Under the pieces are notes generated by a model. That model did not search any database and was not told the DNA's origin. It saw only the letters and a list, made by a program, of their open reading frames with translations. Below are positions 1 to 64,000 of a DNA stretch of 64,000 nt, one piece after another. Each line of letters starts with the position of its first letter. Position 1 is the stretch's first letter. The position numbers and the translations under genes were made by a program. Origin of the DNA: Selenomonas ruminantium AC2024 (GTDB lineage Bacteria; Bacillota; Negativicutes; Selenomonadales; Selenomonadaceae); contig NZ_JIAC01000001.1 of NCBI RefSeq assembly GCF_000687995.1, forward strand, positions 2,356,001 to 2,420,000. The letters run 5' to 3'.

Positions 1-481
1 GGGTCAGCATGGCCGAATCCTGCAGCAGCGTATATAAGAGCTCCACTGCCAGTTTTCCCTGACTGTCCTTCAGGTAGATATGCAGGGTTTCAGCTTCCTT
101 TTCCCCGGCATATACGGCGGGGAGGCCTTTAAGTTTTGGCTTCCCTGCCGTGATTTCGTAATGGTCATAGAAGAGTTCCGTTACGGTCGTGCCGTTTGCC
201 AGGCGCACTTCATAGGCGGGCAGGCGATAGTCCCCATGGCCATAAGCGGGGTATTCCTGCGGCAGGACGTCGAGCGAGAACGTGCGTTCATTTGGCCAGG
301 CCGCCGGCTGTGGCGAAAAGGCGCGGTCAATGGCCTGCATAGGCGAGCTGTCCCGGAACGTCTTCAGGGGACGGCCCCAATAGCGGTGCAGAACATAGCG
401 GTCTCTTACCACCTGCAGCACATAGCTTACCTGCGCATTATGCAGATGAAAAATCCCATTTTCTTTATCAATCGTAATCAT
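1..481 (-). CDS. Alpha-galactosidase, GH36 family (partial, N-terminal part)
   Basis: Only the first 160 codons are in the window; the gene runs off the left edge. Translation from the ATG at 481 begins MITIDKENGIFHLHNAQVSY and continues through a tryptophan-bearing segment (HRYWGRP). This is typical of the N-terminal beta-supersandwich domain of GH36 alpha-galactosidases of Firmicutes, which hydrolyse terminal alpha-1,6-galactose in melibiose and raffinose. The catalytic TIM barrel with its two Asp residues would lie outside the window, so activity cannot be checked. A GGAGG site at 488-493 sits at good spacing and overlaps the region just after the lacZ stop, so the gene is the second cistron of a lacZ-alpha-galactosidase operon. 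The family call rests on recall of N-terminal similarity only. Confidence 0.7.
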   Translation of the reverse strand, partial: MITIDKENGIFHLHNAQVSYVLQVVRDRYVLHRYWGRPLKTFRDSSPMQAIDRAFSPQPAAWPNERTFSLDVLPQEYPAYGHGDYRLPAYEVRLANGTTVTELFYDHYEITAGKPKLKGLPAVYAGEKEAETLHIYLKDSQGKLAVELLYTLLQDSAMLT

Positions 482-493
482 GGCATGGCCTCC

Positions 494-3643
<3,150 letters not shown>

Positions 3644-3645
3644 TT

Positions 3646-3714
3646 AATCGCTTATAGTAAACGATTTCTTTTCTAAACTACGCTCATTATACACGCAAAA
3701 ACAAGATAAAACAA
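3646..3714 (-). promoter_or_regulatory. lacZ promoter with a dyad operator
   Basis: On the minus strand TTGTTT (3709-3714) and TATAAT (3686-3691) are separated by 17 bp, a convincing sigma-A promoter. Downstream at 3646-3666 is AATCGcTTA-AGT-TAaACGATT-like dyad symmetry (arms AATCG...CGATT, one mismatch inside each arm), placed where a LacI-family repressor would block transcription. The promoter is seen directly; the regulator is inferred. Confidence 0.65.
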
Positions 3715-3731
3715 GGGGCTGTGATAAATAA

Positions 3732-3778
3732 AGCCGCAAAAAACTGCCTGTAAAAATCACAGACAGTTTTTTGCGGCT
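3732..3778 (-). terminator. Large hairpin between lacZ and the copper genes
   Basis: Two 20-bp arms (3732-3751 and 3759-3778) with one mismatch enclose a 7-nt loop. The core is GCCGCAAAAAACTG. On the minus strand the stem is followed by TTTATTTAT, so it can end transcription coming from the copper operon. It is longer than a normal intrinsic terminator and could also be a repeat element. Confidence 0.6.
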
Positions 3779-3805
3779 GCGGTTATGCCCTCTAGCTTCC
3801 CATCA

Positions 3806-3868
3806 TCAGCTCTTTTTCTTCATGGCTGACTGGGTGTCATGCTCGGCACTATTTATGTCTTTACTCAT
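3806..3868 (-). CDS. Possible 20-residue peptide downstream of copA
   Basis: A short open frame reads MSKDINSAEHDTQSAMKKKS, between the copA terminator and the large hairpin at 3732-3778. No clear Shine-Dalgarno site precedes it and no promoter was seen, so it may be chance. It is listed because it ends close to a terminator-like hairpin, as a small gene would. No function can be proposed. Confidence 0.15.
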   Translation of the reverse strand: MSKDINSAEHDTQSAMKKKS

Positions 3869-3873
3869 ATCGA

Positions 3874-3912
3874 AAAAAAGATGCGTCACTAGCATAAGCG
3901 ACGCATCTTTTT
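3874..3912 (-). terminator. Intrinsic terminator of copA
   Basis: Stem AAAGATGCGTC / GACGCATCTTT with an 11-nt loop, followed on the minus strand by a T run (complement of aaaaaaa at 3873-3879). It lies 7 nt after the copA stop codon and may work in both directions. Confidence 0.85.
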
Positions 3913-3918
3913 GGGGAC

Positions 3919-4128
3919 TCAGCCCACCAGTTCGTAACCAGCTTCGGTAATGACCTGCGCAAACTCCGTTTGGGGAATCTCCCGTTCAGCCGTTACCTTA
4001 GCCGTACCGGCTTCCAGATTTACATCCACAGACGTAACCCCCGGCATCTTAGACAGCGCATCCGTTACATGCTTCTGGCAGTGTGCGCACATCATACCTT
4101 CGATTTTCAGTTCTTTTTCCATAGCCAT
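3919..4128 (-). CDS. Putative internally initiated CopZ-like copper chaperone (same frame as the copA 3' end)
   Basis: The last 69 codons of copA encode a whole HMA/CopZ domain ([20 protein letters not shown] onward). Directly upstream inside copA is AAGGAAGAG, about 7 nt before an in-frame ATG at 4128, an arrangement typical of a real start rather than of a linker. The reading is that an ancestral copZ lost the stop codon separating it from copA and may still be translated alone. This parallels, by a different mechanism, the E. coli copA frameshift product CopA(Z). It is inference; no expression evidence exists here. Confidence 0.4.
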
Positions 4129-6486
4129 TTTTCTCTCTTCCTTTCTGTCCATTGCTGCTTCTTCTGCATTGTCCAGCGAAGCTGCCGTCACGGCGTTCTC
4201 CTGCTCCGGCTTAAAATAGCGCAGCCGCAGGGCATTCATGACCACACAGACGCTGGACATGCTCATAGCCGCCGCCCCAATCATGGGGGAAAGCTTTATT
4301 CCAAAAGCGGGGTATAAAATACCTGCCGCTAGTGGTATGCCAATAATATTGTAAATAAAGGTCCAGAAGAGATTTTCCTTGATATTGCGGATTACGGCCT
4401 TGGACAGTTTGATGGCACTTACGGCATCCAAGAGATTGCTGCGGATGAGCACCGCATCCGCGCTTTCCATCGCCACATCCGTGCCAGCACCAATGGCAAT
4501 GCCAATATCCGCCCGGACCAAGGCAGGCGCATCATTGATACCATCGCCAATCATGGCCACCTTATGGCCCTGCTCCTGCAGTTTTGCAATATGGGCTTCT
4601 TTATTAGCCGGGAGCACCCCGGCAATGAATTTCTGCAGGCCTAACCGCCGGCTGACCGCCTTAGCAGTGCGCTCGTTGTCACCAGTAAGCATGATGACAT
4701 CCAGCCCCATAGCGGTAAGTTTGCGGATGGCCTCGACACTAGAGGCTTTTTCCTTATCCGCGGCAGCAATAATACCGGCCAATTCTCCTGCCACGGCAAA
4801 GAACAGCAAGGACTTGCCTTCAGCCGCCCATTTCGCCACCAGCTCACGATGCGGCGAAATATCAATGCCCTGCTCCAGCATAAAATCTTCACTGCCAGCC
4901 AGACAGGGCTTATCCTGAACCTGAGCCTGCAGGCCGCGTCCAACGACCGCCTGAAAGCGTTCTACTTGCAATGGGGAAATCTCTTTACTCTTGGCATAAG
5001 CCAGTACAGCCTCAGCCAGTGGGTGTTCGCTTTGCGCTTCCATCCCCGCCGCCAAAGCCAACAATTCCTGCTCCGTTCTCGTAAACGCTGCCACATCCGT
5101 CACCACCGGTTTGCCCTCAGTGATGGTGCCGGTCTTATCCATAACCACGGTGTCTACACTCTGAGCTACCTCAAGAGCTTCCCCGGATTTAATCAGGATG
5201 CCGTTTTCTGCTCCCTTGCCGGTTCCTACCATGATGGCTACAGGTGTTGCTAGCCCCAGCGCACAGGGACAAGAGATAACCAGTATGGATATCGCAATGG
5301 AAAAGGCAAACTCCACGCTTTCGCCCAGGGCCAGCCAGCTGGCACCTGCCACAACTGCCAACAGGATAACCACTGGCACGAAGATGCCGGAAATCTTATC
5401 TGCCAGTCGGGCCATCGGCGCCTTGCTGGCGCTGGCTTCATCGACCAGCCGAATTATCTGGCTGATGGCCGTATCGCCGCCCACCTTCTCAGCCCGGAAA
5501 TGGATTGCTCCGGCCTTGTTCAAGGTAGCAGAGGTCACACGAGCACCTGCCGCCTTGAATACCGGTAGGCTTTCTCCTGTAATCGCCGACTCATCCACGC
5601 TGGTCTGTCCCGAAAGTACCACGCCATCGGCAGGAATCCGCTCACCGGGGCGCACGATGATTTCATCCCCCACCTGCAGTTCTGCTGCCGGCACGGATAT
5701 TTCCCGCCCCTCGCGCAGGACATTGGCCTGCTGCGGCGCCAATTCCATAAGCCTTGCCAAAGCCGTTCCTGTTTTCCCCTTGGCCCTGGCCTCCAGATAT
5801 TTCCCAACGGTAATCAACGTGACAATCATACCGGCAGACTCAAAATAGAGATTGCGGCTGTATTCTTCCACCAGCGCCCAATCGCCATGCCCCATTCCAT
5901 AACCAATGCGGAACACGGCAAAAGCGCCAAACAGCGCCGCCGCCATGGAGCCCATCCCCACCAGACTGTCCATGTTGGGCGCACCCTGCAGGAGATTCCG
6001 AAAACCATTGATATAGTATTTCCGGTTCTCATACATAATGGGCAGAATCAAAAGAAACTGCGCAAAGGAAAAAGTCAGCGCATTTTCCACACCGTCAAAC
6101 AATTCTGCCACCAGAGCCGGAACCGGCAGGCCCAGCCATGCCGCATACATTTGATGCATGGCAATATACATAACGGGAAGGAGAAAGAACAACGACCACA
6201 GCAGCCGTTTTTTCAAAGCCGCCGCTTCCTTTTCCAGAGGGGATTCTTCCTTTTGGGGAGCAGCATTTTCCTGTCCTTTAACGCTGGCACCATAGCCGGC
6301 ACTTTCCACCGCCGCAATAATGGTACCTGCATCCAATTTTCCTTCATCATAAGCCAACTGCATGGAATTGGTCAGTAGATTTACGCTGACATCTGCCGTC
6401 CCCTCCAGTTTCGTCACAGCTTTTTCGACTCTGGCCGAACACGCCGAACAGGTCATACCGGTTATGGTGAATCGTTCTTTTTTCAT
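3919..6486 (-). CDS. copA: Copper-exporting P1B-type ATPase with N- and C-terminal metal-binding domains
   Basis: An 855-aa heavy-metal ATPase that pumps Cu(I) out of the cytoplasm. In order: HMA domain (GMTCSAC, C13/C16), eight-helix membrane core, actuator loop (TGES near 304), the CPC motif in helix 6 (C406-P-C408), the phosphorylation site DKTGT (D450) and the hinge motif GDGINDAP. Unusually, a second complete HMA domain follows the last helix (GMMCAHC, C800/C803). It is joined by a charged linker that contains an internal ribosome site and ATG, so this end could also be made as a separate CopZ chaperone. The gene follows csoR by 7 nt and shares its copper-responsive promoter. CPC and paired HMA domains favour Cu(I) over Zn/Cd. 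Confidence 0.95.
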
Positions 6487-6493
6487 AAGCCCA

Positions 6494-6814
6494 TCACCTC
6501 ACCATCTTGCTGAGCAGCATCACGAGTTCATCTACCACCGCATCGTCCCCCTCGCGAATGTCGTGAACCACACAGCTCTTGATATGCTGGGACAGCAGTT
6601 CCTTATTAAAAGCTCCCAAAGCCGCCTGAATGGCGCTGACCTGGGTCATGATATCCACACAGTAACGGTCGTCCTCCACCATACGGCGGATGCCCCGCAC
6701 CTGTCCTTCAATCCGGTTGAGCCGGGAAACAAGGCTTTTGTATTCCTTGCCATCCTTATCGCGGTGCTTATGCTTTACCTCTCCGCAACAACAACCGCCA
6801 TCTATTCTATCCAT
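6494..6814 (-). CDS. csoR: CsoR-family copper-sensing repressor
   Basis: A 106-aa all-helical repressor of the CsoR/RcnR family (DUF156). The Cu(I) ligands of CsoR are present as C52, H77 and C81 (YC...HIKSC). The family core [18 protein letters not shown] is intact. The N-terminus carries an extra metal-like cluster (CCC at 8-10, then HKH). It would release DNA when Cu(I) binds and derepress itself and copA. GGAGGT precedes the ATG. The operator with two mirror-image boxes lies 33 bp upstream. Nickel- or persulfide-sensing relatives exist, but the C-H-C set and the copA neighbour point to copper. Confidence 0.93.
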
Positions 6815-6846
6815 AAATCCACCTCCTGGGAATCTTTCTCAAAAAC

Positions 6847-6894
6847 ATACCCCTTATGGGTATACATAATATACCCATAAGGGGTATCTGTCAA
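6847..6894 (-). promoter_or_regulatory. csoR-copA promoter with double CsoR-type operator
   Basis: The minus strand has TTGACA (6889-6894) and TATTAT (6866-6871), 17 bp apart. Two copies of ATACCCCTTATGGGTAT lie in opposite orientation (6847-6863 and 6871-6887). They are perfect reverse complements with a 7-nt spacer, one filling the -35/-10 spacer and the other just downstream of -10. The G/C-tract-with-A/T-core form matches known CsoR operators. Sites and promoter are read directly; CsoR binding is inferred. Confidence 0.88.
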
Positions 6895-6909
6895 GCCACA
6901 GCTGACAGA

Positions 6910-6957
6910 AAAAGACGGCGGGAATCAGGACGCTCATCCAAGTTCCCGCCGTCTTTT
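6910..6957 (-). terminator. Terminator after the PAP2 gene
   Basis: 15-bp perfect arms AAAAGACGGCGGGAA (6910-6924) and their complement (6943-6957) enclose an 18-nt loop, with T runs on both strands. It lies between the PAP2 gene and the copper promoter and insulates them. Confidence 0.85.
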
Positions 6958-6997
6958 CTTGATAAAGTTTCGGCATTTATTCAGTTCAATAATATTC

Positions 6998-7516
6998 TTA
7001 GCTAAGTTTATGTCCCTGCCAGCGCCAGACGATATAGCTTCCCAGAAAAGCCAGCAGCATTCCCGTCAGCACATCCGAGGGATAATGGACGCCCACATAC
7101 AAGCGGGAGAAGGCCATCAACAGCGCAAAGATAAACACGGCATAGCGGATGGCCTTGCGCTCCCGCGACCACAGGAGAATCCAGGCTACGGAAAAGGAAG
7201 ATACCGTATGGACAGAAGGAAAGGAATACGACTGTGGCGGCTTAACGAGCGGCACAAGTTCTGCTATATCCAAAAAGGGCCGGGGACGCATCACGAGATT
7301 TTTGATGACTTCTGCAACGCCAACACAAAGCAGGAAGGAAAGCCCTGCCACCATTCCCAGCTTGCGGGTTTTCGGATAGATGAGCAACAACAGCAGCAAA
7401 ACCAGCCAAATAAGCCCATTGTCCCCCATAAGAGTAATGGCGCAGATTATGTCCGTCAGCCAGTCGCAGCGTATCGAATCCTGTATAAACAGCAAAATCA
7501 TCTGGTCTAAAGTCAT
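6998..7516 (-). CDS. PAP2-family membrane phosphatase (undecaprenyl-diphosphatase-like)
   Basis: A 172-aa integral membrane protein with five or six helices. All three acid-phosphatase signature motifs are visible: K-x6-RP (KNLVMRPRP), PSVH (usually PSGH; the active-site His is kept) and SR-x5-H-x3-D (SRLYVGVHYPSD). Proteins of this size and order, like BcrC and YwoA, remove a phosphate from undecaprenyl diphosphate so that the wall lipid carrier can be reused. A phosphatidylglycerophosphatase role is also possible. The ATG at 7516 has GGGAGG at 7522-7527; an upstream in-frame start lacks such a site. It is a single gene between two terminator regions. Confidence 0.85.
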   Translation of the reverse strand: MTLDQMILLFIQDSIRCDWLTDIICAITLMGDNGLIWLVLLLLLLIYPKTRKLGMVAGLSFLLCVGVAEVIKNLVMRPRPFLDIAELVPLVKPPQSYSFPSVHTVSSFSVAWILLWSRERKAIRYAVFIFALLMAFSRLYVGVHYPSDVLTGMLLAFLGSYIVWRWQGHKLS

Positions 7517-7624
7517 AGAAACCTCCCGTAATTTCCTAACGCCATTTTCGAAAGTCATTATTATAGCATGAAAGCGGATACATTTCTATGACAGATGTGA
7601 CGCAAGCAGGGAAAAACCACCGTC

Positions 7625-9268
7625 TCAGGCGAAGTATTTCTTTTCGTCCAGCATATTGTTCTCCCTGGCCAGAATGAAGGTGGTGGCAATATTGGCACTT
7701 TCATTGCAGACACCGTTGAACATGGCCGCAATGGGCTCGACACAGAGAATGACCGAAATCGCTTCCGCGGGAACGCCCACCACCGTAAACAGATAGGCGA
7801 TACAGATAATACCGCCGCAGGGAATGGGCGGTTTGGCAATGGCCATAATGCACACGGAAACCCACAAGGTAAGGAAAAGGCTGGTTGACATGTCAATCGC
7901 ATACACCCGCATCAACATCAGTGTTACCAACGAGAAGAAAATGCAGTTTCCCGCCTTGTTCAGCTGAACGCCTACGGGAATGGAAAAAGCCGCCAGTTTG
8001 GCATCAATGCCTAAGTTCTCCGCGCAGAATTTCAATACAAAAGGCAACCTGGCATGGGAACTGGACACTGTGAAAATCAAGGGGCTTAGCCCCATGATTT
8101 TTCTGGTCATGGAAAAAGGCGTTATGCGGCCAAACAACAGAATAGTCATGGCGCCCACCAGCCAGACCACGGCAACGCCGATAAACAGACCGCCGAACAA
8201 ACCGCTAAAGGTCAGCAGGGATTCAATACCGGTGCTGGCCAAAAGCGATGCCATCGAGAGGAACACCACCAAAGGAATGGCCTTGACGATAACTTTGAGC
8301 GTGACAATGGCGAAGCGGAACACGAAATCAATGCACTCCACCGCGCCTTTGGCTTTGTCCCCCATCTTATTGAGAATCAGACCAAAGAAAATCGCCAGGA
8401 ACATGACCTGCAGAATCTTGTCACCCTTGAAGGGTTCCACCAAATCGCGGGGAACAATGTCAAATACCATATCCTTGAGGGAGCCATACTGAACAGCGGC
8501 GGCATTTCCTGCCGCCGGCGCAATACCGGCCTGCATATAGGACAGGTCACCAGCAAAAAGCAGCAGGCCAAGGCCTAACCCCAGCAGAGCCGTAATGACC
8601 TGCATAAACAGAGAAACGACCACCATCCGCCCCCCAAGTTTTCCGATAAGCGCCGCATCCGAAATATTGGTTATGCCGGCGATAATCGCAAAGAATGTAA
8701 CCGGCGCCATCATCATATGCAGGGCATTCAAAAATACATTGCGCACCGGTGCGATAAGGCTGTCATTGATTGCCTTGATAACATCCGCTCCGAGAAAAGC
8801 CTGCATGAACAGGCCGCAGATACAGCCCAGCACCAGCCCGCTCAGCGTATAAATCAGCTGCCGCTTGGTGGAATCCAGCTCATGCACCTTGATGGTGACG
8901 ATGTTCAGACCATTCTTGCGGACATAACCCATCTTCTGGCGGTTCGTCTTGAGGATGGCCAGTTGATACGCATCCTCCTCGGCTTCGTCTGTCAGTGTTT
9001 CGGTCACGGCAGGAATGGGATTGTACTCTGCCCCTCTTGCCATCAGGCGCAGTTCCGTATCGCCCCACATGCGGCGAAGCGCCATGCGGATGGAAAAATC
9101 CGCGCCTGCCTCCATGCCTTTTTGCAGGCGAAAAAACATTTCTTCCAGAAGCAGCTGGGCCAAGGTGATTTCCCTTGCGGGAATCCCGCGCTGCTTCAAT
9201 TCTTCAGCTAAAGCCTGCCGCCCCTGACGCAGTTCCGGTGCGGTAATGGTACGAATATTTTTTTCCAT
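7625..9268 (-). CDS. Degenerate RsbW-like ATPase domain fused to a DAACS-family symporter
   Basis: A 547-aa protein. Residues 1-125 are soluble and resemble an RsbW/SpoIIAB-type HATPase fold: a helix matching the N-box region but lacking the Asn (LLLEEMFFRL), two strands, and the family's closing segment YVRKNGLNIVTIK. From about 135 the chain is a dicarboxylate/amino acid:cation symporter with eight helices and two hairpins. The serine-rich hairpin is present (SSSHARLP, 401-408). The usual NMDGT motif reads NKAGN (437-441), and the D-x-x-D-x-x-R-T-x-x-N substrate motif of helix 8 reads EPIAAMFNGVCN, so the substrate is probably not aspartate or succinate. It is the last gene of a STAS/PP2C cluster. 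AGGATG precedes ATG 9268; an earlier in-frame start would overlap the previous gene. Confidence 0.75.
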   Translation of the reverse strand: MEKNIRTITAPELRQGRQALAEELKQRGIPAREITLAQLLLEEMFFRLQKGMEAGADFSIRMALRRMWGDTELRLMARGAEYNPIPAVTETLTDEAEEDAYQLAILKTNRQKMGYVRKNGLNIVTIKVHELDSTKRQLIYTLSGLVLGCICGLFMQAFLGADVIKAINDSLIAPVRNVFLNALHMMMAPVTFFAIIAGITNISDAALIGKLGGRMVVVSLFMQVITALLGLGLGLLLFAGDLSYMQAGIAPAAGNAAAVQYGSLKDMVFDIVPRDLVEPFKGDKILQVMFLAIFFGLILNKMGDKAKGAVECIDFVFRFAIVTLKVIVKAIPLVVFLSMASLLASTGIESLLTFSGLFGGLFIGVAVVWLVGAMTILLFGRITPFSMTRKIMGLSPLIFTVSSSHARLPFVLKFCAENLGIDAKLAAFSIPVGVQLNKAGNCIFFSLVTLMLMRVYAIDMSTSLFLTLWVSVCIMAIAKPPIPCGGIICIAYLFTVVGVPAEAISVILCVEPIAAMFNGVCNESANIATTFILARENNMLDEKKYFA

Positions 9269-9279
9269 ACAACAACATC

Positions 9280-10482
9280 CTATTTGAACCATTCCGACAA
9301 GCGGCTGGCTGCAGCCAGCGCCTTATCCATATTGGGGAAGAGATATTTCCGGGTTTCCTCCACATGGAAGGCTTTGAGCTCCGAAGCAATCTGCACGTGT
9401 TTCATGGGGAAGAGTGCCCCCCGCAACAGGCCGAAGTAATCGCAGAGCGCCTTGATTTCCGCCAGCTTCTGCGCATCTTCCGTCTCGAAGTAAAGGGACA
9501 GGAGTTTATCCCAGAAGCGGAGCATATTTTCCTGATTCATGCCATGAACCTGCTGGCGGGTGGCACTGCCACTGTAACGTGCATGGAAGGCACCGGCGGC
9601 CAAATCGAAAATCGGATGGCCATAGCCGATATCCGCCATATCAATGACCACGATTTCTCCCTGCTGATACATCACATTGCCAGCATGGAAATCGCAATGC
9701 ACCATGGTGGAGCGATTGGGAACCGCCGCAATCAGCTTCTTGAGCAGTCCCGTTTCCTCCTGCGTAAAGGAACCATTCGCCTCCATGCCCTCTGCCCATT
9801 TATTCCAGGTATCCTTGAGGGAGGTAAAGCCCTTCATGCCCTCAATATCCATGCTATGAATGGTCTTGTAGACCTCTGTGAACTTTTCCATGATTTCAGC
9901 AAACTGCTCCGGATGCGCCGTGATGGTCCGCCCTACCGTATCGGCATTATCCAGCATCTCAAAGACTACACCATAGGCTCCATCTACCGTCACCAAATCA
10001 TAGGAAATCGCGGTAGGCACACCGGCCACGAAAGCCTTTTTGGCCAAAGCCATCTCCTGCTTGATTTTTTCCAGCGGAACACCTGCCGCATACAGCTTGA
10101 CGATATTTTCAACACCAATGCGGTAGACGGTGCTGCTGCGGCCTTTGCCTACCACAGTGGCTCCCGTCACGTCAATCTCCCGCAGCGCCTTTTCGACCTG
10201 CATAAGGTCTGTAAATTTCGTCATCGCAAAGATATCATAGACATCACCAGATACGTTGCGAATGGTAAGCTTGTTTTTCCCCATCATTTTCTGCACACTG
10301 AGCAGCAGACGCAGGCCGGCACTGGAAATATAGTTAAGCTCTTTGGCATCAAAAGCAATCTCCATGCCGGGATTCGCGGCCAGAAGTTCTTCCACTTCCG
10401 CCTGCAAGGCAGGTGCATTCTGGGCATTTATTTCCCCTTCCAGAAAAATGATGCAGGTATTATTTCCTTTCGCTGTTTTCAT
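9280..10482 (-). CDS. STAS domain fused to an aminoglycoside-phosphotransferase-like kinase
   Basis: A 400-aa cytoplasmic protein. Residues 5-105 form a STAS (anti-sigma antagonist) domain with the phosphorylatable serine region YISSAGLRLL (S53/S54). Residues 110-400 form a kinase-like fold of the APH/choline kinase type (the group modelled as TIGR02172): glycine-rich loop GKGRSS, catalytic HCDFHAGN (D264, N269) and metal-binding IDMADIGYG. It could act both as a partner in serine phospho-switching and as a kinase for a small molecule or protein. AAAGGATGG precedes ATG 10482, one nucleotide after the phosphatase stop codon, so the two are translationally close. The kinase substrate is unknown. 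Confidence 0.8.
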   Translation of the reverse strand: MKTAKGNNTCIIFLEGEINAQNAPALQAEVEELLAANPGMEIAFDAKELNYISSAGLRLLLSVQKMMGKNKLTIRNVSGDVYDIFAMTKFTDLMQVEKALREIDVTGATVVGKGRSSTVYRIGVENIVKLYAAGVPLEKIKQEMALAKKAFVAGVPTAISYDLVTVDGAYGVVFEMLDNADTVGRTITAHPEQFAEIMEKFTEVYKTIHSMDIEGMKGFTSLKDTWNKWAEGMEANGSFTQEETGLLKKLIAAVPNRSTMVHCDFHAGNVMYQQGEIVVIDMADIGYGHPIFDLAAGAFHARYSGSATRQQVHGMNQENMLRFWDKLLSLYFETEDAQKLAEIKALCDYFGLLRGALFPMKHVQIASELKAFHVEETRKYLFPNMDKALAAASRLSEWFK

Positions 10483-10483
10483 A

Positions 10484-12688
10484 TCAATCCATCCTTTCTG
10501 ATGAACCGTAATAAACAAGTTCCAACATGGTAATATCATCTGATGGAGCGGCCTCGCCAGCGTATTCGCGAACAGCCTGATATACGCTCTCTATCCCCTG
10601 TTCCGCACGGCCGCCAGCCGCAGATAATGTCCTGAGCAGACGCTGCTCGCCAAAGAACTTCCGCCCCTCATTTCTAGCTTCTGTAACACCATCCGTATAG
10701 AGGAAGATGGCATCGCCTTCTTGCAGATGCAGCCGCTCTGTGCAATATGGCAAATCCTCCAATGCCCCCATAACGGGATGCTGCGCCTTTTCCAGATAAC
10801 GGTATCTGCCGGATTGGCGGATAAGCGGAGGATTATGCCCGGCATTCACATAGATAAATTCCCCACTAAGGGTATCGAGCACGCCGCAGAAAACCGTCAC
10901 AAACATGTTCTCCTTATTGCTCCGAATCAGGGAGTTATTCGTCTTGACGAAAACATCGCCCAACCGTTCCGGAGAACCGGCGAACAGAAGATTCTCCTTG
11001 AGCATGGTCTTGGCAATGACCATAAAGAGCGCCGCTGGAACGCCTTTATCGGAAACATCTGCCACCGTGATGGCCAGATGGTGCTCATCCAAAAAATAAA
11101 AATCGTAGAAGTCCCCGCCTACTTCCCGGGCAGGCTTCATCATAGCCGCCAAATCAAAATCCTTCCGCTTAGGAAAAGGATTCTGCCCAGCGGGCAAAAG
11201 TCCCGTCTGAATACGGGTGCCCACGGAAAGCTCCGTCTCGATACGCTCCTTTTGCGCGGTGGTTTTAGCCAGCCTTTCCATGGAGGCCGTAAGCTCCTCC
11301 GTCATATGATTGAAGCTTTCCGCCAACGTTTCCAGCTCATCCCCCGTCTTGAGGTATAGCTTGCGCTGCAGATTACCTGCCGCAATCTCCCGGACGCCAT
11401 CCGTGAGGAAATTAATCGGCACCGCAAACCCTCTGGCCATCTGCACATTGCGCTTTAGAATTAGATACAAAAGCATGACAAAAAGAATTACCACGCCAAC
11501 CACAATGAACAAAAAATAATCCCGCAGAACCATGCTGTACTGCTTAAAATCAGCCACCACAGCGGCCTCAGCCTGGTCCCCCTTAGCGGTGATTCCCGCC
11601 GTGTCGATAACGGTACCCAAGCTCCACTCCGACCCTGGCAAGGGAGCATAGGCCAGATAGTATTCGATGCCGTCAGCCTCCACCAACGCAATGCCCTTCT
11701 CCCCGGCTATCATGCGTTCCGCCGTGGCAGCCAGCGCCGAATTTTCAGCCTGCCGGAGATTCTTATTCATGCCATCCGCCGCAAACGCTCCCTCCTGTTT
11801 GGGCGAAATGATGACCACACCTTCCTTGTCCATGACAAAGCTGAATTCGGAATCATCCACCTCATCACTCTGCATGCGCCGGCAGATATAATCTGTGTCA
11901 ACATCCGCCACCACTACACCGGCAATCCCCTCTGCATCATGATAAGGCGCGCAGATGGAGATACATTTCTTGCCATACGAAGCCATATACGGCTCCGTAA
12001 ATATCAGCTTGCCAGCCTTGACAGTTTCCTGATACCACTCCCTGCTCAGGTAATTGTAACTGCTGCGCAAAGGTTCATGACATAAAAGCCCGCCCATTTT
12101 ATCCCCATCCAGCATGTCCATGCGAATGAGGTAGCCATGCTTAGATGCAGCCAAAATACTGCCGTAATACCGATGGCTGACATGCTTGAATTCATTCTCA
12201 ATGGCTGACACCGCAGCAATCTCCTGCTGCAGCTTCGGCGAAATGCCCTGCTTTACCAACTCTGGACTATAGTACACATAAGGGACATAATCCGCAACTT
12301 CCTCATCATTGGCCACGGGCAGGGTCTTCGGTATATACGTCTCTCTGTGCTGCAGAATATCCCCCATCTTATTGGCCAAAAGTTCCACACTATACGAGCA
12401 GCCTAGCAGCAGTCTCTGTACCAGACGGGCACGCAATACGGTTGTCTCCGTCAGCCCGTCCTTCACTTCCTCCTGCACGGCCGCTTCCACATAGTCCCCT
12501 ACTTTTTCGGAAAGAGCCCGGTTCTGCTCTTGCAGTTCGCTTTGCAGGACAAATATACTGGCCAGGAATATTCCGCCCATGACCACGAATGTCACACAGC
12601 TGCCCCAAAGAGCCGTGCGCAGAATACGACGGTAGATGTTCATCTTCCGCTGAAAAATCAGTTCCAGAAGTATCTTTATCTTCTTCAT
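10484..12688 (-). CDS. Membrane sensor with SpoIIE-type PP2C serine phosphatase domain
   Basis: A 734-aa protein: N-terminal membrane helix (about 26-50), a large extracytoplasmic sensor of Cache type (about 51-385, with DMLDGDKMGG and a VVVADVDTDYI strand), a second helix (about 389-411), HAMP (about 412-470), a coiled coil and a SpoIIE/RsbU PP2C domain (about 500-730). PP2C metal motifs are present: REVGGDFYDF, VADVSDKGVPAAL, NAGHNPP, YTDGVTEA and APSDDITM. It should dephosphorylate a STAS protein in response to an outside ligand; the two STAS domains encoded on either side are the obvious substrates. It overlaps nothing and follows the small STAS gene by 12 nt. Confidence 0.92.
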   Translation of the reverse strand: MKKIKILLELIFQRKMNIYRRILRTALWGSCVTFVVMGGIFLASIFVLQSELQEQNRALSEKVGDYVEAAVQEEVKDGLTETTVLRARLVQRLLLGCSYSVELLANKMGDILQHRETYIPKTLPVANDEEVADYVPYVYYSPELVKQGISPKLQQEIAAVSAIENEFKHVSHRYYGSILAASKHGYLIRMDMLDGDKMGGLLCHEPLRSSYNYLSREWYQETVKAGKLIFTEPYMASYGKKCISICAPYHDAEGIAGVVVADVDTDYICRRMQSDEVDDSEFSFVMDKEGVVIISPKQEGAFAADGMNKNLRQAENSALAATAERMIAGEKGIALVEADGIEYYLAYAPLPGSEWSLGTVIDTAGITAKGDQAEAAVVADFKQYSMVLRDYFLFIVVGVVILFVMLLYLILKRNVQMARGFAVPINFLTDGVREIAAGNLQRKLYLKTGDELETLAESFNHMTEELTASMERLAKTTAQKERIETELSVGTRIQTGLLPAGQNPFPKRKDFDLAAMMKPAREVGGDFYDFYFLDEHHLAITVADVSDKGVPAALFMVIAKTMLKENLLFAGSPERLGDVFVKTNNSLIRSNKENMFVTVFCGVLDTLSGEFIYVNAGHNPPLIRQSGRYRYLEKAQHPVMGALEDLPYCTERLHLQEGDAIFLYTDGVTEARNEGRKFFGEQRLLRTLSAAGGRAEQGIESVYQAVREYAGEAAPSDDITMLELVYYGSSERMD

Positions 12689-12700
12689 TGCCAGCCGCTC

Positions 12701-12997
12701 CTAGACGCCCTTAACTTCCATCAGATACTGAAAGCCTGCCATCCGAAAAATTTCCAGCACTTCAGGAGAAAGATTGATGATGGAAATTTTACGGTCTGCC
12801 TCTTTTTGTACCGTAAGCATGACACGCAGTCCGGCACTGGAAATATACATTAGCTCCCGGGCATCGAACACGAGTGCAGAATCCGCTTGGCACTTTACGA
12901 TTTCTCTGATTTCCTGCTGAATATCTGCCGCATTCTGCGCATCAATATCTCCCGCAAGAAAAATGGTAAGGATGCCCTCACTGTTCTCACTTCGCAA
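12701..12997 (-). CDS. STAS-domain anti-sigma factor antagonist-like protein
   Basis: A 98-aa single STAS domain related to RsbV and SpoIIAA, with the conserved serine region YISSAGLRVML (S53/S54) and DIDAQNAADIQ. It is nearly parallel in length and numbering to the STAS half of the kinase fusion two genes downstream, which suggests a duplication. The start is TTG at 12997 with AAGGAGAGAGAGG upstream; no ATG is available. It is the first gene of the four-gene cluster. No sigma factor is encoded nearby, so its target is more likely the ATPase-like domain on the transporter. Confidence 0.88.
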   Translation of the reverse strand: MRSENSEGILTIFLAGDIDAQNAADIQQEIREIVKCQADSALVFDARELMYISSAGLRVMLTVQKEADRKISIINLSPEVLEIFRMAGFQYLMEVKGV

Positions 12998-13224
12998 AGC
13001 CTCTCTCTCCTTTCCGTCAAAGTATAATATCTGGCCCCGCTATCAGCTAACAGGACCTGCACCTTCCTGTATCATAAAACGCTTAACTAAAGAATTCTCC
13101 CCGATAGCAGACGAATCCCCCTTGCCCCAAAAATTATTTTTATTTATCTATTGATTTTCATTCTCAATGATGCTATATTATATACAGGCTTTCGTTAAAG
13201 CTCTCCTAAAATATAATACACAGC
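12998..13224. other. Upstream region of the STAS cluster
   Basis: About 225 bp with no gene that can be supported. It is AT-rich and must contain the promoter of the STAS-PP2C cluster. No -35/-10 pair clear enough to report was found. Confidence 0.4.
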
Positions 13225-13261
13225 AAAGAACCGGACGTACTGCTCATACGTCCGGTTCTTT
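13225..13261 (-). terminator. Terminator after the chemoreceptor gene
   Basis: Perfect 15-bp arms AAAGAACCGGACGTA (13225-13239 and 13247-13261) with a 7-nt loop, 38 bp after the stop codon of the chemoreceptor. Confidence 0.88.
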
Positions 13262-13298
13262 GTCTTGTCATACAGGAGATGAAAACTCCTGTTCCATA

Positions 13299-14861
13299 TC
13301 AATTTGTGCGGAACTTGTTCACGCTTTCTTTCAGGGAATCCGAGAAATTGGACAGCTCCGTACTGGAAGCGGCACATTCCTCCGATACGGCGCTGTTGTC
13401 CGTAACCACGCCCAAAATATCCGTGGACAGGGAATTGACAGCTTCCATCTTCACCTGCTGAGCAGCGCTCTGTTCTTTCAATTTGCGGAAGGCTTCGTCA
13501 ACCACCTCTGTATTCTGACCGGTGCTGGCTAGGGATTCGGCAGCGGCATTGACCACTTGCGTGCCTCTGTCAATCGCCGACAGGGCCCGGCTGATGAGCT
13601 GCTGAATATTTTGCGTAGAATCCGCCGACTGTTCTGCCAGCTTTCTGACATTTTCTGCTACTACCGCAAACCCCCGGCCAGCTTCCCCAGCCCTGGCTGC
13701 CTCAATGGAAGCATTCAGCGACAACAGCGCCGTCTGTCCGGTGATTTCATCCAACGTGCCCAATATGGAGCGGATTTCATTGGAAGCATCACTGATTTCC
13801 TGCATGGCAGTAACCACATTATTCATCTGTTCCTGCGTTGCCGCAATGCTGTTCTTTGTCTGCATACGAGCCGACAGAGCATTGTCCACCAGCGTATCCA
13901 CTTTGGCATTTTCTTCTATGGCTTCGCCAATCTTATTCTGCAAATCCTGCACCGTTTCATTCTGGCTCATGGCACCTTCCGCCAGGCTCTGGGAAACCTT
14001 GGACACTTCCCCAGCACTAACGGCCACCATGCTGGCCATTTCCCCCATGTTCTGCATCTCCTGACAAAGGGTCTGGCGAATATGGTTGATATTCTGCTGA
14101 ATCGGTGCGTAATCCCCAATGTACTGCATATCCGTAGTGCTGACCAAATCGCCGCCCGCCATGGTATCCAGATTTTTTTCGATATCCTTGACATACCCTA
14201 GAATTTCCTGACGCATTTCGTTCAAGAGTTTGTACAAAGCACCAATTTCATCCTGACGGGGATAGCTGAATTTCTGCGACATATGGCCCTGTGCCAGTTG
14301 ATTGACGCTGCCTTCCAATGCAGACAGGGGCTGTACCACCCGTTCTTCAAACGTATTCGTCACCCGCTTGAGAACCAGATAAACTGCGGCAATGAAGGCC
14401 AGCAACAGAATGTAGAGAATCACCGCCATCACATCCACCATAGTCTGGGCCGCATCCACCATGGCATTGGTCTTGTCAAAATAAGTCTCACTGACTTCCA
14501 GCAGATGGGCTGGATTCTTCGACTGCTGATATTCGGCAATGGCCGGTTTCACCTCACCCTGCCAATATTTTTCCACCTCATCCCGCTTGGCAGGAAAACT
14601 GCCAATATGCATACGGCTGCCCATCCCGGAAAGCAGTCCTTCAATCTTGGCGGTAGTCTTGCTGGCATCCGCTCCGGCTAAAACCTGCTTCACAATACGC
14701 TGACTACCGCCACGCACAACACCGGCATCATTGACCAGTGCCACATAGCTGGTGAACAGGTACAGGCTGAAGCCCACAATGGCCACCACAGCCACCACCA
14801 TGATGAAAACCCGCTTTAAGAGCGTACGAATCACTCCAGCAATTGTTTCTTGTCCATTCAA
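13299..14861 (-). CDS. Methyl-accepting chemotaxis protein
   Basis: A 520-aa transmembrane chemoreceptor. Helix 1 spans about 17-37. The short extracytoplasmic domain (about 38-140) starts with a NIT/PilJ-like segment ([21 protein letters not shown]). Helix 2 spans about 141-163, followed by HAMP (about 165-225) and the long signalling coiled coil. The hairpin tip reads [20 protein letters not shown], the invariant region that contacts CheA and CheW. There is no C-terminal CheR pentapeptide. The ligand cannot be told. It has its own terminator; promoter and ribosome site lie in 14862-14935. Together with the fliK-like gene it supports a motile organism. Confidence 0.94.
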
Positions 14862-14936
14862 TTTTCACACTTCCTTTTCATCCAATTTATCCTTATCATC
14901 TTATAAAATCCCCATTTTGACATATTATAGCAGGAA

Positions 14937-14981
14937 AAATCTCACCATGTTGTGACTCATGTTACATTCATGGTGAGATTT
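14937..14981 (-). terminator. Terminator after napA
   Basis: Perfect 13-bp arms AAATCTCACCATG (14937-14949) and complement (14969-14981) with a 19-nt loop, 10 bp after the napA stop. T residues follow on the minus strand. Confidence 0.8.
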
Positions 14982-14990
14982 CATTGCTGT

Positions 14991-17264
14991 TTACGAAGCC
15001 TTGCTAATCTGTACCGCACATACCTTATATTCTGGTTGTTTGGAACCAGGGTCAAAAGCATCCAAGAGTACCTTGTTAATCAAGCGGTCATCTTCTTTAT
15101 CGTGGAAGGACACATACACCAGCCCTGGCATAGGCTTGCCGCGTCCATTGATTTTCGCCTTGAACTTGCAGGTTGCCCGGCGGGAGGTAATGTTGACCAA
15201 GTCGCCATCGCTGATACCTAAACGCTTGGCATCTTCTTCGTTGATTTCCACGTACATCTCCGGTGCCGCGTTTTTGAGTTCCGGCACATTTCCTGTCATG
15301 GTGGCGGTGTGCCAATGCTCCAGCATGCGGCCTGTGGTCAGGAAGAAGGGATATTCAGCATCCGGCATCTCCTGTGCATCAATCTGCGGCCGTGCATAGA
15401 TAACCGCGCGATTGTTCTTCCGGCAGTAGAACTTAATGCCCTCACCCTTTTTCACATAAGGGTCATAACCTTCGGCGTAGCGGATATAGGTCTCCGGCGA
15501 ATTGTCATCCGGCACCGGCCAGGTGAAACCGTGACCTTCCCGCAGACGCTTGTAGGACGCCATCTGCATATCCGTGCCTGCCTGGCATTTCTGATATTCT
15601 GCCCATACCTCTTCCGGGGTCTTAAAGGGCACCAGTTTTTCAAAGCCCATGCGTTTGGCAAAGTCAATGATGGTATCCAAATCCGGCCGAGCTTCTCCTG
15701 GCGGGTCCACCGCTTTGGCGATATGGTTGGTACGGCGCTCGCCATTGCCGTAAACGCCTTCCTTTTCCATCCAAAGAGCTGCGGGCAACACCACATCCGC
15801 CAGTTCCGAAGTACGGGTGGGATGATAGGTTTCCGACACCACCAGGAATGTCTTTTCCATGCCGGGACGATAGTAATTGAGATTGGGCAGGGACTGACCA
15901 GGATTGGTGGTCATGACCCAAAGGCATTTGAGGTCGCCGGTAACCGCCGCCTTGAACATTTCCAAAGTATGGTATCCCGGCTTAGAGGGCAGCGTTCCCT
16001 TGGGTACCCCCCATATTTCTTCCAATTCGTTGCGGTGCTTTTCATTGGCCACAAAGCGATGCGCTGGCAGGATATGGGATAGACCGCCGGTCTCACGGAC
16101 ACTGCCACAGGCACTGGGCTGCCCGGTAAGTGAGAACGGCGTATTGCCCGGCGTACAGATTTTACCCGTCAGCAGGTGAAGATTATGCACCAGATTGTTG
16201 GCCCATACACCACGGGTACGCTGATTAAAGCCCATGCACCACATGGACATGGTCTTTCGGTTCGGGTCAGCAAACAGTCTGGCCACTTCGCGAATGGTTG
16301 CCGCCGGAATTCCGCAAGCTGTCTCGACCTTTTCCGGCGTGTAATCCTGCAGGAACGCCTTGTATTCATCATAGGTCAGCTTATCACTGGCCCCCTTCAT
16401 AAATTCCGTATGGTCGGCAATGAATTTCTCATTGGTCAGCCCTTCCTCAATGATGACATAAGCCATGGCATTCATCAGCGCCAAATCACGGCTCGGAATG
16501 AAGGGCAGATAATAGTCCGCAATATCAGCCGTACGGGTCTTTCTGGGGTCAGCTACGATAATCTTGACATTTGGGTCGCTATTCTTCCGGTCAATAATGC
16601 GGGAGAACAGTACCGGATGCGCTTCGGCAGAATTAGAACCAATCAGGAAAAAGGTATCTGCCGCCTCAATGTCAGCATAAGTACCCATGGGTTCATCAGC
16701 GCCGTAGGTAGTCACAAACCCGGCCACGGCACTAGCCATACAGGTACGCGGATTGCCTTCCACATTATTGGTGCCGATACCAGCACGGAATATCTTCTGC
16801 ATGGTGTAAGTTTCTTCGGCATAAGTCTGACCGGAACCATAGAATCCCACAGAGTCCGGTCCATACTTCTCAATGGATTCCTTGAACTTCGATACCACCA
16901 GATTCATGGCTTCATCCCAGCTGGCCTCCACCAATTTGCCGTCTTTCCGAATCAGCGGATGCAGCAGTCTGTCCGGGGTATTCATAATCTTGGGCAGCAA
17001 GATGCCTTTAACGCAGAGTCTGCCCTTATTTACCGCACAGTCCGGGTCACCCTTTACGGCCACAATCTTGCCGCCGGTAACCCCTGCCAGCACACCACAC
17101 CCGGTGCCGCAATAGCGACAGACACCTTTGACCCATTTTTCCGCATCTTTCTGGTCAACCGGGCCTTTATGGGTATCCCGCTTCGTTCCGCAGCCTGCTG
17201 TAAACATGGCCGCTGAAATAGCCATGGCCTTCAAAAAATCTCGTCTGGTAAACTTCATATCCAT
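14991..17264 (-). CDS. napA: Periplasmic nitrate reductase, molybdopterin catalytic subunit
   Basis: A 757-aa molybdoenzyme reducing nitrate to nitrite outside the cytoplasmic membrane. A Tat signal opens the protein (TRRDFLKAMAIS). One [4Fe-4S] cluster is held by C49, C52, C56 and C84 (CRYCGTGC...RLC). The Mo ligand is C175 in NPRTCMASAV. The C-terminal molybdopterin dinucleotide-binding domain starts near 640 (TTGRMLEHWHTATMTG). Arrangement and length fit NapA rather than formate dehydrogenase, which uses Sec or another context. ATG 17264 follows GGAGGG. It is the last gene of a napD-napG-napH-cytochrome-napA operon. No napB is present, so electrons probably pass straight from the membrane cytochrome. 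Confidence 0.93.
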   Translation of the reverse strand: MDMKFTRRDFLKAMAISAAMFTAGCGTKRDTHKGPVDQKDAEKWVKGVCRYCGTGCGVLAGVTGGKIVAVKGDPDCAVNKGRLCVKGILLPKIMNTPDRLLHPLIRKDGKLVEASWDEAMNLVVSKFKESIEKYGPDSVGFYGSGQTYAEETYTMQKIFRAGIGTNNVEGNPRTCMASAVAGFVTTYGADEPMGTYADIEAADTFFLIGSNSAEAHPVLFSRIIDRKNSDPNVKIIVADPRKTRTADIADYYLPFIPSRDLALMNAMAYVIIEEGLTNEKFIADHTEFMKGASDKLTYDEYKAFLQDYTPEKVETACGIPAATIREVARLFADPNRKTMSMWCMGFNQRTRGVWANNLVHNLHLLTGKICTPGNTPFSLTGQPSACGSVRETGGLSHILPAHRFVANEKHRNELEEIWGVPKGTLPSKPGYHTLEMFKAAVTGDLKCLWVMTTNPGQSLPNLNYYRPGMEKTFLVVSETYHPTRTSELADVVLPAALWMEKEGVYGNGERRTNHIAKAVDPPGEARPDLDTIIDFAKRMGFEKLVPFKTPEEVWAEYQKCQAGTDMQMASYKRLREGHGFTWPVPDDNSPETYIRYAEGYDPYVKKGEGIKFYCRKNNRAVIYARPQIDAQEMPDAEYPFFLTTGRMLEHWHTATMTGNVPELKNAAPEMYVEINEEDAKRLGISDGDLVNITSRRATCKFKAKINGRGKPMPGLVYVSFHDKEDDRLINKVLLDAFDPGSKQPEYKVCAVQISKAS

Positions 17265-17276
17265 AATCGACCCTCC

Positions 17277-17804
17277 TTAAAGCGACCCCATGGCATCAAG
17301 ATGACAGGTATAGCAGCGTTCACGGCTGGGCAGCGTCTTGTTCACAGCGTCATTATGCACAATACCCGTATGGCAGGTAACGCAGTTCATACCGTTCTCA
17401 AAATGCTTGGCCGTATGTGGGTCTTTGCGTGGCCCTGCAATTTCTGCATCCTTGATTTTATCCTGATGGCATTGGTAGCAGTTCACCTCATTGGTGTTAT
17501 GCACCTTAATGGGGTCGGGAATATTGCCTGTCACATGCAGGAACAGTTCCTTGGTGCCCTTCATCTTGGACTGTACCATTCCGGTAAAGCCCGGCTGTTC
17601 ATGGCAATCCGCACAATCCACATTCTTGTGGTTGGAATGCTTCCAGGTCACATACATAGGGTCCATCTCATGGCAGGTCTCTCCACAAAAAGGGCTCTGA
17701 TTGGTGGCCTCAATCATGCCGTAAGCCCCTGCAAAGGCGGCAATGCAGACAAAGCCCGCTATGGCTAGATGTTTCAGTTTAATCTTTTTCTCTCCTAAAC
17801 TCAT
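17277..17804 (-). CDS. napC: NapC/NrfH-family membrane-anchored multihaem cytochrome c
   Basis: A 175-aa protein with one N-terminal membrane anchor (about 12-31) and a periplasmic haem domain, expected to take electrons from menaquinol and hand them to NapA. Haem sites: C64-x2-C67H, C109-x2-C112H, C141-x2-C144H and C164-x2-C167H, plus an N-terminal C40-x3-C44H that has three residues between the cysteines instead of two. The fold segment HEMDPMYVTWKHSNHKNVDC is typical of the NapC/NrfH family. The family usually has four haems, so a fifth site is notable. It sits 12 nt upstream of napA. An NrfH-like role is possible, but no nitrite reductase gene is nearby. Confidence 0.85.
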   Translation of the reverse strand: MSLGEKKIKLKHLAIAGFVCIAAFAGAYGMIEATNQSPFCGETCHEMDPMYVTWKHSNHKNVDCADCHEQPGFTGMVQSKMKGTKELFLHVTGNIPDPIKVHNTNEVNCYQCHQDKIKDAEIAGPRKDPHTAKHFENGMNCVTCHTGIVHNDAVNKTLPSRERCYTCHLDAMGSL

Positions 17805-17831
17805 AGTTCTCCCTCCTCCTTGGTTATCGGC

Positions 17832-18584
17832 CTATTTCTTCGTTTTCCCTTTTAACGTATACCCAATTGCTCCTTCTTGGCAAACATCTATGCAATCACC
17901 GCAATTTGTACAGAGCATAGAATCTTCCCACTTGCCTCTCTCTGGAGCAGTTCCCATGGAACATACGGCTGCACACTTGCCGCAATGGGTGCATTTTGAC
18001 GCATCCACCTGAACGGCCAGCAGCTTCCTGCTGCCTAACACCCCGTAAAGTGCGCCTAACGGGCATAGCGTACGGCACCAAATTTTCTGCCCCCAAAGAA
18101 AGGCTGCACATACGACAAAAAGCAACAGCACAATTTCCATTCCCACGCCAAAGAGCAGCATCCGCATCAAGGCAAAAACGGGTGACACCGTATTAAAAAC
18201 CGGCAATGCCGTAACGAGTGACAATAGCAGCGTGATTCCCAAAGCTGCTAAAGGATATTTCTTTTCCTGCAGTGGCTTCTTTTTCTTCACCGGAATCAGC
18301 TCTAAGAGAAAATTCAGCGGACAGACAAAGCTGCAAAACAATCTACCGCCCAGCACGGCTGCCACGGTCAAAGGCAGTGCCGATACCATCAGCGGCATCC
18401 AAAGACTCCTGCCCGCCAGTGTAATTTCCAGTGCCGTCAACGGGTCAGTCAGGGCCACCCCCAGCAAATCCGCCGAAATGTACGTACCATACCAAAAAAG
18501 GTCCACATACCAGATAGGCAGGAGCAGTACAATAATAAAGAAGATTTGGATAATTTTGCGAATTATTTTTACTGGCATCTTCAT
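17832..18584 (-). CDS. napH: NapH-like membrane ferredoxin protein
   Basis: A 250-aa protein with four to five membrane helices. Two CxxxCP motifs face the cytoplasm (CSFVCPLN, CRTLCPLG). Two [4Fe-4S] motifs lie at the C-terminus (CTHCGKCAAVC, CTNCGDCIDVC). This matches NapH, which forms a quinol-oxidising module with NapG. It overlaps neither neighbour; napG ends 9 nt upstream of its ATG. Its task is to route menaquinol electrons to nitrate reduction under anaerobic conditions. Confidence 0.9.
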   Translation of the reverse strand: MKMPVKIIRKIIQIFFIIVLLLPIWYVDLFWYGTYISADLLGVALTDPLTALEITLAGRSLWMPLMVSALPLTVAAVLGGRLFCSFVCPLNFLLELIPVKKKKPLQEKKYPLAALGITLLLSLVTALPVFNTVSPVFALMRMLLFGVGMEIVLLLFVVCAAFLWGQKIWCRTLCPLGALYGVLGSRKLLAVQVDASKCTHCGKCAAVCSMGTAPERGKWEDSMLCTNCGDCIDVCQEGAIGYTLKGKTKK

Positions 18585-18593
18585 CCTGCCCCC

Positions 18594-19145
18594 TTATTCT
18601 TTTCTCGGCTTCACGGTTGCCGCCTTTTGCGGACTGGCAATGCAAACGTATTCGCAACGCCCGCAGCCGGTACAATAATCCGGGTCCACCGTGGGGTACT
18701 TATAATTCTCCAGCTTTATGGCTTTGTCATAAAACGGACAATTCGCATGACATACCCGGCAATCTTCCCCTTTTCTGGCTAGGCAGATATCTTTGTCAAT
18801 CTCTGCCAGCCCCATGCGTACCTTTTCCTTGGCGACAGGCTTCAAGGCGCCTGTCGTACAGACCTCCGTACATTTCATGCAGAGGTCACAGTAGCCTTCC
18901 ACAGGCACGATATAGGGGGTACCAATGGCCAGCCCCTGTTCCCCATGCGCTATCTTGATGCAGCCCAACGGACAGACTTCCGCACATTTCCCACAACGGG
19001 CACAAGTTGCCAGAAACAGTTCTTCAGGTTCAGCTCCTGGGGGACGAATCAAGCCTGTTTCTGCCTTTCCTGATTTGCTGTTTTCCAGGAAAAGCCCCAA
19101 CAGACCGCCGCCCAGCAGCATCTTGATAAGAGACCGCCTCTCCAT
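18594..19145 (-). CDS. napG: NapG-like periplasmic ferredoxin (four [4Fe-4S] clusters)
   Basis: A 183-aa iron-sulfur protein with an N-terminal Tat-like segment (MERRSLIKMLLGGGLLGLFL; two arginines followed by a hydrophobic run). Four cysteine clusters follow: CARCGKCAEVCP (48-58), CDLCMKCTEVC, CRVCHANCP with an upstream Cys, and CTGCGRCEYVC. This is the NapG/MauM pattern. It works with NapH as quinol dehydrogenase feeding the nitrate reductase. It is in one operon with napD upstream and napH downstream. Confidence 0.9.
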   Translation of the reverse strand: MERRSLIKMLLGGGLLGLFLENSKSGKAETGLIRPPGAEPEELFLATCARCGKCAEVCPLGCIKIAHGEQGLAIGTPYIVPVEGYCDLCMKCTEVCTTGALKPVAKEKVRMGLAEIDKDICLARKGEDCRVCHANCPFYDKAIKLENYKYPTVDPDYCTGCGRCEYVCIASPQKAATVKPRKE

Positions 19146-19237
19146 AAACGCCCTCCTTTATGTGATTTTTGTCACCATTACTATTATTATATCTGATTTA
19201 ACCACCTGCTTATGTTGCCAGAGTCACCAACCACAAA

Positions 19238-19489
19238 TTATTTTTCTGCCGCCATGGCTTCATCTTCTGTTGTGATATAACTCGGATATACCCCCAGCAC
19301 CCCTTCCATGCCTTCCATCTCCATGCATTGCTTGTGTAGCTCATTGATATCAGCACTCTCCACCAGTACAATCAGTTCACCGCTCGGTGCCTTGCTCTCC
19401 ACGCTGACACCTGGAATCTTCGCCAAACTCATGCACAGATTTTTCTCCGCACCATCCTTCATTTTCAATAAAACACTTCCCATGGCCAT
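19238..19489 (-). CDS. napD: NapD-like chaperone for NapA maturation
   Basis: An 83-aa ferredoxin-like-fold protein. Its pattern (GSVLLKMKDGAEKNL...IPGVSVES...GELIVLVES...EGVLGVYPSYI) fits NapD, which binds the NapA Tat signal and holds it back until the molybdenum cofactor is inserted. ATG 19489 lies 10 nt after AAGGG; a TTG two codons earlier is a possible alternative. It is the first gene of the nap operon, separated from napG by 92 bp. Confidence 0.82.
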   Translation of the reverse strand: MAMGSVLLKMKDGAEKNLCMSLAKIPGVSVESKAPSGELIVLVESADINELHKQCMEMEGMEGVLGVYPSYITTEDEAMAAEK

Positions 19490-19652
19490 AAACAATCATC
19501 CCTTCACTTATTATTGCAAAAATAGTCAAACTCTTCCTCCCATTCTATGCTATTTCCCATCATTTGTCACGCGGAAAAATCCCCTCCCACTGACAGCAGG
19601 AAAATTTACAAAAATGCGGAATAATTATAACCGATAGAAAGGAGATGCTAGA

Positions 19653-20039
19653 ATGCAGACGATAGCTTTAATCGCTCATGACAAGAAAAAAGATGAGATG
19701 TTGGATTTTGCCTCCCATCATAAGGAACTGCTGTCAAAGTTTCATCTGGTAGCTACCCGCACCACGGGAACCCTGCTCAAGGAAAAGCTGGGACTCAACG
19801 TGGAAACCATGATGTCCGGCCCCTTGGGCGGCGACCAGCAGATTGGCGCCCTGGTGGCAACGGAAAAGGTACAGTATGTTATCTTCCTGCGTGACCCGCT
19901 GACCTCTCAGCCCCACGAACCGGATATCAACGCTCTGCTGCGCCTCTGTGATGTCCACGACATCCCCCTGGCCACCAATCGCAAGAGTGGCCACATCCTG
20001 CTGGAATATGCCGCCAAAAAATTGCCCAGCAACTCCTAA
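19653..20039 (+). CDS. mgsA: Methylglyoxal synthase
   Basis: A 128-aa cytoplasmic enzyme converting dihydroxyacetone phosphate to methylglyoxal and phosphate, a bypass of lower glycolysis when phosphate is scarce. The family is recognised by [13 protein letters not shown], the phosphate loop [12 protein letters not shown] with catalytic Asp, and [20 protein letters not shown]. The length is slightly short of E. coli MgsA (152 aa), as is usual in Firmicutes. AAAGGAG lies 7 nt before the ATG. Single gene with its own terminator, divergent from the nap operon. Confidence 0.95.
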
Positions 20040-20044
20040 AACGA

Positions 20045-20075
20045 AAACCGCTGACTCGTTGTGAGCCAGCGGTTT
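20045..20075 (+). terminator. Terminator after mgsA
   Basis: 13-bp arms AAACCGCTGACTC / GAGCCAGCGGTTT (one G-T pair), followed by CTTTT. It starts 5 nt after the mgsA stop codon. Confidence 0.85.
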
Positions 20076-20095
20076 CTTTTGGTCAAGCCTGACGC

Positions 20096-20314
20096 TTATC
20101 GGTTGTTTTGCTGATTGCCCCAGTAGCAGCCACCGTGTCCTCCACGGTGACGACGGCCGCAGTAATAGCCATCATCGGACTGGCTCCCATCTGCCTGCCA
20201 GCAGTAGCCGGGACGATAATTATCGGAACCTGCGCCCGTTTCTGCGGCCATGGCGGGCACGGCACTGGCGATAATCAAACCGGCGGCAAGGGATGCAAAT
20301 ATCTTTTTCATCAT
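20096..20314 (-). CDS. Small exported Gly/His/Cys-rich protein, unknown function
   Basis: A 72-aa protein with a clear signal peptide (MMKKIFASLAAGLIIASAVP, likely cut after AMA at about residue 23). The mature part of about 49 residues is rich in Gly, Tyr, Asp, Cys and His and ends GRRHRGGHGGCYWGNQQ. GGAGG precedes the ATG. It is divergent from a two-component system whose sensor carries a similar Gly/His stretch in its outer loop. The layout resembles a CpxP- or Spy-like regulated periplasmic protein, but there is no sequence likeness to those. Metal binding is a guess from composition. Confidence 0.7.
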   Translation of the reverse strand: MMKKIFASLAAGLIIASAVPAMAAETGAGSDNYRPGYCWQADGSQSDDGYYCGRRHRGGHGGCYWGNQQNNR

Positions 20315-20366
20315 GAAAACCTCCTACATAAATCTGTTTGTTGATGGTTTCATTATGCCATACATT

Positions 20367-20388
20367 TGTGACGAAAATGTTACGATTT
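20367..20388. promoter_or_regulatory. Tandem 11-bp direct repeats, likely OmpR-family response-regulator site
   Basis: TGTGACGAAAA (20367-20377) is followed at once by TGTTACGATTT (20378-20388). Two half-sites repeated with an 11-bp period are typical for winged-helix response regulators. They lie between the small exported protein and the two-component genes, so either or both directions could be controlled. Confidence 0.5.
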
Positions 20389-20403
20389 TAGAAAAAATAT
20401 TTT

Positions 20404-20432
20404 TTGCCGCAAGGGATTTTTTCTGCTAAACT
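20404..20432 (+). promoter_or_regulatory. Putative promoter of the two-component operon
   Basis: TTGCCG (20404-20409) and TAAACT (20427-20432) are 17 bp apart, about 27 bp before the response-regulator start and directly downstream of the tandem repeats. Confidence 0.45.
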
Positions 20433-20458
20433 GTAGGCAATCACGAGGAGGGATGTAC

Positions 20459-21151
20459 ATGACACGGCTTTTGATTGCAGATGACAATGCTGCCATCCGG
20501 GAGATACTCAACATCGCCGCTAACGCGGCAGGTTTTGATACCGTTCCTGCCATCGACGGTGCGGATGCCTGGCAGAAATTTTCCAGCGAAAACATTGACC
20601 TGATTCTGCTGGATGTGATGCTGCCCAAAATGGACGGCTTTACCCTGTGCCGCAAAATCCGTCAGGAATCGGCGGTGCCCATCATCATGATAACCGCCCG
20701 CGGTGACGATTATGACCGCATCATGGGGCTGGATTTAGGCGCCGACGATTATGTGGTCAAACCATTTTCCACCGCCGAGGTCATGGCCCGGGTCAAGGCC
20801 GTGCTGCGGCGCTGGCAGAAGGACGCTACAGCTAACGATACACTTACCTGCGGCAATCTTTGCCTGCATGAACAGCAGGGACGAGTAGAGATTGAAGGTT
20901 CCCCCCTGCCCCTCACCCACAAGGAATACGACCTGCTGCATTTATTTCTGACCCATCCGCAGCAGATTTTTTCCCGAGAGCAGCTGCTTGATTTACTCTG
21001 GGGTTATGACTACAGCGGCGACACCCGCACCGTGGACACCCATATCCGCCGCCTGCGGGCCAAGTTGGATAAAGCAGGACTTCAAGGCGGCAGCATCGCC
21101 ACCGTCTGGGGCCGTGGCTATCGCTGGGAGCTTGGAGGCAGCAAACCATGA
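20459..21151 (+). CDS. OmpR/PhoB-family response regulator
   Basis: A 230-aa cytoplasmic regulator: receiver domain (1-118, phospho-acceptor D52 in LLDVMLP, conserved lysine in VVKPF) and a winged-helix DNA-binding domain (about 130-228, with REQLLDLLWGYDYSGDTRTV and HIRRLRAKL). GAGGAGGG ends 6 nt before the ATG at 20459; an earlier ATG at 20453 abuts the ribosome site and is unlikely. The stop codon overlaps the start of the sensor kinase by 4 nt (ATGA), so they are translated together. Confidence 0.93.
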   Translation: MTRLLIADDNAAIREILNIAANAAGFDTVPAIDGADAWQKFSSENIDLILLDVMLPKMDGFTLCRKIRQESAVPIIMITARGDDYDRIMGLDLGADDYVVKPFSTAEVMARVKAVLRRWQKDATANDTLTCGNLCLHEQQGRVEIEGSPLPLTHKEYDLLHLFLTHPQQIFSREQLLDLLWGYDYSGDTRTVDTHIRRLRAKLDKAGLQGGSIATVWGRGYRWELGGSKP

Positions 21152-22680
21152 AACAATCCCTGCTAAAAAAAATGCTGCTGTATTTTTCCGCGGTGCTGTT
21201 ATTGTTCTCCCTGCTGATGGGCGTTCTCTTTTCCCTGCTATTTGCCCGGCACAGCCAGGAAATCCATCAGGAAGAAATGCAAAAACGCGCTTTGGCGCTG
21301 GCGGCGGCGATTCCTGCCATGGAAGAAGCCACGAAAATTTTGCAGGCCGAAGATGACAGCTCCGCCAATACCAGCAGGCCGGCCGTAAATTTCTCCGGCC
21401 GAGGCCACGGACGTCATGGTTCCATGATGCAGCAAGGGCAGGGCTGGTGCCGCAGACAATACAGTGAACCAGACAACAACGCGACGGCTTTTTTCCAACA
21501 GCTCAATGAACTCGGCGAAGGCGAGGTCTGGCTGGTATCAGCGGGCAGCCATATGATTCGTTCTTACGGCGCTGAAAATAAAGATATCCTGACCGACCTG
21601 CCGCCGGAAGCCGAAGAACTTATCGCCGAAGTGCTGCAGGGTCAGGCCGTTCATAGCCGGGCCTTTTCCCCGCTTCTCGGAACTCCCGCCATAACCGTTG
21701 CAGCTCCCATCTACCAGAATGGCCGGATAAGCGGTGCCGTACTATTGCATCACTCCCTGAAAAATATGGAAGCCAGTCAATGGCAGGGCATACGGCTTCT
21801 GGGGATTTCCCTGCTGCTGGCGCTATTGCTCACAGCCGTGCTGGCTGCGATTCTGGCCAGACACTTCACCCGTCCCCTGCTAAAAATGCAGCAGACGGCC
21901 CGCGCCTTTGCCAGCGGAGATTTGACAGCCCGCACGGGCATCCATCAGCAGGACGAGATTGGCCAGCTGGCCGCCGACCTTGATACCTTGGGCACGGAAC
22001 TGGAACAATCCCGCACCGAACGGCAGGATTTCCTGACTGCCATTTCCCATGAACTGCGCACGCCGCTGACCGTTTTGCGGGGAACCCTCGAACTTCTCTG
22101 GCAGGATTTAACGTCCACACCAGAGCAAAAAAGCCGCTGCCAAGCGCAGGCCATGAGCAGTCTGACCACTTTGGAACGGCTGGTAGGGGATTTATTGGAG
22201 CTCACGCGGCTGCAAAATCCCGGTTTCACCCTGCAAAAGGAAACACTTGATGTCACCGAGGCTTTTCAGGACGCCGTGCGGCAAATGCAGATTATGGCAG
22301 CAGCCAAGCAGATTAAAATCGTCACGGATTTTCACCAGCCCCAGATTATCGAGGGCGACTATGGACGTCTGCGGCAGCTGCTTGTCATTTTGCTGGATAA
22401 CGCCATAAAATTTTCTCCTGAAGAAACTTCCATCACTGTTGCGCAGGAAATCACGCCCCAAGGCTGGCAGTTCAGCGTGACCGACCAGGGCTGCGGTATC
22501 CCACCGGAGGAACTGCCCCATATCTTTGCTAAGTTCCGCAGCAGCCGGGGACAAGCAAACCGGCAGGGCACCGGCCTTGGCCTGGCCATCGCGCAGGAGA
22601 TTGCCCAGCGCCACGGGCTACAGCTGACCTGTGAAAGCCAAATCAGCCAGGGCAGCAAGTTCATCATCATCGCGGAATAA
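21148..22680 (+). CDS. Sensor histidine kinase with His/Gly-rich outer loop
   Basis: A 510-aa kinase. Helix 1 is about 10-33 and helix 2 about 215-238. The loop between them lies outside the membrane and contains GRGHGRHGSMMQQGQGWC at 84-101, a likely metal-binding patch. HAMP (about 239-290), HisKA with phospho-acceptor H301 (AISHELRTPL) and an HATPase domain (N-box LLDNAIKFSP, G-boxes DQGCGIP and GTGLGLAI) follow. It pairs with the upstream response regulator. The divergent small exported protein has a matching Gly/His motif, so both may respond to the same metal or envelope signal. The actual signal is unknown. Confidence 0.93.
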   Translation: MKQSLLKKMLLYFSAVLLLFSLLMGVLFSLLFARHSQEIHQEEMQKRALALAAAIPAMEEATKILQAEDDSSANTSRPAVNFSGRGHGRHGSMMQQGQGWCRRQYSEPDNNATAFFQQLNELGEGEVWLVSAGSHMIRSYGAENKDILTDLPPEAEELIAEVLQGQAVHSRAFSPLLGTPAITVAAPIYQNGRISGAVLLHHSLKNMEASQWQGIRLLGISLLLALLLTAVLAAILARHFTRPLLKMQQTARAFASGDLTARTGIHQQDEIGQLAADLDTLGTELEQSRTERQDFLTAISHELRTPLTVLRGTLELLWQDLTSTPEQKSRCQAQAMSSLTTLERLVGDLLELTRLQNPGFTLQKETLDVTEAFQDAVRQMQIMAAAKQIKIVTDFHQPQIIEGDYGRLRQLLVILLDNAIKFSPEETSITVAQEITPQGWQFSVTDQGCGIPPEELPHIFAKFRSSRGQANRQGTGLGLAIAQEIAQRHGLQLTCESQISQGSKFIIIAE

Positions 22681-22756
22681 AAAAATTTTAGTACAAAGGC
22701 AATATCTTTTTGACATGTCATTTCATTTTCTTACTTCAAACCATTTCTCATTTTAT

Positions 22757-22802
22757 TTGACATATGTCTAAAACATGTTATAATCTGATTAAGACATATG
22801 TC
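22757..22802 (+). promoter_or_regulatory. Promoter with two GACATATGTC operators
   Basis: TTGACA (22757-22762) and TATAAT (22779-22784) lie 16 bp apart. The perfect palindrome GACATATGTC occurs twice, at 22759-22768 (covering the -35 box) and 22793-22802 (around +1), with mirrored flanks (TTTGACATATGTCTAA and its complement). Such paired sites usually bind a dimeric repressor. The downstream protein has its own HTH-like domain, so autoregulation is the simplest guess. Confidence 0.75.
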
Positions 22803-22823
22803 AAAAACTATGGAGGTTAGAAG

Positions 22824-23561
22824 ATGAGCAGGCCATTGAAGAAACGGCGTGTCTGTGCCCTGCCGATTAGTTCCTGCTTTAAGCCGGAAATTGACACAGA
22901 GCATCCACCCGTATACATTTCTCTGGAAGAATATGAATGCATTCGTCTCATGGATTATGAAGGCATGGGACAGGAGGAATGTGCCCAAAGCATGGGCGTT
23001 GCCCGTACAACCGTACAGGCACTCTATGCTGCAGCCCGCAAGCGGATTGCCGGCTGTCTGGTCGAAGCCCGCCCGCTAATCATTACCGGCGGTAACTTCG
23101 AATTGTGCCCCGCTTATCAGCATAGCCGCCATCCCGTGAGATTTGCCAGACAGAAAGGAAGTAACACCATCATGAAAATTGCCGTTACCTATGAAAATGG
23201 CCTTATCTTTCAGCACTTTGGTCATACCAGCCAGTTCAAAATCTATACTGTAGAAAACAATCAGGTTCAGGAATCCCATATTCTGGACAGCAACGGTGCC
23301 GGTCATGGCGCTTTGGCCACACTGCTGCAGGAAGAAAAAATCGATACCCTCATCTGTGGCGGTATCGGTGGCGGCGCCCAGAATGCACTGGCTCAGGTTG
23401 GCGTAACCCTCTATGGCGGTGTACAGGGCGAAGCCGATAAAGCCGTAAGTGATTTCCTGGCCGGCAATCTTGCCTATGACCCGGCTGTACATTGCAACCA
23501 TCATGGCCATGGCGAAGGCCATACCTGCGGCAGCCACGGCTGCGGCGGTCATCACGCATAA
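22824..23561 (+). CDS. DUF134 HTH domain fused to a NifX/dinitrogenase FeMo-cofactor-type domain
   Basis: A 245-aa protein. Residues 1-100 are a DUF134 domain (RPLKKRRVC, LEEYECIRLMDYEGMGQEEC and the HTH-like QSMGVARTTVQALYAAARKR). Residues 116-220 are a dinitrogenase iron-molybdenum cofactor biosynthesis domain (MKIAVTYENGLIFQHFGHT, CGGIGGGAQNAL). The last 25 residues are almost only His, Gly and Cys (HCNHHGHGEGHTCGSHGCGG). The two domains often occur as separate neighbouring genes in Clostridia; here they are fused. Nitrogenase is not implied; the domain also occurs in proteins handling Fe-S or Mo cofactors. An internal AAGGAAG-N10-ATG at 23172 could start the second domain alone. TGGAGG precedes ATG 22824. 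Confidence 0.85.
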   Translation: MSRPLKKRRVCALPISSCFKPEIDTEHPPVYISLEEYECIRLMDYEGMGQEECAQSMGVARTTVQALYAAARKRIAGCLVEARPLIITGGNFELCPAYQHSRHPVRFARQKGSNTIMKIAVTYENGLIFQHFGHTSQFKIYTVENNQVQESHILDSNGAGHGALATLLQEEKIDTLICGGIGGGAQNALAQVGVTLYGGVQGEADKAVSDFLAGNLAYDPAVHCNHHGHGEGHTCGSHGCGGHHA

Positions 23562-23573
23562 ACCGATAAAAAT

Positions 23574-23620
23574 AAAGCACCTGCTATCCAATGGTTCGTC
23601 ATTGGTATAGCAGGTGCTTT
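23574..23620 (+). terminator. Bidirectional terminator
   Basis: Long stem AAAGCACCTGCTA...TAGCAGGTGCTTT with inner CCAATG/CATTGG pairing, T runs on both sides, between two converging genes. Confidence 0.88.
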
Positions 23621-23636
23621 TATTTGCTTATTTAGC

Positions 23637-24584
23637 TTATTTAGCTTTCTTGTTTTTTTCTGCTTTGGCCGCTACCGTGTCATACCATTCCTGCACAACA
23701 GACAATGCCTCAGCATGCTCTTCTACCGGCGTGGCCTTGTAAAGATTACTCTGCTGGCCCTCGCGTTTTTCGAGCACATAGGTTGTCCCTTTGCGCTGGA
23801 AGAAGTACAGCTCTGTTTTATCCCTTGGAATCGTCAGTTTTACATAATCGCCTTTGAGCGTCGTATCGCCCTTGACCATCTCATAGGTATTGCCATAGAG
23901 AAGTTTTTCGCCAAAGGGCAGCGACCAGACACCCTCCCCGGAACAATCTGCCGCAGACTTCTTCCCCAGCGAATATTTCGTTCCTGACCGGTAACTGAGG
24001 TTGGCCAGACAGATGCCAATATTGCTATTGTCAGCAGTCAGCGGCGAAAGCCCCGGATTATCCTTCAGGAAATTCTTCCGCACATCAGACCAGGCCCAGG
24101 CAGATAGCTTGCTCCACTGCTCCTGGTCCCGCTTCATGGCTTCTGGCGTCTCCCGCATATAGCGCACATCCGTGGGATGCTCGAAAATGAAATAGCCGCC
24201 TTTATCATCCCGGGCAAAGAGCGTTCTGCCCGACATATCTCCACAAAGCATCTGCTTGAGCTCGGCTTTATTCACCTTGCTGATGGCAAAGAGCCAGCCC
24301 GCTCCGGAACATTCTCCGGCCGCCTTGTGGGACGCTTCTATTGAAGCTTTTTCTGCAACGGAAAAGAGCCGCTTGCCATCCTGGAATTTTGTCTGCGTCA
24401 GCACAAGCTTGGCATATTTTTGCGGCAGGCGCAGGCGGTACTCTGCATGTTCAAACACGCGGGGTACCGGATAGAACTGCACAGTTTCTGCAGCTGCCTT
24501 GACCGCGGCCTCGCAGCCTCCCCAAGAGCCCATTAAAACACAGGCTGTCAAAGATGCTGCTGTGGCCATTTTGCCATATTTCAT
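23637..24584 (-). CDS. Exported protein of unknown function
   Basis: A 315-aa protein with an N-terminal signal peptide (MKYGKMATAASLTACVLMGS, cleavage probably after GGCEA). The mature part has two clusters of paired features (ECSGAGWLFAISKVNK and DCSGEGVWSLPFGEK), which suggests an internal duplication of a beta-rich domain. It is followed by a basic alanine/lysine tail (AAKAEKNKKAK). No known catalytic motif is seen. AAAGGATGAGG lies before the ATG. It sits alone between a converging terminator and the M16 peptidase, and I do not recognise the family. Confidence 0.7.
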   Translation of the reverse strand: MKYGKMATAASLTACVLMGSWGGCEAAVKAAAETVQFYPVPRVFEHAEYRLRLPQKYAKLVLTQTKFQDGKRLFSVAEKASIEASHKAAGECSGAGWLFAISKVNKAELKQMLCGDMSGRTLFARDDKGGYFIFEHPTDVRYMRETPEAMKRDQEQWSKLSAWAWSDVRKNFLKDNPGLSPLTADNSNIGICLANLSYRSGTKYSLGKKSAADCSGEGVWSLPFGEKLLYGNTYEMVKGDTTLKGDYVKLTIPRDKTELYFFQRKGTTYVLEKREGQQSNLYKATPVEEHAEALSVVQEWYDTVAAKAEKNKKAK

Positions 24585-24689
24585 CTGTCCTCATCCTTTC
24601 CATAAAATAACCCATAAGCATCTATATCGGTTATTCTACAAAGGATGTTTTTTCCCTGCCACTTTTTTACGGGCGTAAATAGTTTCAGG

Positions 24690-27605
24690 TTAAAGTGCCG
24701 GACGGACTTCGCCAAACACGTCTTTATGTTCGTTGATTTTCTCCTGCCCGCCGAATACGCAAATCACATTCTGTTCCATGCAGTCTTTGACCATGTCGGC
24801 CAGCTTCTGCACATCCTTCTGCCGGGTATCGAGGATTTCATCCCGGGACTTCTGACGGTCCGCTTCGGTAATGCCCCGCAGCCAGCAGGTGGCCGCGGCA
24901 CTGCCCTTCATCTGGGGCGTCAGCGGCGTATCGATATTGCTCATCGTGCCGATGATGTACTTGTCCATCTCCCGCTCGGAAGCTGCAAAATTTCTGAGGT
25001 AATCCGCTGTGCCGTCAAACACAGCAAGCGTCTCCGTCAAATTCGGGTCGCGGTAGGAACCGAAATACATCATGCCGTTGCGGTTGAAGCTTGTGAACGC
25101 GCCATAGGCACCGCCCTGCACGCGGATTTTCGTCCAGAAGTAATCGTAGCGCAGAATGGTTTCCAGCACATGCATGGTCCCCGTAAACGCATGGCCCAGT
25201 TTCAGGAAGTTCGCGCCCTTGCCGACATACTGCACGCGGCTGGAGGATGTCAGGCCTTCATTCTTAGCCTGCAAATCCCACTGGTATTCCTGCGCCGGAT
25301 AACTTTCCGTCCCCAGTTTCTGCTGGAACTTGTCAAATTCCGCTGCGAATTCATCATAATGCGCAGCCCTGTCCGTTACGCTGACAATGAGATTGTTGCG
25401 GGTAAAGAGCATCTTTGCCAGCTCGCTGAGCTTGGCGCTGATGGTGGGCAGATTGGCGGGGAAGTCAGCCAGCAGTCCCTTGATAAAGGGATAGAATGGC
25501 AGTCCGCCTTCGTCAGCATAGCGGCCGGCAGGCGTCAGATAACCAGCTAGACGAGCGCTGACCACCTGATGCGCACTGCGCTGCAGATTGAGTTCAATCG
25601 TGGCCTGTTCCTGTTCCAAGAGCTCCCGCATACGCTTTTCATCGCTGAACTTGCTGGTCATCAGAATTTCCTGCAGGAGTTCCAGCAGCTGCGGCAGTTT
25701 TTCCCGCAAAACCTTCGCCTTGACCTTGAACTTCGGCGTTGACGAATCCGGCTCATTCTTCTTCGTATAGGTCACGATATCATAGGCAATACCACCGGTA
25801 TGAAGGTTCTTGCGGTTAGCCAGCTCTCCATAGGTGCTTGTTTCCGTATCCACATTGCCGATAAGTTCACTCAGCAGGAACGCATAAGGAATATCCTCCT
25901 GCGGCACCATCTGCGCATCAAATAGCAGACTCAAATAGGTAATACCGCTGGTTTCCACATCGCTGAACAAAATCTTTGTTCCCGCCAAATCCTTTTCTTC
26001 CAACGGAAGTTCATAAGCCTTGCGGCGGATATCACTGAGTTTCAGAAGAGGAATCGTCTTTAAGGCTTCTTCCGTATCTTCACTCTGCTGACGTTCCTTC
26101 AGCGCCTTATTATCGGCAATAAGCTGCTGAATTTCCGCCGCGCTGAGTTTTTCCTTGCAGGCGGCCAGTTCTTCCACCTGCTTTTTCTCACGCTCTGCCG
26201 CCATGGTCTTGGACGGGGCCATGGTGATGAGCGCTGCATGATTGTTGTTCAGGAAGTAACGGCGGATGAGTTCTTCAAAATAGCCATTATCAAGGCCTTC
26301 CTTCATGGCCTGAATGGCCTCTTCATAGCCAAGTACACTTTCCGGTGCACCGTCATAGAGCCAAGTCTTCATCACGCGGATACCATAGATAAGGCCCTTG
26401 GGCGCAGAACCGAAGTCGGATTCGCGCAGGCGGAACTCGAGCAGGTTAATGGACGCTTCCAGCAGCGTGCGGTCAATGCCCTTATCGGCAAGCTGCTGCA
26501 GGGTATCCTGCACAATGCTGTAGAATTTCTCGACCCGGTCGGCCTCGGAATTGCTGATGACAATGCTGAAGAAGGGCTGCAGCATATCATCCTCGAAGGA
26601 AGAATCCACATCCTTGCCCAGCTGGGCATCAATCAGCGCCTTGCGCAAAGGAGCCGCCGGCGTTCTGAGCAGGGCATGCTCTAAGATTTCCAAGCCCATC
26701 ATATCGACGGGATTCAAAGATTCTCCCGTGACCCAGTTCAGGGACAGGAAGGTCTTTTCTGCCGTGTCCTCATCCGGGCTGGCCGGATATTCCAGCGCCT
26801 GACGCTGCAAGCCGGCAAAAGGTGCCTGCTTTTCGATATGGGAGTCAATGGCAATGCGGTCAAAATGGGACAGATATTCCTCGTCCAGATAAGCCAGCTT
26901 TTCTTCAATATCCATATCACCATAGAGATAGATATAGCTGTTGCTGGGATGATAGTAACGCTGATGGAAGTTCTTGAACATCTCATAGGTCAGCTGCGGA
27001 ATGGCCTCCGGGTCACCGCCGGACTCATAGCCATAGGTCGTATCCGGATAGAGCGCAGCCATAATGCGGCTTTCAAGCAAATCATCCGGTGCCGACAGCG
27101 CACCCTTCATTTCATTATAAACGACACCACTATATACCAGCGGCGCATCAGCGCTGTCAATTTCGTAATGCCAGCCCTCCTGCATCAGAATCTGCGGATT
27201 TTCCAGCATGGCCGGATAGAATACTGCATCGAGGTAGACATCCATGAGATTCTGGAAGTCCTTGTCGTTGCGGCTGGCCACCGGATACATGGTCTTATCG
27301 GGATAGGTCATGGCGTTGAGGAACGTATTTAAGGAACCCTTCACGAGCTCCACAAACGGTTCCTTCAAGGGATACTTGCGGCTGCCGCAGAGGGTGGAAT
27401 GTTCCACGATATGGGCCACGCCGGTATCATCAAAGGGCGGCGTGCGGAAGCTGATGGAAAACACCTTGTTATCATCATCATTCTGCAGGAAGAAAAGGCG
27501 GGCACCGCTCTTTTCGTGCTCCATCGTCCAGGCAATGGAGCGGGTCTCCTTGCTTTCGCTGCGATTTATAATCTTAAATCCATGAATATGGTCATTCACC
27601 TTCAC
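24690..27605 (-). CDS. M16C zinc metallopeptidase (presequence protease/insulinase family)
   Basis: A 971-aa cytoplasmic protease with the inverted zinc motif HIVEH (H65, E68 catalytic, H69) and the third ligand in the NTFLNAMTYPDKTMYPV region. The full length with four alpha/beta roll domains in one chain fits the M16C group (Cym1/PreP-like), which degrades short peptides in a closed chamber. A central coiled linker (about 470-510) joins the two halves. A weak AGGAGTGATTTTG precedes the start. Upstream lies the heptose-kinase-like gene, 57 bp away; no functional link is evident. Confidence 0.92.
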   Translation of the reverse strand: MKVNDHIHGFKIINRSESKETRSIAWTMEHEKSGARLFFLQNDDDNKVFSISFRTPPFDDTGVAHIVEHSTLCGSRKYPLKEPFVELVKGSLNTFLNAMTYPDKTMYPVASRNDKDFQNLMDVYLDAVFYPAMLENPQILMQEGWHYEIDSADAPLVYSGVVYNEMKGALSAPDDLLESRIMAALYPDTTYGYESGGDPEAIPQLTYEMFKNFHQRYYHPSNSYIYLYGDMDIEEKLAYLDEEYLSHFDRIAIDSHIEKQAPFAGLQRQALEYPASPDEDTAEKTFLSLNWVTGESLNPVDMMGLEILEHALLRTPAAPLRKALIDAQLGKDVDSSFEDDMLQPFFSIVISNSEADRVEKFYSIVQDTLQQLADKGIDRTLLEASINLLEFRLRESDFGSAPKGLIYGIRVMKTWLYDGAPESVLGYEEAIQAMKEGLDNGYFEELIRRYFLNNNHAALITMAPSKTMAAEREKKQVEELAACKEKLSAAEIQQLIADNKALKERQQSEDTEEALKTIPLLKLSDIRRKAYELPLEEKDLAGTKILFSDVETSGITYLSLLFDAQMVPQEDIPYAFLLSELIGNVDTETSTYGELANRKNLHTGGIAYDIVTYTKKNEPDSSTPKFKVKAKVLREKLPQLLELLQEILMTSKFSDEKRMRELLEQEQATIELNLQRSAHQVVSARLAGYLTPAGRYADEGGLPFYPFIKGLLADFPANLPTISAKLSELAKMLFTRNNLIVSVTDRAAHYDEFAAEFDKFQQKLGTESYPAQEYQWDLQAKNEGLTSSSRVQYVGKGANFLKLGHAFTGTMHVLETILRYDYFWTKIRVQGGAYGAFTSFNRNGMMYFGSYRDPNLTETLAVFDGTADYLRNFAASEREMDKYIIGTMSNIDTPLTPQMKGSAAATCWLRGITEADRQKSRDEILDTRQKDVQKLADMVKDCMEQNVICVFGGQEKINEHKDVFGEVRPAL

Positions 27606-27661
27606 AAAATCACTCCTGTAATTGGCATCAAAATCTACTATATAAACAACATAATATTATA

Positions 27662-28642
27662 TCACTGTGAGAGCATGCTCTCAAGTTCCTCACGGGTAAC
27701 GGCATAGGTACCCAAGCGGGTCACTACGCGGCTGGCAGCCAGATTTGCCATATAAGCGCCCAAGGCTGGCGGCAGCCCGCCGGCGAGCGCCATGCCAAAG
27801 ACAGCCGTCACCGCATCCGTTGCCCCCAATACATCGAAGAGTTCCTGGGCGGTCGTGGGAATATGCACCGTTTCATTTTCCCGTACCAGTACCATGCCTT
27901 TCTGCGAACGGGTGGCAATGATGTTCTTGATATGGAACTTGCGCATGAGATAATGGCAAGCCTTCTCTACGGCGGCATCCTCGTTTTCAATGGGCTGCAG
28001 CAGAGCATTGTTAATGCGCTTGAGATTGGCCACCACATAATCGGCATTGCGGTAGTTTACCCAGCAGGCGGAACTTAAATCCACCACCACCGGCACCCCG
28101 TGATTATGGCACTTTTCGATAATCCAGCTGCAGGAAGCATCGGTGCAGGCGCCGTTCGCATGGTCGGAAATGATGACGCAATCCAGACTTTCGCTTAATT
28201 TTTCCCCGATATACTGCTCGAAGCGGGCCATGTCCTGCAGTTCCACCGCCTGATTCGCCTCAAAGTCCAGACGGAACATCTGCTGGTTGTTGCTGACAAT
28301 ACGCACCTTGGTCGTCGTGGGACGGCTCGTGTAGATGAGGCCGCTGGCATCAATGCCATAGTGTGCAAATTTTTCCACCAGACTCTCGCAGTGAGAGTCC
28401 TTGCCCACGAAGCCGGCAATGCTGACCTTGCAGCCGAGCACCGCCAAACTGTAAGCGATGTTGGCGCTGCCGCCCAGCTTTTCCGATGATGAGTGCACCC
28501 GCGTGACGGGCACCGGCGCCTCGCCGGATATACGGGTAACCTCCCCATAGTAATACTTATCCAGCATGATATCTCCGACCACCAGCACCTTGCACTGACT
28601 CGGTTTCGTGGCCAAAAATTCCCGTAATCGCTGCCCTTCCAT
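27662..28642 (-). CDS. PfkB-fold kinase related to heptose-7-phosphate kinase, with altered active-site motifs
   Basis: A 326-aa ribokinase-fold protein. Its N-terminal half matches HldE/RfaE domain I well (VVGDIMLDKYYYGEVTRISG, APVPV, EKLGGSANIAYSLAVLGCKV). The catalytic GAGD anion-hole motif reads GATD (LGATDAV). The usual SDYGKG reads SDHANG, and the DPKG strand reads DLSS. The last Asp is kept, so catalysis is not excluded, but substrate or activity may have changed. There is no C-terminal nucleotidyltransferase domain. GGAGGCGGCAGT precedes the ATG. HldA function in lipopolysaccharide heptose synthesis is the default guess for a diderm host. Confidence 0.78.
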   Translation of the reverse strand: MEGQRLREFLATKPSQCKVLVVGDIMLDKYYYGEVTRISGEAPVPVTRVHSSSEKLGGSANIAYSLAVLGCKVSIAGFVGKDSHCESLVEKFAHYGIDASGLIYTSRPTTTKVRIVSNNQQMFRLDFEANQAVELQDMARFEQYIGEKLSESLDCVIISDHANGACTDASCSWIIEKCHNHGVPVVVDLSSACWVNYRNADYVVANLKRINNALLQPIENEDAAVEKACHYLMRKFHIKNIIATRSQKGMVLVRENETVHIPTTAQELFDVLGATDAVTAVFGMALAGGLPPALGAYMANLAASRVVTRLGTYAVTREELESMLSQ

Positions 28643-28804
28643 ACTGCCGCCTCCTTATATTCTGTAACATATTCATACATTCGCGGTGAAGCAGGAAAAT
28701 CCTCCTATACAACTTTACACTTATCTACTATCAAAAGACAGAGATTCATGCTATAATGATAGACAAGCAGTTATTATACATAAACAGATAGGAGATGTTG
28801 CGCT

Positions 28805-29158
28805 ATGATGGCTTTGAACTTTCAAGCCGCCAAGCATAAGAAAATGTTGATGGAACGCACGAAAAATTGCACCGTGCGCTTAGGCGATGTCAGCCAGCTT
28901 TATCCCGAAGGTTCCATCGTCTGGATTACCACCGGCGTCAAGGGCGAACCCAAGCACAAGCTCTATCCTGCTTATCTGGACAAAGTCCGGGTAAAAACCA
29001 TGGGCACCCTTACCTCCAATGATTTGGGCCATCAGAACCCCGAAATCAACTCCCAGGAGGAACTGGTAGCGGATTTTGAAAAAATCTACAAGCGCCGGAT
29101 TCTCATGGAAGATACCGTAACGGTTATCTACTTCACCGAAGTCCACGAGGATTTGTAA
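28805..29158 (+). CDS. Small ASCH/PUA-like domain protein (tentative)
   Basis: A 117-aa basic protein (MALNFQAAKHKKMLMERTKN...). The pattern KKMLMERTKNCTVRLGD followed by a strand-rich core and VTVIYFTEV at the end is like ASCH domains, which have a PUA-type RNA-binding fold. I am not certain of this assignment. GGAGATGTTGCGCT precedes the ATG pair at 28805/28808. A TATAAT lies near 28751. Single gene with its own strong terminator. Confidence 0.6.
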   Translation: MMALNFQAAKHKKMLMERTKNCTVRLGDVSQLYPEGSIVWITTGVKGEPKHKLYPAYLDKVRVKTMGTLTSNDLGHQNPEINSQEELVADFEKIYKRRILMEDTVTVIYFTEVHEDL

Positions 29159-29194
29159 AAAAATACGCTTGGCTCATGAGCCAAGCGTATTTTT
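29159..29194. terminator. Perfect palindromic bidirectional terminator
   Basis: 36 bp with perfect dyad symmetry (AAAAATACGCTTGGCTCA and its complement), loop-free on paper, with A and T tails. It serves the ASCH-like gene on the plus strand and the feo operon on the minus strand. Confidence 0.92.
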
Positions 29195-29205
29195 GTGCCT
29201 AAATG

Positions 29206-29364
29206 TCAATGTTTGGCGCTATGACAACCAGAACAGCCGCAACCGCAGCCGGAGCTTTCATTGCCACAGCAGTCATTGTGCCCCGTGCGGAAGTTGTTGT
29301 ACACATGCCGCAGGGCGAAGAACAGGGCAACCGCCAGGATTGCTCCTACCACATAAGTTGCCAT
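29206..29364 (-). CDS. FeoB-associated Cys-rich membrane protein
   Basis: A 52-aa protein: one membrane helix (ATYVVGAILAVALFFALRHV) and a cytoplasmic-side tail with eight cysteines and several His (DCCGN...GCGCGCSGCHSAKH). This is the family found next to feoB in many Firmicutes (sometimes counted as a FeoC-like partner), possibly handling Fe(II). GGAGGA precedes the ATG at 29364, 14 nt after the feoB stop. Longer in-frame starts would overlap feoB and lack a ribosome site. Confidence 0.85.
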   Translation of the reverse strand: MATYVVGAILAVALFFALRHVYNNFRTGHNDCCGNESSGCGCGCSGCHSAKH

Positions 29365-29378
29365 AAGGATTCCTCCAA

Positions 29379-31283
29379 TCAGAAGCCCAGGAGGCGGCCA
29401 ATCTGGTAAACCAGCAGGGATACTACCCAGGCAATCACAAACATGTAAACAGCGGAGAAGCCCATCCACTTCCAGCCGCCAGCTTCTTTCTTAATCGTAC
29501 CCAGAGCCGTTACGCAAGGCGTGTAGAGCTGGGAGAAAATCATGAAGGCGAAGGCGGACAGAGCCGTAAAGCTCGTTGCCATGCCCGTCTGCAGCAGAGT
29601 GCCAGCCGTTTCCACAGCTTCTTCCGCTTCCGTGGACACATCAGCAGCACCATAGAGCACACCGATGGTTGCTACTACGGTTTCCTTAGCCATGATACCG
29701 GAGAGCAGAGCGGCGCCGGCTTCCCAGGTGGCAAAACCATGGAAGACAAAGAGCGTGCTCATCCAGTTGCCCAGCGTAGCCAGGATGGATTCGTTGATTT
29801 CGCAGGGGCCTTCGAAGTTGTAGTTGGACATAACCCAGAGAAGAACGGAAGCGGCAAAGATAATAGTACCGGCTTTAATGAGGTAGCCCTTGCCCTTATC
29901 CCAAGTTTCCAACAGAACCGTCTTCATATCCGGCATACGATACGGCGGAAGTTCGAGCAGGAACGTGGAACCGCCATCCTTAAACACAGAGCTGCCGAGG
30001 ATTTTAGCAGCAACAATCGCCATGACTACACCGATGATGTACATCGCAAATACCACATTTGCAGCATTATCCGGGAAGAACATCGCCGCAAACAGCGCCA
30101 TAATCGGCAGTTTTGCACCACAGGTCAAAAACGGCGTAACCATGATGGAAACCATGCGGTCTTTTTCCGAATCCAAAGCGCGCGCACCCATAACGGCCGG
30201 CACAGCGCAGCCAAAGCCCATCATCAGCGGCATAACGCCTTTCCCCGTGAGGCCACAACGGCGCATAATCGGGTCCATGATGAAAGCGATACGGGCCATA
30301 TAACCCGTGCCATCGAGGAAGGACAGGCAGAAGAACAGCACGAAAATCAGCGGTACGAAGGTCAGTACGGCGCCCACACCGGCAATAACACCATCGCAGA
30401 CGAGGGATACCATCCAGTCAGCCACACCGGCTGCTTCCAGAGATTCCTTGGCAAAGTCGAGGAAATCTTCATTGATGGCTGCATCCAGAGCATCGGCAAT
30501 GGGCTGGCCAATCCATTCAAAGGTGATGTTGAACACCGCATACATGATGCCGAGGAAAATCGGCAGCGCCAGAATGCCGTTGGCCAGGAACTTATCCATC
30601 TTCTCGGACATATCCGAGCCGACGCTATTAACGGTAACGGCATCGGCCATAACCGTGTCAATCAAAGCATAACGGGCTTCGATGATTTCTTCATTCTTCT
30701 GGTCATCGCTCTTGCTGCTGGCTTTGATTTCCTCCACCTTGGCGATATGGGCTTTGACCCTATCGCTGGGCTCGTAGTTGTCCATCACCGTGCTGGTGAA
30801 CACATCCAGCAGTTTCTTGGTGCTCTTGCTGCTGCGGCCAATGCTTTCTACAACCGGCATGCCGAAGGCATCTTCCATCTTGCGGCAGTCCACCTTGATG
30901 CCGCGGCGTTCTGCATCATCTTTCATGTTGAGGTCGATGAGCACAGGAATCCCCTGCTCCAACAGCTGCACCGTCAGGAACAAATTACGCTCGAGGTTGG
31001 AGCTGTCCACCACATCCACCACAAGGTCAAGTTTATTGTTCAGAAGATAGTCGATAACGATTTTTTCTTCCGGAGAACGGGCATTGATGCTGTAGGTACC
31101 CGGCAGGTCCACAATGGAAATGGCTCTATCGTTATGACGGGTATAACCGACCTTCTTATCGACCGTAACCCCCGGCCAGTTACCGATTTTCTGACGGGCG
31201 CCAGTGAGTTCGTTGAAAATCGTGGATTTACCGACGTTTGGATTGCCGGTAAGTGCTACTGCTAATGTTGACATTGTATTCAC
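29379..31283 (-). CDS. feoB: Ferrous iron transporter FeoB
   Basis: About 634 aa. An N-terminal G-protein domain (G1 GNPNVGKS, G3 DLPG, G4 NMKD) is followed by the FeoB helical spacer and a membrane part of two Gate (nucleoside-recognition) repeats around MMGFGCAVPAVMGAR and FLTCGAKLPIM; it imports Fe(II). The start chosen is GTG 31283, which has GAGGAG at 5-nt spacing. ATG 31274 and ATG 31316 are alternatives; the latter lies 5 nt after the feoA stop without a good ribosome site. It is co-transcribed with feoA and the Cys-rich partner under a Fur-type operator. Confidence 0.94.
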   Translation of the reverse strand: MNTMSTLAVALTGNPNVGKSTIFNELTGARQKIGNWPGVTVDKKVGYTRHNDRAISIVDLPGTYSINARSPEEKIVIDYLLNNKLDLVVDVVDSSNLERNLFLTVQLLEQGIPVLIDLNMKDDAERRGIKVDCRKMEDAFGMPVVESIGRSSKSTKKLLDVFTSTVMDNYEPSDRVKAHIAKVEEIKASSKSDDQKNEEIIEARYALIDTVMADAVTVNSVGSDMSEKMDKFLANGILALPIFLGIMYAVFNITFEWIGQPIADALDAAINEDFLDFAKESLEAAGVADWMVSLVCDGVIAGVGAVLTFVPLIFVLFFCLSFLDGTGYMARIAFIMDPIMRRCGLTGKGVMPLMMGFGCAVPAVMGARALDSEKDRMVSIMVTPFLTCGAKLPIMALFAAMFFPDNAANVVFAMYIIGVVMAIVAAKILGSSVFKDGGSTFLLELPPYRMPDMKTVLLETWDKGKGYLIKAGTIIFAASVLLWVMSNYNFEGPCEINESILATLGNWMSTLFVFHGFATWEAGAALLSGIMAKETVVATIGVLYGAADVSTEAEEAVETAGTLLQTGMATSFTALSAFAFMIFSQLYTPCVTALGTIKKEAGGWKWMGFSAVYMFVIAWVVSLLVYQIGRLLGF

Positions 31284-31321
31284 TACATCTCCTCTATCCA
31301 TTTTGTCAATCTCCATGACGA

Positions 31322-31546
31322 TTAATTTACCTGCTGCACCTGAACTTTGGCTGCATCATCACGACGCAGAGCCAGATTGTAGGAACGAACACCAATCGCA
31401 ATCGGGTCGCCTAAGGGTGCACTGCGGAGTACCTTTACCTTGGTACCAGGAGTGAGGCCCATAGTCATCAGTCTTTCCTTGAGGTCGGAATCGCCAATCT
31501 GCTGAATCTTCAGCGTCATGCCGGTCTTACCGTCTTTCAATGTCAA
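31322..31546 (-). CDS. feoA: FeoA, SH3-like accessory protein of ferrous iron uptake
   Basis: A 74-aa SH3-fold protein (GMTLKIQQIGDSDLKERLMTMGLTPGTKVKVL, IAIGVRSYNLALRRDDA), typical of FeoA, which helps FeoB at the cytoplasmic face. The start is TTG 31546, with AGGAGG 8 nt upstream; a TTG at 31552 is only 2 nt from the ribosome site. First gene of the feo operon. Confidence 0.92.
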   Translation of the reverse strand: MTLKDGKTGMTLKIQQIGDSDLKERLMTMGLTPGTKVKVLRSAPLGDPIAIGVRSYNLALRRDDAAKVQVQQVN

Positions 31547-31573
31547 AATCAACGCCTCCTAATGAGTTCTCGA

Positions 31574-31602
31574 ATAATAATGATAATGATAATGAGATTA
31601 TT
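31574..31602 (-). promoter_or_regulatory. Fur-type operator of the feo operon
   Basis: AT-rich array with repeated GATAAT/ATAATG hexamers (core GATAATGATAAT at 31582-31593, then GAGATTAT), close to the Fur box GATAATGATAATCATTATC. It lies between the -10 box and the feoA start, so Fe-loaded Fur would repress the operon. Confidence 0.82.
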
Positions 31603-31614
31603 TCTACTTAATTT

Positions 31615-31644
31615 ATGATAACGCATATCAATCACACTTGTCAA
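31615..31644 (-). promoter_or_regulatory. feo promoter
   Basis: TTGACA (31639-31644) and TATCAT (31615-31620) on the minus strand, 18 bp apart, just upstream of the Fur-type operator. Confidence 0.7.
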
Positions 31645-31711
31645 GGATTCTCATTTACAAATGGAAAATATTATCTTTAGCAAATTTTATGACAACTTAT
31701 CAAGACAAAAA

Positions 31712-31739
31712 ATTGACAAGTCAAATTTGACTTGTCAAT
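31712..31739. repeat. 28-bp perfect palindrome made of two TTGACAAGTCAA units
   Basis: ATTGACAAGTCAAA is followed directly by its exact reverse complement, 8 bp after the ABC ATPase stop codon. It is AT-rich for a terminator, but on RNA it would form a 14-bp hairpin. It is one of many copies of the same dyad in this window. Confidence 0.8.
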
Positions 31740-31746
31740 CTGCATG

Positions 31747-32526
31747 CTATTTCACAAGCTCAATCGGTGACAACACCGTCTTGCCCTGACTGTTAGTGAA
31801 GATGTCCGCCCGGACGCCGAAGGTGTCCGCCAAACGTTCCACGGTCATTACCTCCTGGGGCATCCCCTGGGCTTTCAAGCATCCGTCCTTCACAATCATG
31901 ATTTCATCGGCGTATTGCAAAGCGTGGTTGATATCGTGAAGCACCATGATAATGGTCATCTTGTACTCGCTATTAAGGCGCGCCACAATATCCATAACCT
32001 CCAGCTGATGAGCGATGTCAAGATAAGTGGTCGGCTCGTCCAGCAGCAAAATCTCCGGCTGCTGAGCCAGCACCATGGCCAGAAACACCCGCTGCCGTTC
32101 ACCGCCGGAGAGTGTCTGCACCTGACGCTGCGAGAGCGCCTGCACATGTGTAGCCTGCATGGCCCACTCCACCACTTCCCGGTCGGTTTTGGCATCCCGC
32201 GAAAATAGACTGCGATAGGGAAAGCGGCCGTAATCTACCAGCTGCTGTACCGTGGTATCGGGAGGCGCTGCCGCCCCCTGCGGCAGAATGCCGATTCGCT
32301 TGGCGATTTCCTTGCGCCCCAGCTCACGGATTTCCTGCCCGTCCAGCAGGACTTCGCCCGCGTAATCCGTATTGATAGCCGCCAGCGCCTTAAGGAGCGT
32401 AGACTTACCTGCGCCGTTTGGGCCGATAATGGCCGTGCGCCGCCCCGCAGAAAAAGTGGCCGATATGCCATGGAGGATTTCCTTGCCGTCAATGGCCACT
32501 TTTAAGTTGGCTGTTTTCAGTTCCAT
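31747..32526 (-). CDS. ABC transporter ATPase, FecE/BtuD type
   Basis: A 259-aa ATPase: Walker A GPNGAGKS, Q-loop ILPQGA, signature LSGGERQR, Walker B ILLLDEPT and the H-loop VLHD. It energises the FecCD-type permease encoded directly upstream (2-nt gap). With the lipoprotein and cbiL in the same operon, a corrinoid or cobalamin-precursor substrate is likelier than a siderophore, though the sequence alone does not settle it. ATG 32526 has AAGGGAG upstream; an upstream TTG is a weaker choice. Confidence 0.9.
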   Translation of the reverse strand: MELKTANLKVAIDGKEILHGISATFSAGRRTAIIGPNGAGKSTLLKALAAINTDYAGEVLLDGQEIRELGRKEIAKRIGILPQGAAAPPDTTVQQLVDYGRFPYRSLFSRDAKTDREVVEWAMQATHVQALSQRQVQTLSGGERQRVFLAMVLAQQPEILLLDEPTTYLDIAHQLEVMDIVARLNSEYKMTIIMVLHDINHALQYADEIMIVKDGCLKAQGMPQEVMTVERLADTFGVRADIFTNSQGKTVLSPIELVK

Positions 32527-32528
32527 CC

Positions 32529-33527
32529 TCAAAGCTCCCTTCTCAGCAAATACAGGAAAAAGGGCGCGCCCAGCACGGCCATGATGATGCCCACGGGCAG
32601 TTCCACCGGCGCCACAATGGTACGGGCAATGGTATCACAGAACGTCACCGTTCCTGCACCTAACAAAAGTGTAGCCGGCAGTAATACGCGATAGTCCGAG
32701 CCGACTAAAAGACGTGCCGTATGCGGAACAATCAAGCCTACAAAGCCCAACAGACCCACCACGGACACGGCGCTGGCTGCCAGCAATGCCGCCAAAGCCG
32801 AGAGCATAATGCGCGTTAAACCCACACGCAGCCCCAGCCCCTTAGCCAATTCATCCCCTAACTGCAGGATGTTCAGATGACGCGCGGCCAAAAGTGCCAA
32901 TACTGCACAGATAAGCGTATAGGGCCAGAGCATTTCCACCTGGGGCCAGCTGCGGGCCGACAGGCCGCCCACCATCCACATCAAGGCGCTATGTACACGG
33001 TCACTGTAGAAAATCAGCAGCGCAGAAATGCCCGCGCTCAAAAACGCTGACACGGCCACACCGGCCAAAATAATGCGGATGGGACGAATCCCATTTTTCC
33101 AGGCCAATATGTAAATAAGCAAGGCCGCTCCCATAGCGCCGATAAAGGCCGCCGGCGTCACCAGATAAGCAAATCCCGGGAAAGCCAGCATCACGAGAAT
33201 ACCCAGAAGCCCTGCCCCTGAGGATATGCCGATGATATGCGGGTCGGCCAGCGGATTTTTCATCACAGCCTGCAGGATTGCTCCGGAGAGCGCCAGATTG
33301 ATGCCCACCAATGCCGCTACGATACTGCGGGGCAGACGGATATTATAGATGATTTGTCCATGGGGACTGCTGCCTGCGCTGGTGAGAAACTCTGCGATTT
33401 CCGTAAGCGGAATATCCACGGAGCCTTTCACCATGCTGACGAGCAGCCCTAAACAGGCAAAAGCGGCCAACGCTAAGAGCATTAGCGTCCGCCGTTTCCT
33501 GCCTGCAGAAAACTCTGCTTCCTTCAT
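32529..33527 (-). CDS. FecCD/BtuC-family ABC permease
   Basis: A 332-aa permease with about ten helices. Family motifs RLPRSIVAALVGINLALSGA, NPLADPHIIGISSGAG and GFVGLIVPHTARLL (the loop contacting the ATPase) are clear. It forms the membrane channel for a vitamin B12, haem or siderophore importer. It lies 12 nt after the binding-protein gene. AAAGGAAAAATATA precedes the ATG. Confidence 0.92.
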   Translation of the reverse strand: MKEAEFSAGRKRRTLMLLALAAFACLGLLVSMVKGSVDIPLTEIAEFLTSAGSSPHGQIIYNIRLPRSIVAALVGINLALSGAILQAVMKNPLADPHIIGISSGAGLLGILVMLAFPGFAYLVTPAAFIGAMGAALLIYILAWKNGIRPIRIILAGVAVSAFLSAGISALLIFYSDRVHSALMWMVGGLSARSWPQVEMLWPYTLICAVLALLAARHLNILQLGDELAKGLGLRVGLTRIMLSALAALLAASAVSVVGLLGFVGLIVPHTARLLVGSDYRVLLPATLLLGAGTVTFCDTIARTIVAPVELPVGIIMAVLGAPFFLYLLRREL

Positions 33528-33539
33528 TATATTTTTCCT

Positions 33540-34487
33540 TTACTTTGCCTGCGGATAAACACATTTGGCCATTTCAGCCACAGCCTCGGGATAATGAATA
33601 CCGGGGCTCAGCAGGAAGAGTTCCTGGGGCAGATAATAAACTTTCTTATCCCGCACAGCCGGGATACTCTGCCAGGCCGGGCCTTGCATGGTTTCCTCCA
33701 TGCTGGCCTTGATGGCCGAAAGCTTGCCCATGCTCGTGACAAAGATGATTTCCGGATTCTGCTCCACTAAAGTTTCCATGCTGTAAGGTGCCGCATCGGG
33801 ATTTTTCTCCAAAGGCTTGCTGCCGCTGGCCACATTCTCCCAGCCGAGCATTTTCGCCACAGAACCTGCAATACTGCCATCGAGCTGTACCGACAGGCCC
33901 TGACTCGTGCTATGGATGATGGACACGCGCCGCTTGTCTGCAGGAATGCTGTTTTTTACGGCCGCAATCTTTTCATCCATGTCCTTAATCAGCGCTTCGC
34001 CCTTTTCCTTGTTGCCGGTAACGGCAGCGAGCGTATTTACTTCCCGCTTCACATCCTCGTAGCTTTTCATATCGAGCACCAAGGTCTTGATGCCGCTTCC
34101 TTCCAGCGCTTCCACGAGCTTTTCATTCATGCCCTTGTTGATGATGACCAAGTCCGGCTGGCAGGAGAGCACCTTTTCCGTATCAATCTGATAAACCTTG
34201 CCGACGCTGGTAATGTCTTTGGCATAATCCGGCATCTTCGTCTTGGAATCCGGACGGCCCACCACTAAATCGGCACCGCCCACAGCTTCCAAGGGTTCCA
34301 AAAAGGAAGCCGAGGTCACCACAATGCGGGCAGGTTTCGCCTTGAGTTCTACCTGACGGCCCAAATCGTCCGTTACCGTAACAAACGCTGACTGGTCAGC
34401 GGCCTTCTGCTGCTCACTGCCACAACCGGTCAGCAGGAGTGCCAATACCATAACTGCCGCCAGCAATACGCACAGCTGACGCTTCAT
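33540..34487 (-). CDS. ABC transporter substrate-binding lipoprotein, BtuF/FhuD type
   Basis: A 315-aa lipoprotein (lipobox LLTGC, lipidated C22) with a cluster-A-III binding fold: TDDLGRQVELKAKPARIV, followed by EPLEAVGGADLVVGR and a long linking helix. It delivers a metal chelate or corrinoid to the FecCD permease. It starts 14 nt after cbiL, which places it in a cobalamin-related operon. AGGGGATGATATT precedes the ATG. Confidence 0.9.
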   Translation of the reverse strand: MKRQLCVLLAAVMVLALLLTGCGSEQQKAADQSAFVTVTDDLGRQVELKAKPARIVVTSASFLEPLEAVGGADLVVGRPDSKTKMPDYAKDITSVGKVYQIDTEKVLSCQPDLVIINKGMNEKLVEALEGSGIKTLVLDMKSYEDVKREVNTLAAVTGNKEKGEALIKDMDEKIAAVKNSIPADKRRVSIIHSTSQGLSVQLDGSIAGSVAKMLGWENVASGSKPLEKNPDAAPYSMETLVEQNPEIIFVTSMGKLSAIKASMEETMQGPAWQSIPAVRDKKVYYLPQELFLLSPGIHYPEAVAEMAKCVYPQAK

Positions 34488-34501
34488 AATATCATCCCCT
34501 A

Positions 34502-35203
34502 TTATTTTTTGCGCGTCAAAATCGTGGAGAGATAGTTCAGCTTATCCTTCTTATGGGCCAGGACATCATAGATGATTTTCTCATCATCGAGACCGGCACG
34601 GCTCACGAGTACAGCCTGTTCAGCCATTTCGTTTTTGTCCAGCATGTCGGCCACTTCTTCGAAGTTCTTGTAGACCTTCATGAGCACCACATTATCCGCT
34701 GCCTGCATGGCTTTTTCCACCTTTTCGGGGCTGGCGGTTGCCGGAATGATGGAGAGCACATCGTCCCCTTCCACAATGGGGTAACCGAGCTGGCTGCCGA
34801 TAGCGGCAAATGCGGGAATGCCGGGAATGGTCTGAATGTCCACACCCTCATTTTCGAGCAGGCGGAACACGTAGATATAGGTGCTGTAGAACATGGGGTC
34901 ACCGATGGTCAGGAAGGCCACGTTCTTACCAGAGCGCAGCAGTTCCAGAATCTCCTGCTTGTTGGATTCCCAGGCATCCGTGCTGTTTTCCGCAAAGCCC
35001 TTCACCATGGGGAATACCTGATAGACGATTTCCACATCCTTCTTGAGATAGGGTTTGGCTACCGTCAGCGCCACGCTGCCGTCTTTCTTCTCCGTCTTAG
35101 GAGCGATAAGCACGTCCACCTGTTCAATGGCCTTAATGGCCTTCACCGTCAAAAGTTCCGGGTCGCCAGGGCCCACACCGATACCATAAAAGATTCCACT
35201 CAT
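34502..35203 (-). CDS. cbiL: Cobalt-precorrin-2 C(20)-methyltransferase
   Basis: A 233-aa SAM-dependent methylase of the tetrapyrrole family: GIGVGPGDPELLTVKAIKAI, LTIGDPMFYSTY and the GIPAFAAIGSQLGYP strand. These are the CobI/CbiL hallmarks; the enzyme methylates C20 of the corrin ring precursor. With the anaerobic-type CbiK upstream, the cobalt-early route is implied. GGAGG precedes ATG 35203 at 10 nt. It starts an operon with the ABC importer and has its own promoter. Confidence 0.93.
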   Translation of the reverse strand: MSGIFYGIGVGPGDPELLTVKAIKAIEQVDVLIAPKTEKKDGSVALTVAKPYLKKDVEIVYQVFPMVKGFAENSTDAWESNKQEILELLRSGKNVAFLTIGDPMFYSTYIYVFRLLENEGVDIQTIPGIPAFAAIGSQLGYPIVEGDDVLSIIPATASPEKVEKAMQAADNVVLMKVYKNFEEVADMLDKNEMAEQAVLVSRAGLDDEKIIYDVLAHKKDKLNYLSTILTRKK

Positions 35204-35238
35204 GAATCATTAACCTCCATACAATAGTGTCTTAGCCT

Positions 35239-35267
35239 ATCATACTATGCTGACTATCACCTGTCAA
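35239..35267 (-). promoter_or_regulatory. cbiL promoter
   Basis: Minus-strand TTGACA (35262-35267) and TATGAT (35239-35244) with a 17-bp spacer. It follows the cbiK hairpin, so the cbiL-importer genes can be transcribed independently of the riboswitch. Confidence 0.75.
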
Positions 35268-35281
35268 ATAAACCTCTAAGT

Positions 35282-35330
35282 GTGTTTAAGCCGCCCGCCC
35301 CAATCTCAGGCAGGGCAGACGGCTTAACAC
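35282..35330 (-). terminator. Hairpin after cbiK
   Basis: Arms GTGTTTAAGCCG / CGGCTTAACAC (one-base bulge) with further G/C pairing inside. It lies 41 bp after the cbiK stop. The U tract behind it is weak, so termination may be partial. Confidence 0.5.
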
Positions 35331-35370
35331 AGCGATGAATATAGATAAAATAGATGAATATGGTGAAATC

Positions 35371-36363
35371 TTATTTTTCGAGAGCGTTCCAGGCATCTTC
35401 CGCACGTTTTACGTAGAGGTCGCGGATAGCCTTGTTTTCGCCAATACCGTGAATGTAGGCGTTAACCTTGTAGCCGGCTTTTTCCAGAATGGATTTATGG
35501 GAATCTTCTTCCTTACCAGCCATATCGTTGTTGGCATGGTCACCAGCAACCATCATCATCGGCATGAGCGTGATGTTCTTGATGCCGTTCTTCTTGAGCT
35601 TGGGCATAACCGTTTCGAGGTTCGGCCAGCCTTCTACCGTGTAAACGTAAACATTCTTGTAACCGGCTTCGTCGAGCTTAGCCTGAATTACGGAATAGTA
35701 AGCGTTGGAAACCTGCGGCGTACCATGAGCCATAATCAGGATGGCATCATCCTTGCCCTGTTTCGGGAACTGGGTGGACAGCGCCTTGATGGTTTCAGCC
35801 ACATCATCAGCCTGTTCTTCCTGACCCTGCCAGTACATCAGAGAAGTGCCCAGCGTCATCTTCTTGAACTGGTCTTTGTAATTGTGATATACGCCGATAT
35901 CATAGTTGTATTCCATGCCCGGAATAACATCGAGAGATGCCAGTGCTACGCGGGTGTAGCCTTCTTTTTTCAGCTGTTCCAAGGCTTCTTCCGGCGTCGG
36001 GAAGGTAATGCCTTCGTTTTTCTTCACGCGGTTAATGATGATATGGGAAGTATACGCTGTTACCACCTTGGTATTCGGATGCTTAGCCTGAATGGCCTTT
36101 ACCGTAGCATCGATGGTCTTAGCGCGGGTATCTTTGAACGTCGTACCAAAAGTCATCACCACAATGGCGTCCTTGTTGGCCTTGTTAGCCATAGCCGGGT
36201 TTTCGTTCTTGAGCACGCCGATTTCCGAAGCCTGCTTGAGCGCCTTGGTCGGAGCCTTGACTTCCTCGTTGAGCTGATAAGCTGCTTCTGCCGGTACATA
36301 GCTTGCGGAGAAAGCTGCCCCGCAGGCGATAGCTGCTGCTAACATTTTCTGCCAGTTTTTCAT
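35371..36363 (-). CDS. cbiK: Exported CbiK-type sirohydrochlorin cobaltochelatase
   Basis: A 330-aa protein with a signal peptide (MKNWQKMLAAAIACGAAFSA, cut near AEA at 25-27) and a CbiK chelatase domain. It has IVVMTFGTTFKDTRAKTID, the metal-site His in MAHGTP, and a second His in VAGDHANNDMAG. It inserts Co(II) into sirohydrochlorin. The enzyme is normally cytoplasmic; a periplasmic form (CbiK-P) is known from Desulfovibrio vulgaris, where it may serve haem or iron transport. GGGAGG precedes the ATG. Expression is under a cobalamin riboswitch and a strong promoter. Confidence 0.92.
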   Translation of the reverse strand: MKNWQKMLAAAIACGAAFSASYVPAEAAYQLNEEVKAPTKALKQASEIGVLKNENPAMANKANKDAIVVMTFGTTFKDTRAKTIDATVKAIQAKHPNTKVVTAYTSHIIINRVKKNEGITFPTPEEALEQLKKEGYTRVALASLDVIPGMEYNYDIGVYHNYKDQFKKMTLGTSLMYWQGQEEQADDVAETIKALSTQFPKQGKDDAILIMAHGTPQVSNAYYSVIQAKLDEAGYKNVYVYTVEGWPNLETVMPKLKKNGIKNITLMPMMMVAGDHANNDMAGKEEDSHKSILEKAGYKVNAYIHGIGENKAIRDLYVKRAEDAWNALEK

Positions 36364-36398
36364 AAATAAAAAACCTCCCTAAATACTCCCCTGCATCA

Positions 36399-36437
36399 GA
36401 AAAAGCACCTCTCTGCAAAAAAGCGCAGAAAGATGCT
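36399..36437 (-). terminator. Expression-platform terminator of the cobalamin riboswitch
   Basis: Stem AGCATCTTTCTGCG / CAGAGAGGTGCT followed by TTTTTCTG on the minus strand, between the aptamer and the cbiK ribosome site. It is the likely off-state structure. Confidence 0.75.
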
Positions 36438-36504
36438 CCCATCTCAAAAGACGAAATCCCCTTCCCATCGCTCGCAGGTTCAGCAGCCTCCCAACAGCTG
36501 CTAC

Positions 36505-36692
36505 GGTGATTGTCAAACAGGCAGTTCTCCTGGCTCGGTTCATCGCTTACCTGCGCCTTCCCAAAAGCTTCGCTTTCAGTGACTTAACTATGCAGGCTTA
36601 CTCCCCTTACAGTGGCGGGACCGCGCTGGCCTTTAACCAGCTTCTCTTTTCAGCAGCCGGATGTGCGCCGGCTTGCACCTGTTCCTCTTATG
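36505..36692 (-). promoter_or_regulatory. Cobalamin riboswitch
   Basis: On the minus strand the leader carries ACAGGTGC, the B12-box-type core CCCGCCACTGTAA near 36612-36624, GGGGAGTAAGCC, and the conserved AGCCAGGAGAACTGCCTGTT near 36515-36534. Order and spacing match the adenosylcobalamin class. It sits upstream of cbiK and ahead of an intrinsic terminator, so B12 should shut off cbiK. Edges are approximate. Confidence 0.93.
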
Positions 36693-36704
36693 CAGTTTAT
36701 AAAT

Positions 36705-36726
36705 AAATGTGAAATCACTCACATTT
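36705..36726 (-). promoter_or_regulatory. CRP/FNR-family-type operator at the cbiK promoter
   Basis: AAATGTGA-N6-TCACATTT with perfect 8-bp arms, matching the CRP half-sites TGTGA/TCACA. It covers the expected +1 just downstream of the -10 box, a position that favours repression. The binding protein is not known. Confidence 0.55.
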
Positions 36727-36729
36727 TTA

Positions 36730-36758
36730 ATTATAATCACTAAGATATATGCTGTCAA
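36730..36758 (-). promoter_or_regulatory. cbiK/riboswitch promoter
   Basis: Consensus TTGACA (36753-36758) and TATAAT (36730-36735), 17 bp apart on the minus strand. Confidence 0.88.
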
Positions 36759-36780
36759 TCACAGCATAAAAGAATTTCAT

Positions 36781-37530
36781 TTATGCGGCCAGCTTGTCAA
36801 AGGCACGGCGGCTCAGATAGAATCCTACCAAGGCATACGCAGCCAGTACGAGCAGGGATAGGATTTGCCCTTCGCCACCACCGGCCAGACTTCGCAGCAG
36901 CATGCTCGTATGCGTCAACGGCAGGGCTTCAATCACCCAGCGCAGAACAGTCGGCAAGGCCTGTGTGGTAAAAAAGGTGCCACAGAGAAAGGACATGGGC
37001 AGCAGTATATAAGTGTTCACCTGACTCATTTCCTCATAGGTGCTGATTTTCATGGCAGCAAAGAAGCCTACCTCCGCAAAGATAACGGCATTGAGCACCA
37101 GCACCAGCAGCATCTGGCCGGAAAGCTCCAGCCGGGCGCCAAAACCATAGGCCAGTACCAGAATGATGGCGCTGGAGATAAGGCTGCGGAGGACCGCCGC
37201 CAAGACCTTCCCCAACACATAGGCGGAAGGCTTAATCGGAGCCAGAATGTATTCTTCCAAACTCTTATGGTAAATGCGCTCGGCATGCACCGGCGTGATG
37301 CTGTTGAAGCTGATATTCATGGAATTAAGCGCCAGAATCCCCGGCACGAGAAAGTCCAGATAACTGCCGCTGCCCACGTTGATACTGCGCCCCAGCCCCC
37401 AGCCGAAGGCCACCAAATAAAGCATGGGCGCCACCATACGGGCCAGAATGAACTTGGTCAGACGCCGCTTGAGTACCACCCAGTCCCGCCAGAATACCGT
37501 CCAGGTATCGTATAAAACTTGCAAAATCAC
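36781..37530 (-). CDS. ABC-2 type transporter permease
   Basis: A 249-aa permease with six membrane helices and the ABC-2 signature region (MNISFNSITPVHAERIYHKSLEEYILAPI...YVLGK). It is like NodJ, or the permeases exporting drugs or polysaccharides. Its start overlaps the ATPase stop by 4 nt (ATGA). Substrate unknown; no glycosyltransferase or resistance gene is nearby. It ends close to the cbiK promoter but is not part of that unit. Confidence 0.88.
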   Translation of the reverse strand: MILQVLYDTWTVFWRDWVVLKRRLTKFILARMVAPMLYLVAFGWGLGRSINVGSGSYLDFLVPGILALNSMNISFNSITPVHAERIYHKSLEEYILAPIKPSAYVLGKVLAAVLRSLISSAIILVLAYGFGARLELSGQMLLVLVLNAVIFAEVGFFAAMKISTYEEMSQVNTYILLPMSFLCGTFFTTQALPTVLRWVIEALPLTHTSMLLRSLAGGGEGQILSLLVLAAYALVGFYLSRRAFDKLAA

Positions 37531-38405
37531 AGGCCTCCTTTATGCCCGGTAAGTTCAATAAACACATCTTCGAGATTCGTGGGGCGGATAAGGATGCCGC
37601 CAGCCGCCTCCTGACTGCCGGCAAAGGCCGCCGCCTCCTGTTTTTCTCCGAAGAAGCGGTATTCCCGCCCCTCGCTGCCATCCCATTCCACGGTGAATTT
37701 TCCGAGCCGTTCCTTGAAGTTTTCCGGCGTGTCAAGTGCCGTAAGTTTCCCCTTGTTTAAGATGGCCACCCGCTGGCAGAGATTTTCCGCCTCCTCGATA
37801 TAATGCGTGGTCAAAAACACTGTCACGCCGTCCCGGGCAAGGCCGCGTACCAAGTCCCAGATGCGCCGCCGCACCTGCGGGTCAAGGGCTACGGTCGGCT
37901 CATCCATAAAGAGAATCTTGGGCTTATGAATCAGCGCCCGGGCAATAAGCAAGCGCCGCTTCATTCCCCCGGACAAGCGGCGCACATTGTCGTTTATGAC
38001 CTCGGTCAGTTCCACATAGTTCAAGAGTTCCGCAATCCGCTGCTGGCGTTCCCTTTTTTCCATATGATGCAGGCGGGCATGGAGCTCCATGTTCTCCCCC
38101 ACCGTCAAATCCTGGTCAAAGTTCACATGCTGGGGCACCACGCCAATCAAAGACTTGACCCGCTGGGCTTCCCCGGAACTGAAGATATCCCGCCCGCCAT
38201 AGGCAATTTTACCTGCGGTGGGCTTAAGCTGCATGGTCAGCATGCGGATGGTCGTGGTCTTGCCTGCCCCATTGGGCCCCAGCAGGCCAAAGACCTCTCC
38301 GGGACGGACATGCAGGGACAGCGCATCGACGGCAGTCTTTTCCGTCTTTTGCCCCTTCTTATCCTTATGCGGAAATTTTTTGGTCAGTTTATCAATAACA
38401 ATCAT
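37527..38405 (-). CDS. ABC transporter ATPase (NodI/CcmA-like, for the ABC-2 permease)
   Basis: A 292-aa ATPase: Walker A GPNGAGKT, Q-loop VVPQHVNFDQDLTVGENM, signature RRLSGGMKRR, Walker B ILFMDEPT and the ALDPQVRR D-loop. The C-terminal 70 residues (from about 225) form an extra domain with IRPTNLEDVFIELTGH, typical for DrrA/NodI exporters. It works with the downstream permease. Confidence 0.92.
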   Translation of the reverse strand: MIVIDKLTKKFPHKDKKGQKTEKTAVDALSLHVRPGEVFGLLGPNGAGKTTTIRMLTMQLKPTAGKIAYGGRDIFSSGEAQRVKSLIGVVPQHVNFDQDLTVGENMELHARLHHMEKRERQQRIAELLNYVELTEVINDNVRRLSGGMKRRLLIARALIHKPKILFMDEPTVALDPQVRRRIWDLVRGLARDGVTVFLTTHYIEEAENLCQRVAILNKGKLTALDTPENFKERLGKFTVEWDGSEGREYRFFGEKQEAAAFAGSQEAAGGILIRPTNLEDVFIELTGHKGGL

Positions 38406-38487
38406 CGGGTCTAATTTCTTCCCCCTCGTTATTCGTGGCGTTCATTCACCCATTAGTATAGCATCATTACGTCCTTTTGGCGAACCT

Positions 38488-40515
38488 TCAGTGTGTTTCC
38501 GCCTGTTCGCCCCTGACTGCTTTCCGCTGTACATCATACGCGCCAATCTGCTGCCGCATACTGGCCAGCAAAAGTTCCGGCTCCACCGGCTTCGTCAGAT
38601 GGTCATTCATCCCCGCCTTCCGGGAATCCTCTACATCCTCCTGGAACGCATTAGCAGACAGGGCAATGATGGGCACAAGCCCCGCATCCTTCCTGTCCAG
38701 CTGGCGAATCTGTGCCGCCGCCGTCAAACCGTCCATCACCGGCATTCGGATATCCATCAGAATCACATCAATGCTATAGGGCGGCGACTCCAAGAACTGC
38801 AGCACGCCCTGTTCGCCGTTTTCAGCGGTAATGACCTGCAGATTATTCATTTCCAAAATGGTGGTCACAATCTCCCGGTTCAGCTCATTATCCTCGCAGA
38901 CGAGAACCTGACGGCCTTCCAAATCGACCGCCTCACTATCCGGCAGCTGCTTTTGCTGCCCCTCATCACTGGCCCTTTCTATCTCCAGTTCCACCGTAAA
39001 GGTTGTGCCCTTCCCCAGTTCACTTTCCACCACCACAGTACCGCCTAAGATATCCAGCAGCCCCTTGGCAATGGAAAGCCCCAACCCTGTGCCCATAACG
39101 CCCTGCGCAGACAGAGCATCTTCCTGCTCAAAGGGTTCAAACAGCTTGGGAATGAAATGGGCGGATATGCCCCTACCGGTATCCTTTACCATAAAGCGGC
39201 ACTTACAATGGCAGTCATCGCTTTCAAGCACCTTGCCCTCAAACCATACATCCCCGCCTGCCTCCGTGAACTTCACAGCATTGGACAGGAAATTCAGCAG
39301 GATTTTGGAAAGCTTCAGCCTGTCCAGCCGGACAAAGCCCACCTCTGCAAAATCCATATTGACATGAAAATTGACCCCCTTCTGCTCCGCCGTTGGACGG
39401 ATGGAGGCAATCAAGCGGTCCAGCATATGGTTGGCTTCCACCACTTCATAATCCAGCTGCTTTTTCGCGGAGCCTATCCGGGAAAGCTCCAATGTATCGT
39501 TAATCAAATCCTTCAGCAAAGAACCGGCCGTCATAATCTTCTGCAGGTATTCATGCACCTTGTCGATTTCCTGACATTGCAAGGCCAGCTCTGCCACACC
39601 CAAAATACCGTTCAAGGGAGTCCGCATATCATGGCTTACATTGGAGAGGAACGCCGACTTGGCCCGATTGGCACTTTCAGCCTTCTCCAAAGCCTGCCGC
39701 AGCTGTTCGTTGAGCTTTTCCATTTGCTCCTGATGGCGAATTTCATCTGTAACATCCTCAAAGCTGCCCACCAGCCCCACAATTTCGCCATTTTCAATCA
39801 GTGGCCGTTTGCTGGCCACAATATCCCGCATTTCGCCATGACTCATGCATTTGCCACGGACGCGGTAAGTCGATTCTCCCTTATGCAGAACGCGCCACTC
39901 ATCACTTTTGAACGGCTCTTCCTCCGCATGCCAGCCCATTTCCTCATCGGTTTTCCCTAAGATGACCTGCTCCGAAGGAAAATCATAATAATCCAAAAAG
40001 GCCTTGTTCGCTCCCTGAAAGCGCCGTTCCTTATCCTTCCAGAAAAGCGCCGTCTGCGTGGTATCCAAAATCCGTTCCAAGAGCGCATTCGTATGGGTAA
40101 ACACTGCCGCCTGCTTTTCCTGTTCTTCCCGTTCGGCCGTTATATCCATGCTGGCAATATACTGCAAAACCGAACCATCAGCCAATTTTCTGCCATAAAT
40201 GGTCGACATCAGCCAGATAAATTTATCCTTTTCTTGCGGCAGAAACATGCGGTAAGTAAACTGCAACAGCTCCTCCGGATTATGAAAAACACGCTGTACC
40301 ATACGCAATACGCGTACCAAATCATCCGGATGAATCTGTTCATTTATCGGCAGCATAAAGAAATCATAGAGTTCTTCGCGGCTCATTTTGAACATACGAC
40401 AAAGTCCTGCAGAAATATGCAGGACTTCAAGGGCGTCAGGATACCTCCGGCAAACCAAAACCGGCGCATAGGCATCATCAATATTAGCAAATTTATATTT
40501 CGAATCGGCTAACAT
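38488..40515 (-). CDS. Hybrid sensor histidine kinase (PAS-PAS-HisKA-HATPase-receiver)
   Basis: A 675-aa protein without membrane helices, so a cytoplasmic sensor. Two PAS domains (about 15-130 and 145-260; the second with FWKDKERRFQGANKAFLDYY), a coiled coil, HisKA with SNVSHDMRTPLNGILG (His near 297), HATPase (NFLSNAVKFTEAG, DTGRGIS, GTGLGLSI) and a C-terminal receiver with VILMDIRMPVMDG. There is no output domain, so a further phosphotransfer partner or direct action is needed. The signal is unknown. It is flanked by the ABC-2 exporter and the YjiH-like gene, with no clear operon link. Confidence 0.93.
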   Translation of the reverse strand: MLADSKYKFANIDDAYAPVLVCRRYPDALEVLHISAGLCRMFKMSREELYDFFMLPINEQIHPDDLVRVLRMVQRVFHNPEELLQFTYRMFLPQEKDKFIWLMSTIYGRKLADGSVLQYIASMDITAEREEQEKQAAVFTHTNALLERILDTTQTALFWKDKERRFQGANKAFLDYYDFPSEQVILGKTDEEMGWHAEEEPFKSDEWRVLHKGESTYRVRGKCMSHGEMRDIVASKRPLIENGEIVGLVGSFEDVTDEIRHQEQMEKLNEQLRQALEKAESANRAKSAFLSNVSHDMRTPLNGILGVAELALQCQEIDKVHEYLQKIMTAGSLLKDLINDTLELSRIGSAKKQLDYEVVEANHMLDRLIASIRPTAEQKGVNFHVNMDFAEVGFVRLDRLKLSKILLNFLSNAVKFTEAGGDVWFEGKVLESDDCHCKCRFMVKDTGRGISAHFIPKLFEPFEQEDALSAQGVMGTGLGLSIAKGLLDILGGTVVVESELGKGTTFTVELEIERASDEGQQKQLPDSEAVDLEGRQVLVCEDNELNREIVTTILEMNNLQVITAENGEQGVLQFLESPPYSIDVILMDIRMPVMDGLTAAAQIRQLDRKDAGLVPIIALSANAFQEDVEDSRKAGMNDHLTKPVEPELLLASMRQQIGAYDVQRKAVRGEQAETH

Positions 40516-40592
40516 TTGCGCTCCCTCCAGCAGTGACTTAATCTTTCACTAGATATTCTGTAAGAAGCGTCAATTTTCCTTCTATAAAATGG

Positions 40593-41909
40593 TTAACCAA
40601 TAAAAAATTTTGTCACCATCCAGAGAAGCGGAACGGCCACCAAGGTGCGTTCCAAAAAAATCACAAACAGGCGCTTGATATCCAAGCCTACATCACTCTT
40701 GACGATGATGCTGCCCACCTCGGTCAGATAGATAATCTGCACCAGCGACAATGCCGAGATAAAGAAGCGAATCTGTTCCGGTGCTTCGGGATTCGTGATG
40801 AGCGCCGGAATAAACATGTCGATAAAGCCCACCAACGTAGCCGGTGCCAGCGTGAAAGCATCGGGAATACCGATAGCCCACATATAAAGTCCCATGGGAT
40901 AGGCAATCCATTGGAAGATGGGCGTTTCATTGACGAGCAGTGTGCCGATGGTTCCCCACGCAATGACGATGGGAATCAGGTCAAAGAGAATGCCAATGGC
41001 CATCTCGAGGCCCACCTTCACCGCTACGGACAGACGGAACTTTGCCGCCCGTTCCAAGGCCGCGGCAATGGCCCAGCTGACGAGGGAATTACCTTGCGGC
41101 ACTTCTTCTTTTAGCTGCGGCTCACCGCGATAATCCTCGGCCACCGCAGCCAGAGGTGGAATGCGCACGGCAATTACCGCCAGCAAGAGGCCCACCACCG
41201 TTACCGTCAGATAGAGCAGCGGAAATAAATGCTCCACATGGAGCGTGCCCGCTACCACCATGCAGAAGGGAATGGACACCAAAGAGAAGTTCGTCATAAT
41301 GGTGGCTGCTTCGCGGCGGCTGTAGTAACCGCTGTTGTACTGACCGGCCGTTATGAGCACCGCCGTGTTGGACGAAGCCAGCCAGGAGGCAATGAGGTCA
41401 ACCGATGCCCGCCCCGGCACATGAAACAGCGGACGGATAAGCGGCTTTAAGAGCACACCCGTAAACTCCATAATGCCTGTATCCGTCAAGAAGGGCAATA
41501 CAAAGCTCAACGAAAAAGCCAAAGCCACCAAGGTCTGGGAAAGTCCCACCATGCTGCCGCCCACGTCAGCGCCGCGAATCCATTCGGGGCCTATTTCACC
41601 GCCCACGGCAATGACAACGAGCAATGCCACCAGCCGCGTAAGCAGATAAGGCCAGGACACATTGAAAAGCCCCATGGCCCACTTGCGCGTCGTGATAAAA
41701 GACGGCTGACAGAACCGGCAAGCTAGCGCACCCAGAGCAGACAACGCCACCAAGAGATACAAGAACCAGGGAACATTGGCGGTAATGAGCTTCTCCAGCC
41801 ACTCCGTCAGCATCCCCACGGGAGTTGAAAAGCCCTCCCCGCCCCCAACAGGCAGGAGAAACATGCCCATGCCAAACAGGGCACCAACCACAAACTTAAT
41901 CCATGTCAT
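40593..41909 (-). CDS. YjiH-like nucleoside-recognition (Gate) domain membrane protein
   Basis: A 438-aa membrane protein with about ten helices and two Gate-domain halves (SNTAVLITAGQYNSGYYSRREA and GIPDAFTLAPATLVGF...EVGSIIVKSDVGL). The family includes YjiH and spore-maturation proteins A/B; transport of a nucleoside-like or other solute is proposed in the literature but unproven. ATG 41909 has GAGGAAAAATAC upstream. A longer in-frame start at 42029 would run through the dyad-repeat region and is rejected. Confidence 0.82.
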   Translation of the reverse strand: MTWIKFVVGALFGMGMFLLPVGGGEGFSTPVGMLTEWLEKLITANVPWFLYLLVALSALGALACRFCQPSFITTRKWAMGLFNVSWPYLLTRLVALLVVIAVGGEIGPEWIRGADVGGSMVGLSQTLVALAFSLSFVLPFLTDTGIMEFTGVLLKPLIRPLFHVPGRASVDLIASWLASSNTAVLITAGQYNSGYYSRREAATIMTNFSLVSIPFCMVVAGTLHVEHLFPLLYLTVTVVGLLLAVIAVRIPPLAAVAEDYRGEPQLKEEVPQGNSLVSWAIAAALERAAKFRLSVAVKVGLEMAIGILFDLIPIVIAWGTIGTLLVNETPIFQWIAYPMGLYMWAIGIPDAFTLAPATLVGFIDMFIPALITNPEAPEQIRFFISALSLVQIIYLTEVGSIIVKSDVGLDIKRLFVIFLERTLVAVPLLWMVTKFFIG

Positions 41910-42017
41910 GTATTTTTCCTCACTTTTAATGCATAAATTTACAACAGCACCTATTTTACACGGTTTTTGTCCTCTTGTCACGCATTTTTTTGCCCGATTC
42001 TTATAGCCCAGCCCTTG

Positions 42018-42042
42018 TTGACAAGTCAATCTGACAAGTCAA
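42018..42042. repeat. Two direct copies of the TTGACAAGTCAA dyad
   Basis: TTGACAAGTCAA at 42018-42029 and CTGACAAGTCAA at 42031-42042, 13 bp apart, 46 bp beyond the PrsW-like stop codon. Confidence 0.75.
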
Positions 42043-42087
42043 ATGTCAGGGCCAATTCACTCCCCCCGGACGATTAAAATCTGCGGT

Positions 42088-42831
42088 TCACTTCGTCAGC
42101 AACATTTCAGAAAGCCTTGGCGCCTCCCGCTTCATGCCTTTTATGATGACGATTTGGAAGACAAAGGCACAAAGTATGACGATAAGTCCCATTATTATCC
42201 AGAAGGCCATGCTTTCATCATCCATTCCCACAGCCGCTATGGCCGGATTGTAGACCGTCAGGGCATCGTAGATGGTATGGATGAGTACAGGAACGGCCAA
42301 CGCGATCACATAGGAGGACTTATATAGCAAACCGTTTTCCCTGTTGTATTTTCCCAGCCCAAGATATTTGCCCATGATGATGCCCATTGACATATGCATC
42401 GCTACATCGGTAAGGCGGAAAAGCGTCATGATACTTTCTCCATACACCATCTCTTCGAGCAAGGTGAAGCCAAAACCTGTCGCGCCGCCTATCAGGGCGT
42501 ATTCGTAGACATTTTTCGGCTTCAGCATGCAGATGGCCCAGAGTATCATCAATAGCTTGGCAAATTCCTCAGTGAGCCCGGCCCGCAGAAAAGCTGAGAC
42601 AAAAGCTTTCAAAAACGGGTCCTGTATATCGTTTAGGCTATAGCCCTCCACCGTCAAGCCATAGCCGATGGCCAGCGTAACAGCAAAGGCCAGGATGGTT
42701 GAAAGCACCCCCAGGCCGATAGGAAGCAGGGCCTGCTTTTTACCGATGGATGCGCCGACCTCCCATTTGCGCATTTTCTTGTAGATTATGCCTAGTATAA
42801 TTGCGGCTAAAAGCATCTGAATAAGTTCCAT
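42088..42831 (-). CDS. PrsW-family glutamic-type intramembrane protease
   Basis: A 247-aa membrane protein with about seven helices. The four conserved PrsW patches are present: TEEFAK (Glu pair), FTLLEEMVYGES, HMSMGI and IHTIYDAL. In Bacillus, PrsW cuts the anti-sigma factor RsiW; no anti-sigma or sigma gene is adjacent here, so the substrate is open. GGGGGG precedes the ATG at 42831. Confidence 0.85.
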   Translation of the reverse strand: MELIQMLLAAIILGIIYKKMRKWEVGASIGKKQALLPIGLGVLSTILAFAVTLAIGYGLTVEGYSLNDIQDPFLKAFVSAFLRAGLTEEFAKLLMILWAICMLKPKNVYEYALIGGATGFGFTLLEEMVYGESIMTLFRLTDVAMHMSMGIIMGKYLGLGKYNRENGLLYKSSYVIALAVPVLIHTIYDALTVYNPAIAAVGMDDESMAFWIIMGLIVILCAFVFQIVIIKGMKREAPRLSEMLLTK

Positions 42832-42946
42832 GATACGTCCCCCCTTTCGTCACGGAATTACAACGACCAGCCTATACCTATGCATTTGCGCAGGTAGTTC
42901 TTTATATATTTCCCGCTATGTTTAAAAAATCCTTTTCCCAGACAAA
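42832..42946. other. Intergenic stretch between the PrsW-like gene and tRNA-Thr terminator
   Basis: No gene seen. It contains the upstream region of the PrsW-like gene; no convincing promoter pair was found. Confidence 0.4.
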
Positions 42947-42947
42947 A

Positions 42948-43006
42948 ATACCCCGCAGAGCCGACATCTTTGCAACTAAGGCAAACGTGCCAACCCCACG
43001 GGGTAT
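42948..43006 (-). terminator. Terminator after tRNA-Thr
   Basis: Outer stem ATACCCCG / CGGGGTAT with a 43-nt loop that holds shorter pairings, followed by TTTTTG on the minus strand. It is 39 bp after the tRNA 3' end. The loop is unusually long. Confidence 0.6.
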
Positions 43007-43044
43007 CTAAAAATCGAACCTGCCATGCAGGATATATTCAATTA

Positions 43045-43120
43045 TGGAGCTGATAACCAGGATTGAACTGGTGACCTTATCCTTACCAAGGATACGCTCT
43101 ACCGACTGAGCTATATCAGC
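43045..43120 (-). tRNA. tRNA-Thr (anticodon GGU)
   Basis: 76 nt with encoded CCA. Acceptor stem GCTGATA/TATCAGC, D-arm AGCTCAGTCGGTAGAGC, anticodon stem TATCC/GGATA with loop TTGGTAA (anticodon GGT), T-arm CCAGGTTCAATCCTGG-like (loop TTCAATC). Reads threonine ACC and ACU codons. Confidence 0.95.
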
Positions 43121-43132
43121 AACAACTCGTAT

Positions 43133-43162
43133 AATATAGCATTTAACAGGGTATCCTGTCAA
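43133..43162 (-). promoter_or_regulatory. tRNA-Thr promoter
   Basis: TTGACA (43157-43162) and TATATT (43133-43138) on the minus strand, 18 bp apart, 12 bp before the tRNA. Confidence 0.75.
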
Positions 43163-43224
43163 CACTTTTTTTAATCTTCGGCGGCGAGTCTAAAACGGAA
43201 CATTGACATGTCAAATTCCCCTTC

Positions 43225-44379
43225 CTACTTGAACAGGTCCCAAACCTTAGCCAGGAATCCTCTGTCTTCATAGCGCCTTAACTTCTGCTGCAGATTATGG
43301 ATTTCATCCTCCAGCACTTTTATCTTATCGCTATCCGAGATATTGGTATTGCGGAAGTACAACGCGTTTATCCCCTTGATGGCATCGGTCGGCGTCAGCC
43401 AGGTTTCACTGGCTACCTTGGCGGCATAATGCATATCATAGGCATGCCCTAGTGCCAGCGTCACAGGTGTTTCACTTTTGGCAATCGCTTCGATTACCTC
43501 CGGATGGTAAAAGGGCGTAAAATCTGCCCTATCCCCGCCGCCGCGCACGATACAGATAAAATCATACTTATCCGCTTCATCATTTATCGCTTGAATGGTT
43601 TGCACGATTTCCTCTGGGGAACTTATGGTGATATCATAGGATTTTATGCTGTAATTGCCCTTGCGCAAGGCGTAAAAGTCAGCCTTGCCGGCACTGCCGC
43701 CAGCGGTAATCAAAGCCATCCGATTTTCTGTGATTTTGATTTCCGGCGGCGCCGCATTCGTCCATTCATCCTTGTATTCAGCCTGCCACTGCTTGAGCTG
43801 ATTTATCCACTCAGATTCCCGTGCCTCGCCGTTTTCCAGACGGGACAGGCCGATATATTCTGCCTTGATTTGAAATTCGTTCTTGCGTTCATGCCAAATC
43901 TGCAGGATACCGCGGACATCCACCACCGCACCTTCGACGATCGCATCCCTATCTGCAATTTCAATATGTGCCGGTATCCAGACGGAAAGTTTCTTCTTTT
44001 CCTCGATGCCGCAGGTCATGATCATAAAGGTCTTTTTCTCATTTATGTAATGAACGGTTCCATACAGCGTACGGACTTCCTTGAGCTCATCCCCCAATTC
44101 CACGTTGTCATATAGCAAATCCAGATAATCATCCATGGGGATAGGCTTTCGCTTATTGTATTCCTGGATGATGTAGGAAACCGCCTCCGGAAATTCTTTT
44201 TCATGTTTTTGGCGCAGCTGTTCTGTGTTCAGCTTTTGGGCATCAATGCACCACATCCAATTATGGTTAACATTTCCCACATTAATTCCGGGAAATCTTT
44301 CCGTTTTCAGCGTCTCCCAAAAGTTGCGGTTCTGATAAGGGTCTTTCTGGTTCTCTTGTTGCTTAATCTTAAATTCCAT
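43225..44379 (-). CDS. Divergent exonuclease VII large-subunit-like protein
   Basis: A 384-aa protein. Residues about 95-180 form an OB fold (VRTLYGTVHYIN...DVRGILQIWHERKNEFQIK), and about 215-340 match the XseA catalytic core: MALITAGGSAGKADF, IVRGGGDRADFTPF and ALGHAYDMHYAAKVASETWLTPTDAI. The N-terminal 90 residues have no XseA counterpart. The long C-terminal coiled-coil arm that recruits XseB is reduced to about 40 residues. It may be a stand-alone nuclease. AAGGAAG precedes ATG 44379. Position beside a tRNA gene hints at an acquired gene. Confidence 0.75.
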   Translation of the reverse strand: MEFKIKQQENQKDPYQNRNFWETLKTERFPGINVGNVNHNWMWCIDAQKLNTEQLRQKHEKEFPEAVSYIIQEYNKRKPIPMDDYLDLLYDNVELGDELKEVRTLYGTVHYINEKKTFMIMTCGIEEKKKLSVWIPAHIEIADRDAIVEGAVVDVRGILQIWHERKNEFQIKAEYIGLSRLENGEARESEWINQLKQWQAEYKDEWTNAAPPEIKITENRMALITAGGSAGKADFYALRKGNYSIKSYDITISSPEEIVQTIQAINDEADKYDFICIVRGGGDRADFTPFYHPEVIEAIAKSETPVTLALGHAYDMHYAAKVASETWLTPTDAIKGINALYFRNTNISDSDKIKVLEDEIHNLQQKLRRYEDRGFLAKVWDLFK

Positions 44380-44475
44380 GTATCTTCCTTCATCAATGAG
44401 CAGAGTTTCAAACATCTATTGATGATATAGCATATCGTCTGGAAATACAATTAAAGCAAGATTAAAAATTGCTCC

Positions 44476-45999
44476 TTAATCCGTCCCGAGCCCCTTATCG
44501 TTGCGCAGCTGTATTGCCTCGGCAATATGCGGCGCTGCGATATTTTCCGCCCCGGCCAAGTCTGCTATGGTTCTGGCCACTTTGATAATCCTATCATAGG
44601 AACGGGCGGAAAGATGCTTCTGCCGGAATGCCTGCTCCAACATGGCTTTTGCCTGTGGTTCCAATGGACAGAGCTTCTGCAGCATGGCATGATTCATCTG
44701 GGCATTGCAAAAGATATGATAGTTTTTGAGCCGCTGCAGCTGTATCTTTCTGGCTGCTGCCACCCGCTGACGGATTTTCGCCGACGATTCCGCCCGCTTG
44801 GCTGAGGAAAGCTCCTCATACTTCACCTGCGGCACCTGAATGTGAATATCGATTCGATCGAGCAGCGGCCCGGAAATCCGCTGCGTATAGCGCTTGATTT
44901 CATAAGGCGTGCACTTGCATTCCCTGTCCGGAGAACCGGCATAGCCACAAGGACATGGATTGGCCGCAGCAATCAGAATCAGATTGGCCGGGAATGTCAT
45001 GGTACCATGTGCTCTGGCTATCGTTATCTTCCTGTCTTCCACAGGCTCGCGGAGAACTTCCAACGACTTCTTGCCAAACTCCGGCAGTTCATCGAGAAAC
45101 AACACGCCATTATGCGCCAGCGTCACTTCCCCGGGCCTTGGCACACTGCCACCGCCAATCATGGCCACCATCGATGTCGTATGATGGGGACTGCGGAAAG
45201 GACGTTCCTTGATGAGTCCGCCTCCTTTGAGCAGACCTGCCACACTGTATATCTTCGTCACCTCAAGGGCTTCTTCCGGCGTCATTTCCGGCAGGATGGA
45301 ACTCATGCGCCGCGCCAGCATGGTCTTGCCAGCATCTGGAACGCCGACCAGCAGCACATTATGACCGCCGGCTGCGGCAATTTCCAAGGCTCTTTTCGCC
45401 TGAAACTGCCCCTGCACATCGGCAAAGTCATCGCTAAAAACACCTTCCTCTTCAGCAGCCACTTGCGGTTTGGCAGGCACGAGTCGTTCCTGACCGGTCA
45501 AAAAGCCCACGAGCTGCGCAAGGTTATCCACCGCATAGACTTCAAGCCCCTCCACCAACAAGGCCTCATTGACATTATCTCTGGCCACAAACATGGCGGT
45601 AAAGCCCTCTTCCTTGGCCTTTACCGCCATGGGCAGGATGCCGCGAATCCCTCGGCAGTCACCTTCCAATGACAACTCCGCCGCAAAGAGGTACTTGTCC
45701 AAGGTCGCGGCCGACACCAATCCATACGCCGCCAACAGTCCCACCGCAATGGGCAAATCCAGCCCGGAACTGTCCTTGCGCACATCGGCAGGCGCCAGAT
45801 TGATGGTGACTTTCTCCTGCCGCAGTTTGATGCCCGAATTGCGGATGGCCGTGCGCACCCGCTCCTTGGCTTCCTTAACCAAAGCATCGGCCAATCCCAC
45901 AATATCAAAGCCTGGCAACCCCGCCGCTGAATCCACTTCCACATGGATAATCAGCCCGTCAACGCCCAAAGTTGTCGCCCCAAAAGTCCGCGCAAACAT
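44476..45999 (-). CDS. comM: ComM/YifB-family AAA+ ATPase (magnesium-chelatase-like)
   Basis: A 507-aa hexameric ATPase: N-terminal Lon-like domain (1-170; GLDLPIAVGLLAAYG), AAA+ core with Walker A GVPDAGKT, Walker B LFLDELPEF and zinc-like Cys cluster (ANPCPCG...REC), and the Mg-chelatase C-terminal domain (SARSYDRIIKVARTIADL). In Vibrio cholerae ComM is a branch-migration helicase that integrates transforming DNA. It follows yraN by 12 nt, as in many Firmicutes near topA/dprA. Confidence 0.93.
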   Translation of the reverse strand: MFARTFGATTLGVDGLIIHVEVDSAAGLPGFDIVGLADALVKEAKERVRTAIRNSGIKLRQEKVTINLAPADVRKDSSGLDLPIAVGLLAAYGLVSAATLDKYLFAAELSLEGDCRGIRGILPMAVKAKEEGFTAMFVARDNVNEALLVEGLEVYAVDNLAQLVGFLTGQERLVPAKPQVAAEEEGVFSDDFADVQGQFQAKRALEIAAAGGHNVLLVGVPDAGKTMLARRMSSILPEMTPEEALEVTKIYSVAGLLKGGGLIKERPFRSPHHTTSMVAMIGGGSVPRPGEVTLAHNGVLFLDELPEFGKKSLEVLREPVEDRKITIARAHGTMTFPANLILIAAANPCPCGYAGSPDRECKCTPYEIKRYTQRISGPLLDRIDIHIQVPQVKYEELSSAKRAESSAKIRQRVAAARKIQLQRLKNYHIFCNAQMNHAMLQKLCPLEPQAKAMLEQAFRQKHLSARSYDRIIKVARTIADLAGAENIAAPHIAEAIQLRNDKGLGTD

Positions 46000-46011
46000 C
46001 CAATCCCCTCC

Positions 46012-46377
46012 CTAACATTCAAAGGCCCCCGGCAGATGGTGCACCTGCCATTTCCCCTCCGGCAGGGCATAGACCTCCACCACATCAAAACGGCAGAAAC
46101 ACTTATCCTCCGATAAACGTTTCTGCCGTAAAAACCATTGAGCGGTCTGAATTATTTTCTTTTGTTTGTGAAAATTCACTGCCTGCGCAGGAGTTCCATA
46201 GCGATTGCCATGACGTGTCTTGACCTCGACAAAGGCCAACACATCCCCCTTTTGGGCAATGATGTCAATCTCTCCTACCGGCACCCGAAAATTACGGGCA
46301 CAAATCCCATAGCCCTGCCGCTGCAAAAATTCAACAGCTACCTGTTCTCCCTGACGGCCAAGAATCTGATTACGCAT
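46012..46377 (-). CDS. yraN: YraN/UPF0102-family endonuclease-like protein
   Basis: A 121-aa protein of the restriction-endonuclease-like fold: GRQGEQVAVEFLQRQGY, VGEIDIIAQKGDVLAFVEVKTR (catalytic-type E...D...ExK) and the closing RFDVVEVY. The role is not established, though the gene is commonly next to rnhB, comM or dprA, as here. It lies between the flhB-like gene and comM. Confidence 0.9.
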   Translation of the reverse strand: MRNQILGRQGEQVAVEFLQRQGYGICARNFRVPVGEIDIIAQKGDVLAFVEVKTRHGNRYGTPAQAVNFHKQKKIIQTAQWFLRQKRLSEDKCFCRFDVVEVYALPEGKWQVHHLPGAFEC

Positions 46378-46401
46378 AGACAGCCCTTCTTTAACCTGAA
46401 A

Positions 46402-46734
46402 TTAAAGTTTAGGCCCAGGCTGATTCTTCTTCGCTTTCTTGTCAATACGATAGACATAGGCCATGACTTCTGCAATGGTGCGATAGAGCTCCGGGGGAAT
46501 CTCCCGGTCAATCTCCAAGGCCATGAGCATATTGACCAGCGTCTTGTTCTGGTAAACGGGAACGGCATTTTTCTGAGCAGCAGCCAGGATATTTTCCGCC
46601 ACATGACCGCGGCCCTTGGCTACGACCTTCGGCGCCGTATCGCGCTCCATATCATACTTCAATGCCACCGCCTGCTGGGGGACATTGGGGTCCGTTTCCG
46701 GTTCTGTCTTTAGTGGTACCCGCTGCTTCTGCAT
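46402..46734 (-). CDS. FlhB C-terminal-domain homologue (YlqH-like)
   Basis: A 110-aa protein with the cytoplasmic domain of FlhB/YscU exporters only. It has ALKYDMERDTAPKVVAKGRGHVAENI, then VPVYQNKTLVNMLMALEIDREIPPELY and AEVMAYVYRI. It lacks the membrane part and the autocleavage NPTH motif. The same gene follows rnhB and a FliK-like gene in Bacillus (ylqF-rnhB-ylqG-ylqH). It probably modulates flagellar export switching. Confidence 0.88.
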   Translation of the reverse strand: MQKQRVPLKTEPETDPNVPQQAVALKYDMERDTAPKVVAKGRGHVAENILAAAQKNAVPVYQNKTLVNMLMALEIDREIPPELYRTIAEVMAYVYRIDKKAKKNQPGPKL

Positions 46735-46817
46735 TCCTGTTCACCTGCCTGAGTGTTCCTTCACCATTAATATTTTATGCCACAACCGTCCATGTGTCAA
46801 GGACATTATTGTATCAT

Positions 46818-48872
46818 TTACATAAACCGCCGCTCTCCTACAGCCCCTACTTTCAGTTCTTTGAGCTTTAGGCTGCTGTCCCGCAAAGAGCTCCGCAAAG
46901 CATCCACCTGCGAGCGGAATTCGTTGGCAATTTCCGTATTAGAGAAAAAGAGCCGCATATCGAGCTGATTTTCATGATAGACCCTGCAGGTCAGCTCCAC
47001 CGCCCCGATATTATCCGTAAGCACACAGAGCCGCAGCCAGGTTTCCTTCTTCATTTCGCCCGTTTCGGGGTCCGGCTGTTTTTCATCGTATACATGGATA
47101 TAAGCGGGATAGGTACTCTCCTCCCCCATATACATGGGCAACATGAAATTCAGGGAGCGCTGGCCGGGAACAATGCTGTTGTCCCCTTCCATGGAGCCCC
47201 GCATGGAGAGCACAAAGGTCGCCACATCCTTGCCCGCCTTCTTTAACTGCCGGGCCGTCATATTCCTGGTATAAGTCATATCGCAAAGCTGCATAAAGGC
47301 CCAAAGCCGTGGCAAATCGGGAATATTCTGCTGCAGCGCCGCCTGTTGGATGGTGGCCGGCACATTGGCCTGACAGAGGCGAATCAGCTGCTGTAACTGC
47401 TGGGTTTCCTTGGCGCTTAAAAGTGCCTCCTTGCCGTTGACAAAACTCTGCATGAGCAAGGCATCCTTTTGGGTCAGATTGCCATCTTTCAGGAGCAGCT
47501 GCGCCAAATCCCGCATGACATTCATGGTTTGCGGCGTATTTTCCATCACCTGATTCATCAGCTGGTTCTTGGCCTGCTGCATAGCTGTCTGCTGCGGCCG
47601 CTGTACCACTTCCGACTGTACCATACTTTCCCGGGCCATACCCTGACCGAGATTTGCCCGGACATCCTGCAAGTGGCCAGATTGGCTATTAGGCGCAGCG
47701 GGCTGATTTCCGCCAGACTGCTGTACGGTGTTTCCCAAAGCCGTGTTTCCCTGATCGGGGCCCTGTGCCTGTGAAGCCGTTTGACCGGCACCGGCTGAAA
47801 CATTGCCGGCCTGTCCGCCTGCTGCCTGTCCTGCAGGATTGGACGAAAGGCCTGACTGATTGGCCTGTGCCGGCTGTCCTCCACTTTGTGGAGCACTTTG
47901 ACTTGTCAGATTTTGACCGTTCGCCGCATTTTGACTTGTCAATTGGTTTTGACTTGTCAAATTTGCCTGCCCGGCTGGCTGGTTACCAGCCATGGTATTG
48001 GCATTCAGCGGCGCATTCTGTCCGGCAGCGGGATTGCCGCCCGCCGATGCATTGGCGGTCTGTCCTGGCTGTGTAGCAGTGGTATTCGGTTGTGTTGCAG
48101 CATTGGCATTTTGTCCCGCTGCATTCTGCGCCATTGGCTGCCCCTGCTGACCTTGAGCGGCAGCCTGTCCCGGCGGATTGGCCTGCGGCTGCGCCCCACT
48201 GCCATCACTAGCTGGCCGCGGCATAAAGTACTGCACGAGCTGTTTCAGGAAGTTCGTAGCCGAGCCTTCCCCTGCAGGCAGCGGCTGAACCATACCTTGT
48301 GGCTGCATGGTCAGGAGCAGCTGCTGAACATCCTTGGGCAGTTCAGCAAAGGGTTTGCCATCGAGCAGTTCAAAGGCCGCCTTGGTCAGGAGAACCGGCT
48401 CCAAGGCCGCTCCCTGCTCCACACTGGCCAGATTCTTGAGATTGGTCAGCAAAGCCTGCATGGTATCGCTGACTTCCATGGTCATGCCCCGGTCCATGAG
48501 CTTACCCATCTGCGTCAGCATGCGGGAAAAGGAACTTAACTGCTCCATGGAAAAGCGCTGGCTTTCCAGAGTACTCCCTAGCCCTTGCGCCAAAGTCTCT
48601 TCTAACGAGAAGGCCTGCTTCATGACATTTTGAATGAGTTTTTGCAAATCCGCGGGCATCTTTTCCACAGCGTCAGTTTGGTTGCTCGCGATTTTGGCCA
48701 AAATGCCTGCCATATCATCCACGGCATTTTGGATGGCCACATTTGTTTTGGGACTAAATGCCGCCGAAGAGCCACCGCCATCACCACGACGGCCGACACC
48801 TTCCCCCGCACTGGGGGCCTGGGGTCGTTCTACGGGGCGGATTCCCACATTCATTGAGGCTTCCATTGGCAT
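46818..48872 (-). CDS. FliK-like flagellar hook-length control protein
   Basis: A 684-aa protein. Residues 1-215 are helical. A low-complexity linker (about 220-425) of Gln, Asn, Ala, Gly and Pro follows. The C-terminal globular domain (about 560-684) with MYMGEESTYPAYIHVYD and WLRLCVLTDNIGAVELTCRVYH is of FliK-C type. FliK linkers act as molecular rulers. The linker holds three LTSQ repeats encoded by the TTGACAAGTCAA dyad. It is placed between rnhB and the flhB-like gene. Confidence 0.78.
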   Translation of the reverse strand: MPMEASMNVGIRPVERPQAPSAGEGVGRRGDGGGSSAAFSPKTNVAIQNAVDDMAGILAKIASNQTDAVEKMPADLQKLIQNVMKQAFSLEETLAQGLGSTLESQRFSMEQLSSFSRMLTQMGKLMDRGMTMEVSDTMQALLTNLKNLASVEQGAALEPVLLTKAAFELLDGKPFAELPKDVQQLLLTMQPQGMVQPLPAGEGSATNFLKQLVQYFMPRPASDGSGAQPQANPPGQAAAQGQQGQPMAQNAAGQNANAATQPNTTATQPGQTANASAGGNPAAGQNAPLNANTMAGNQPAGQANLTSQNQLTSQNAANGQNLTSQSAPQSGGQPAQANQSGLSSNPAGQAAGGQAGNVSAGAGQTASQAQGPDQGNTALGNTVQQSGGNQPAAPNSQSGHLQDVRANLGQGMARESMVQSEVVQRPQQTAMQQAKNQLMNQVMENTPQTMNVMRDLAQLLLKDGNLTQKDALLMQSFVNGKEALLSAKETQQLQQLIRLCQANVPATIQQAALQQNIPDLPRLWAFMQLCDMTYTRNMTARQLKKAGKDVATFVLSMRGSMEGDNSIVPGQRSLNFMLPMYMGEESTYPAYIHVYDEKQPDPETGEMKKETWLRLCVLTDNIGAVELTCRVYHENQLDMRLFFSNTEIANEFRSQVDALRSSLRDSSLKLKELKVGAVGERRFM

Positions 48873-48903
48873 TTCCCATCACAACCTTCTCTAAAATAAA
48901 GTC

Positions 48904-49707
48904 CTAAAACGGAACGTTCATCTCAATATCCACCATGGAGCGAATCGGTTCAAAAGACTGACGATGTATGGGGCAAGGTCCATACTGCCGCAGGGCGGCG
49001 ATATGCTCTGCCGTACCATACCCCTTATGGTGAGCAAATCCATACTGCGGATATTCCTTGTCGTATTTATCCATCAGCCGGTCACGGTTGACCTTGGCGA
49101 TAATCGAGGCCGCCGCAATGGAAGCGGACTTGGCATCCCCCTTGATGATGGACAGGGAGGGCACATTGAGGTTCTCCAACTTCACAGCATCGATGAGCAC
49201 GGCATTTGCTTCCTGCTCCAACCCAAAGATAGACTCGTACATGCCATTGATGGTGGCCTGATAGATGTTCACCCGGTCAATGGTCTTGGCATCCACAAAG
49301 GCCGCCTTCACCGCAATGGCCTTGGCCATGATTTCATCGTAAAGCTCTTCGCGGACCTTGGCGGAAATCTTCTTGGAATCGTTGATTTTCGGCAGGTACA
49401 AATCATGGGGCAGAATCACTGCCGCCACGGACACCGGCCCGGCCAGCGGTCCACGTCCTGCTTCGTCCACACCGGCCACAAACTCGCAGCCCTTGGCCCA
49501 GAACTCCCGCTCAAAGCTATAGAGTTCTGCCACCCGCTTTCTGTCTGCCTGCTCGCGCTGATAACGGCGCAGAAGCGTGCCCACAGCCTTTCTTGTATCA
49601 TTCGCGCAGGCGGACAGAAATTCCTCCGTCACCTGTCCCTGCGCGAAAAACTCCTCTACTTGTTTTATCGTATATTTGCTTAAATCATTCACTACTTTTT
49701 TCACCAT
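48904..49707 (-). CDS. rnhB: Ribonuclease HII
   Basis: About 267 aa, longer than the usual 200-260, because of an N-terminal helical extension (MVKKVVNDLSKYTIKQVEEF...). The catalytic motif GVDEAGRGPLAGPV, then NDSKKISAKVREELY, KGDAKSASIAAASIIAKV and HHKGYGTAEH are present. It removes RNA primers and single ribonucleotides from DNA. The start overlaps the rbgA 3' end. ATG 49707 is chosen; a GTG 15 nt later is also possible, and no strong ribosome site separates them, which points to translational coupling. Confidence 0.93.
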   Translation of the reverse strand: MVKKVVNDLSKYTIKQVEEFFAQGQVTEEFLSACANDTRKAVGTLLRRYQREQADRKRVAELYSFEREFWAKGCEFVAGVDEAGRGPLAGPVSVAAVILPHDLYLPKINDSKKISAKVREELYDEIMAKAIAVKAAFVDAKTIDRVNIYQATINGMYESIFGLEQEANAVLIDAVKLENLNVPSLSIIKGDAKSASIAAASIIAKVNRDRLMDKYDKEYPQYGFAHHKGYGTAEHIAALRQYGPCPIHRQSFEPIRSMVDIEMNVPF

Positions 49708-50590
49708 CTTCTGCGGAATCATCTGCAGGCACTTCATCCAGCGTCACAAGCCCGAGTTTGCCTGCCCGGAATTCATTCAGTACGATGTTCTGGGCCTTTT
49801 CCAAATCCACCAGCCCGCCTTTGACAAGGCAGCCACGCTTGCGGCCGATAAGCTCGAGAATTTCCAGACCGTCTTCCGGCACATCCCCCGTGAGCTTAAA
49901 GCGTTCAGCCAAACGCTCCGGATAATCGCGGCGCATGATGCCCAACAGCAGTGCCGTGACCTTTTCGCGGTCATAGATATCATCGTTGATGGCGCCCGTA
50001 AAGGCGAGCTTTAATCCAACCGTCTGGTCTTCAAACTTCGGCCAGAGAATCCCCGGCGTATCCAAAAGATCAAGATTCGTACCAATCTTAATCCACTGCT
50101 TGGCGCGGGTCACACCGGGCTTATCGGCAGCCTTGGCCTTTACGGCACCGGCCAGACGATTGATAAGCGAAGATTTGCCGACATTTGGGATGCCCAGAAT
50201 CATGCAGCGGGCAGCCCGCGGCTTTGCTCCCTTGCTGACAAATTTTTCCGTCTTGGGACGGGCCAAATCTTCAGCCACCTTCACGAGCTGCTTCATGCCC
50301 TTGCCCTTCATCGAGTCAATGGCGACTGCCGGTACATTCTGGCTCTTGAAATAATCCAGCCACTTTTTCGTACTGGCACTGTCAGCTAAGTCCGCCTTGT
50401 TCAGCGCAATCATGCGAGGCTTGCCCTTGATGATTTCCGCCAGCATGGGATTGGCACTGCTCAGAGGAATCCGCGCATCCAAGAGCTCGATGACCACATC
50501 CACCAGTTTCAAATTTTCCTCAATCAGCCGCTGGGCTTTCTTCATATGCCCCGGGAACCATTGCAAATTGGGAATATCCTGTTTTTCCAT
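49685..50590 (-). CDS. rbgA: Ribosome biogenesis GTPase RbgA (YlqF)
   Basis: A 301-aa circularly permuted GTPase, order G4 (ALNKADL)-G5-G1 (GIPNVGKSS)-G3 (DTPG). It starts with the family mark WFPGHMKKA and has a C-terminal ANTAR-like domain. It matures the 50S subunit. GACAGGAG lies before the ATG. First gene of the conserved rbgA-rnhB-fliK-flhB cluster. Confidence 0.95.
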   Translation of the reverse strand: MEKQDIPNLQWFPGHMKKAQRLIEENLKLVDVVIELLDARIPLSSANPMLAEIIKGKPRMIALNKADLADSASTKKWLDYFKSQNVPAVAIDSMKGKGMKQLVKVAEDLARPKTEKFVSKGAKPRAARCMILGIPNVGKSSLINRLAGAVKAKAADKPGVTRAKQWIKIGTNLDLLDTPGILWPKFEDQTVGLKLAFTGAINDDIYDREKVTALLLGIMRRDYPERLAERFKLTGDVPEDGLEILELIGRKRGCLVKGGLVDLEKAQNIVLNEFRAGKLGLVTLDEVPADDSAEDGEKSSE

Positions 50591-50685
50591 TAATATAATT
50601 CTCCTGTCTTACATAAATATCTGTGCTTACCATTGTATCATATTTCCCCGCTGAAAAAAATTCAGCAAAAAAATTAAAAAAGCTG

Positions 50686-50714
50686 TTGACAAGGATAGCA
50701 TTATCCCGTATACT
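50686..50714 (+). promoter_or_regulatory. tRNA-Ala promoter
   Basis: TTGACA (50686-50691) and TATACT (50709-50714) with a 17-bp spacer, 38 bp before the tRNA. Confidence 0.85.
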
Positions 50715-50752
50715 GATATTCGTTGATGACACACGAGGTCACAACAACCCAT

Positions 50753-50828
<76 letters not shown>

Positions 50829-50840
50829 TAAGAGAATGTT

Positions 50841-50861
50841 ACGGTCGCTGTTCGCGGCCGT
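50841..50861 (+). terminator. Terminator after tRNA-Ala
   Basis: ACGGTCGC-TGTT-CGCGGCCGT stem followed by TTTTATTTTT. Confidence 0.85.
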
Positions 50862-50892
50862 TTTATTTTTGTCCGTCCGTGTCAGAAAATTA

Positions 50893-50921
50893 TTGACTTT
50901 GTGTTTATTCTGTGTTATTAT
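50893..50921 (+). promoter_or_regulatory. Promoter of the structured RNA gene
   Basis: TTGACT (50893-50898) and TATTAT (50916-50921), 17-bp spacer. The expected transcript starts near 50928. Confidence 0.78.
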
Positions 50922-50927
50922 TACTTC

Positions 50928-51120
50928 AAGCTAAAGGTTGAACCAACCGGAAAAGGTAATAGCTAGCCGTAGGGGAAGTTCAAACCTGATGTTGTTACAT
51001 GGCTCGTGAAGGAGGGGAGTCCAATGGGCCCGTAAGATTGGTACCCATAAACAAGATGAAAATAGAATATTTGAACATAAACTAGCAGCTTGACCGAAAA
51101 AGGCAAGCTGCTAGTTCTTT
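50928..51120 (+). ncRNA. Unassigned structured non-coding RNA, about 190 nt
   Basis: A stand-alone unit with its own sigma-A promoter and a strong intrinsic terminator (arms 51080-51092 and 51104-51116), with no credible ORF inside. Internal pairings include AGGTTGAAC (50935-50943) with GTTCAAACC (50978-50986), GGTTG/CAACC, and CCAAT/ATTGG (51021-51041). It does not show the marks of tmRNA, RNase P, SRP RNA, T-box or purine riboswitches. Size and promoter/terminator layout would fit a 6S-like RNA, but I cannot confirm the 6S bubble. guaB downstream has its own promoter, so a leader role is less likely. Confidence 0.6.
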
Positions 51121-51159
51121 GTATAAGTGTAAAGTTGTAACATAAATTTTAATTTCTGA

Positions 51160-51189
51160 TTGACACAAGCCCTATCCATATATTAATAT
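51160..51189 (+). promoter_or_regulatory. guaB promoter
   Basis: TTGACA (51160-51165) and TAATAT (51184-51189), 18 bp apart, about 77 bp before the TTG start codon. Confidence 0.68.
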
Positions 51190-51266
51190 ATTACACAATA
51201 TACACGGCGGCTGACGCCTGTAAAGCTATATCGTAGATTATCAGTATCAAGAAAGAAGGGGTTACG

Positions 51267-52775
51267 TTGGCATTCTATTTTGAAGAACCATCACACACTT
51301 TTGGCGAGTATCTTCTCGTTCCCGGCTATTCCTCGGACAAATGCATCCCAGCAAATGTCTCCTTGAAGACGCCGCTGGTCAAGTTCCGCAAGGGCGAGGA
51401 GCCGAAGATTTCCATGAACATCCCCATGACCTCTGCCATCATGCAGGCGGTTTCCGATGACAACATGGCGATTGCACTGGCCAAAGAGGGCGGTGTGTCC
51501 TTCATTTACGGCTCCCAGAGCATCGAAGACGAAGCTGCTATGGTTTCCCGGGTAAAGCATTACAAATCCGGTTTTGTCAGCAGTGACTCCAACATCAAGC
51601 CCTCCACCACTCTGGGCGAAATCTTAGACCTCTTGCAGGATACGGGCCACTCCACCATGGCAGTAACGGAAGACGGCACGGCTAACGGCAAGCTGCTGGG
51701 TATTGTGACCAGCCGTGACTATCGCGTTTCCCGCATGTCCATGGACACCCCGGCCAGCGAATTTATGACGGCATTCGAAAATCTCGTTTATGCCAAGGCC
51801 GAAGAAGTAACCACCATTGGTCAGGCCAACGATATCATCTGGGAAAACAAGCTCAACATGCTCCCGATTATCGACAAGAACCAGCGCCTGCGCTACATGG
51901 TTTTCCGTAAAGACTACAATGCCAACAAAGACAATGAGCTCGAACTCATTGATGACAACAAGCGCTATATCGTCGGCGCCGGTATCAACACCCGCGACTA
52001 TGCAGAACGTGTTCCTGCCCTCATCAAGGCTGGTGCTGATGTTCTCTGCATCGACTCTTCGGAAGGTTTCTCCGAATGGCAGCGCATCACCCTCAAATAC
52101 ATCCACGAAAACTTCGGCGAAGATGTCAAAGTCGGCGCCGGCAACGTGGTTGACGCCGAAGGCTTCCGCTTCCTGGCTGAAGCTGGCGCTGACTTCATCA
52201 AGGTCGGCATCGGCGGCGGCTCCATCTGCATCACCCGCGAAACCAAGGGCATCGGCCGCGGTCAGGCTACGGCTCTTATCGATGTCTGCCGTGAACGCGA
52301 TAAGTATTATGAAGAAACGGGCATCTACATCCCGGTTTGCTCCGACGGCGGTATCGTTCACGATTACCACATGACGCTGGCTTTGGCTATGGGCGCAGAC
52401 TTCCTGATGCTTGGCCGCTACTTCTCCCGCTTTGACGAAAGCCCGACGGACAAGGTTAAAGTCAACGGCACCTACTACAAGGAATACTGGGGCGAAGGTT
52501 CCAACCGTGCCCGCAACTGGCAGCGCTACGACTTGGGCGGCTCCAAGAAGCTTTCCTTCGAAGAAGGCGTGGACTCCTATGTTCCGTACGCCGGCCCCCT
52601 CAAGGACAATGTGGGCACGACGCTTGCCAAAATCCGCAGCACCATGTGCAACTGCGGTTCCCTGTCCCTCCCCGAATTCCGCGACAAGGCAAAACTCACG
52701 CTGGTTTCCGCAACCAGTATCGTGGAAGGCGGTTCCCATGACGTAATCCTGCGCGACCGTCTGGGCAGAGATTAA
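51267..52775 (+). CDS. guaB: IMP dehydrogenase of the Tritrichomonas-like subgroup
   Basis: A 502-aa enzyme oxidising IMP to XMP, the first committed step to GTP. The TIM barrel holds the catalytic loop [20 protein letters not shown] (C321), and the flap carries [12 protein letters not shown] with the Arg-Tyr pair. CBS domains (about 105-215) are inserted and contain TSRDYR. From memory it is strikingly like IMP dehydrogenase of the protist Tritrichomonas foetus (N-terminal HTF-EYLL-PG, CIP-NV, TPLVKF, long C-terminal STMCNCG), not the common bacterial GuaB with SICTTRVV. The start is TTG with AGAAGGGG at good distance. Stand-alone gene. Confidence 0.94.
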
Positions 52776-52792
52776 TAAACATATCGGACAAT

Positions 52793-52828
52793 AAAAATCC
52801 GCTGAAGCAGCTGCTTCAGCGGATTTTT
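52793..52828. terminator. Palindromic bidirectional terminator of guaB and ftsY
   Basis: Perfect 36-bp palindrome (AAAAATCCGCTGAAGCAG and complement) with T tails both ways, between two converging genes. Confidence 0.92.
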
Positions 52829-52838
52829 TGTTATCCTC

Positions 52839-53756
52839 TTATTCCTTGGCAAAGAGTGCCTTGGCAAAGTCCTCTGCTACAAAGGGACGCAAATCCTCAA
52901 TGCCCTCACCTACGCCAATCCACTTAACCGGCATGGAAAGCTGGCTCTTGATGCCAATAACCACACCGCCCTTGGCCGTGCCATCCAATTTCGTCAGCAC
53001 TACGCCGGAAATCGGGGCAGCTTTCGTGAAAAGTTCGGCCTGACTGATGGCATTCTGCCCCGTGGTGGCATCGAGCACCAACAGGGTTTCATGGGGCGCA
53101 CCGGGGATTTCACGGCCGATGACGCGGTTGATTTTCTCCAATTCCTGCATGAGGTTGGACTTATTCTGCAAACGGCCGGCGGTGTCGATAAGCAGAACAT
53201 CGATATTGCGGGCCGTGGCCGCCTTCACCGCATCATAGGCAACAGCTGCCGGGTCAGAACCTTCCTCGTGCTTGATGAACTGCGCACCGCTGCGCTGCGC
53301 CCATACTTCGAGCTGGTCAATAGCTGCCGCACGGAAGGTATCGGCCGCTGCCAACATAACGGTTTTACCCTGTGCCTTGTAATAAGCTGCCAGTTTGCCA
53401 ATGGTCGTAGTCTTACCGGCGCCGTTTACACCGATAACCAGATGCACCGTGGGGCCATTTTCAGCCGTGCGGGTAGTATCCTCACCGGCATTGAGAATTT
53501 CGGCGATTTCCTTTTCCAGGAAGGGCTTCAAATCTTCGGGGCTGTTGATTTCCTTTTTCTTAATGCCCTTGCGCACAGCCGTCATGAGCTTTTCGGTGGT
53601 CTGCACGCCCACATCAGCCATAATCAGCGTTTCTTCCAGTTCATCGAGGAAGTCATCATCGATATCGGCATAGCCGATAACCAGCTTTTCAATCTTATTG
53701 GTCAGGTTTTCGCGGGTCTTATTCAGGCCCTTTTTCAATTTATCAAAAAATCCCAT
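52839..53756 (-). CDS. ftsY: Signal recognition particle receptor FtsY
   Basis: A 305-aa SRP GTPase: N domain (1-95), then G domain with G1 GVNGAGKTTT, the insertion-box DTFRAAAIDQLEVWA, G3 DTAGR, G4 TKLDG and GVGEGIEDLRPF. There is no acidic A domain, as is usual in Firmicutes. It docks ribosome-SRP complexes at the membrane. It is 10 nt downstream of smc, the common smc-ftsY pair. Confidence 0.95.
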   Translation of the reverse strand: MGFFDKLKKGLNKTRENLTNKIEKLVIGYADIDDDFLDELEETLIMADVGVQTTEKLMTAVRKGIKKKEINSPEDLKPFLEKEIAEILNAGEDTTRTAENGPTVHLVIGVNGAGKTTTIGKLAAYYKAQGKTVMLAAADTFRAAAIDQLEVWAQRSGAQFIKHEEGSDPAAVAYDAVKAATARNIDVLLIDTAGRLQNKSNLMQELEKINRVIGREIPGAPHETLLVLDATTGQNAISQAELFTKAAPISGVVLTKLDGTAKGGVVIGIKSQLSMPVKWIGVGEGIEDLRPFVAEDFAKALFAKE

Positions 53757-53766
53757 CGTTTACTCC

Positions 53767-56700
53767 TTATTCTACTTCGTCTATTTTTACGGACAGTATC
53801 TTGGACACGCCGGCGTCCTCAATGGTGACACCGTAAAGGGTATCCACAGCTTCCATGGTTCCCTTACGGTGGGTTACCACGATGAACTGGGTGTTCTCGG
53901 CAAATTCCTTGAGGAAGGAGCCAAAACGTACGACGTTGGCTTCATCCAAAGGCGCATCGATTTCGTCCAGCACCGAGAAGGGCGACGGACGATAGCGCAG
54001 GAAGGAAAAGAGCAGCGCGATAACCGTCAGCGCACGCTCGCCGCCGGACAGGGCCGAGAGGTTCTGCCGCTTCTTCTGCGGCAGGGTCACGAGAATATCC
54101 ACACCGGAGTTAAGCACATCCTCTTCATCCAGCAATTTCAATTCCGCCTTGCCGCCGCCAAAGAGCCGCACAAAGATATCGGCAAAATACACCTGAATCT
54201 GGGCAAAGGCCTCCTTGAACTGCTTGGTCATGGCTTCATCCATATCCGCCAGGATGCGTTCCAAATCCTCCTTGGCACTATTGAGGTCGCCTGCCTGCTT
54301 TTCCATAAAGTCATGGCGCTTGGAAAGTTCCTCGTATTCTTCCAAGGCGTTGGGGTTGACCGGCCCGAGTTCCTTGAGCTTGCGCTCTAAGGTCTGCATC
54401 TGGCTGCGGATTTCTGCCGGCTCCCCTTCCATGGCTTCCTCGGCCGCCCGCTCCGGGGTCAGGCCGTAATCTGCCAGAATGGTTTCCTGCAGCTGTTCTA
54501 AGTGCATCTGCAGCTTGTTGTCCGCCACCTCATGCTTTTGGATGGCTTCCTGCAGGCGGTTGCGCTTCTGCGCGACCTCATGTGCCTTGCGGTCTGCCGC
54601 CTGGCCAGCTTCCAGCTTGTCCATGCGCTGTTTATACAGCCCGTCATGACTGACCTGGCCTTCGTCATAAACATCCTGCCAAGCCCGCTGCTGGTCCTCC
54701 AGCACCTTCAAACGGTCTACACTGTCAGCCAGACTGCTGTCCAAATCCCGTTCTTCCCGTTCATTGTCCCGCAGGGCATTTTCACTGTTGGCCTTGGCTT
54801 GCTGCCGCAGTTCGAGGAACTGGCGGTTGCCCATGGCCTCCTGCTCCAAAGTAGCCCGCTTGACTTCCCTATCGTGAATGTACTGGGCCAAATCGTCTGC
54901 ATCCTGCTCAATATCCGTAAGCCCCTCGCGGATTTCTGCTTCCTGCCAGGCCAGCTCATTGTACTGGGCTTCAGCCGCTGCCGCTGCCCGCTTGGCCATC
55001 ACCTTCTTCTCCTGCAGCTTCGCAAAGGTCTCCTGCATGGCCGCCATAGCCTGCTCCAAGTCGCCAATCTGCACCTTCTGTTCGGTCAGATTTTCGCCCA
55101 GACGCTCCAGATTGGTGCTAAGCTCCGCCTTGCGGATATGCTGCGCCTGCAGTTCCTTCTGCAGTTCGAGCTGTTTGTTTTCCGCCGCCGTCACCGCCTG
55201 TTCTCTAGTAGCGCGGCTCTGTTTGAGCTCCTGTTGTTTTGCCGTCAGCTCCGCTAATTTTGCTTTCAGTTCTTCAATCTCGCCGCTGCGGTTTAAGAAG
55301 CTGGCTTCCGCATGCTGGCGGCTGCCGCCGGACAGCGAACCGCCGGGATTTAAGAGTTCACCAGTCAGGGTCACGATGCGCAGCCGCTGTTCATGGGCCT
55401 TGGCAATCTGCAAGGCATTATCCAGCGTATCCACCACCAGTGTCCGAGACAGTAAAAAGTCCACGGCTTTCTCGTATTGGCTGTCCACCTTCACCAGAGT
55501 ATTTGCCCAGCCAATCACGCCGTCACTTTTTCCTTCCCGGATGCTCTGGGGTTGCCGCACCACCAAGGTAGACAGTGGCAAGAAAGTCACACGGCCCTGC
55601 CGTTCCCGCTTCAAGTAAGCGATGGCGGCTTTGGCCGTATCGGTGTCCTGCGTCACCACATTCTGCAGATTGCCCCCCAGGGCCACTTCTACGGCGGTGA
55701 TGTAATCCTTGGGCACATCAATGAGTTCGGCCACGGCACCGGCCACACCACTGCGCCATTTTTCATTGGCCTTCAGCACAGCCTTAACGGCCTTGCCGAA
55801 ACCTTCATAGGCCTGCTGCATTTTCACGAGGAATTGCAGCTTGCTCTCGCCGCTCTTTAACTGCTGTACCGTGTCATTAAATTGGCGGATTGCCGCCTGC
55901 TGCGCTTCCACAGCAGCATTCTTCTCTGCCTCGGCATCCTTTGCCTGGTGCTGGCCTGCCTGAATGGTTTCCACCGTTGCCTGCAGTTCCGCCGTGAGCC
56001 GGGTCTGCAAGTCCTCCAATTCCGCCAGCTTTTCCTTGGCCTGCGTCAGCTCCCGTTCCCGGTCTTCCTGACCATCCGTGCCGTTTTGCAAATCACGTTC
56101 CGCCAGCGCAAATTCCTGCTGTTTGGCATTCCAGATAGTTTGCTGTTCTTCCCGCTTTTTTTGCAAGGCCCGGGCCTTGTCTTCTTCTTCGTGAATCCGC
56201 TTGGCCAGTTTCTTTTCCTTGGCCCGCTCAGTCTGCAGAAGTTCATCCAAGAGCGCCAAATCCTGCTTATGCTGGCTGGCCTGCTCCGTAAGCCGGGCAA
56301 TATCGGCAACAGCCTGAGCAATCTCATGGTTGAGTTCCTGCCGCCGGTCCAAAATCTTCTGACGGGCGCCATCACTCTGGTCCTGCCGCTCATGGAGCTT
56401 CGCCAGTTCCTGGGCGGCCCCTTCCATTTTCTGGCGCAGGGCTTCATTCTTTTCCGCCTGCTCTTTAAGCGCCCGCTCCAAGTCAATGATTTCCTTGCCC
56501 AGCCGTTCCTTTTCTGCCGCCACAGCCTGCACGGCCGTTTCCGCCGCCAGAGCATCATCACGCAGGGAAGCCAATTTTTCGTCATTTTCCTGCTTCTGCG
56601 CCGCTTCCTTGGCATAATCATGCGCCAGACGGGTCAGCTTGCACCGCTGATATTCCTCGTTGAGGCCATTGTAAATCCGCGTCTTTTCCGCATGGCGGGC

Positions 56701-57312
56701 CAGAGGTTCAAGCTGATTTTCAATCTCGTGGATGATATCCTGCACACGCACGAGGTTGTTTTCCGTATCCGTAAGCTTTCTAACCGACTCGCGCTTACGG
56801 TTGCGGTACTTCGTAATCCCTGCCGTTTCCTCGAAGAACGCCCGACGGTCTTCGGGACGGCTGTTTAAGATATCGTCAATGCGGTTCTGACCGATGATGC
56901 TCATACCATCATGGCCGATGCCCGTGTCAGCAAAGAGGTTATAGATATCCTTCAACCGGCAGCGAGAGCGATTGATGTAAAACTCGCTCTCCCCACTGCG
57001 GTAAAGACGGCGGGTCACAACCACTTCGCGGAAATCCACAGGCAGGGTGCCGTCATTAGCAAAGAACAGGGAAACCTCCGCTACGCCCAAGGGCTTACGG
57101 GAGGCCGAACCGGTGAAGATGATATCTTCGGCCTTGGTGCCGCGCAGGTTGCGGACATTCTGCTCCCCGAGCACCCAGCGGATGGCATCGGTAATATTGC
57201 TCTTGCCGCTGCCGTTCGGGCCGACGATAGCTGTTATCCCCTGGTCAAAATCTATGGTTATCTTATCTGCAAAGGACTTAAATCCATAAGCCTCCAAGCG
57301 TTTTAACTGCAA
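53767..57312 (-). CDS. smc: Chromosome segregation protein SMC
   Basis: A 1181-aa structural-maintenance-of-chromosomes ATPase. N-terminal head with Walker A GPNGSGKS (32-39); long coiled coils; hinge (about 510-670; GFGKAVKAVLKANEKW...GALVDVPK-like region and GGSLSGGSRQ after it); C-terminal head with signature LSGGERALTVIALLFS and Walker B VLDEIDAPLDEAN. It forms the condensin core with ScpA and ScpB. Upstream lies the divergent flavorubredoxin gene. Confidence 0.96.
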   Translation of the reverse strand: MQLKRLEAYGFKSFADKITIDFDQGITAIVGPNGSGKSNITDAIRWVLGEQNVRNLRGTKAEDIIFTGSASRKPLGVAEVSLFFANDGTLPVDFREVVVTRRLYRSGESEFYINRSRCRLKDIYNLFADTGIGHDGMSIIGQNRIDDILNSRPEDRRAFFEETAGITKYRNRKRESVRKLTDTENNLVRVQDIIHEIENQLEPLARHAEKTRIYNGLNEEYQRCKLTRLAHDYAKEAAQKQENDEKLASLRDDALAAETAVQAVAAEKERLGKEIIDLERALKEQAEKNEALRQKMEGAAQELAKLHERQDQSDGARQKILDRRQELNHEIAQAVADIARLTEQASQHKQDLALLDELLQTERAKEKKLAKRIHEEEDKARALQKKREEQQTIWNAKQQEFALAERDLQNGTDGQEDRERELTQAKEKLAELEDLQTRLTAELQATVETIQAGQHQAKDAEAEKNAAVEAQQAAIRQFNDTVQQLKSGESKLQFLVKMQQAYEGFGKAVKAVLKANEKWRSGVAGAVAELIDVPKDYITAVEVALGGNLQNVVTQDTDTAKAAIAYLKRERQGRVTFLPLSTLVVRQPQSIREGKSDGVIGWANTLVKVDSQYEKAVDFLLSRTLVVDTLDNALQIAKAHEQRLRIVTLTGELLNPGGSLSGGSRQHAEASFLNRSGEIEELKAKLAELTAKQQELKQSRATREQAVTAAENKQLELQKELQAQHIRKAELSTNLERLGENLTEQKVQIGDLEQAMAAMQETFAKLQEKKVMAKRAAAAAEAQYNELAWQEAEIREGLTDIEQDADDLAQYIHDREVKRATLEQEAMGNRQFLELRQQAKANSENALRDNEREERDLDSSLADSVDRLKVLEDQQRAWQDVYDEGQVSHDGLYKQRMDKLEAGQAADRKAHEVAQKRNRLQEAIQKHEVADNKLQMHLEQLQETILADYGLTPERAAEEAMEGEPAEIRSQMQTLERKLKELGPVNPNALEEYEELSKRHDFMEKQAGDLNSAKEDLERILADMDEAMTKQFKEAFAQIQVYFADIFVRLFGGGKAELKLLDEEDVLNSGVDILVTLPQKKRQNLSALSGGERALTVIALLFSFLRYRPSPFSVLDEIDAPLDEANVVRFGSFLKEFAENTQFIVVTHRKGTMEAVDTLYGVTIEDAGVSKILSVKIDEVE

Positions 57313-57361
57313 AATCTACACCTCATTCACGATTCACACATATCCTATATCATACCATATT

Positions 57362-57390
57362 TACGTCTATTGCGAAACCGTGTATAATAG
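57362..57390 (+). promoter_or_regulatory. Promoter of the flavin reductase-rubredoxin gene
   Basis: TTTACG and TATAAT with a 17-bp spacer in the smc-divergent gap, about 57 bp before the start codon. Coordinates are accurate to a few bases. Confidence 0.6.
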
Positions 57391-57445
57391 ATGGCAGATA
57401 TATCTGAATTTTCATCTATTATATTATCCATGAGGAGGAGAGCTT

Positions 57446-58066
57446 ATGAACCCCAAGGCCATGTTCAACATTTCCTACGGTCTTTACGTCCTGACCGCCA
57501 ATCTGGATGGCAAGGACAATGGCTGTATCATCAACACCGTCACGCAGGTAACCTCCGACCCGAATCAGATAAGTATTGCGGTCAATAAACTCAACCACAC
57601 CCGCGATATGATTGCCGCCAGCAAAAAATTCACCGCCTCCATTATCAGCCAGAATGCGAACTTTGAGTTGTTCAAGCGCTTCGGTTTCCAATCCGGGAAA
57701 AACGTGGATAAATTCGCCGGCTTTACGGCCGCACAAAGAGGGGCCAATGAGGCCATGATTATCAATGAAGGCACCAATGCCTATATTGCCGGCTGGGTCA
57801 CGCAGGAAATCGATTTGGGCACCCACAGCCTCTTTATCGCCAGAGTCACCGATATGGACGTGCTGAATGATACGCCTGCTGCAACCTATGCCTACTACCA
57901 TCAGAACATCAAACCGAAACCACAGGCCCCCGCCCCCAGCAAGAGCGGCAAAACCATCTGGCGCTGCAAGATTTGCGGTTATGAATACGAAGGCGATGAA
58001 CTCCCCGCAGATTTCATCTGCCCACTCTGCAAACACCCGGCTTCGGATTTTGAACGCGTGAACTAA
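57446..58066 (+). CDS. High-molecular-weight rubredoxin (flavin reductase domain fused to rubredoxin)
   Basis: A 206-aa protein. Residues 1-150 are an FMN-binding split-barrel flavin-reductase domain (ISYGLYVLTANLDGKDNGCIINTV). After a proline/lysine linker, residues 168-206 are rubredoxin with CKIC and CPLC iron ligands. In Moorella the like protein (Hrb) passes electrons from NADH to flavodiiron proteins that remove O2, NO or peroxide, a typical defence of strict anaerobes. GGAGGAGAGCTT precedes the ATG. Single gene. Confidence 0.92.
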   Translation: MNPKAMFNISYGLYVLTANLDGKDNGCIINTVTQVTSDPNQISIAVNKLNHTRDMIAASKKFTASIISQNANFELFKRFGFQSGKNVDKFAGFTAAQRGANEAMIINEGTNAYIAGWVTQEIDLGTHSLFIARVTDMDVLNDTPAATYAYYHQNIKPKPQAPAPSKSGKTIWRCKICGYEYEGDELPADFICPLCKHPASDFERVN

Positions 58067-58099
58067 ACCGCCAAAATAGGCTGAAAAAAACTTAACCTG

Positions 58100-58133
58100 A
58101 AAAGCCCGCTGACAAAAATGCCAGCGGGCTTTT
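58100..58133 (+). terminator. Terminator after the rubredoxin-fusion gene
   Basis: Perfect 12-bp arms AAAAGCCCGCTG / CAGCGGGCTTTT with a 10-nt loop, 33 bp after the stop codon. Confidence 0.88.
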
Positions 58134-58189
58134 GCGTAAATTACAGTTTGCCAATACGTGCTAATTTTTTTTGTTACAGCTCAGTTTGG

Positions 58190-58381
58190 GCGGAGGTGGT
58201 AATACTTTTCGCCGTTGCACTGAATGACCCACAAGTAAATGTATGGGCTTTTAGCTGCCTGCGCCGGGCTAGACCGGCGGCGCGTATGTTCAGCCCAGTA
58301 TTTAGTTTATGCCGTTTGTGGGCCAGTCCTCACTGCGTTCGGACAGTCGTTCCACGGCGAAAAGCATCACCACCTCCCCCC
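58190..58381. repeat. Large imperfect hairpin repeat, unit 1
   Basis: Terminal arms GGAGGTGGT-N5-TTTTCGCCG (58192-58214) and CGGCGAAAA-N5-ACCACCTCC (58355-58377) pair over the full distance, with further internal pairing (ACCCACAAG / TTGTGGG; GCCGGGCTAGACCGGC). No coding pattern is evident. Related to unit 2 downstream in opposite orientation. Confidence 0.75.
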
Positions 58382-58489
58382 GAAGCGATGTCCGTATAAG
58401 ACGGCATTTTCGTAGTGACAAGCAACAAGCACATCGATGTTCTTGTTACGAGAGCAACGCGTTCGTGGCAATAGCATAGGCTGTATCTT

Positions 58490-58683
58490 GGGGCGAACGA
58501 GGGAGTGATTTTTCTGTAGGGAGCGACTGCCTGAACGCAGTGAAGGCCGGCCCCTGTAGGACGCAGCTAAGTAAATACGCTGAAAACAGCGCCGTTGGCC
58601 TGCCCGGCACGAGTAACTGGACAGCTCTCTTGTACGAAGGGGTCGTTTAGCGGAAAACAGAAAAATTACTCCCCGTTCGCCCC
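58490..58683. repeat. Large imperfect hairpin repeat, unit 2
   Basis: Arms GGGGCGAACGAGGGAGTGAT (58490-58509, continuing to 58517) and the complementary 58657-58683 enclose about 140 nt. Its interior, read on the minus strand, contains CACTGCGTTC-AGG-CAGTCG, matching CACTGCGTTC-GGA-CAGTCG inside unit 1 (58331-58349). The open frames crossing it look like chance translations. Confidence 0.75.
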
Positions 58684-58744
58684 TAACAACGCATGGACGG
58701 GATACCTTGCGCACGAACTAACGAATTAACCTACAAGCTGCGAT

Positions 58745-59431
58745 TCATTCAAACAATGCCGCCAATTCTTCTGCCGTAAGTCCTGTGATAGCCTTATCCC
58801 CTTTGGCAATGCACCCCAGAACCGGCAGTCCGGTCATTTCCTCACACATGCGCCGATTGTCCTCTTCCATCACATCCCCTTCATGGAAATGATTGAAGAG
58901 GATGCCTTTCAGTGGCAGTCCCTTTTGCCCCATATAGGCATGGGTAAGGACCACACCGTTGATGGTTCCAAGCCCGGCGTCTGCCACTATGACGCTGGGC
59001 AGGTGCAAACTGCTGACGATATCCTCTAGCTGGATGCGTTCTTCATCATAGCCAATGGGGCAGGTAATGCCGCCGCTGCCCTCCACCACTACATAATCAT
59101 GCTCCCAGTTGAGCGCCTGGAATTTTTCTTCCACCACGGCCATGCGCACGGGATTGCCTTCGATGCGTGACGCAAGATGCGGAGAAACCGCATGTTCATA
59201 AACATAGGGGCACATGCTCTCAAGACTCTGGGAAATCCCGGCAAATTCCTTGACAAACAGGGCATCACCGGGAATCAGCGTGCCGTCTGGCCGACGCTCA
59301 TTGCCGCTCATGGCGGCCTTATAATAAGCCACATCCATCCCGGCATCATGCAGCATCTTCACGATAAGTCCCGCCACATAGGTCTTGCCTATCTCGGTCC
59401 CCGTCCCTGTGACAAAAAGATTCCGGCTCAT
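58745..59431 (-). CDS. bioD: Dethiobiotin synthetase
   Basis: A 228-aa P-loop enzyme: Walker A-like GTGTEIGKT, the YKAAMSG substrate region, VVEGSGGITCPIG and the C-terminal FNHF nucleotide-base segment. It closes the ureido ring from DAPA, CO2 and ATP. Start ATG 59431 overlaps the bioY stop by 4 nt and has GGAGG 7 nt upstream. Last gene of the biotin operon. Confidence 0.94.
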   Translation of the reverse strand: MSRNLFVTGTGTEIGKTYVAGLIVKMLHDAGMDVAYYKAAMSGNERRPDGTLIPGDALFVKEFAGISQSLESMCPYVYEHAVSPHLASRIEGNPVRMAVVEEKFQALNWEHDYVVVEGSGGITCPIGYDEERIQLEDIVSSLHLPSVIVADAGLGTINGVVLTHAYMGQKGLPLKGILFNHFHEGDVMEEDNRRMCEEMTGLPVLGCIAKGDKAITGLTAEELAALFE

Positions 59432-60024
59432 GCGCACACCTCCTTATGCAGGGCAGTATGCTTTTCCTCCACTATCCAGACACCGCTCCGATAGCAGCGC
59501 AAACCGATGCCCGCTGCCGCCAGACACAGCAGGAAATCCGGCGGCGCCTGCAGGATGCCGCAGTAAAGTATAGCCGTCCAGAGGGGAATCGGCGCAGCAA
59601 TTACATAATTGGAAACCAGATAAAACCAGGCTATGCCAATCAGGTAGACGATAACCATGCCGCCTAAATTGGCCAACAGCAGCCGCCCATAGGATATGGC
59701 CGCCCCACGGCGGGCATAGTAACCGCCAAACCAGGCCTGCAGAATAAACGCCAGCAGATAGCCAAAGGTGGGCTGCAGCACATAGGCCGGGCCGCCGCCG
59801 GAAGCAAAGACCGGTACGCCCAAAAGCCCCAGCAGCACATAAGCCGCTACCGCCACCGCTCCCAAACGGGCGCCGAGCACCAGCCCTGCCAGCAAGGTGA
59901 ACAGGAATTGCAGCGTATAGACATCCGTTCCCACCGGAATGCGAATAAAAGTTCCCGCCGTAATCAGGGCGATAAACAAACCACATAGCACAATTTCACG
60001 AACCGTAAGATGTTTCATTGACAT
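59428..60024 (-). CDS. bioY: Biotin ECF transporter S component BioY
   Basis: A 198-aa membrane protein with six helices and the family marks GTFIRIPVG, QFLFTLLAGLVLGARLGA, GVPVFASGGGPAYVLQPTFGYLLAF. It binds biotin for uptake, alone or with an ECF module encoded elsewhere. Its presence inside a synthesis operon shows a mixed make-or-import strategy. GGAGGAAA precedes ATG 60024. Confidence 0.94.
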   Translation of the reverse strand: MSMKHLTVREIVLCGLFIALITAGTFIRIPVGTDVYTLQFLFTLLAGLVLGARLGAVAVAAYVLLGLLGVPVFASGGGPAYVLQPTFGYLLAFILQAWFGGYYARRGAAISYGRLLLANLGGMVIVYLIGIAWFYLVSNYVIAAPIPLWTAILYCGILQAPPDFLLCLAAAGIGLRCYRSGVWIVEEKHTALHKEVCA

Positions 60025-60045
60025 TTTCCTCCAAAAAGCCACCGC

Positions 60046-61248
60046 TTACCCGCACCGGAACCATTCCTTCATGACCGCAAAGATATGGACAAGCTCATCA
60101 TCCGTAAGGATATAGGGCACCATGGAATAAAGATAATTCAGGAAGGGCCGCGCAAAGACGCCCCGTTCATAGGCAAACTGCTGATAGCCTGCCAAAGTCT
60201 GGGCATCATATACTTCAATGCAGGCACAGCCGCCCATGATGCGGACTTCGCGGATACGCGGGTCGGTAAAGCCCTCAAGTTCCCGCCGTGTAATCTCTTC
60301 AATATGCGCAACCCTTGCCATGACATCGAGCTCGTCAAACAGTTCAATCGAGGCCTTGGCCGCCGCACATGCCAGAGCATTGCCCATAAAGGTTGGGCCA
60401 TGCATCAAGGCTTTTTCCGGTGCATCATCATAGAACGCCGTAAAGACCTTCTTATTGGCCACAGTAACCGCATGACCAATATGACCGCCGGTAAGCCCCT
60501 TGCCCAGTACCAGAATATCCGGCAGTACCTCATCTGCCACAAAGCGATGCCCCGTCCGGCCAAAGCCTGTTGCCACCTCATCAAAAATCAACAATACACC
60601 GTACTTATCGCAAAGCTCCCGCGCCCGCTTGAGGAAGGCCATATCGTACATCCGCATACCGCCCGCCCCCTGCAGCAGAGGTTCCACGATAAAGCAGTTC
60701 AGCTCATCCTGATAACGGGCAAAGGCTTCCTCCAACGCAGCAATCTCCGTGGGGATATGAATGACATAGGGATTTTTGCCATAGACCTGCAGGACGAAGT
60801 GATAGTCCTCATCATCTCCTACCGCCATGGTTTTGAAGGTATCCCCATGATAGGCATGTTCTAGCGCCAATACCCGCGTGCGGCCGTTCTCTCCCCGATT
60901 CACATAATACTGCAGGGCCATTTTCAGCGCGACTTCTACCGCCACACTGCCTGAATCGGAGAAAAAGCAGTAATCCAAATCCCCCGGCAGCCAGGCGGCC
61001 AGTTTTTCGGACAATTCCTGCGCGGGCTTATGGGTAAGGCCGCCCAGCATCACATGAGAAAATTTATTGGCCTGCTGACAGATAGCTTCCGTAATCTTGG
61101 GCTGATGGTAACCATAGATTACACTCCACCAGGAGGAAATCGAATCCAGCAGCTTCGCATCCTTTGTGTAAAGATAAGGGCCTTCTGCATCGACAATTTC
61201 GTAAGGTGCTTTCATGGTCTTCATCTGTTCGTAGGGGTACCAAATCAT
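60046..61248 (-). CDS. bioA: Adenosylmethionine-8-amino-7-oxononanoate aminotransferase
   Basis: A 400-aa PLP class III aminotransferase making DAPA. Motifs: SSWWSVIYGY (substrate tyrosine and tryptophans), SDSGSVAVEVALKMALQY, HAYHGDTFKTM, IFDEVATGFGRTG and the PLP lysine in LGKGLTGG. No bioB, bioF or bioC is present here. Its ATG (61248) overlaps the TGA of a 15-codon upstream ORF, and GGGAGG is at good distance. Confidence 0.95.
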   Translation of the reverse strand: MIWYPYEQMKTMKAPYEIVDAEGPYLYTKDAKLLDSISSWWSVIYGYHQPKITEAICQQANKFSHVMLGGLTHKPAQELSEKLAAWLPGDLDYCFFSDSGSVAVEVALKMALQYYVNRGENGRTRVLALEHAYHGDTFKTMAVGDDEDYHFVLQVYGKNPYVIHIPTEIAALEEAFARYQDELNCFIVEPLLQGAGGMRMYDMAFLKRARELCDKYGVLLIFDEVATGFGRTGHRFVADEVLPDILVLGKGLTGGHIGHAVTVANKKVFTAFYDDAPEKALMHGPTFMGNALACAAAKASIELFDELDVMARVAHIEEITRRELEGFTDPRIREVRIMGGCACIEVYDAQTLAGYQQFAYERGVFARPFLNYLYSMVPYILTDDELVHIFAVMKEWFRCG

Positions 61249-61292
61249 TGGCAGTACCTCCCTTTTGACTTCGTATTTTTTTGCATCGTCAT
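61245..61292 (-). CDS. Leader ORF translationally coupled to bioA (15 codons)
   Basis: Reads MTMQKNTKSKGRYCQ with its own AAAGGAG site 4 nt upstream, and its TGA overlaps the bioA ATG (ATGA). Such a layout usually couples translation. The peptide itself has no recognisable meaning. Not annotated by size-limited methods. Confidence 0.4.
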   Translation of the reverse strand: MTMQKNTKSKGRYCQ

Positions 61293-61342
61293 AGCTCCTT
61301 TCCCAATCATCACGGTTAACACGATACTCCTCTCCGCCCTTA

Positions 61343-61374
61343 TTGTCAACCTATATTTTGTAATAAGTTAACCA
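61343..61374 (-). promoter_or_regulatory. BirA-type operator of the biotin operon
   Basis: TTGTCAAC-N16-GTTAACCA on the plus strand (GGTTAAC...GTTGACAA on the minus strand), the two-half-site form of BirA operators. It lies 95 bp before bioA and overlaps the likely promoter region, so biotinyl-AMP-loaded BirA should repress bioA-bioY-bioD. Confidence 0.72.
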
Positions 61375-61384
61375 AACTATGATA

Positions 61385-61420
61385 AATGCGCACGAAACTT
61401 CGTGCGAAACAGTGTTTCGC
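61385..61420. repeat. Overlapping short palindromes upstream of the biotin operon
   Basis: CGCACGAA-AC-TTCGTGCG is followed by TGCGAAAC-AGT-GTTTCGCA, sharing the middle TGCGAA. Two mutually exclusive hairpins could form. Function unknown. Confidence 0.5.
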
Positions 61421-61498
61421 ACTTCGCCCTTACACGAAATCTAAGCAATTCTGCGCCCTACGGGTTTGACTTGCAAAAATTTCATAGTAAAAACAGGC

Positions 61499-61525
61499 CT
61501 GACTTGTCAAAAATTGACATGTCAA
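61499..61525 (-). terminator. Hairpin built of two TTGACAWGTCAA dyads after thrS
   Basis: CTGACTTGTCAA (61499-61510) and TTGACATGTCAA (61514-61525) form a stem that extends with AGGC/GCCT. A further inverted pair AATTTCATAG / CTATGAAATT (61478-61487, 61545-61554) flanks it. It follows the thrS stop by 28 nt, so probably a terminator. Confidence 0.6.
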
Positions 61526-61552
61526 GCCTGCTTCCTTTAGGTCGCTATGAAA

Positions 61553-63472
61553 TTAGAATTCTTCGCTCTTGCTGGCGATTTTTTCCTGAACGTATTTAAT
61601 GAAGTCGTCAACCTTCATGGTTTCGCTGTCCTTCACGCCGCGTTTGCGGACAGCTGCCGTACCGTCAGCCATTTCCTGGTCACCAACAACCAGCGTGTAC
61701 GGGGTCTTCTTGACCTGACTTTCACGAATCTTGTAGCCCGTCTTTTCGTTGCGGTCATCCACTTCAACGCGCAGGCCGAGGTCAAACATTTTCTTCTTGA
61801 GCTCGTAAGCATAATCGGCATGTTTGTCCGTAATCGGCAGGATGCGAACCTGAACCGGAGCCAGCCAAGTCGGGAACGCACCGGCATAGTTTTCAATCAG
61901 GATGCCGATAAAGCGTTCAATGGAGCCGTAAACCACGCGATGCAGCATGACCGGACGATGCTTTTCGCCGTCTTCACCAACATACGTCAGGTCGAATTTT
62001 TCCGGCATCAGCATATCGAGCTGAATCGTACCGCACTGCCACGTACGGCCGATGGAATCGCGCAGATGGAAGTCAATCTTTGGGCCGTAGAACGCGCCGT
62101 CACCTTCGTTGATGACATACTTGAGACCGCGGTGTTCCAAAGCATTGCGCAGAGCATTCGTAGCATTTTCCCAGATTTCGTCAGACCCCATGGAGTCCTC
62201 CGGACGCGTGGAGAGTTCTGCCGTGTACTTCAGACCAAACGTGCTGTAGACTTCATCGAAGAGGTCAATCGTATGCTGGATTTCATCCTCAATCTGTGCC
62301 GGCGTGATGAAGAGATGCGCATCATCCTGCGTGAAGTTGCGGACACGGAACAAGCCGTGGAGCGCACCGGAGAGCTCGTGGCGATGAACAAGACCAAGCT
62401 CGCCCATACGCAGCGGCAGGTCACGATAGCTATGCTGATGGGATTTATACACCAGCATACCGCCCGGGCAGTTCATGGGTTTTACTGCATAATCTTCATC
62501 GTCAATCTTCGTGAAGTACATGTTTTCTTTATAATGATCCCAGTGACCGGAAGTCTCCCAGAGCTTGCGGTTCATGATCATCGGGGTCTTGATTTCCTGA
62601 TAGCCATAACGGCGATGTACTTCGCGCCAGTAGTTGATGAGCTCGTTGCGGACAACCATGCCATTCGGATGGAAGAACGGGAAGCCCGGACCTTCTTCGT
62701 GCAGGCTGAACAGGTCAAGTTCCTTGCCCAGTTTACGGTGGTCGCGCTTAGCTGCTTCTTCGAGCATATGCAGGTATTCATCGAGGTCAGCCTGCTTTTC
62801 AAAAGCCGTACCATAGATGCGCTGCAGCATCTTGTTCTTCTCGCTGCCGCGCCAGTAAGCACCAGCTACGCTCTGCAGTTTGAGTGCCTTAACCTTGCCC
62901 GTGGATAATACATGAGGGCCAGCGCAGAGGTCGGTGAATTCTCCCTGCGTATAGAGCGTAATCAGCGCATCTTCCGGCAGGTCGTTGATGAGTTCCACCT
63001 TGTAGCTTTCGCCCATTTCCTCAAACATCTTGAGGGCATCGGCACGGCTGACTTCCTTGCGTTCAAGCTTGAGGTTTTCCTTGACGATTTTCTTCATTTC
63101 CTTTTCGATATCCTTGAGGTCAGCTTCGCTGAGCTGGCGGTCCATGTCGATATCGTAGTAGAAGCCATTGTCAATAGCCGGGCCGATAGCCAGCTTTACA
63201 TTGTCTTCCTTGTAGAGGCGTTTTACAGCCTGTGCCAGGATATGGGAAGCCGTGTGTCTGAGTGCCCAGCGGCCATCTGCTTCTTCAAACGTCAGAAACT
63301 CTACCGTGCAGTCCTTATTAAGAACAGCCGTCAGGTCCTTCGTTTCGCCGTCAACCTTAGCAGCCAGTACCTTCTTGGCCAGGCTGTTGCTGACCTGTTT
63401 TACAAAATCCAAAATGCTCGTGCCGGCCTCAACCTCGCGCAGAGCACCGTCCTTCAACGTAATCTTCAGCAT
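61553..63472 (-). CDS. thrS: Threonyl-tRNA synthetase
   Basis: A 639-aa class II synthetase: TGS domain (1-60), editing domain with HTASH (H73, H77) and HTASH-type second site, catalytic core (about 240-535) with motif 2 LPLRMGELGLVHRHELSGAL and zinc-binding Cys/His, and a C-terminal anticodon-binding domain (about 540-639). Charges tRNA-Thr, one of which is encoded at 43045-43120. AGGAGGG precedes the ATG. Controlled by a T-box leader. Confidence 0.97.
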   Translation of the reverse strand: MLKITLKDGALREVEAGTSILDFVKQVSNSLAKKVLAAKVDGETKDLTAVLNKDCTVEFLTFEEADGRWALRHTASHILAQAVKRLYKEDNVKLAIGPAIDNGFYYDIDMDRQLSEADLKDIEKEMKKIVKENLKLERKEVSRADALKMFEEMGESYKVELINDLPEDALITLYTQGEFTDLCAGPHVLSTGKVKALKLQSVAGAYWRGSEKNKMLQRIYGTAFEKQADLDEYLHMLEEAAKRDHRKLGKELDLFSLHEEGPGFPFFHPNGMVVRNELINYWREVHRRYGYQEIKTPMIMNRKLWETSGHWDHYKENMYFTKIDDEDYAVKPMNCPGGMLVYKSHQHSYRDLPLRMGELGLVHRHELSGALHGLFRVRNFTQDDAHLFITPAQIEDEIQHTIDLFDEVYSTFGLKYTAELSTRPEDSMGSDEIWENATNALRNALEHRGLKYVINEGDGAFYGPKIDFHLRDSIGRTWQCGTIQLDMLMPEKFDLTYVGEDGEKHRPVMLHRVVYGSIERFIGILIENYAGAFPTWLAPVQVRILPITDKHADYAYELKKKMFDLGLRVEVDDRNEKTGYKIRESQVKKTPYTLVVGDQEMADGTAAVRKRGVKDSETMKVDDFIKYVQEKIASKSEEF

Positions 63473-63492
63473 TGTATTTCCCTCCTAAAACT

Positions 63493-63751
63493 AAAAAAAC
63501 TTCGTCCCTGAATAGGGACGAAGCTATAACCTCGTGGTTCCACCCTGATTGCCACAGACTATGCCCATGGCCACTCAGCGCTTGTAACGATAGCGTAACC
63601 GTCTGCCAATACTGATGGGCCCAGCCCACGTTCCTGCCAGCAGCTCCAAAGTGGTAACAGCAACAACTAACCCAGAACCCTTGCACCATACAGGTTCCTC
63701 TCTAAGAGCCGTTTCCTCACTGTCATGTCTTTGTCTTTGCCTTTAACTGAT
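63493..63751 (-). promoter_or_regulatory. T-box leader of thrS
   Basis: The minus strand shows the T-box sequence AGGGTGGAACCACG (63533-63546). The intrinsic terminator CTTCGTCCCT-ATTC-AGGGACGAAG with T7 (63493-63523) follows, and an upstream AGAGAG-type stem I. A plausible threonine specifier is ACC (63653-63655) in TTACCACTTTGGAGC. Uncharged tRNA-Thr would stabilise the antiterminator and allow thrS expression. Confidence 0.92.
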
Positions 63752-63757
63752 AGACAT

Positions 63758-63786
63758 ATTATAGGTTGCCCAAGTTGACATGTCAA
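63758..63786 (-). promoter_or_regulatory. thrS promoter overlapping a TTGACATGTCAA dyad
   Basis: TTGACA (63781-63786) and TATAAT (63758-63763), 17 bp apart. The -35 box is one half of the palindrome TTGACATGTCAA at 63775-63786. Confidence 0.88.
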
Positions 63787-63902
63787 GGGATAACATCAAA
63801 TTCCCCTGTAAAAAATTCCCCTGCCCTTTTCACTTGCCATGGCAGGGTTATGAGCTGCCAAAGTTGAATAAGTATAGCATAAATCTAAAGGAGGCAGTAA
63901 AA

Positions 63903-64000
63903 ATGAGTATTATCAGCGGACTAATCGGCAATGCGGCGGAAACGGATATCGAAGATGTAAAAAAAGACTACGGCAAACTATTGGGCATGAGTGAACAGGT
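63903..64000 (+). CDS. PH-domain protein of the YokE/DUF1696 type (partial)
   Basis: The first 32 codons are present and run off the right edge: MSIISGLIGNAAETDIEDVK, then KDYGKLLGMSEQ. This opening (M-x-I-x-x-GL-x-GNA-x-E) is that of short bacterial PH-domain proteins of about 125 aa with unknown role. AAAGGAGG precedes the ATG. The assignment is by recall of this start only. Confidence 0.6.
   Translation, partial: MSIISGLIGNAAETDIEDVKKDYGKLLGMSEQ

Follow-up and report, generated by a model that had tools for sequence, protein, structure and literature searches.

The window, a 64,000-nucleotide stretch of the Selenomonas ruminantium AC2024 genome (NZ_JIAC01000001.1), contains four tightly packed genes on the minus strand (locus L099). 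As the first-pass annotation had described and as the open reading frames and Pfam families bear out, they encode a single-domain STAS protein (12701..12997), a membrane sensor phosphatase (10484..12688), a STAS domain fused to an APH-type kinase-fold domain (STAS-APH, 9280..10482) and a carrier with an SDF (DAACS) membrane core (7625..9268). A longer reading frame for the carrier, starting at 9292, was rejected in favor of 9268; relatives align from MEKN, and this start leaves an 11-bp gap to the preceding gene. A PAP2 gene begins 108 bp downstream of the operon. The boundary with the upstream MCP gene is occupied by a terminator-like hairpin on the minus strand (13224..13262; 17 pairs, 8 of them G-C), long and with a weak T-run in the terminator scan, which gave 16 terminator-like sites compared with a mean of 7.0 for shuffled sequence. 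No RNA family was found in an Rfam scan of positions 6900-15000. The absence of a sigma factor from the cluster also held, in that Pfam recognized no such family in the six proteins encoded by the four genes and the flanking PAP2 and MCP genes.

The STAS protein, RsbV/SpoIIAA-like, has 98 residues and a TTG start (PF01740, 1.4e-14). Its candidate phospho-serine lies within YISSAGL, and this alignment column was serine in all 40 distinct STAS domains. The sensor phosphatase consists of dCache_1 (residues 174-359, 1.1e-19), HAMP (418-467, 2.2e-9) and a SpoIIE-type PP2C domain (PF07228, 534-723, 7.3e-48) in which the metal motifs GGDFYD, DVSDKG and DDIT are present. Its assignment as SiaA was rejected (66 bits, cut-off 700). 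There were nine SpoIIE matches in the window's genome. In STAS-APH, the STAS domain (residues 7-102, 7.7e-12) is followed by the APH domain (PF01636, residues 109-298, 1.6e-17), which scored 64.5 bits against a gathering score of 23.2 and has intact kinase motifs (the GKGRSSTVYR loop, HCDFHAGN and IDMAD). Weaker profile matches were obtained to choline, homoserine and methylthioribose kinases, and TIGR02172 (Fb_sc, NCBIfam) was rejected at 119.1 bits, the cut-off being 228.2. Judged by these domains and motifs, the operon encodes a PP2C phosphatase of the ligand-sensor type along with two STAS domains whose target serine is conserved.

The carrier has 547 residues (AlphaFold2 full-length model, pLDDT 83.8) and is made up of an N-terminal domain, designated NT (residues 1-131; 8876..9268, minus strand), and the SDF transport core (residues 141-535; 7664..8848, minus strand), which is matched by PF00375 at 8.6e-62; the SulP membrane core gave no match to the protein at E 0.1. 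NT itself has no Pfam match in the window protein, with PF13581 missing even at E 0.1, and HATPase_c_2 was detected at E<=0.01 in just 2 of 44 relatives. Searching the PDB with the NT profile, by sequence alone, gave nothing meaningful (best E 0.3), and a match to RecX_HTH2 (0.0093, under the cut-off) was taken as chance. Since Pfam does not detect NT, its RsbW-like assignment rests on profile-profile comparison and on the predicted fold. The NT profile aligned with those of other HATPases (hhalign, 98.1%, 8.3e-14). The AlphaFold model of NT (pLDDT 87.7) retrieved anti-sigma-factor entries at all of ranks 1-15 in Foldseek (SpoIIAB, RsbW, UsfX and the SigF/anti-sigma complex), and the ten best VIA hits, with Z scores of 10.7-11.9, were all of the anti-sigma class, the first histidine kinase appearing at 7.5. 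These results support the HATPase-like fold that had been proposed for residues 1-125, and in profile and predicted structure NT is an RsbW/SpoIIAB-type domain.

The description of this domain as an ATPase arm did not survive inspection of its motifs. NT of the window protein has lost the N-box Asn, the G1 Asp and the G2 glycines. Among 88 distinct NT-SDF proteins, in a comparison that left out NT-SDF ORFs shorter than 450 aa, HATPase stretches shorter than 85 aa and near-repeats, the G1 Asp was retained in none, the N-box Asn in two and the pair in none, while both residues were present in 7/7 full-length stand-alone HATPases, 4/4 HATPases fused to SpoIIE and the single HATPase fused to STAS-APH. 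Three of the ten stand-alone rows (L176, L187 and the end of L193) had been excluded as truncated parts of fusions because all three are without the Asn and Asp, two run off the end of the locus and the frame of L176 is broken by a stop. The YNP loop of NT is conserved, its Asn and Pro being found in 44/44 members of a smaller set and in 82/88 and 85/88, respectively, of the larger. On these motifs NT is a pseudo-ATPase. Having lost the residues that bind nucleotide, the domain cannot serve the STAS proteins as their kinase in the usual way; it probably offers a STAS protein a place to dock, and the kinase activity probably resides elsewhere. The cluster has no catalytic HATPase serine kinase, its sole HATPase-fold domain being the one devoid of all ATP motifs. 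Intact HATPase kinases occur in the sister clusters L084 and L210 and in L109, elsewhere in the window's genome. In that genome a single RsbW-type kinase with intact motifs was found, a SpoIIE-HATPase fusion (G000:C1, about 1.967 Mb).

A strong NT match (E<=1e-20) was found in 57 of 151 genomes of the family and NT-SDF genes were also present in other families, on which grounds a one-off fusion or an assembly oddity was rejected. One other genome preserves all four genes in this order (L039 and L048, which are the same contig); L040 and L041/L050 show it incomplete or broken, and in L211 the genes are rearranged. The association of NT-SDF with partner-switching genes recurs more widely than the order itself. 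Of the two outcomes that would have overturned the first-pass proposal, an N-terminal domain without a HATPase-like fold and a gene order confined to this strain with no co-occurrence of the domains elsewhere, neither was observed. A partner-switching gene lay within 5 kb of 37/88 NT-SDF genes but only 3/33 NT-less SDF genes (Fisher p 4.4e-4), in a non-random sample that includes related, non-independent loci. When at least 2.5 kb of flank was required on both sides, the counts were 34/79 and 2/28 (p 3.8e-4); a first, smaller count had given 20/49 and 3/33. The neighborhood set comprised loci of at least 6 kb, including some added later; NT-SDF ORFs had to reach 480 aa and other SDF ORFs 380 aa, and an ORF whose last 180 residues repeated those of another was dropped; the 88-protein sets used for motifs, core residues and neighborhoods overlap but differ. 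For 8 of the 37 the neighbor was found only on the opposite strand, and for L205 it was an ABC fusion only. A HATPase-bearing gene was near 13/88 NT-SDF genes (two of them degenerate ABC fusions) and 0/33 NT-less genes, while STAS adjacency alone (14/88 and 2/33) did not differ significantly (p 0.23). Complete modules were found in L210 (STAS, intact HATPase, NT-SDF and phosphatase), in L084 and L230 (with two NT-SDFs), and in L192/L193 and L201 (SpoIIE-HATPase, STAS and NT-SDF). In L075, L077, L082, L150, L151, L195 and L202, STAS was the only partner-switching neighbor of NT-SDF and lay on the same strand.

We consider the chances about even that the operon forms a partner-switching module with the membrane carrier as its output, bare STAS docking on the dead NT domain. 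An outside ligand would act on the dCache phosphatase, which would remove the phosphate from the STAS protein; bare STAS would then dock on the pseudo-HATPase domain and change the activity or the partners of the carrier, while phosphorylated STAS would not bind. Since the dock itself is catalytically dead, another enzyme would have to restore the phosphate, and the candidates are the APH domain of STAS-APH and the SpoIIE-HATPase fusion. The STAS domain of STAS-APH may share the dock, so that the APH enzyme would be brought to the carrier. In L200 STAS-APH is fused to a HATPase with intact motifs, a hint that the two kinds of domain work together. Counting against this reading are the 51 of 88 NT-SDF genes without a partner-switching gene within 5 kb, the preservation of the full gene order in only one other genome, the pairing of STAS-APH with an NT-less SDF in L043-L045 and a transport core that may not transport.

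Several other readings were weighed. The first-pass version, in which the first 125 residues form a catalytically active serine kinase of the RsbW type joined to the carrier, draws on the same match to the SpoIIAB/RsbW fold, but the window protein has lost all three ATP-site motifs and none of the 88 NT-SDF proteins has both the Asn and the Asp; it was rejected on this motif loss and has hardly any likelihood left. Alternatively, NT may be vestigial or purely structural, serving trimer stability or targeting, with the operon partners acting on something else. The 51 of 88 NT-SDF genes that have no partner-switching gene within 5 kb and the absence of NT from L043-L045 would fit such a role. 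Set against this are the enrichment of partner-switching genes near NT-SDF, the conserved YNP loop, the apparently separate capture and decay of the fold on ABC ATPases, and the number of SpoIIE genes per genome, with a median of 6 in genomes with a strong NT match (n=57) against 2 in the comparison set (n=76), with no correction for relatedness; this explanation appears quite improbable. A vectorial scheme, in which STAS-APH is a small-molecule kinase that docks via its STAS domain on the pseudo-HATPase and phosphorylates the imported substrate while free STAS competes for the dock under phosphatase control, is unlikely, though less so. The APH motifs and the small-molecule kinase matches would suit it, and STAS-APH adjoins an SDF gene of the window clade in the window, L039/L048, L040, L041/L050 and L043-L045 and lies near the broken copy in L211. 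However, the SDF in L043-L045 is NT-less, so the pairing does not depend on the dock there, a carrier fragment in L042/L212 (326 aa, lacking NT) has no STAS-APH in view, and in L200 the HATPase joined to STAS-APH has intact motifs while no SDF gene is in view.

The remaining alternative reverses the flow of the signal and turns on the transport core. The canonical substrate and cation positions, which we take to be N310, D312, D394, R397, T398, N401 and D405 in GltPh numbering, are kept at 2 of 7 in the window clade; D312, D394, R397, T398 and D405 were changed in all six members examined (four with NT, two without), D394 being Ala in five and Ser in one. Among NT-SDFs, none of the seven residues was retained in 8/88 and all seven in 0/88, whereas 19/33 NT-less SDFs kept all seven. 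The core of the window clade may thus not transport, to judge from these positions, and the loss of most canonical residues makes a co-sensor role a real rival to the first-pass proposal that phosphorylation would gate transport: ligand occupancy of the SDF core, acting as sensor or co-sensor, would hold or release STAS via the pseudo-HATPase and tune the phosphatase/kinase balance for other outputs, transport being secondary or lost. Against this, 39/88 NT-SDFs retain 5-6 of the seven residues, and no second output (sigma factor, cyclase or response regulator) was identified among the six proteins scanned. There is a precedent in the control of the sensor kinase DcuS by the SDF carrier DctA of E. 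coli, as the cited portion of the source describes it (PMC5703999). We regard reversed flow as a serious competitor, although on the improbable side.

NT-like domains, overlooked in the first-pass annotation, are also carried by ABC ATPases and one MATE exporter. In a domain tree built from few columns, with 68 of 88 SDF rows kept, the SDF-fused domains all lay to one side of a branch with an SH-aLRT of 87 (not starred) and the ABC-fused domains formed a group (99) next to two stand-alone kinases (84). The branch of the MATE row was very long, which leaves its origin unsettled. On this tree the kinase fold appears to have been recruited, as a probable dead docking port, at least twice in separate fusion lineages. 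A wider proposal, which we put forward tentatively and with some doubt, is that STAS/HATPase pairs serve generally as a plug by which membrane transport is controlled without transcription; HATPases that had lost catalysis would have been joined in separate events to SDF carriers, to ABC importer ATPases and to a MATE exporter, where they would act as phosphorylation-controlled STAS docking ports.

As far as the cited parts of the sources go, the output of partner switching in the systems described is either the regulation of genes or a second-messenger enzyme (PMC8256260, PMC8457831, PMC7647112). RsbU-RsbV-RsbW and SpoIIE-SpoIIAA-SpoIIAB likewise combine a STAS protein with a conserved serine, a PP2C phosphatase and a HATPase-fold partner, but the partner in the window is a dead domain of a carrier fusion, the kinase is separate and there is no sigma factor (PMC8256260, in part). 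Pseudomonas aeruginosa SiaABCD, in the portions cited, also has a sensor PP2C phosphatase, a phosphorylated small partner (SiaC), a kinase and a non-sigma effector; that effector, SiaD, is a diguanylate cyclase bound via a stalk rather than a carrier with a pseudo-HATPase (PMC8457831, PMC7647112). In Chlamydia RsbU/RsbV1/RsbW, a metabolite-responsive PP2C drives partner switching, with alpha-ketoglutarate in the current model, but the modeled target is sigma-66 or another protein and not a carrier fusion, according to the section cited (PMC8256260). The SLC26/SulP carriers with a C-terminal STAS domain, as treated there, similarly fuse a partner-switching fold to a secondary carrier, although as a mirror image, for the window carrier bears the HATPase half, N-terminal to an SDF core (PMC8256260). 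DctA/DcuS and DauA-DctA of E. coli pair an SDF carrier with a signaling protein, and DctA sets the state of the dicarboxylate sensor; DctA, however, communicates with a histidine kinase via its helix 8b, and the cited portion mentions no fused HATPase-type domain (PMC5703999). Searches of the open-license PMC literature turned up no carrier fused to a HATPase or RsbW domain, although one may have been described in print elsewhere.

If the carrier is indeed the output of the module, a kinase fold would have been reused as a dead docking port, mirroring the STAS domain of the SLC26 carriers. Partner switching would then also end in carriers, providing fast, ligand-driven control of uptake in the Selenomonadaceae, and the many SpoIIE phosphatases encoded in their genomes would acquire a testable role.

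The window cluster comprised four minus-strand genes separated by intergenic gaps of 12, 1 and 11 bp, which encoded, in order, a STAS protein (98 aa, 12701-12997), a dCache-HAMP-SpoIIE phosphatase (734 aa, 10484-12688), a STAS-APH fusion (400 aa, 9280-10482) and NT-SDF (547 aa, 7625-9268), an SDF carrier core preceded by an N-terminal domain, NT. A long terminator-like hairpin lay upstream of the cluster and a PAP2 gene 108 bp beyond its last gene, and Pfam detected no sigma factor among the six scanned proteins of the cluster and its neighbours. At 3919-6814 the window carries what we take to be a copper P-type ATPase-like gene, preceded by a small CsoR-like repressor gene.

There was no convincing Pfam match in the NT of the window protein, and only 2/44 relatives reached HATPase_c_2 (PF13581) at E 0.01. 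In an hhalign profile-profile alignment, 36 NT domains matched four HATPase domains of other proteins at 98.1% and E 8.3e-14; the four were chosen because an iterated NT profile had retrieved them, and two of them are partly degenerate. PF13581 was independently found above cut-off in three of these four, the ABC fusion falling below it. An AlphaFold model built for residues 1-137 had a pLDDT of 87.7, and the best 15 Foldseek matches of the NT model were all anti-sigma-factor entries (top E 1.4e-4). The VIA Z scores of the model were 11.9 for UsfX, 11.5 for SpoIIAB and 11.0 for RsbW, followed by SiaB (9.4), LvrC (9.0) and the first histidine kinase (7.5).

The ATP-site motifs were lost from this predicted HATPase fold. 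None of the 44 aligned NT members had the N-box Asn, and none the G1 Asp or the first G2 glycine; the last G2 glycine was present in 6/44. The wider NT-SDF set had the G1 Asp in 0/88 and the N-box Asn in 2/88, both belonging to the L204 pair. In the control set, Asn and Asp were both present in 7/7 full-length stand-alone and 4/4 SpoIIE-fused HATPases, as well as in one STAS-APH-HATPase and one HATPase-DJ-1 fusion; the first G2 glycine was replaced in 3/13 control HATPases that hold both residues. ABC-fused domains had lost both in 5/5, and the one MATE-fused domain retained both, with the first two glycines gone. Judged by these motifs, lost in NT while Asn and Asp are present throughout the controls, NT is a dead HATPase.

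The window protein was matched in at least 147 of the 151 genomes of its GTDB family, many through the SDF core alone; the NT profile matched 75/151 of the same genomes at E 0.001 and 57/151 at E 1e-20. At higher ranks there were matches in 60/300 genomes of the class and 11/398 of the phylum, counts that take in stand-alone and phosphatase-fused HATPases. NT-SDF proteins outside the family include those of loci L192, L194, L197-L199, L201 and L204, with the SDF confirmed by Pfam in all except L198. The architecture is common. The genome of the window has eight SDF genes, three of them NT-SDF paralogs; the second (L046) is accompanied by STAS and dCache-SpoIIE genes of its own, and the third (L047) has no partner-switching genes within 5 kb. 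A tandem array of five NT-SDF genes, with most canonical SDF residues changed, was seen at L191:5959-13940.

A STAS, SpoIIE or HATPase-bearing gene lay within 5 kb of 37/88 distinct NT-SDF genes versus 3/33 NT-less SDF genes (Fisher p 4.4e-4; this and the following p-values are indicative, because the loci are kin and were taken from hit lists). Two of the three NT-less exceptions, L043 and L045, are similar loci of the window clade, the SDF clade to which the window's transporter belongs. Restricting the comparison to loci flanked by 2.5 kb or more on each side gave 34/79 versus 2/28 (p 3.8e-4). Same-strand partner-switching neighbours were present for 29/88 versus 3/33 (p 0.01), and a same-strand STAS gene within 300 bp for 14/88 versus 2/33 (p 0.23). 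HATPase-bearing genes were near 13/88 NT-SDF versus 0/33 NT-less genes, two of the 13 (L059, L205) being degenerate ABC fusions. The median number of SpoIIE genes per genome, kinship ignored, was 6 with a strong NT match (n=57) versus 2 without any (n=76), the 18 genomes that matched weakly being kept apart.

Complete modules were found at several loci: STAS, intact HATPase, NT-SDF and dCache-HAMP-SpoIIE at L210; STAS, HATPase (seen intact in L084), two NT-SDFs and phosphatase at L084 and L230; SpoIIE-HATPase, STAS and then two NT-SDFs at L192/L193; and STAS, SpoIIE-HATPase and NT-SDF at L201. The kinase in these modules is a separate protein and the dead copy sits on the carrier, which supports a division of labour in which the live HATPase would act as the kinase and the dead one as a port for STAS docking.

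Other HATPase fusions were also observed. At L109:5855-11375 (G000:C1 ~1.967-1.972 Mb, in the window's genome), a second kind of fusion, a MATE exporter that ends in a HATPase domain lacking part of G2, accompanies genes for STAS, dCache-HAMP-SpoIIE-HATPase and an unmatched 268-aa protein. ABC-type ATPases (~372 aa) at L059:7861-8976, L205:5104-6228 and L206-L208 have a C-terminal HATPase-like stretch, detected by an in-house profile and degenerate in 5/5; of three scanned with Pfam, it was matched only in L059, below cut-off. The genes next to the L205 fusion encode a permease and a binding protein of the SBP_bac_3 type, and the fusion of L059 adjoins SpoIIE, STAS and NT-SDF. L200:6038-7618 encodes a three-domain STAS-APH-HATPase with intact HATPase motifs, with STAS and SpoIIE genes upstream, and L209:1854-2846 a DJ-1/PfpI domain fused to a HATPase holding Asn and Asp.

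No intact HATPase was found in the window cluster. Of the seven PF13581 matches in the genome, five were histidine kinases and one was a MATE fusion; the remaining one, the SpoIIE-HATPase of L109, was the sole intact RsbW-type kinase within reach of this search, which a divergent kinase could escape. Since the cluster has none and the genome one, the window STAS proteins would be served either by the L109 kinase in trans or by the adjoining APH domain. Downstream of a second STAS-APH gene of this genome (L113:5440-7862) lies a gene for a DUF3298 protein, and the locus shows no SDF gene.

One other genome kept the four-gene order unbroken, on a contig that appears as both L039 and L048. At L041/L050 the STAS-APH frame was split, the phosphatase shortened and the first STAS absent; L040 is a short contig carrying the last two genes; L211 had broken frames and a different gene order; and L042/L212 had only a carrier piece without NT, with no STAS-APH in view. 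At L043-L045 STAS-APH immediately precedes an SDF without NT (STAS-APH at 6060-7340 and a window-clade SDF at 7340-8599 in L043 and L045), so STAS-APH can accompany the window carrier clade even without the port. These three are MAG contigs, L044 and L045 titled Prevotella, and may be mis-binned.

Seven positions of the carrier core, substrate- or cation-binding sites in GltPh (GltPh numbering), were compared. The window clade kept two (N310 and N401); all seven were kept in 19/33 NT-less SDFs versus 0/88 NT-SDFs, and none in 8/88 NT-SDFs. The changes were identical in 6/6 window-clade members examined, except at D394, where one had S for A, and because they match in this way they suggest selection, not decay. 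With these residues changed, the window SDF core may have another substrate or coupling ion, or may not transport at all. By analogy, it must be kept in view that the core may be a co-sensor, as DctA is with DcuS (PMC5703999).

Searches of open-licence literature turned up no description of SDF carriers that bear a dead anti-sigma kinase domain within partner-switching operons. Partner switching itself is already known, as are SDF carriers and carriers that bear a STAS domain. For the window cluster, the analysis establishes the anatomy, the predicted fold of NT, the loss of its motifs and the recurrence of the design. In the RsbU/RsbV/RsbW system (PMC8256260), a PP2C phosphatase dephosphorylates the STAS serine and the bare STAS binds a HATPase-fold partner, whereas in the window cluster the partner bound would be the carrier. 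Binding of STAS would alter the activity of the carrier, in either direction (opening or closing), or bring STAS-APH to it.
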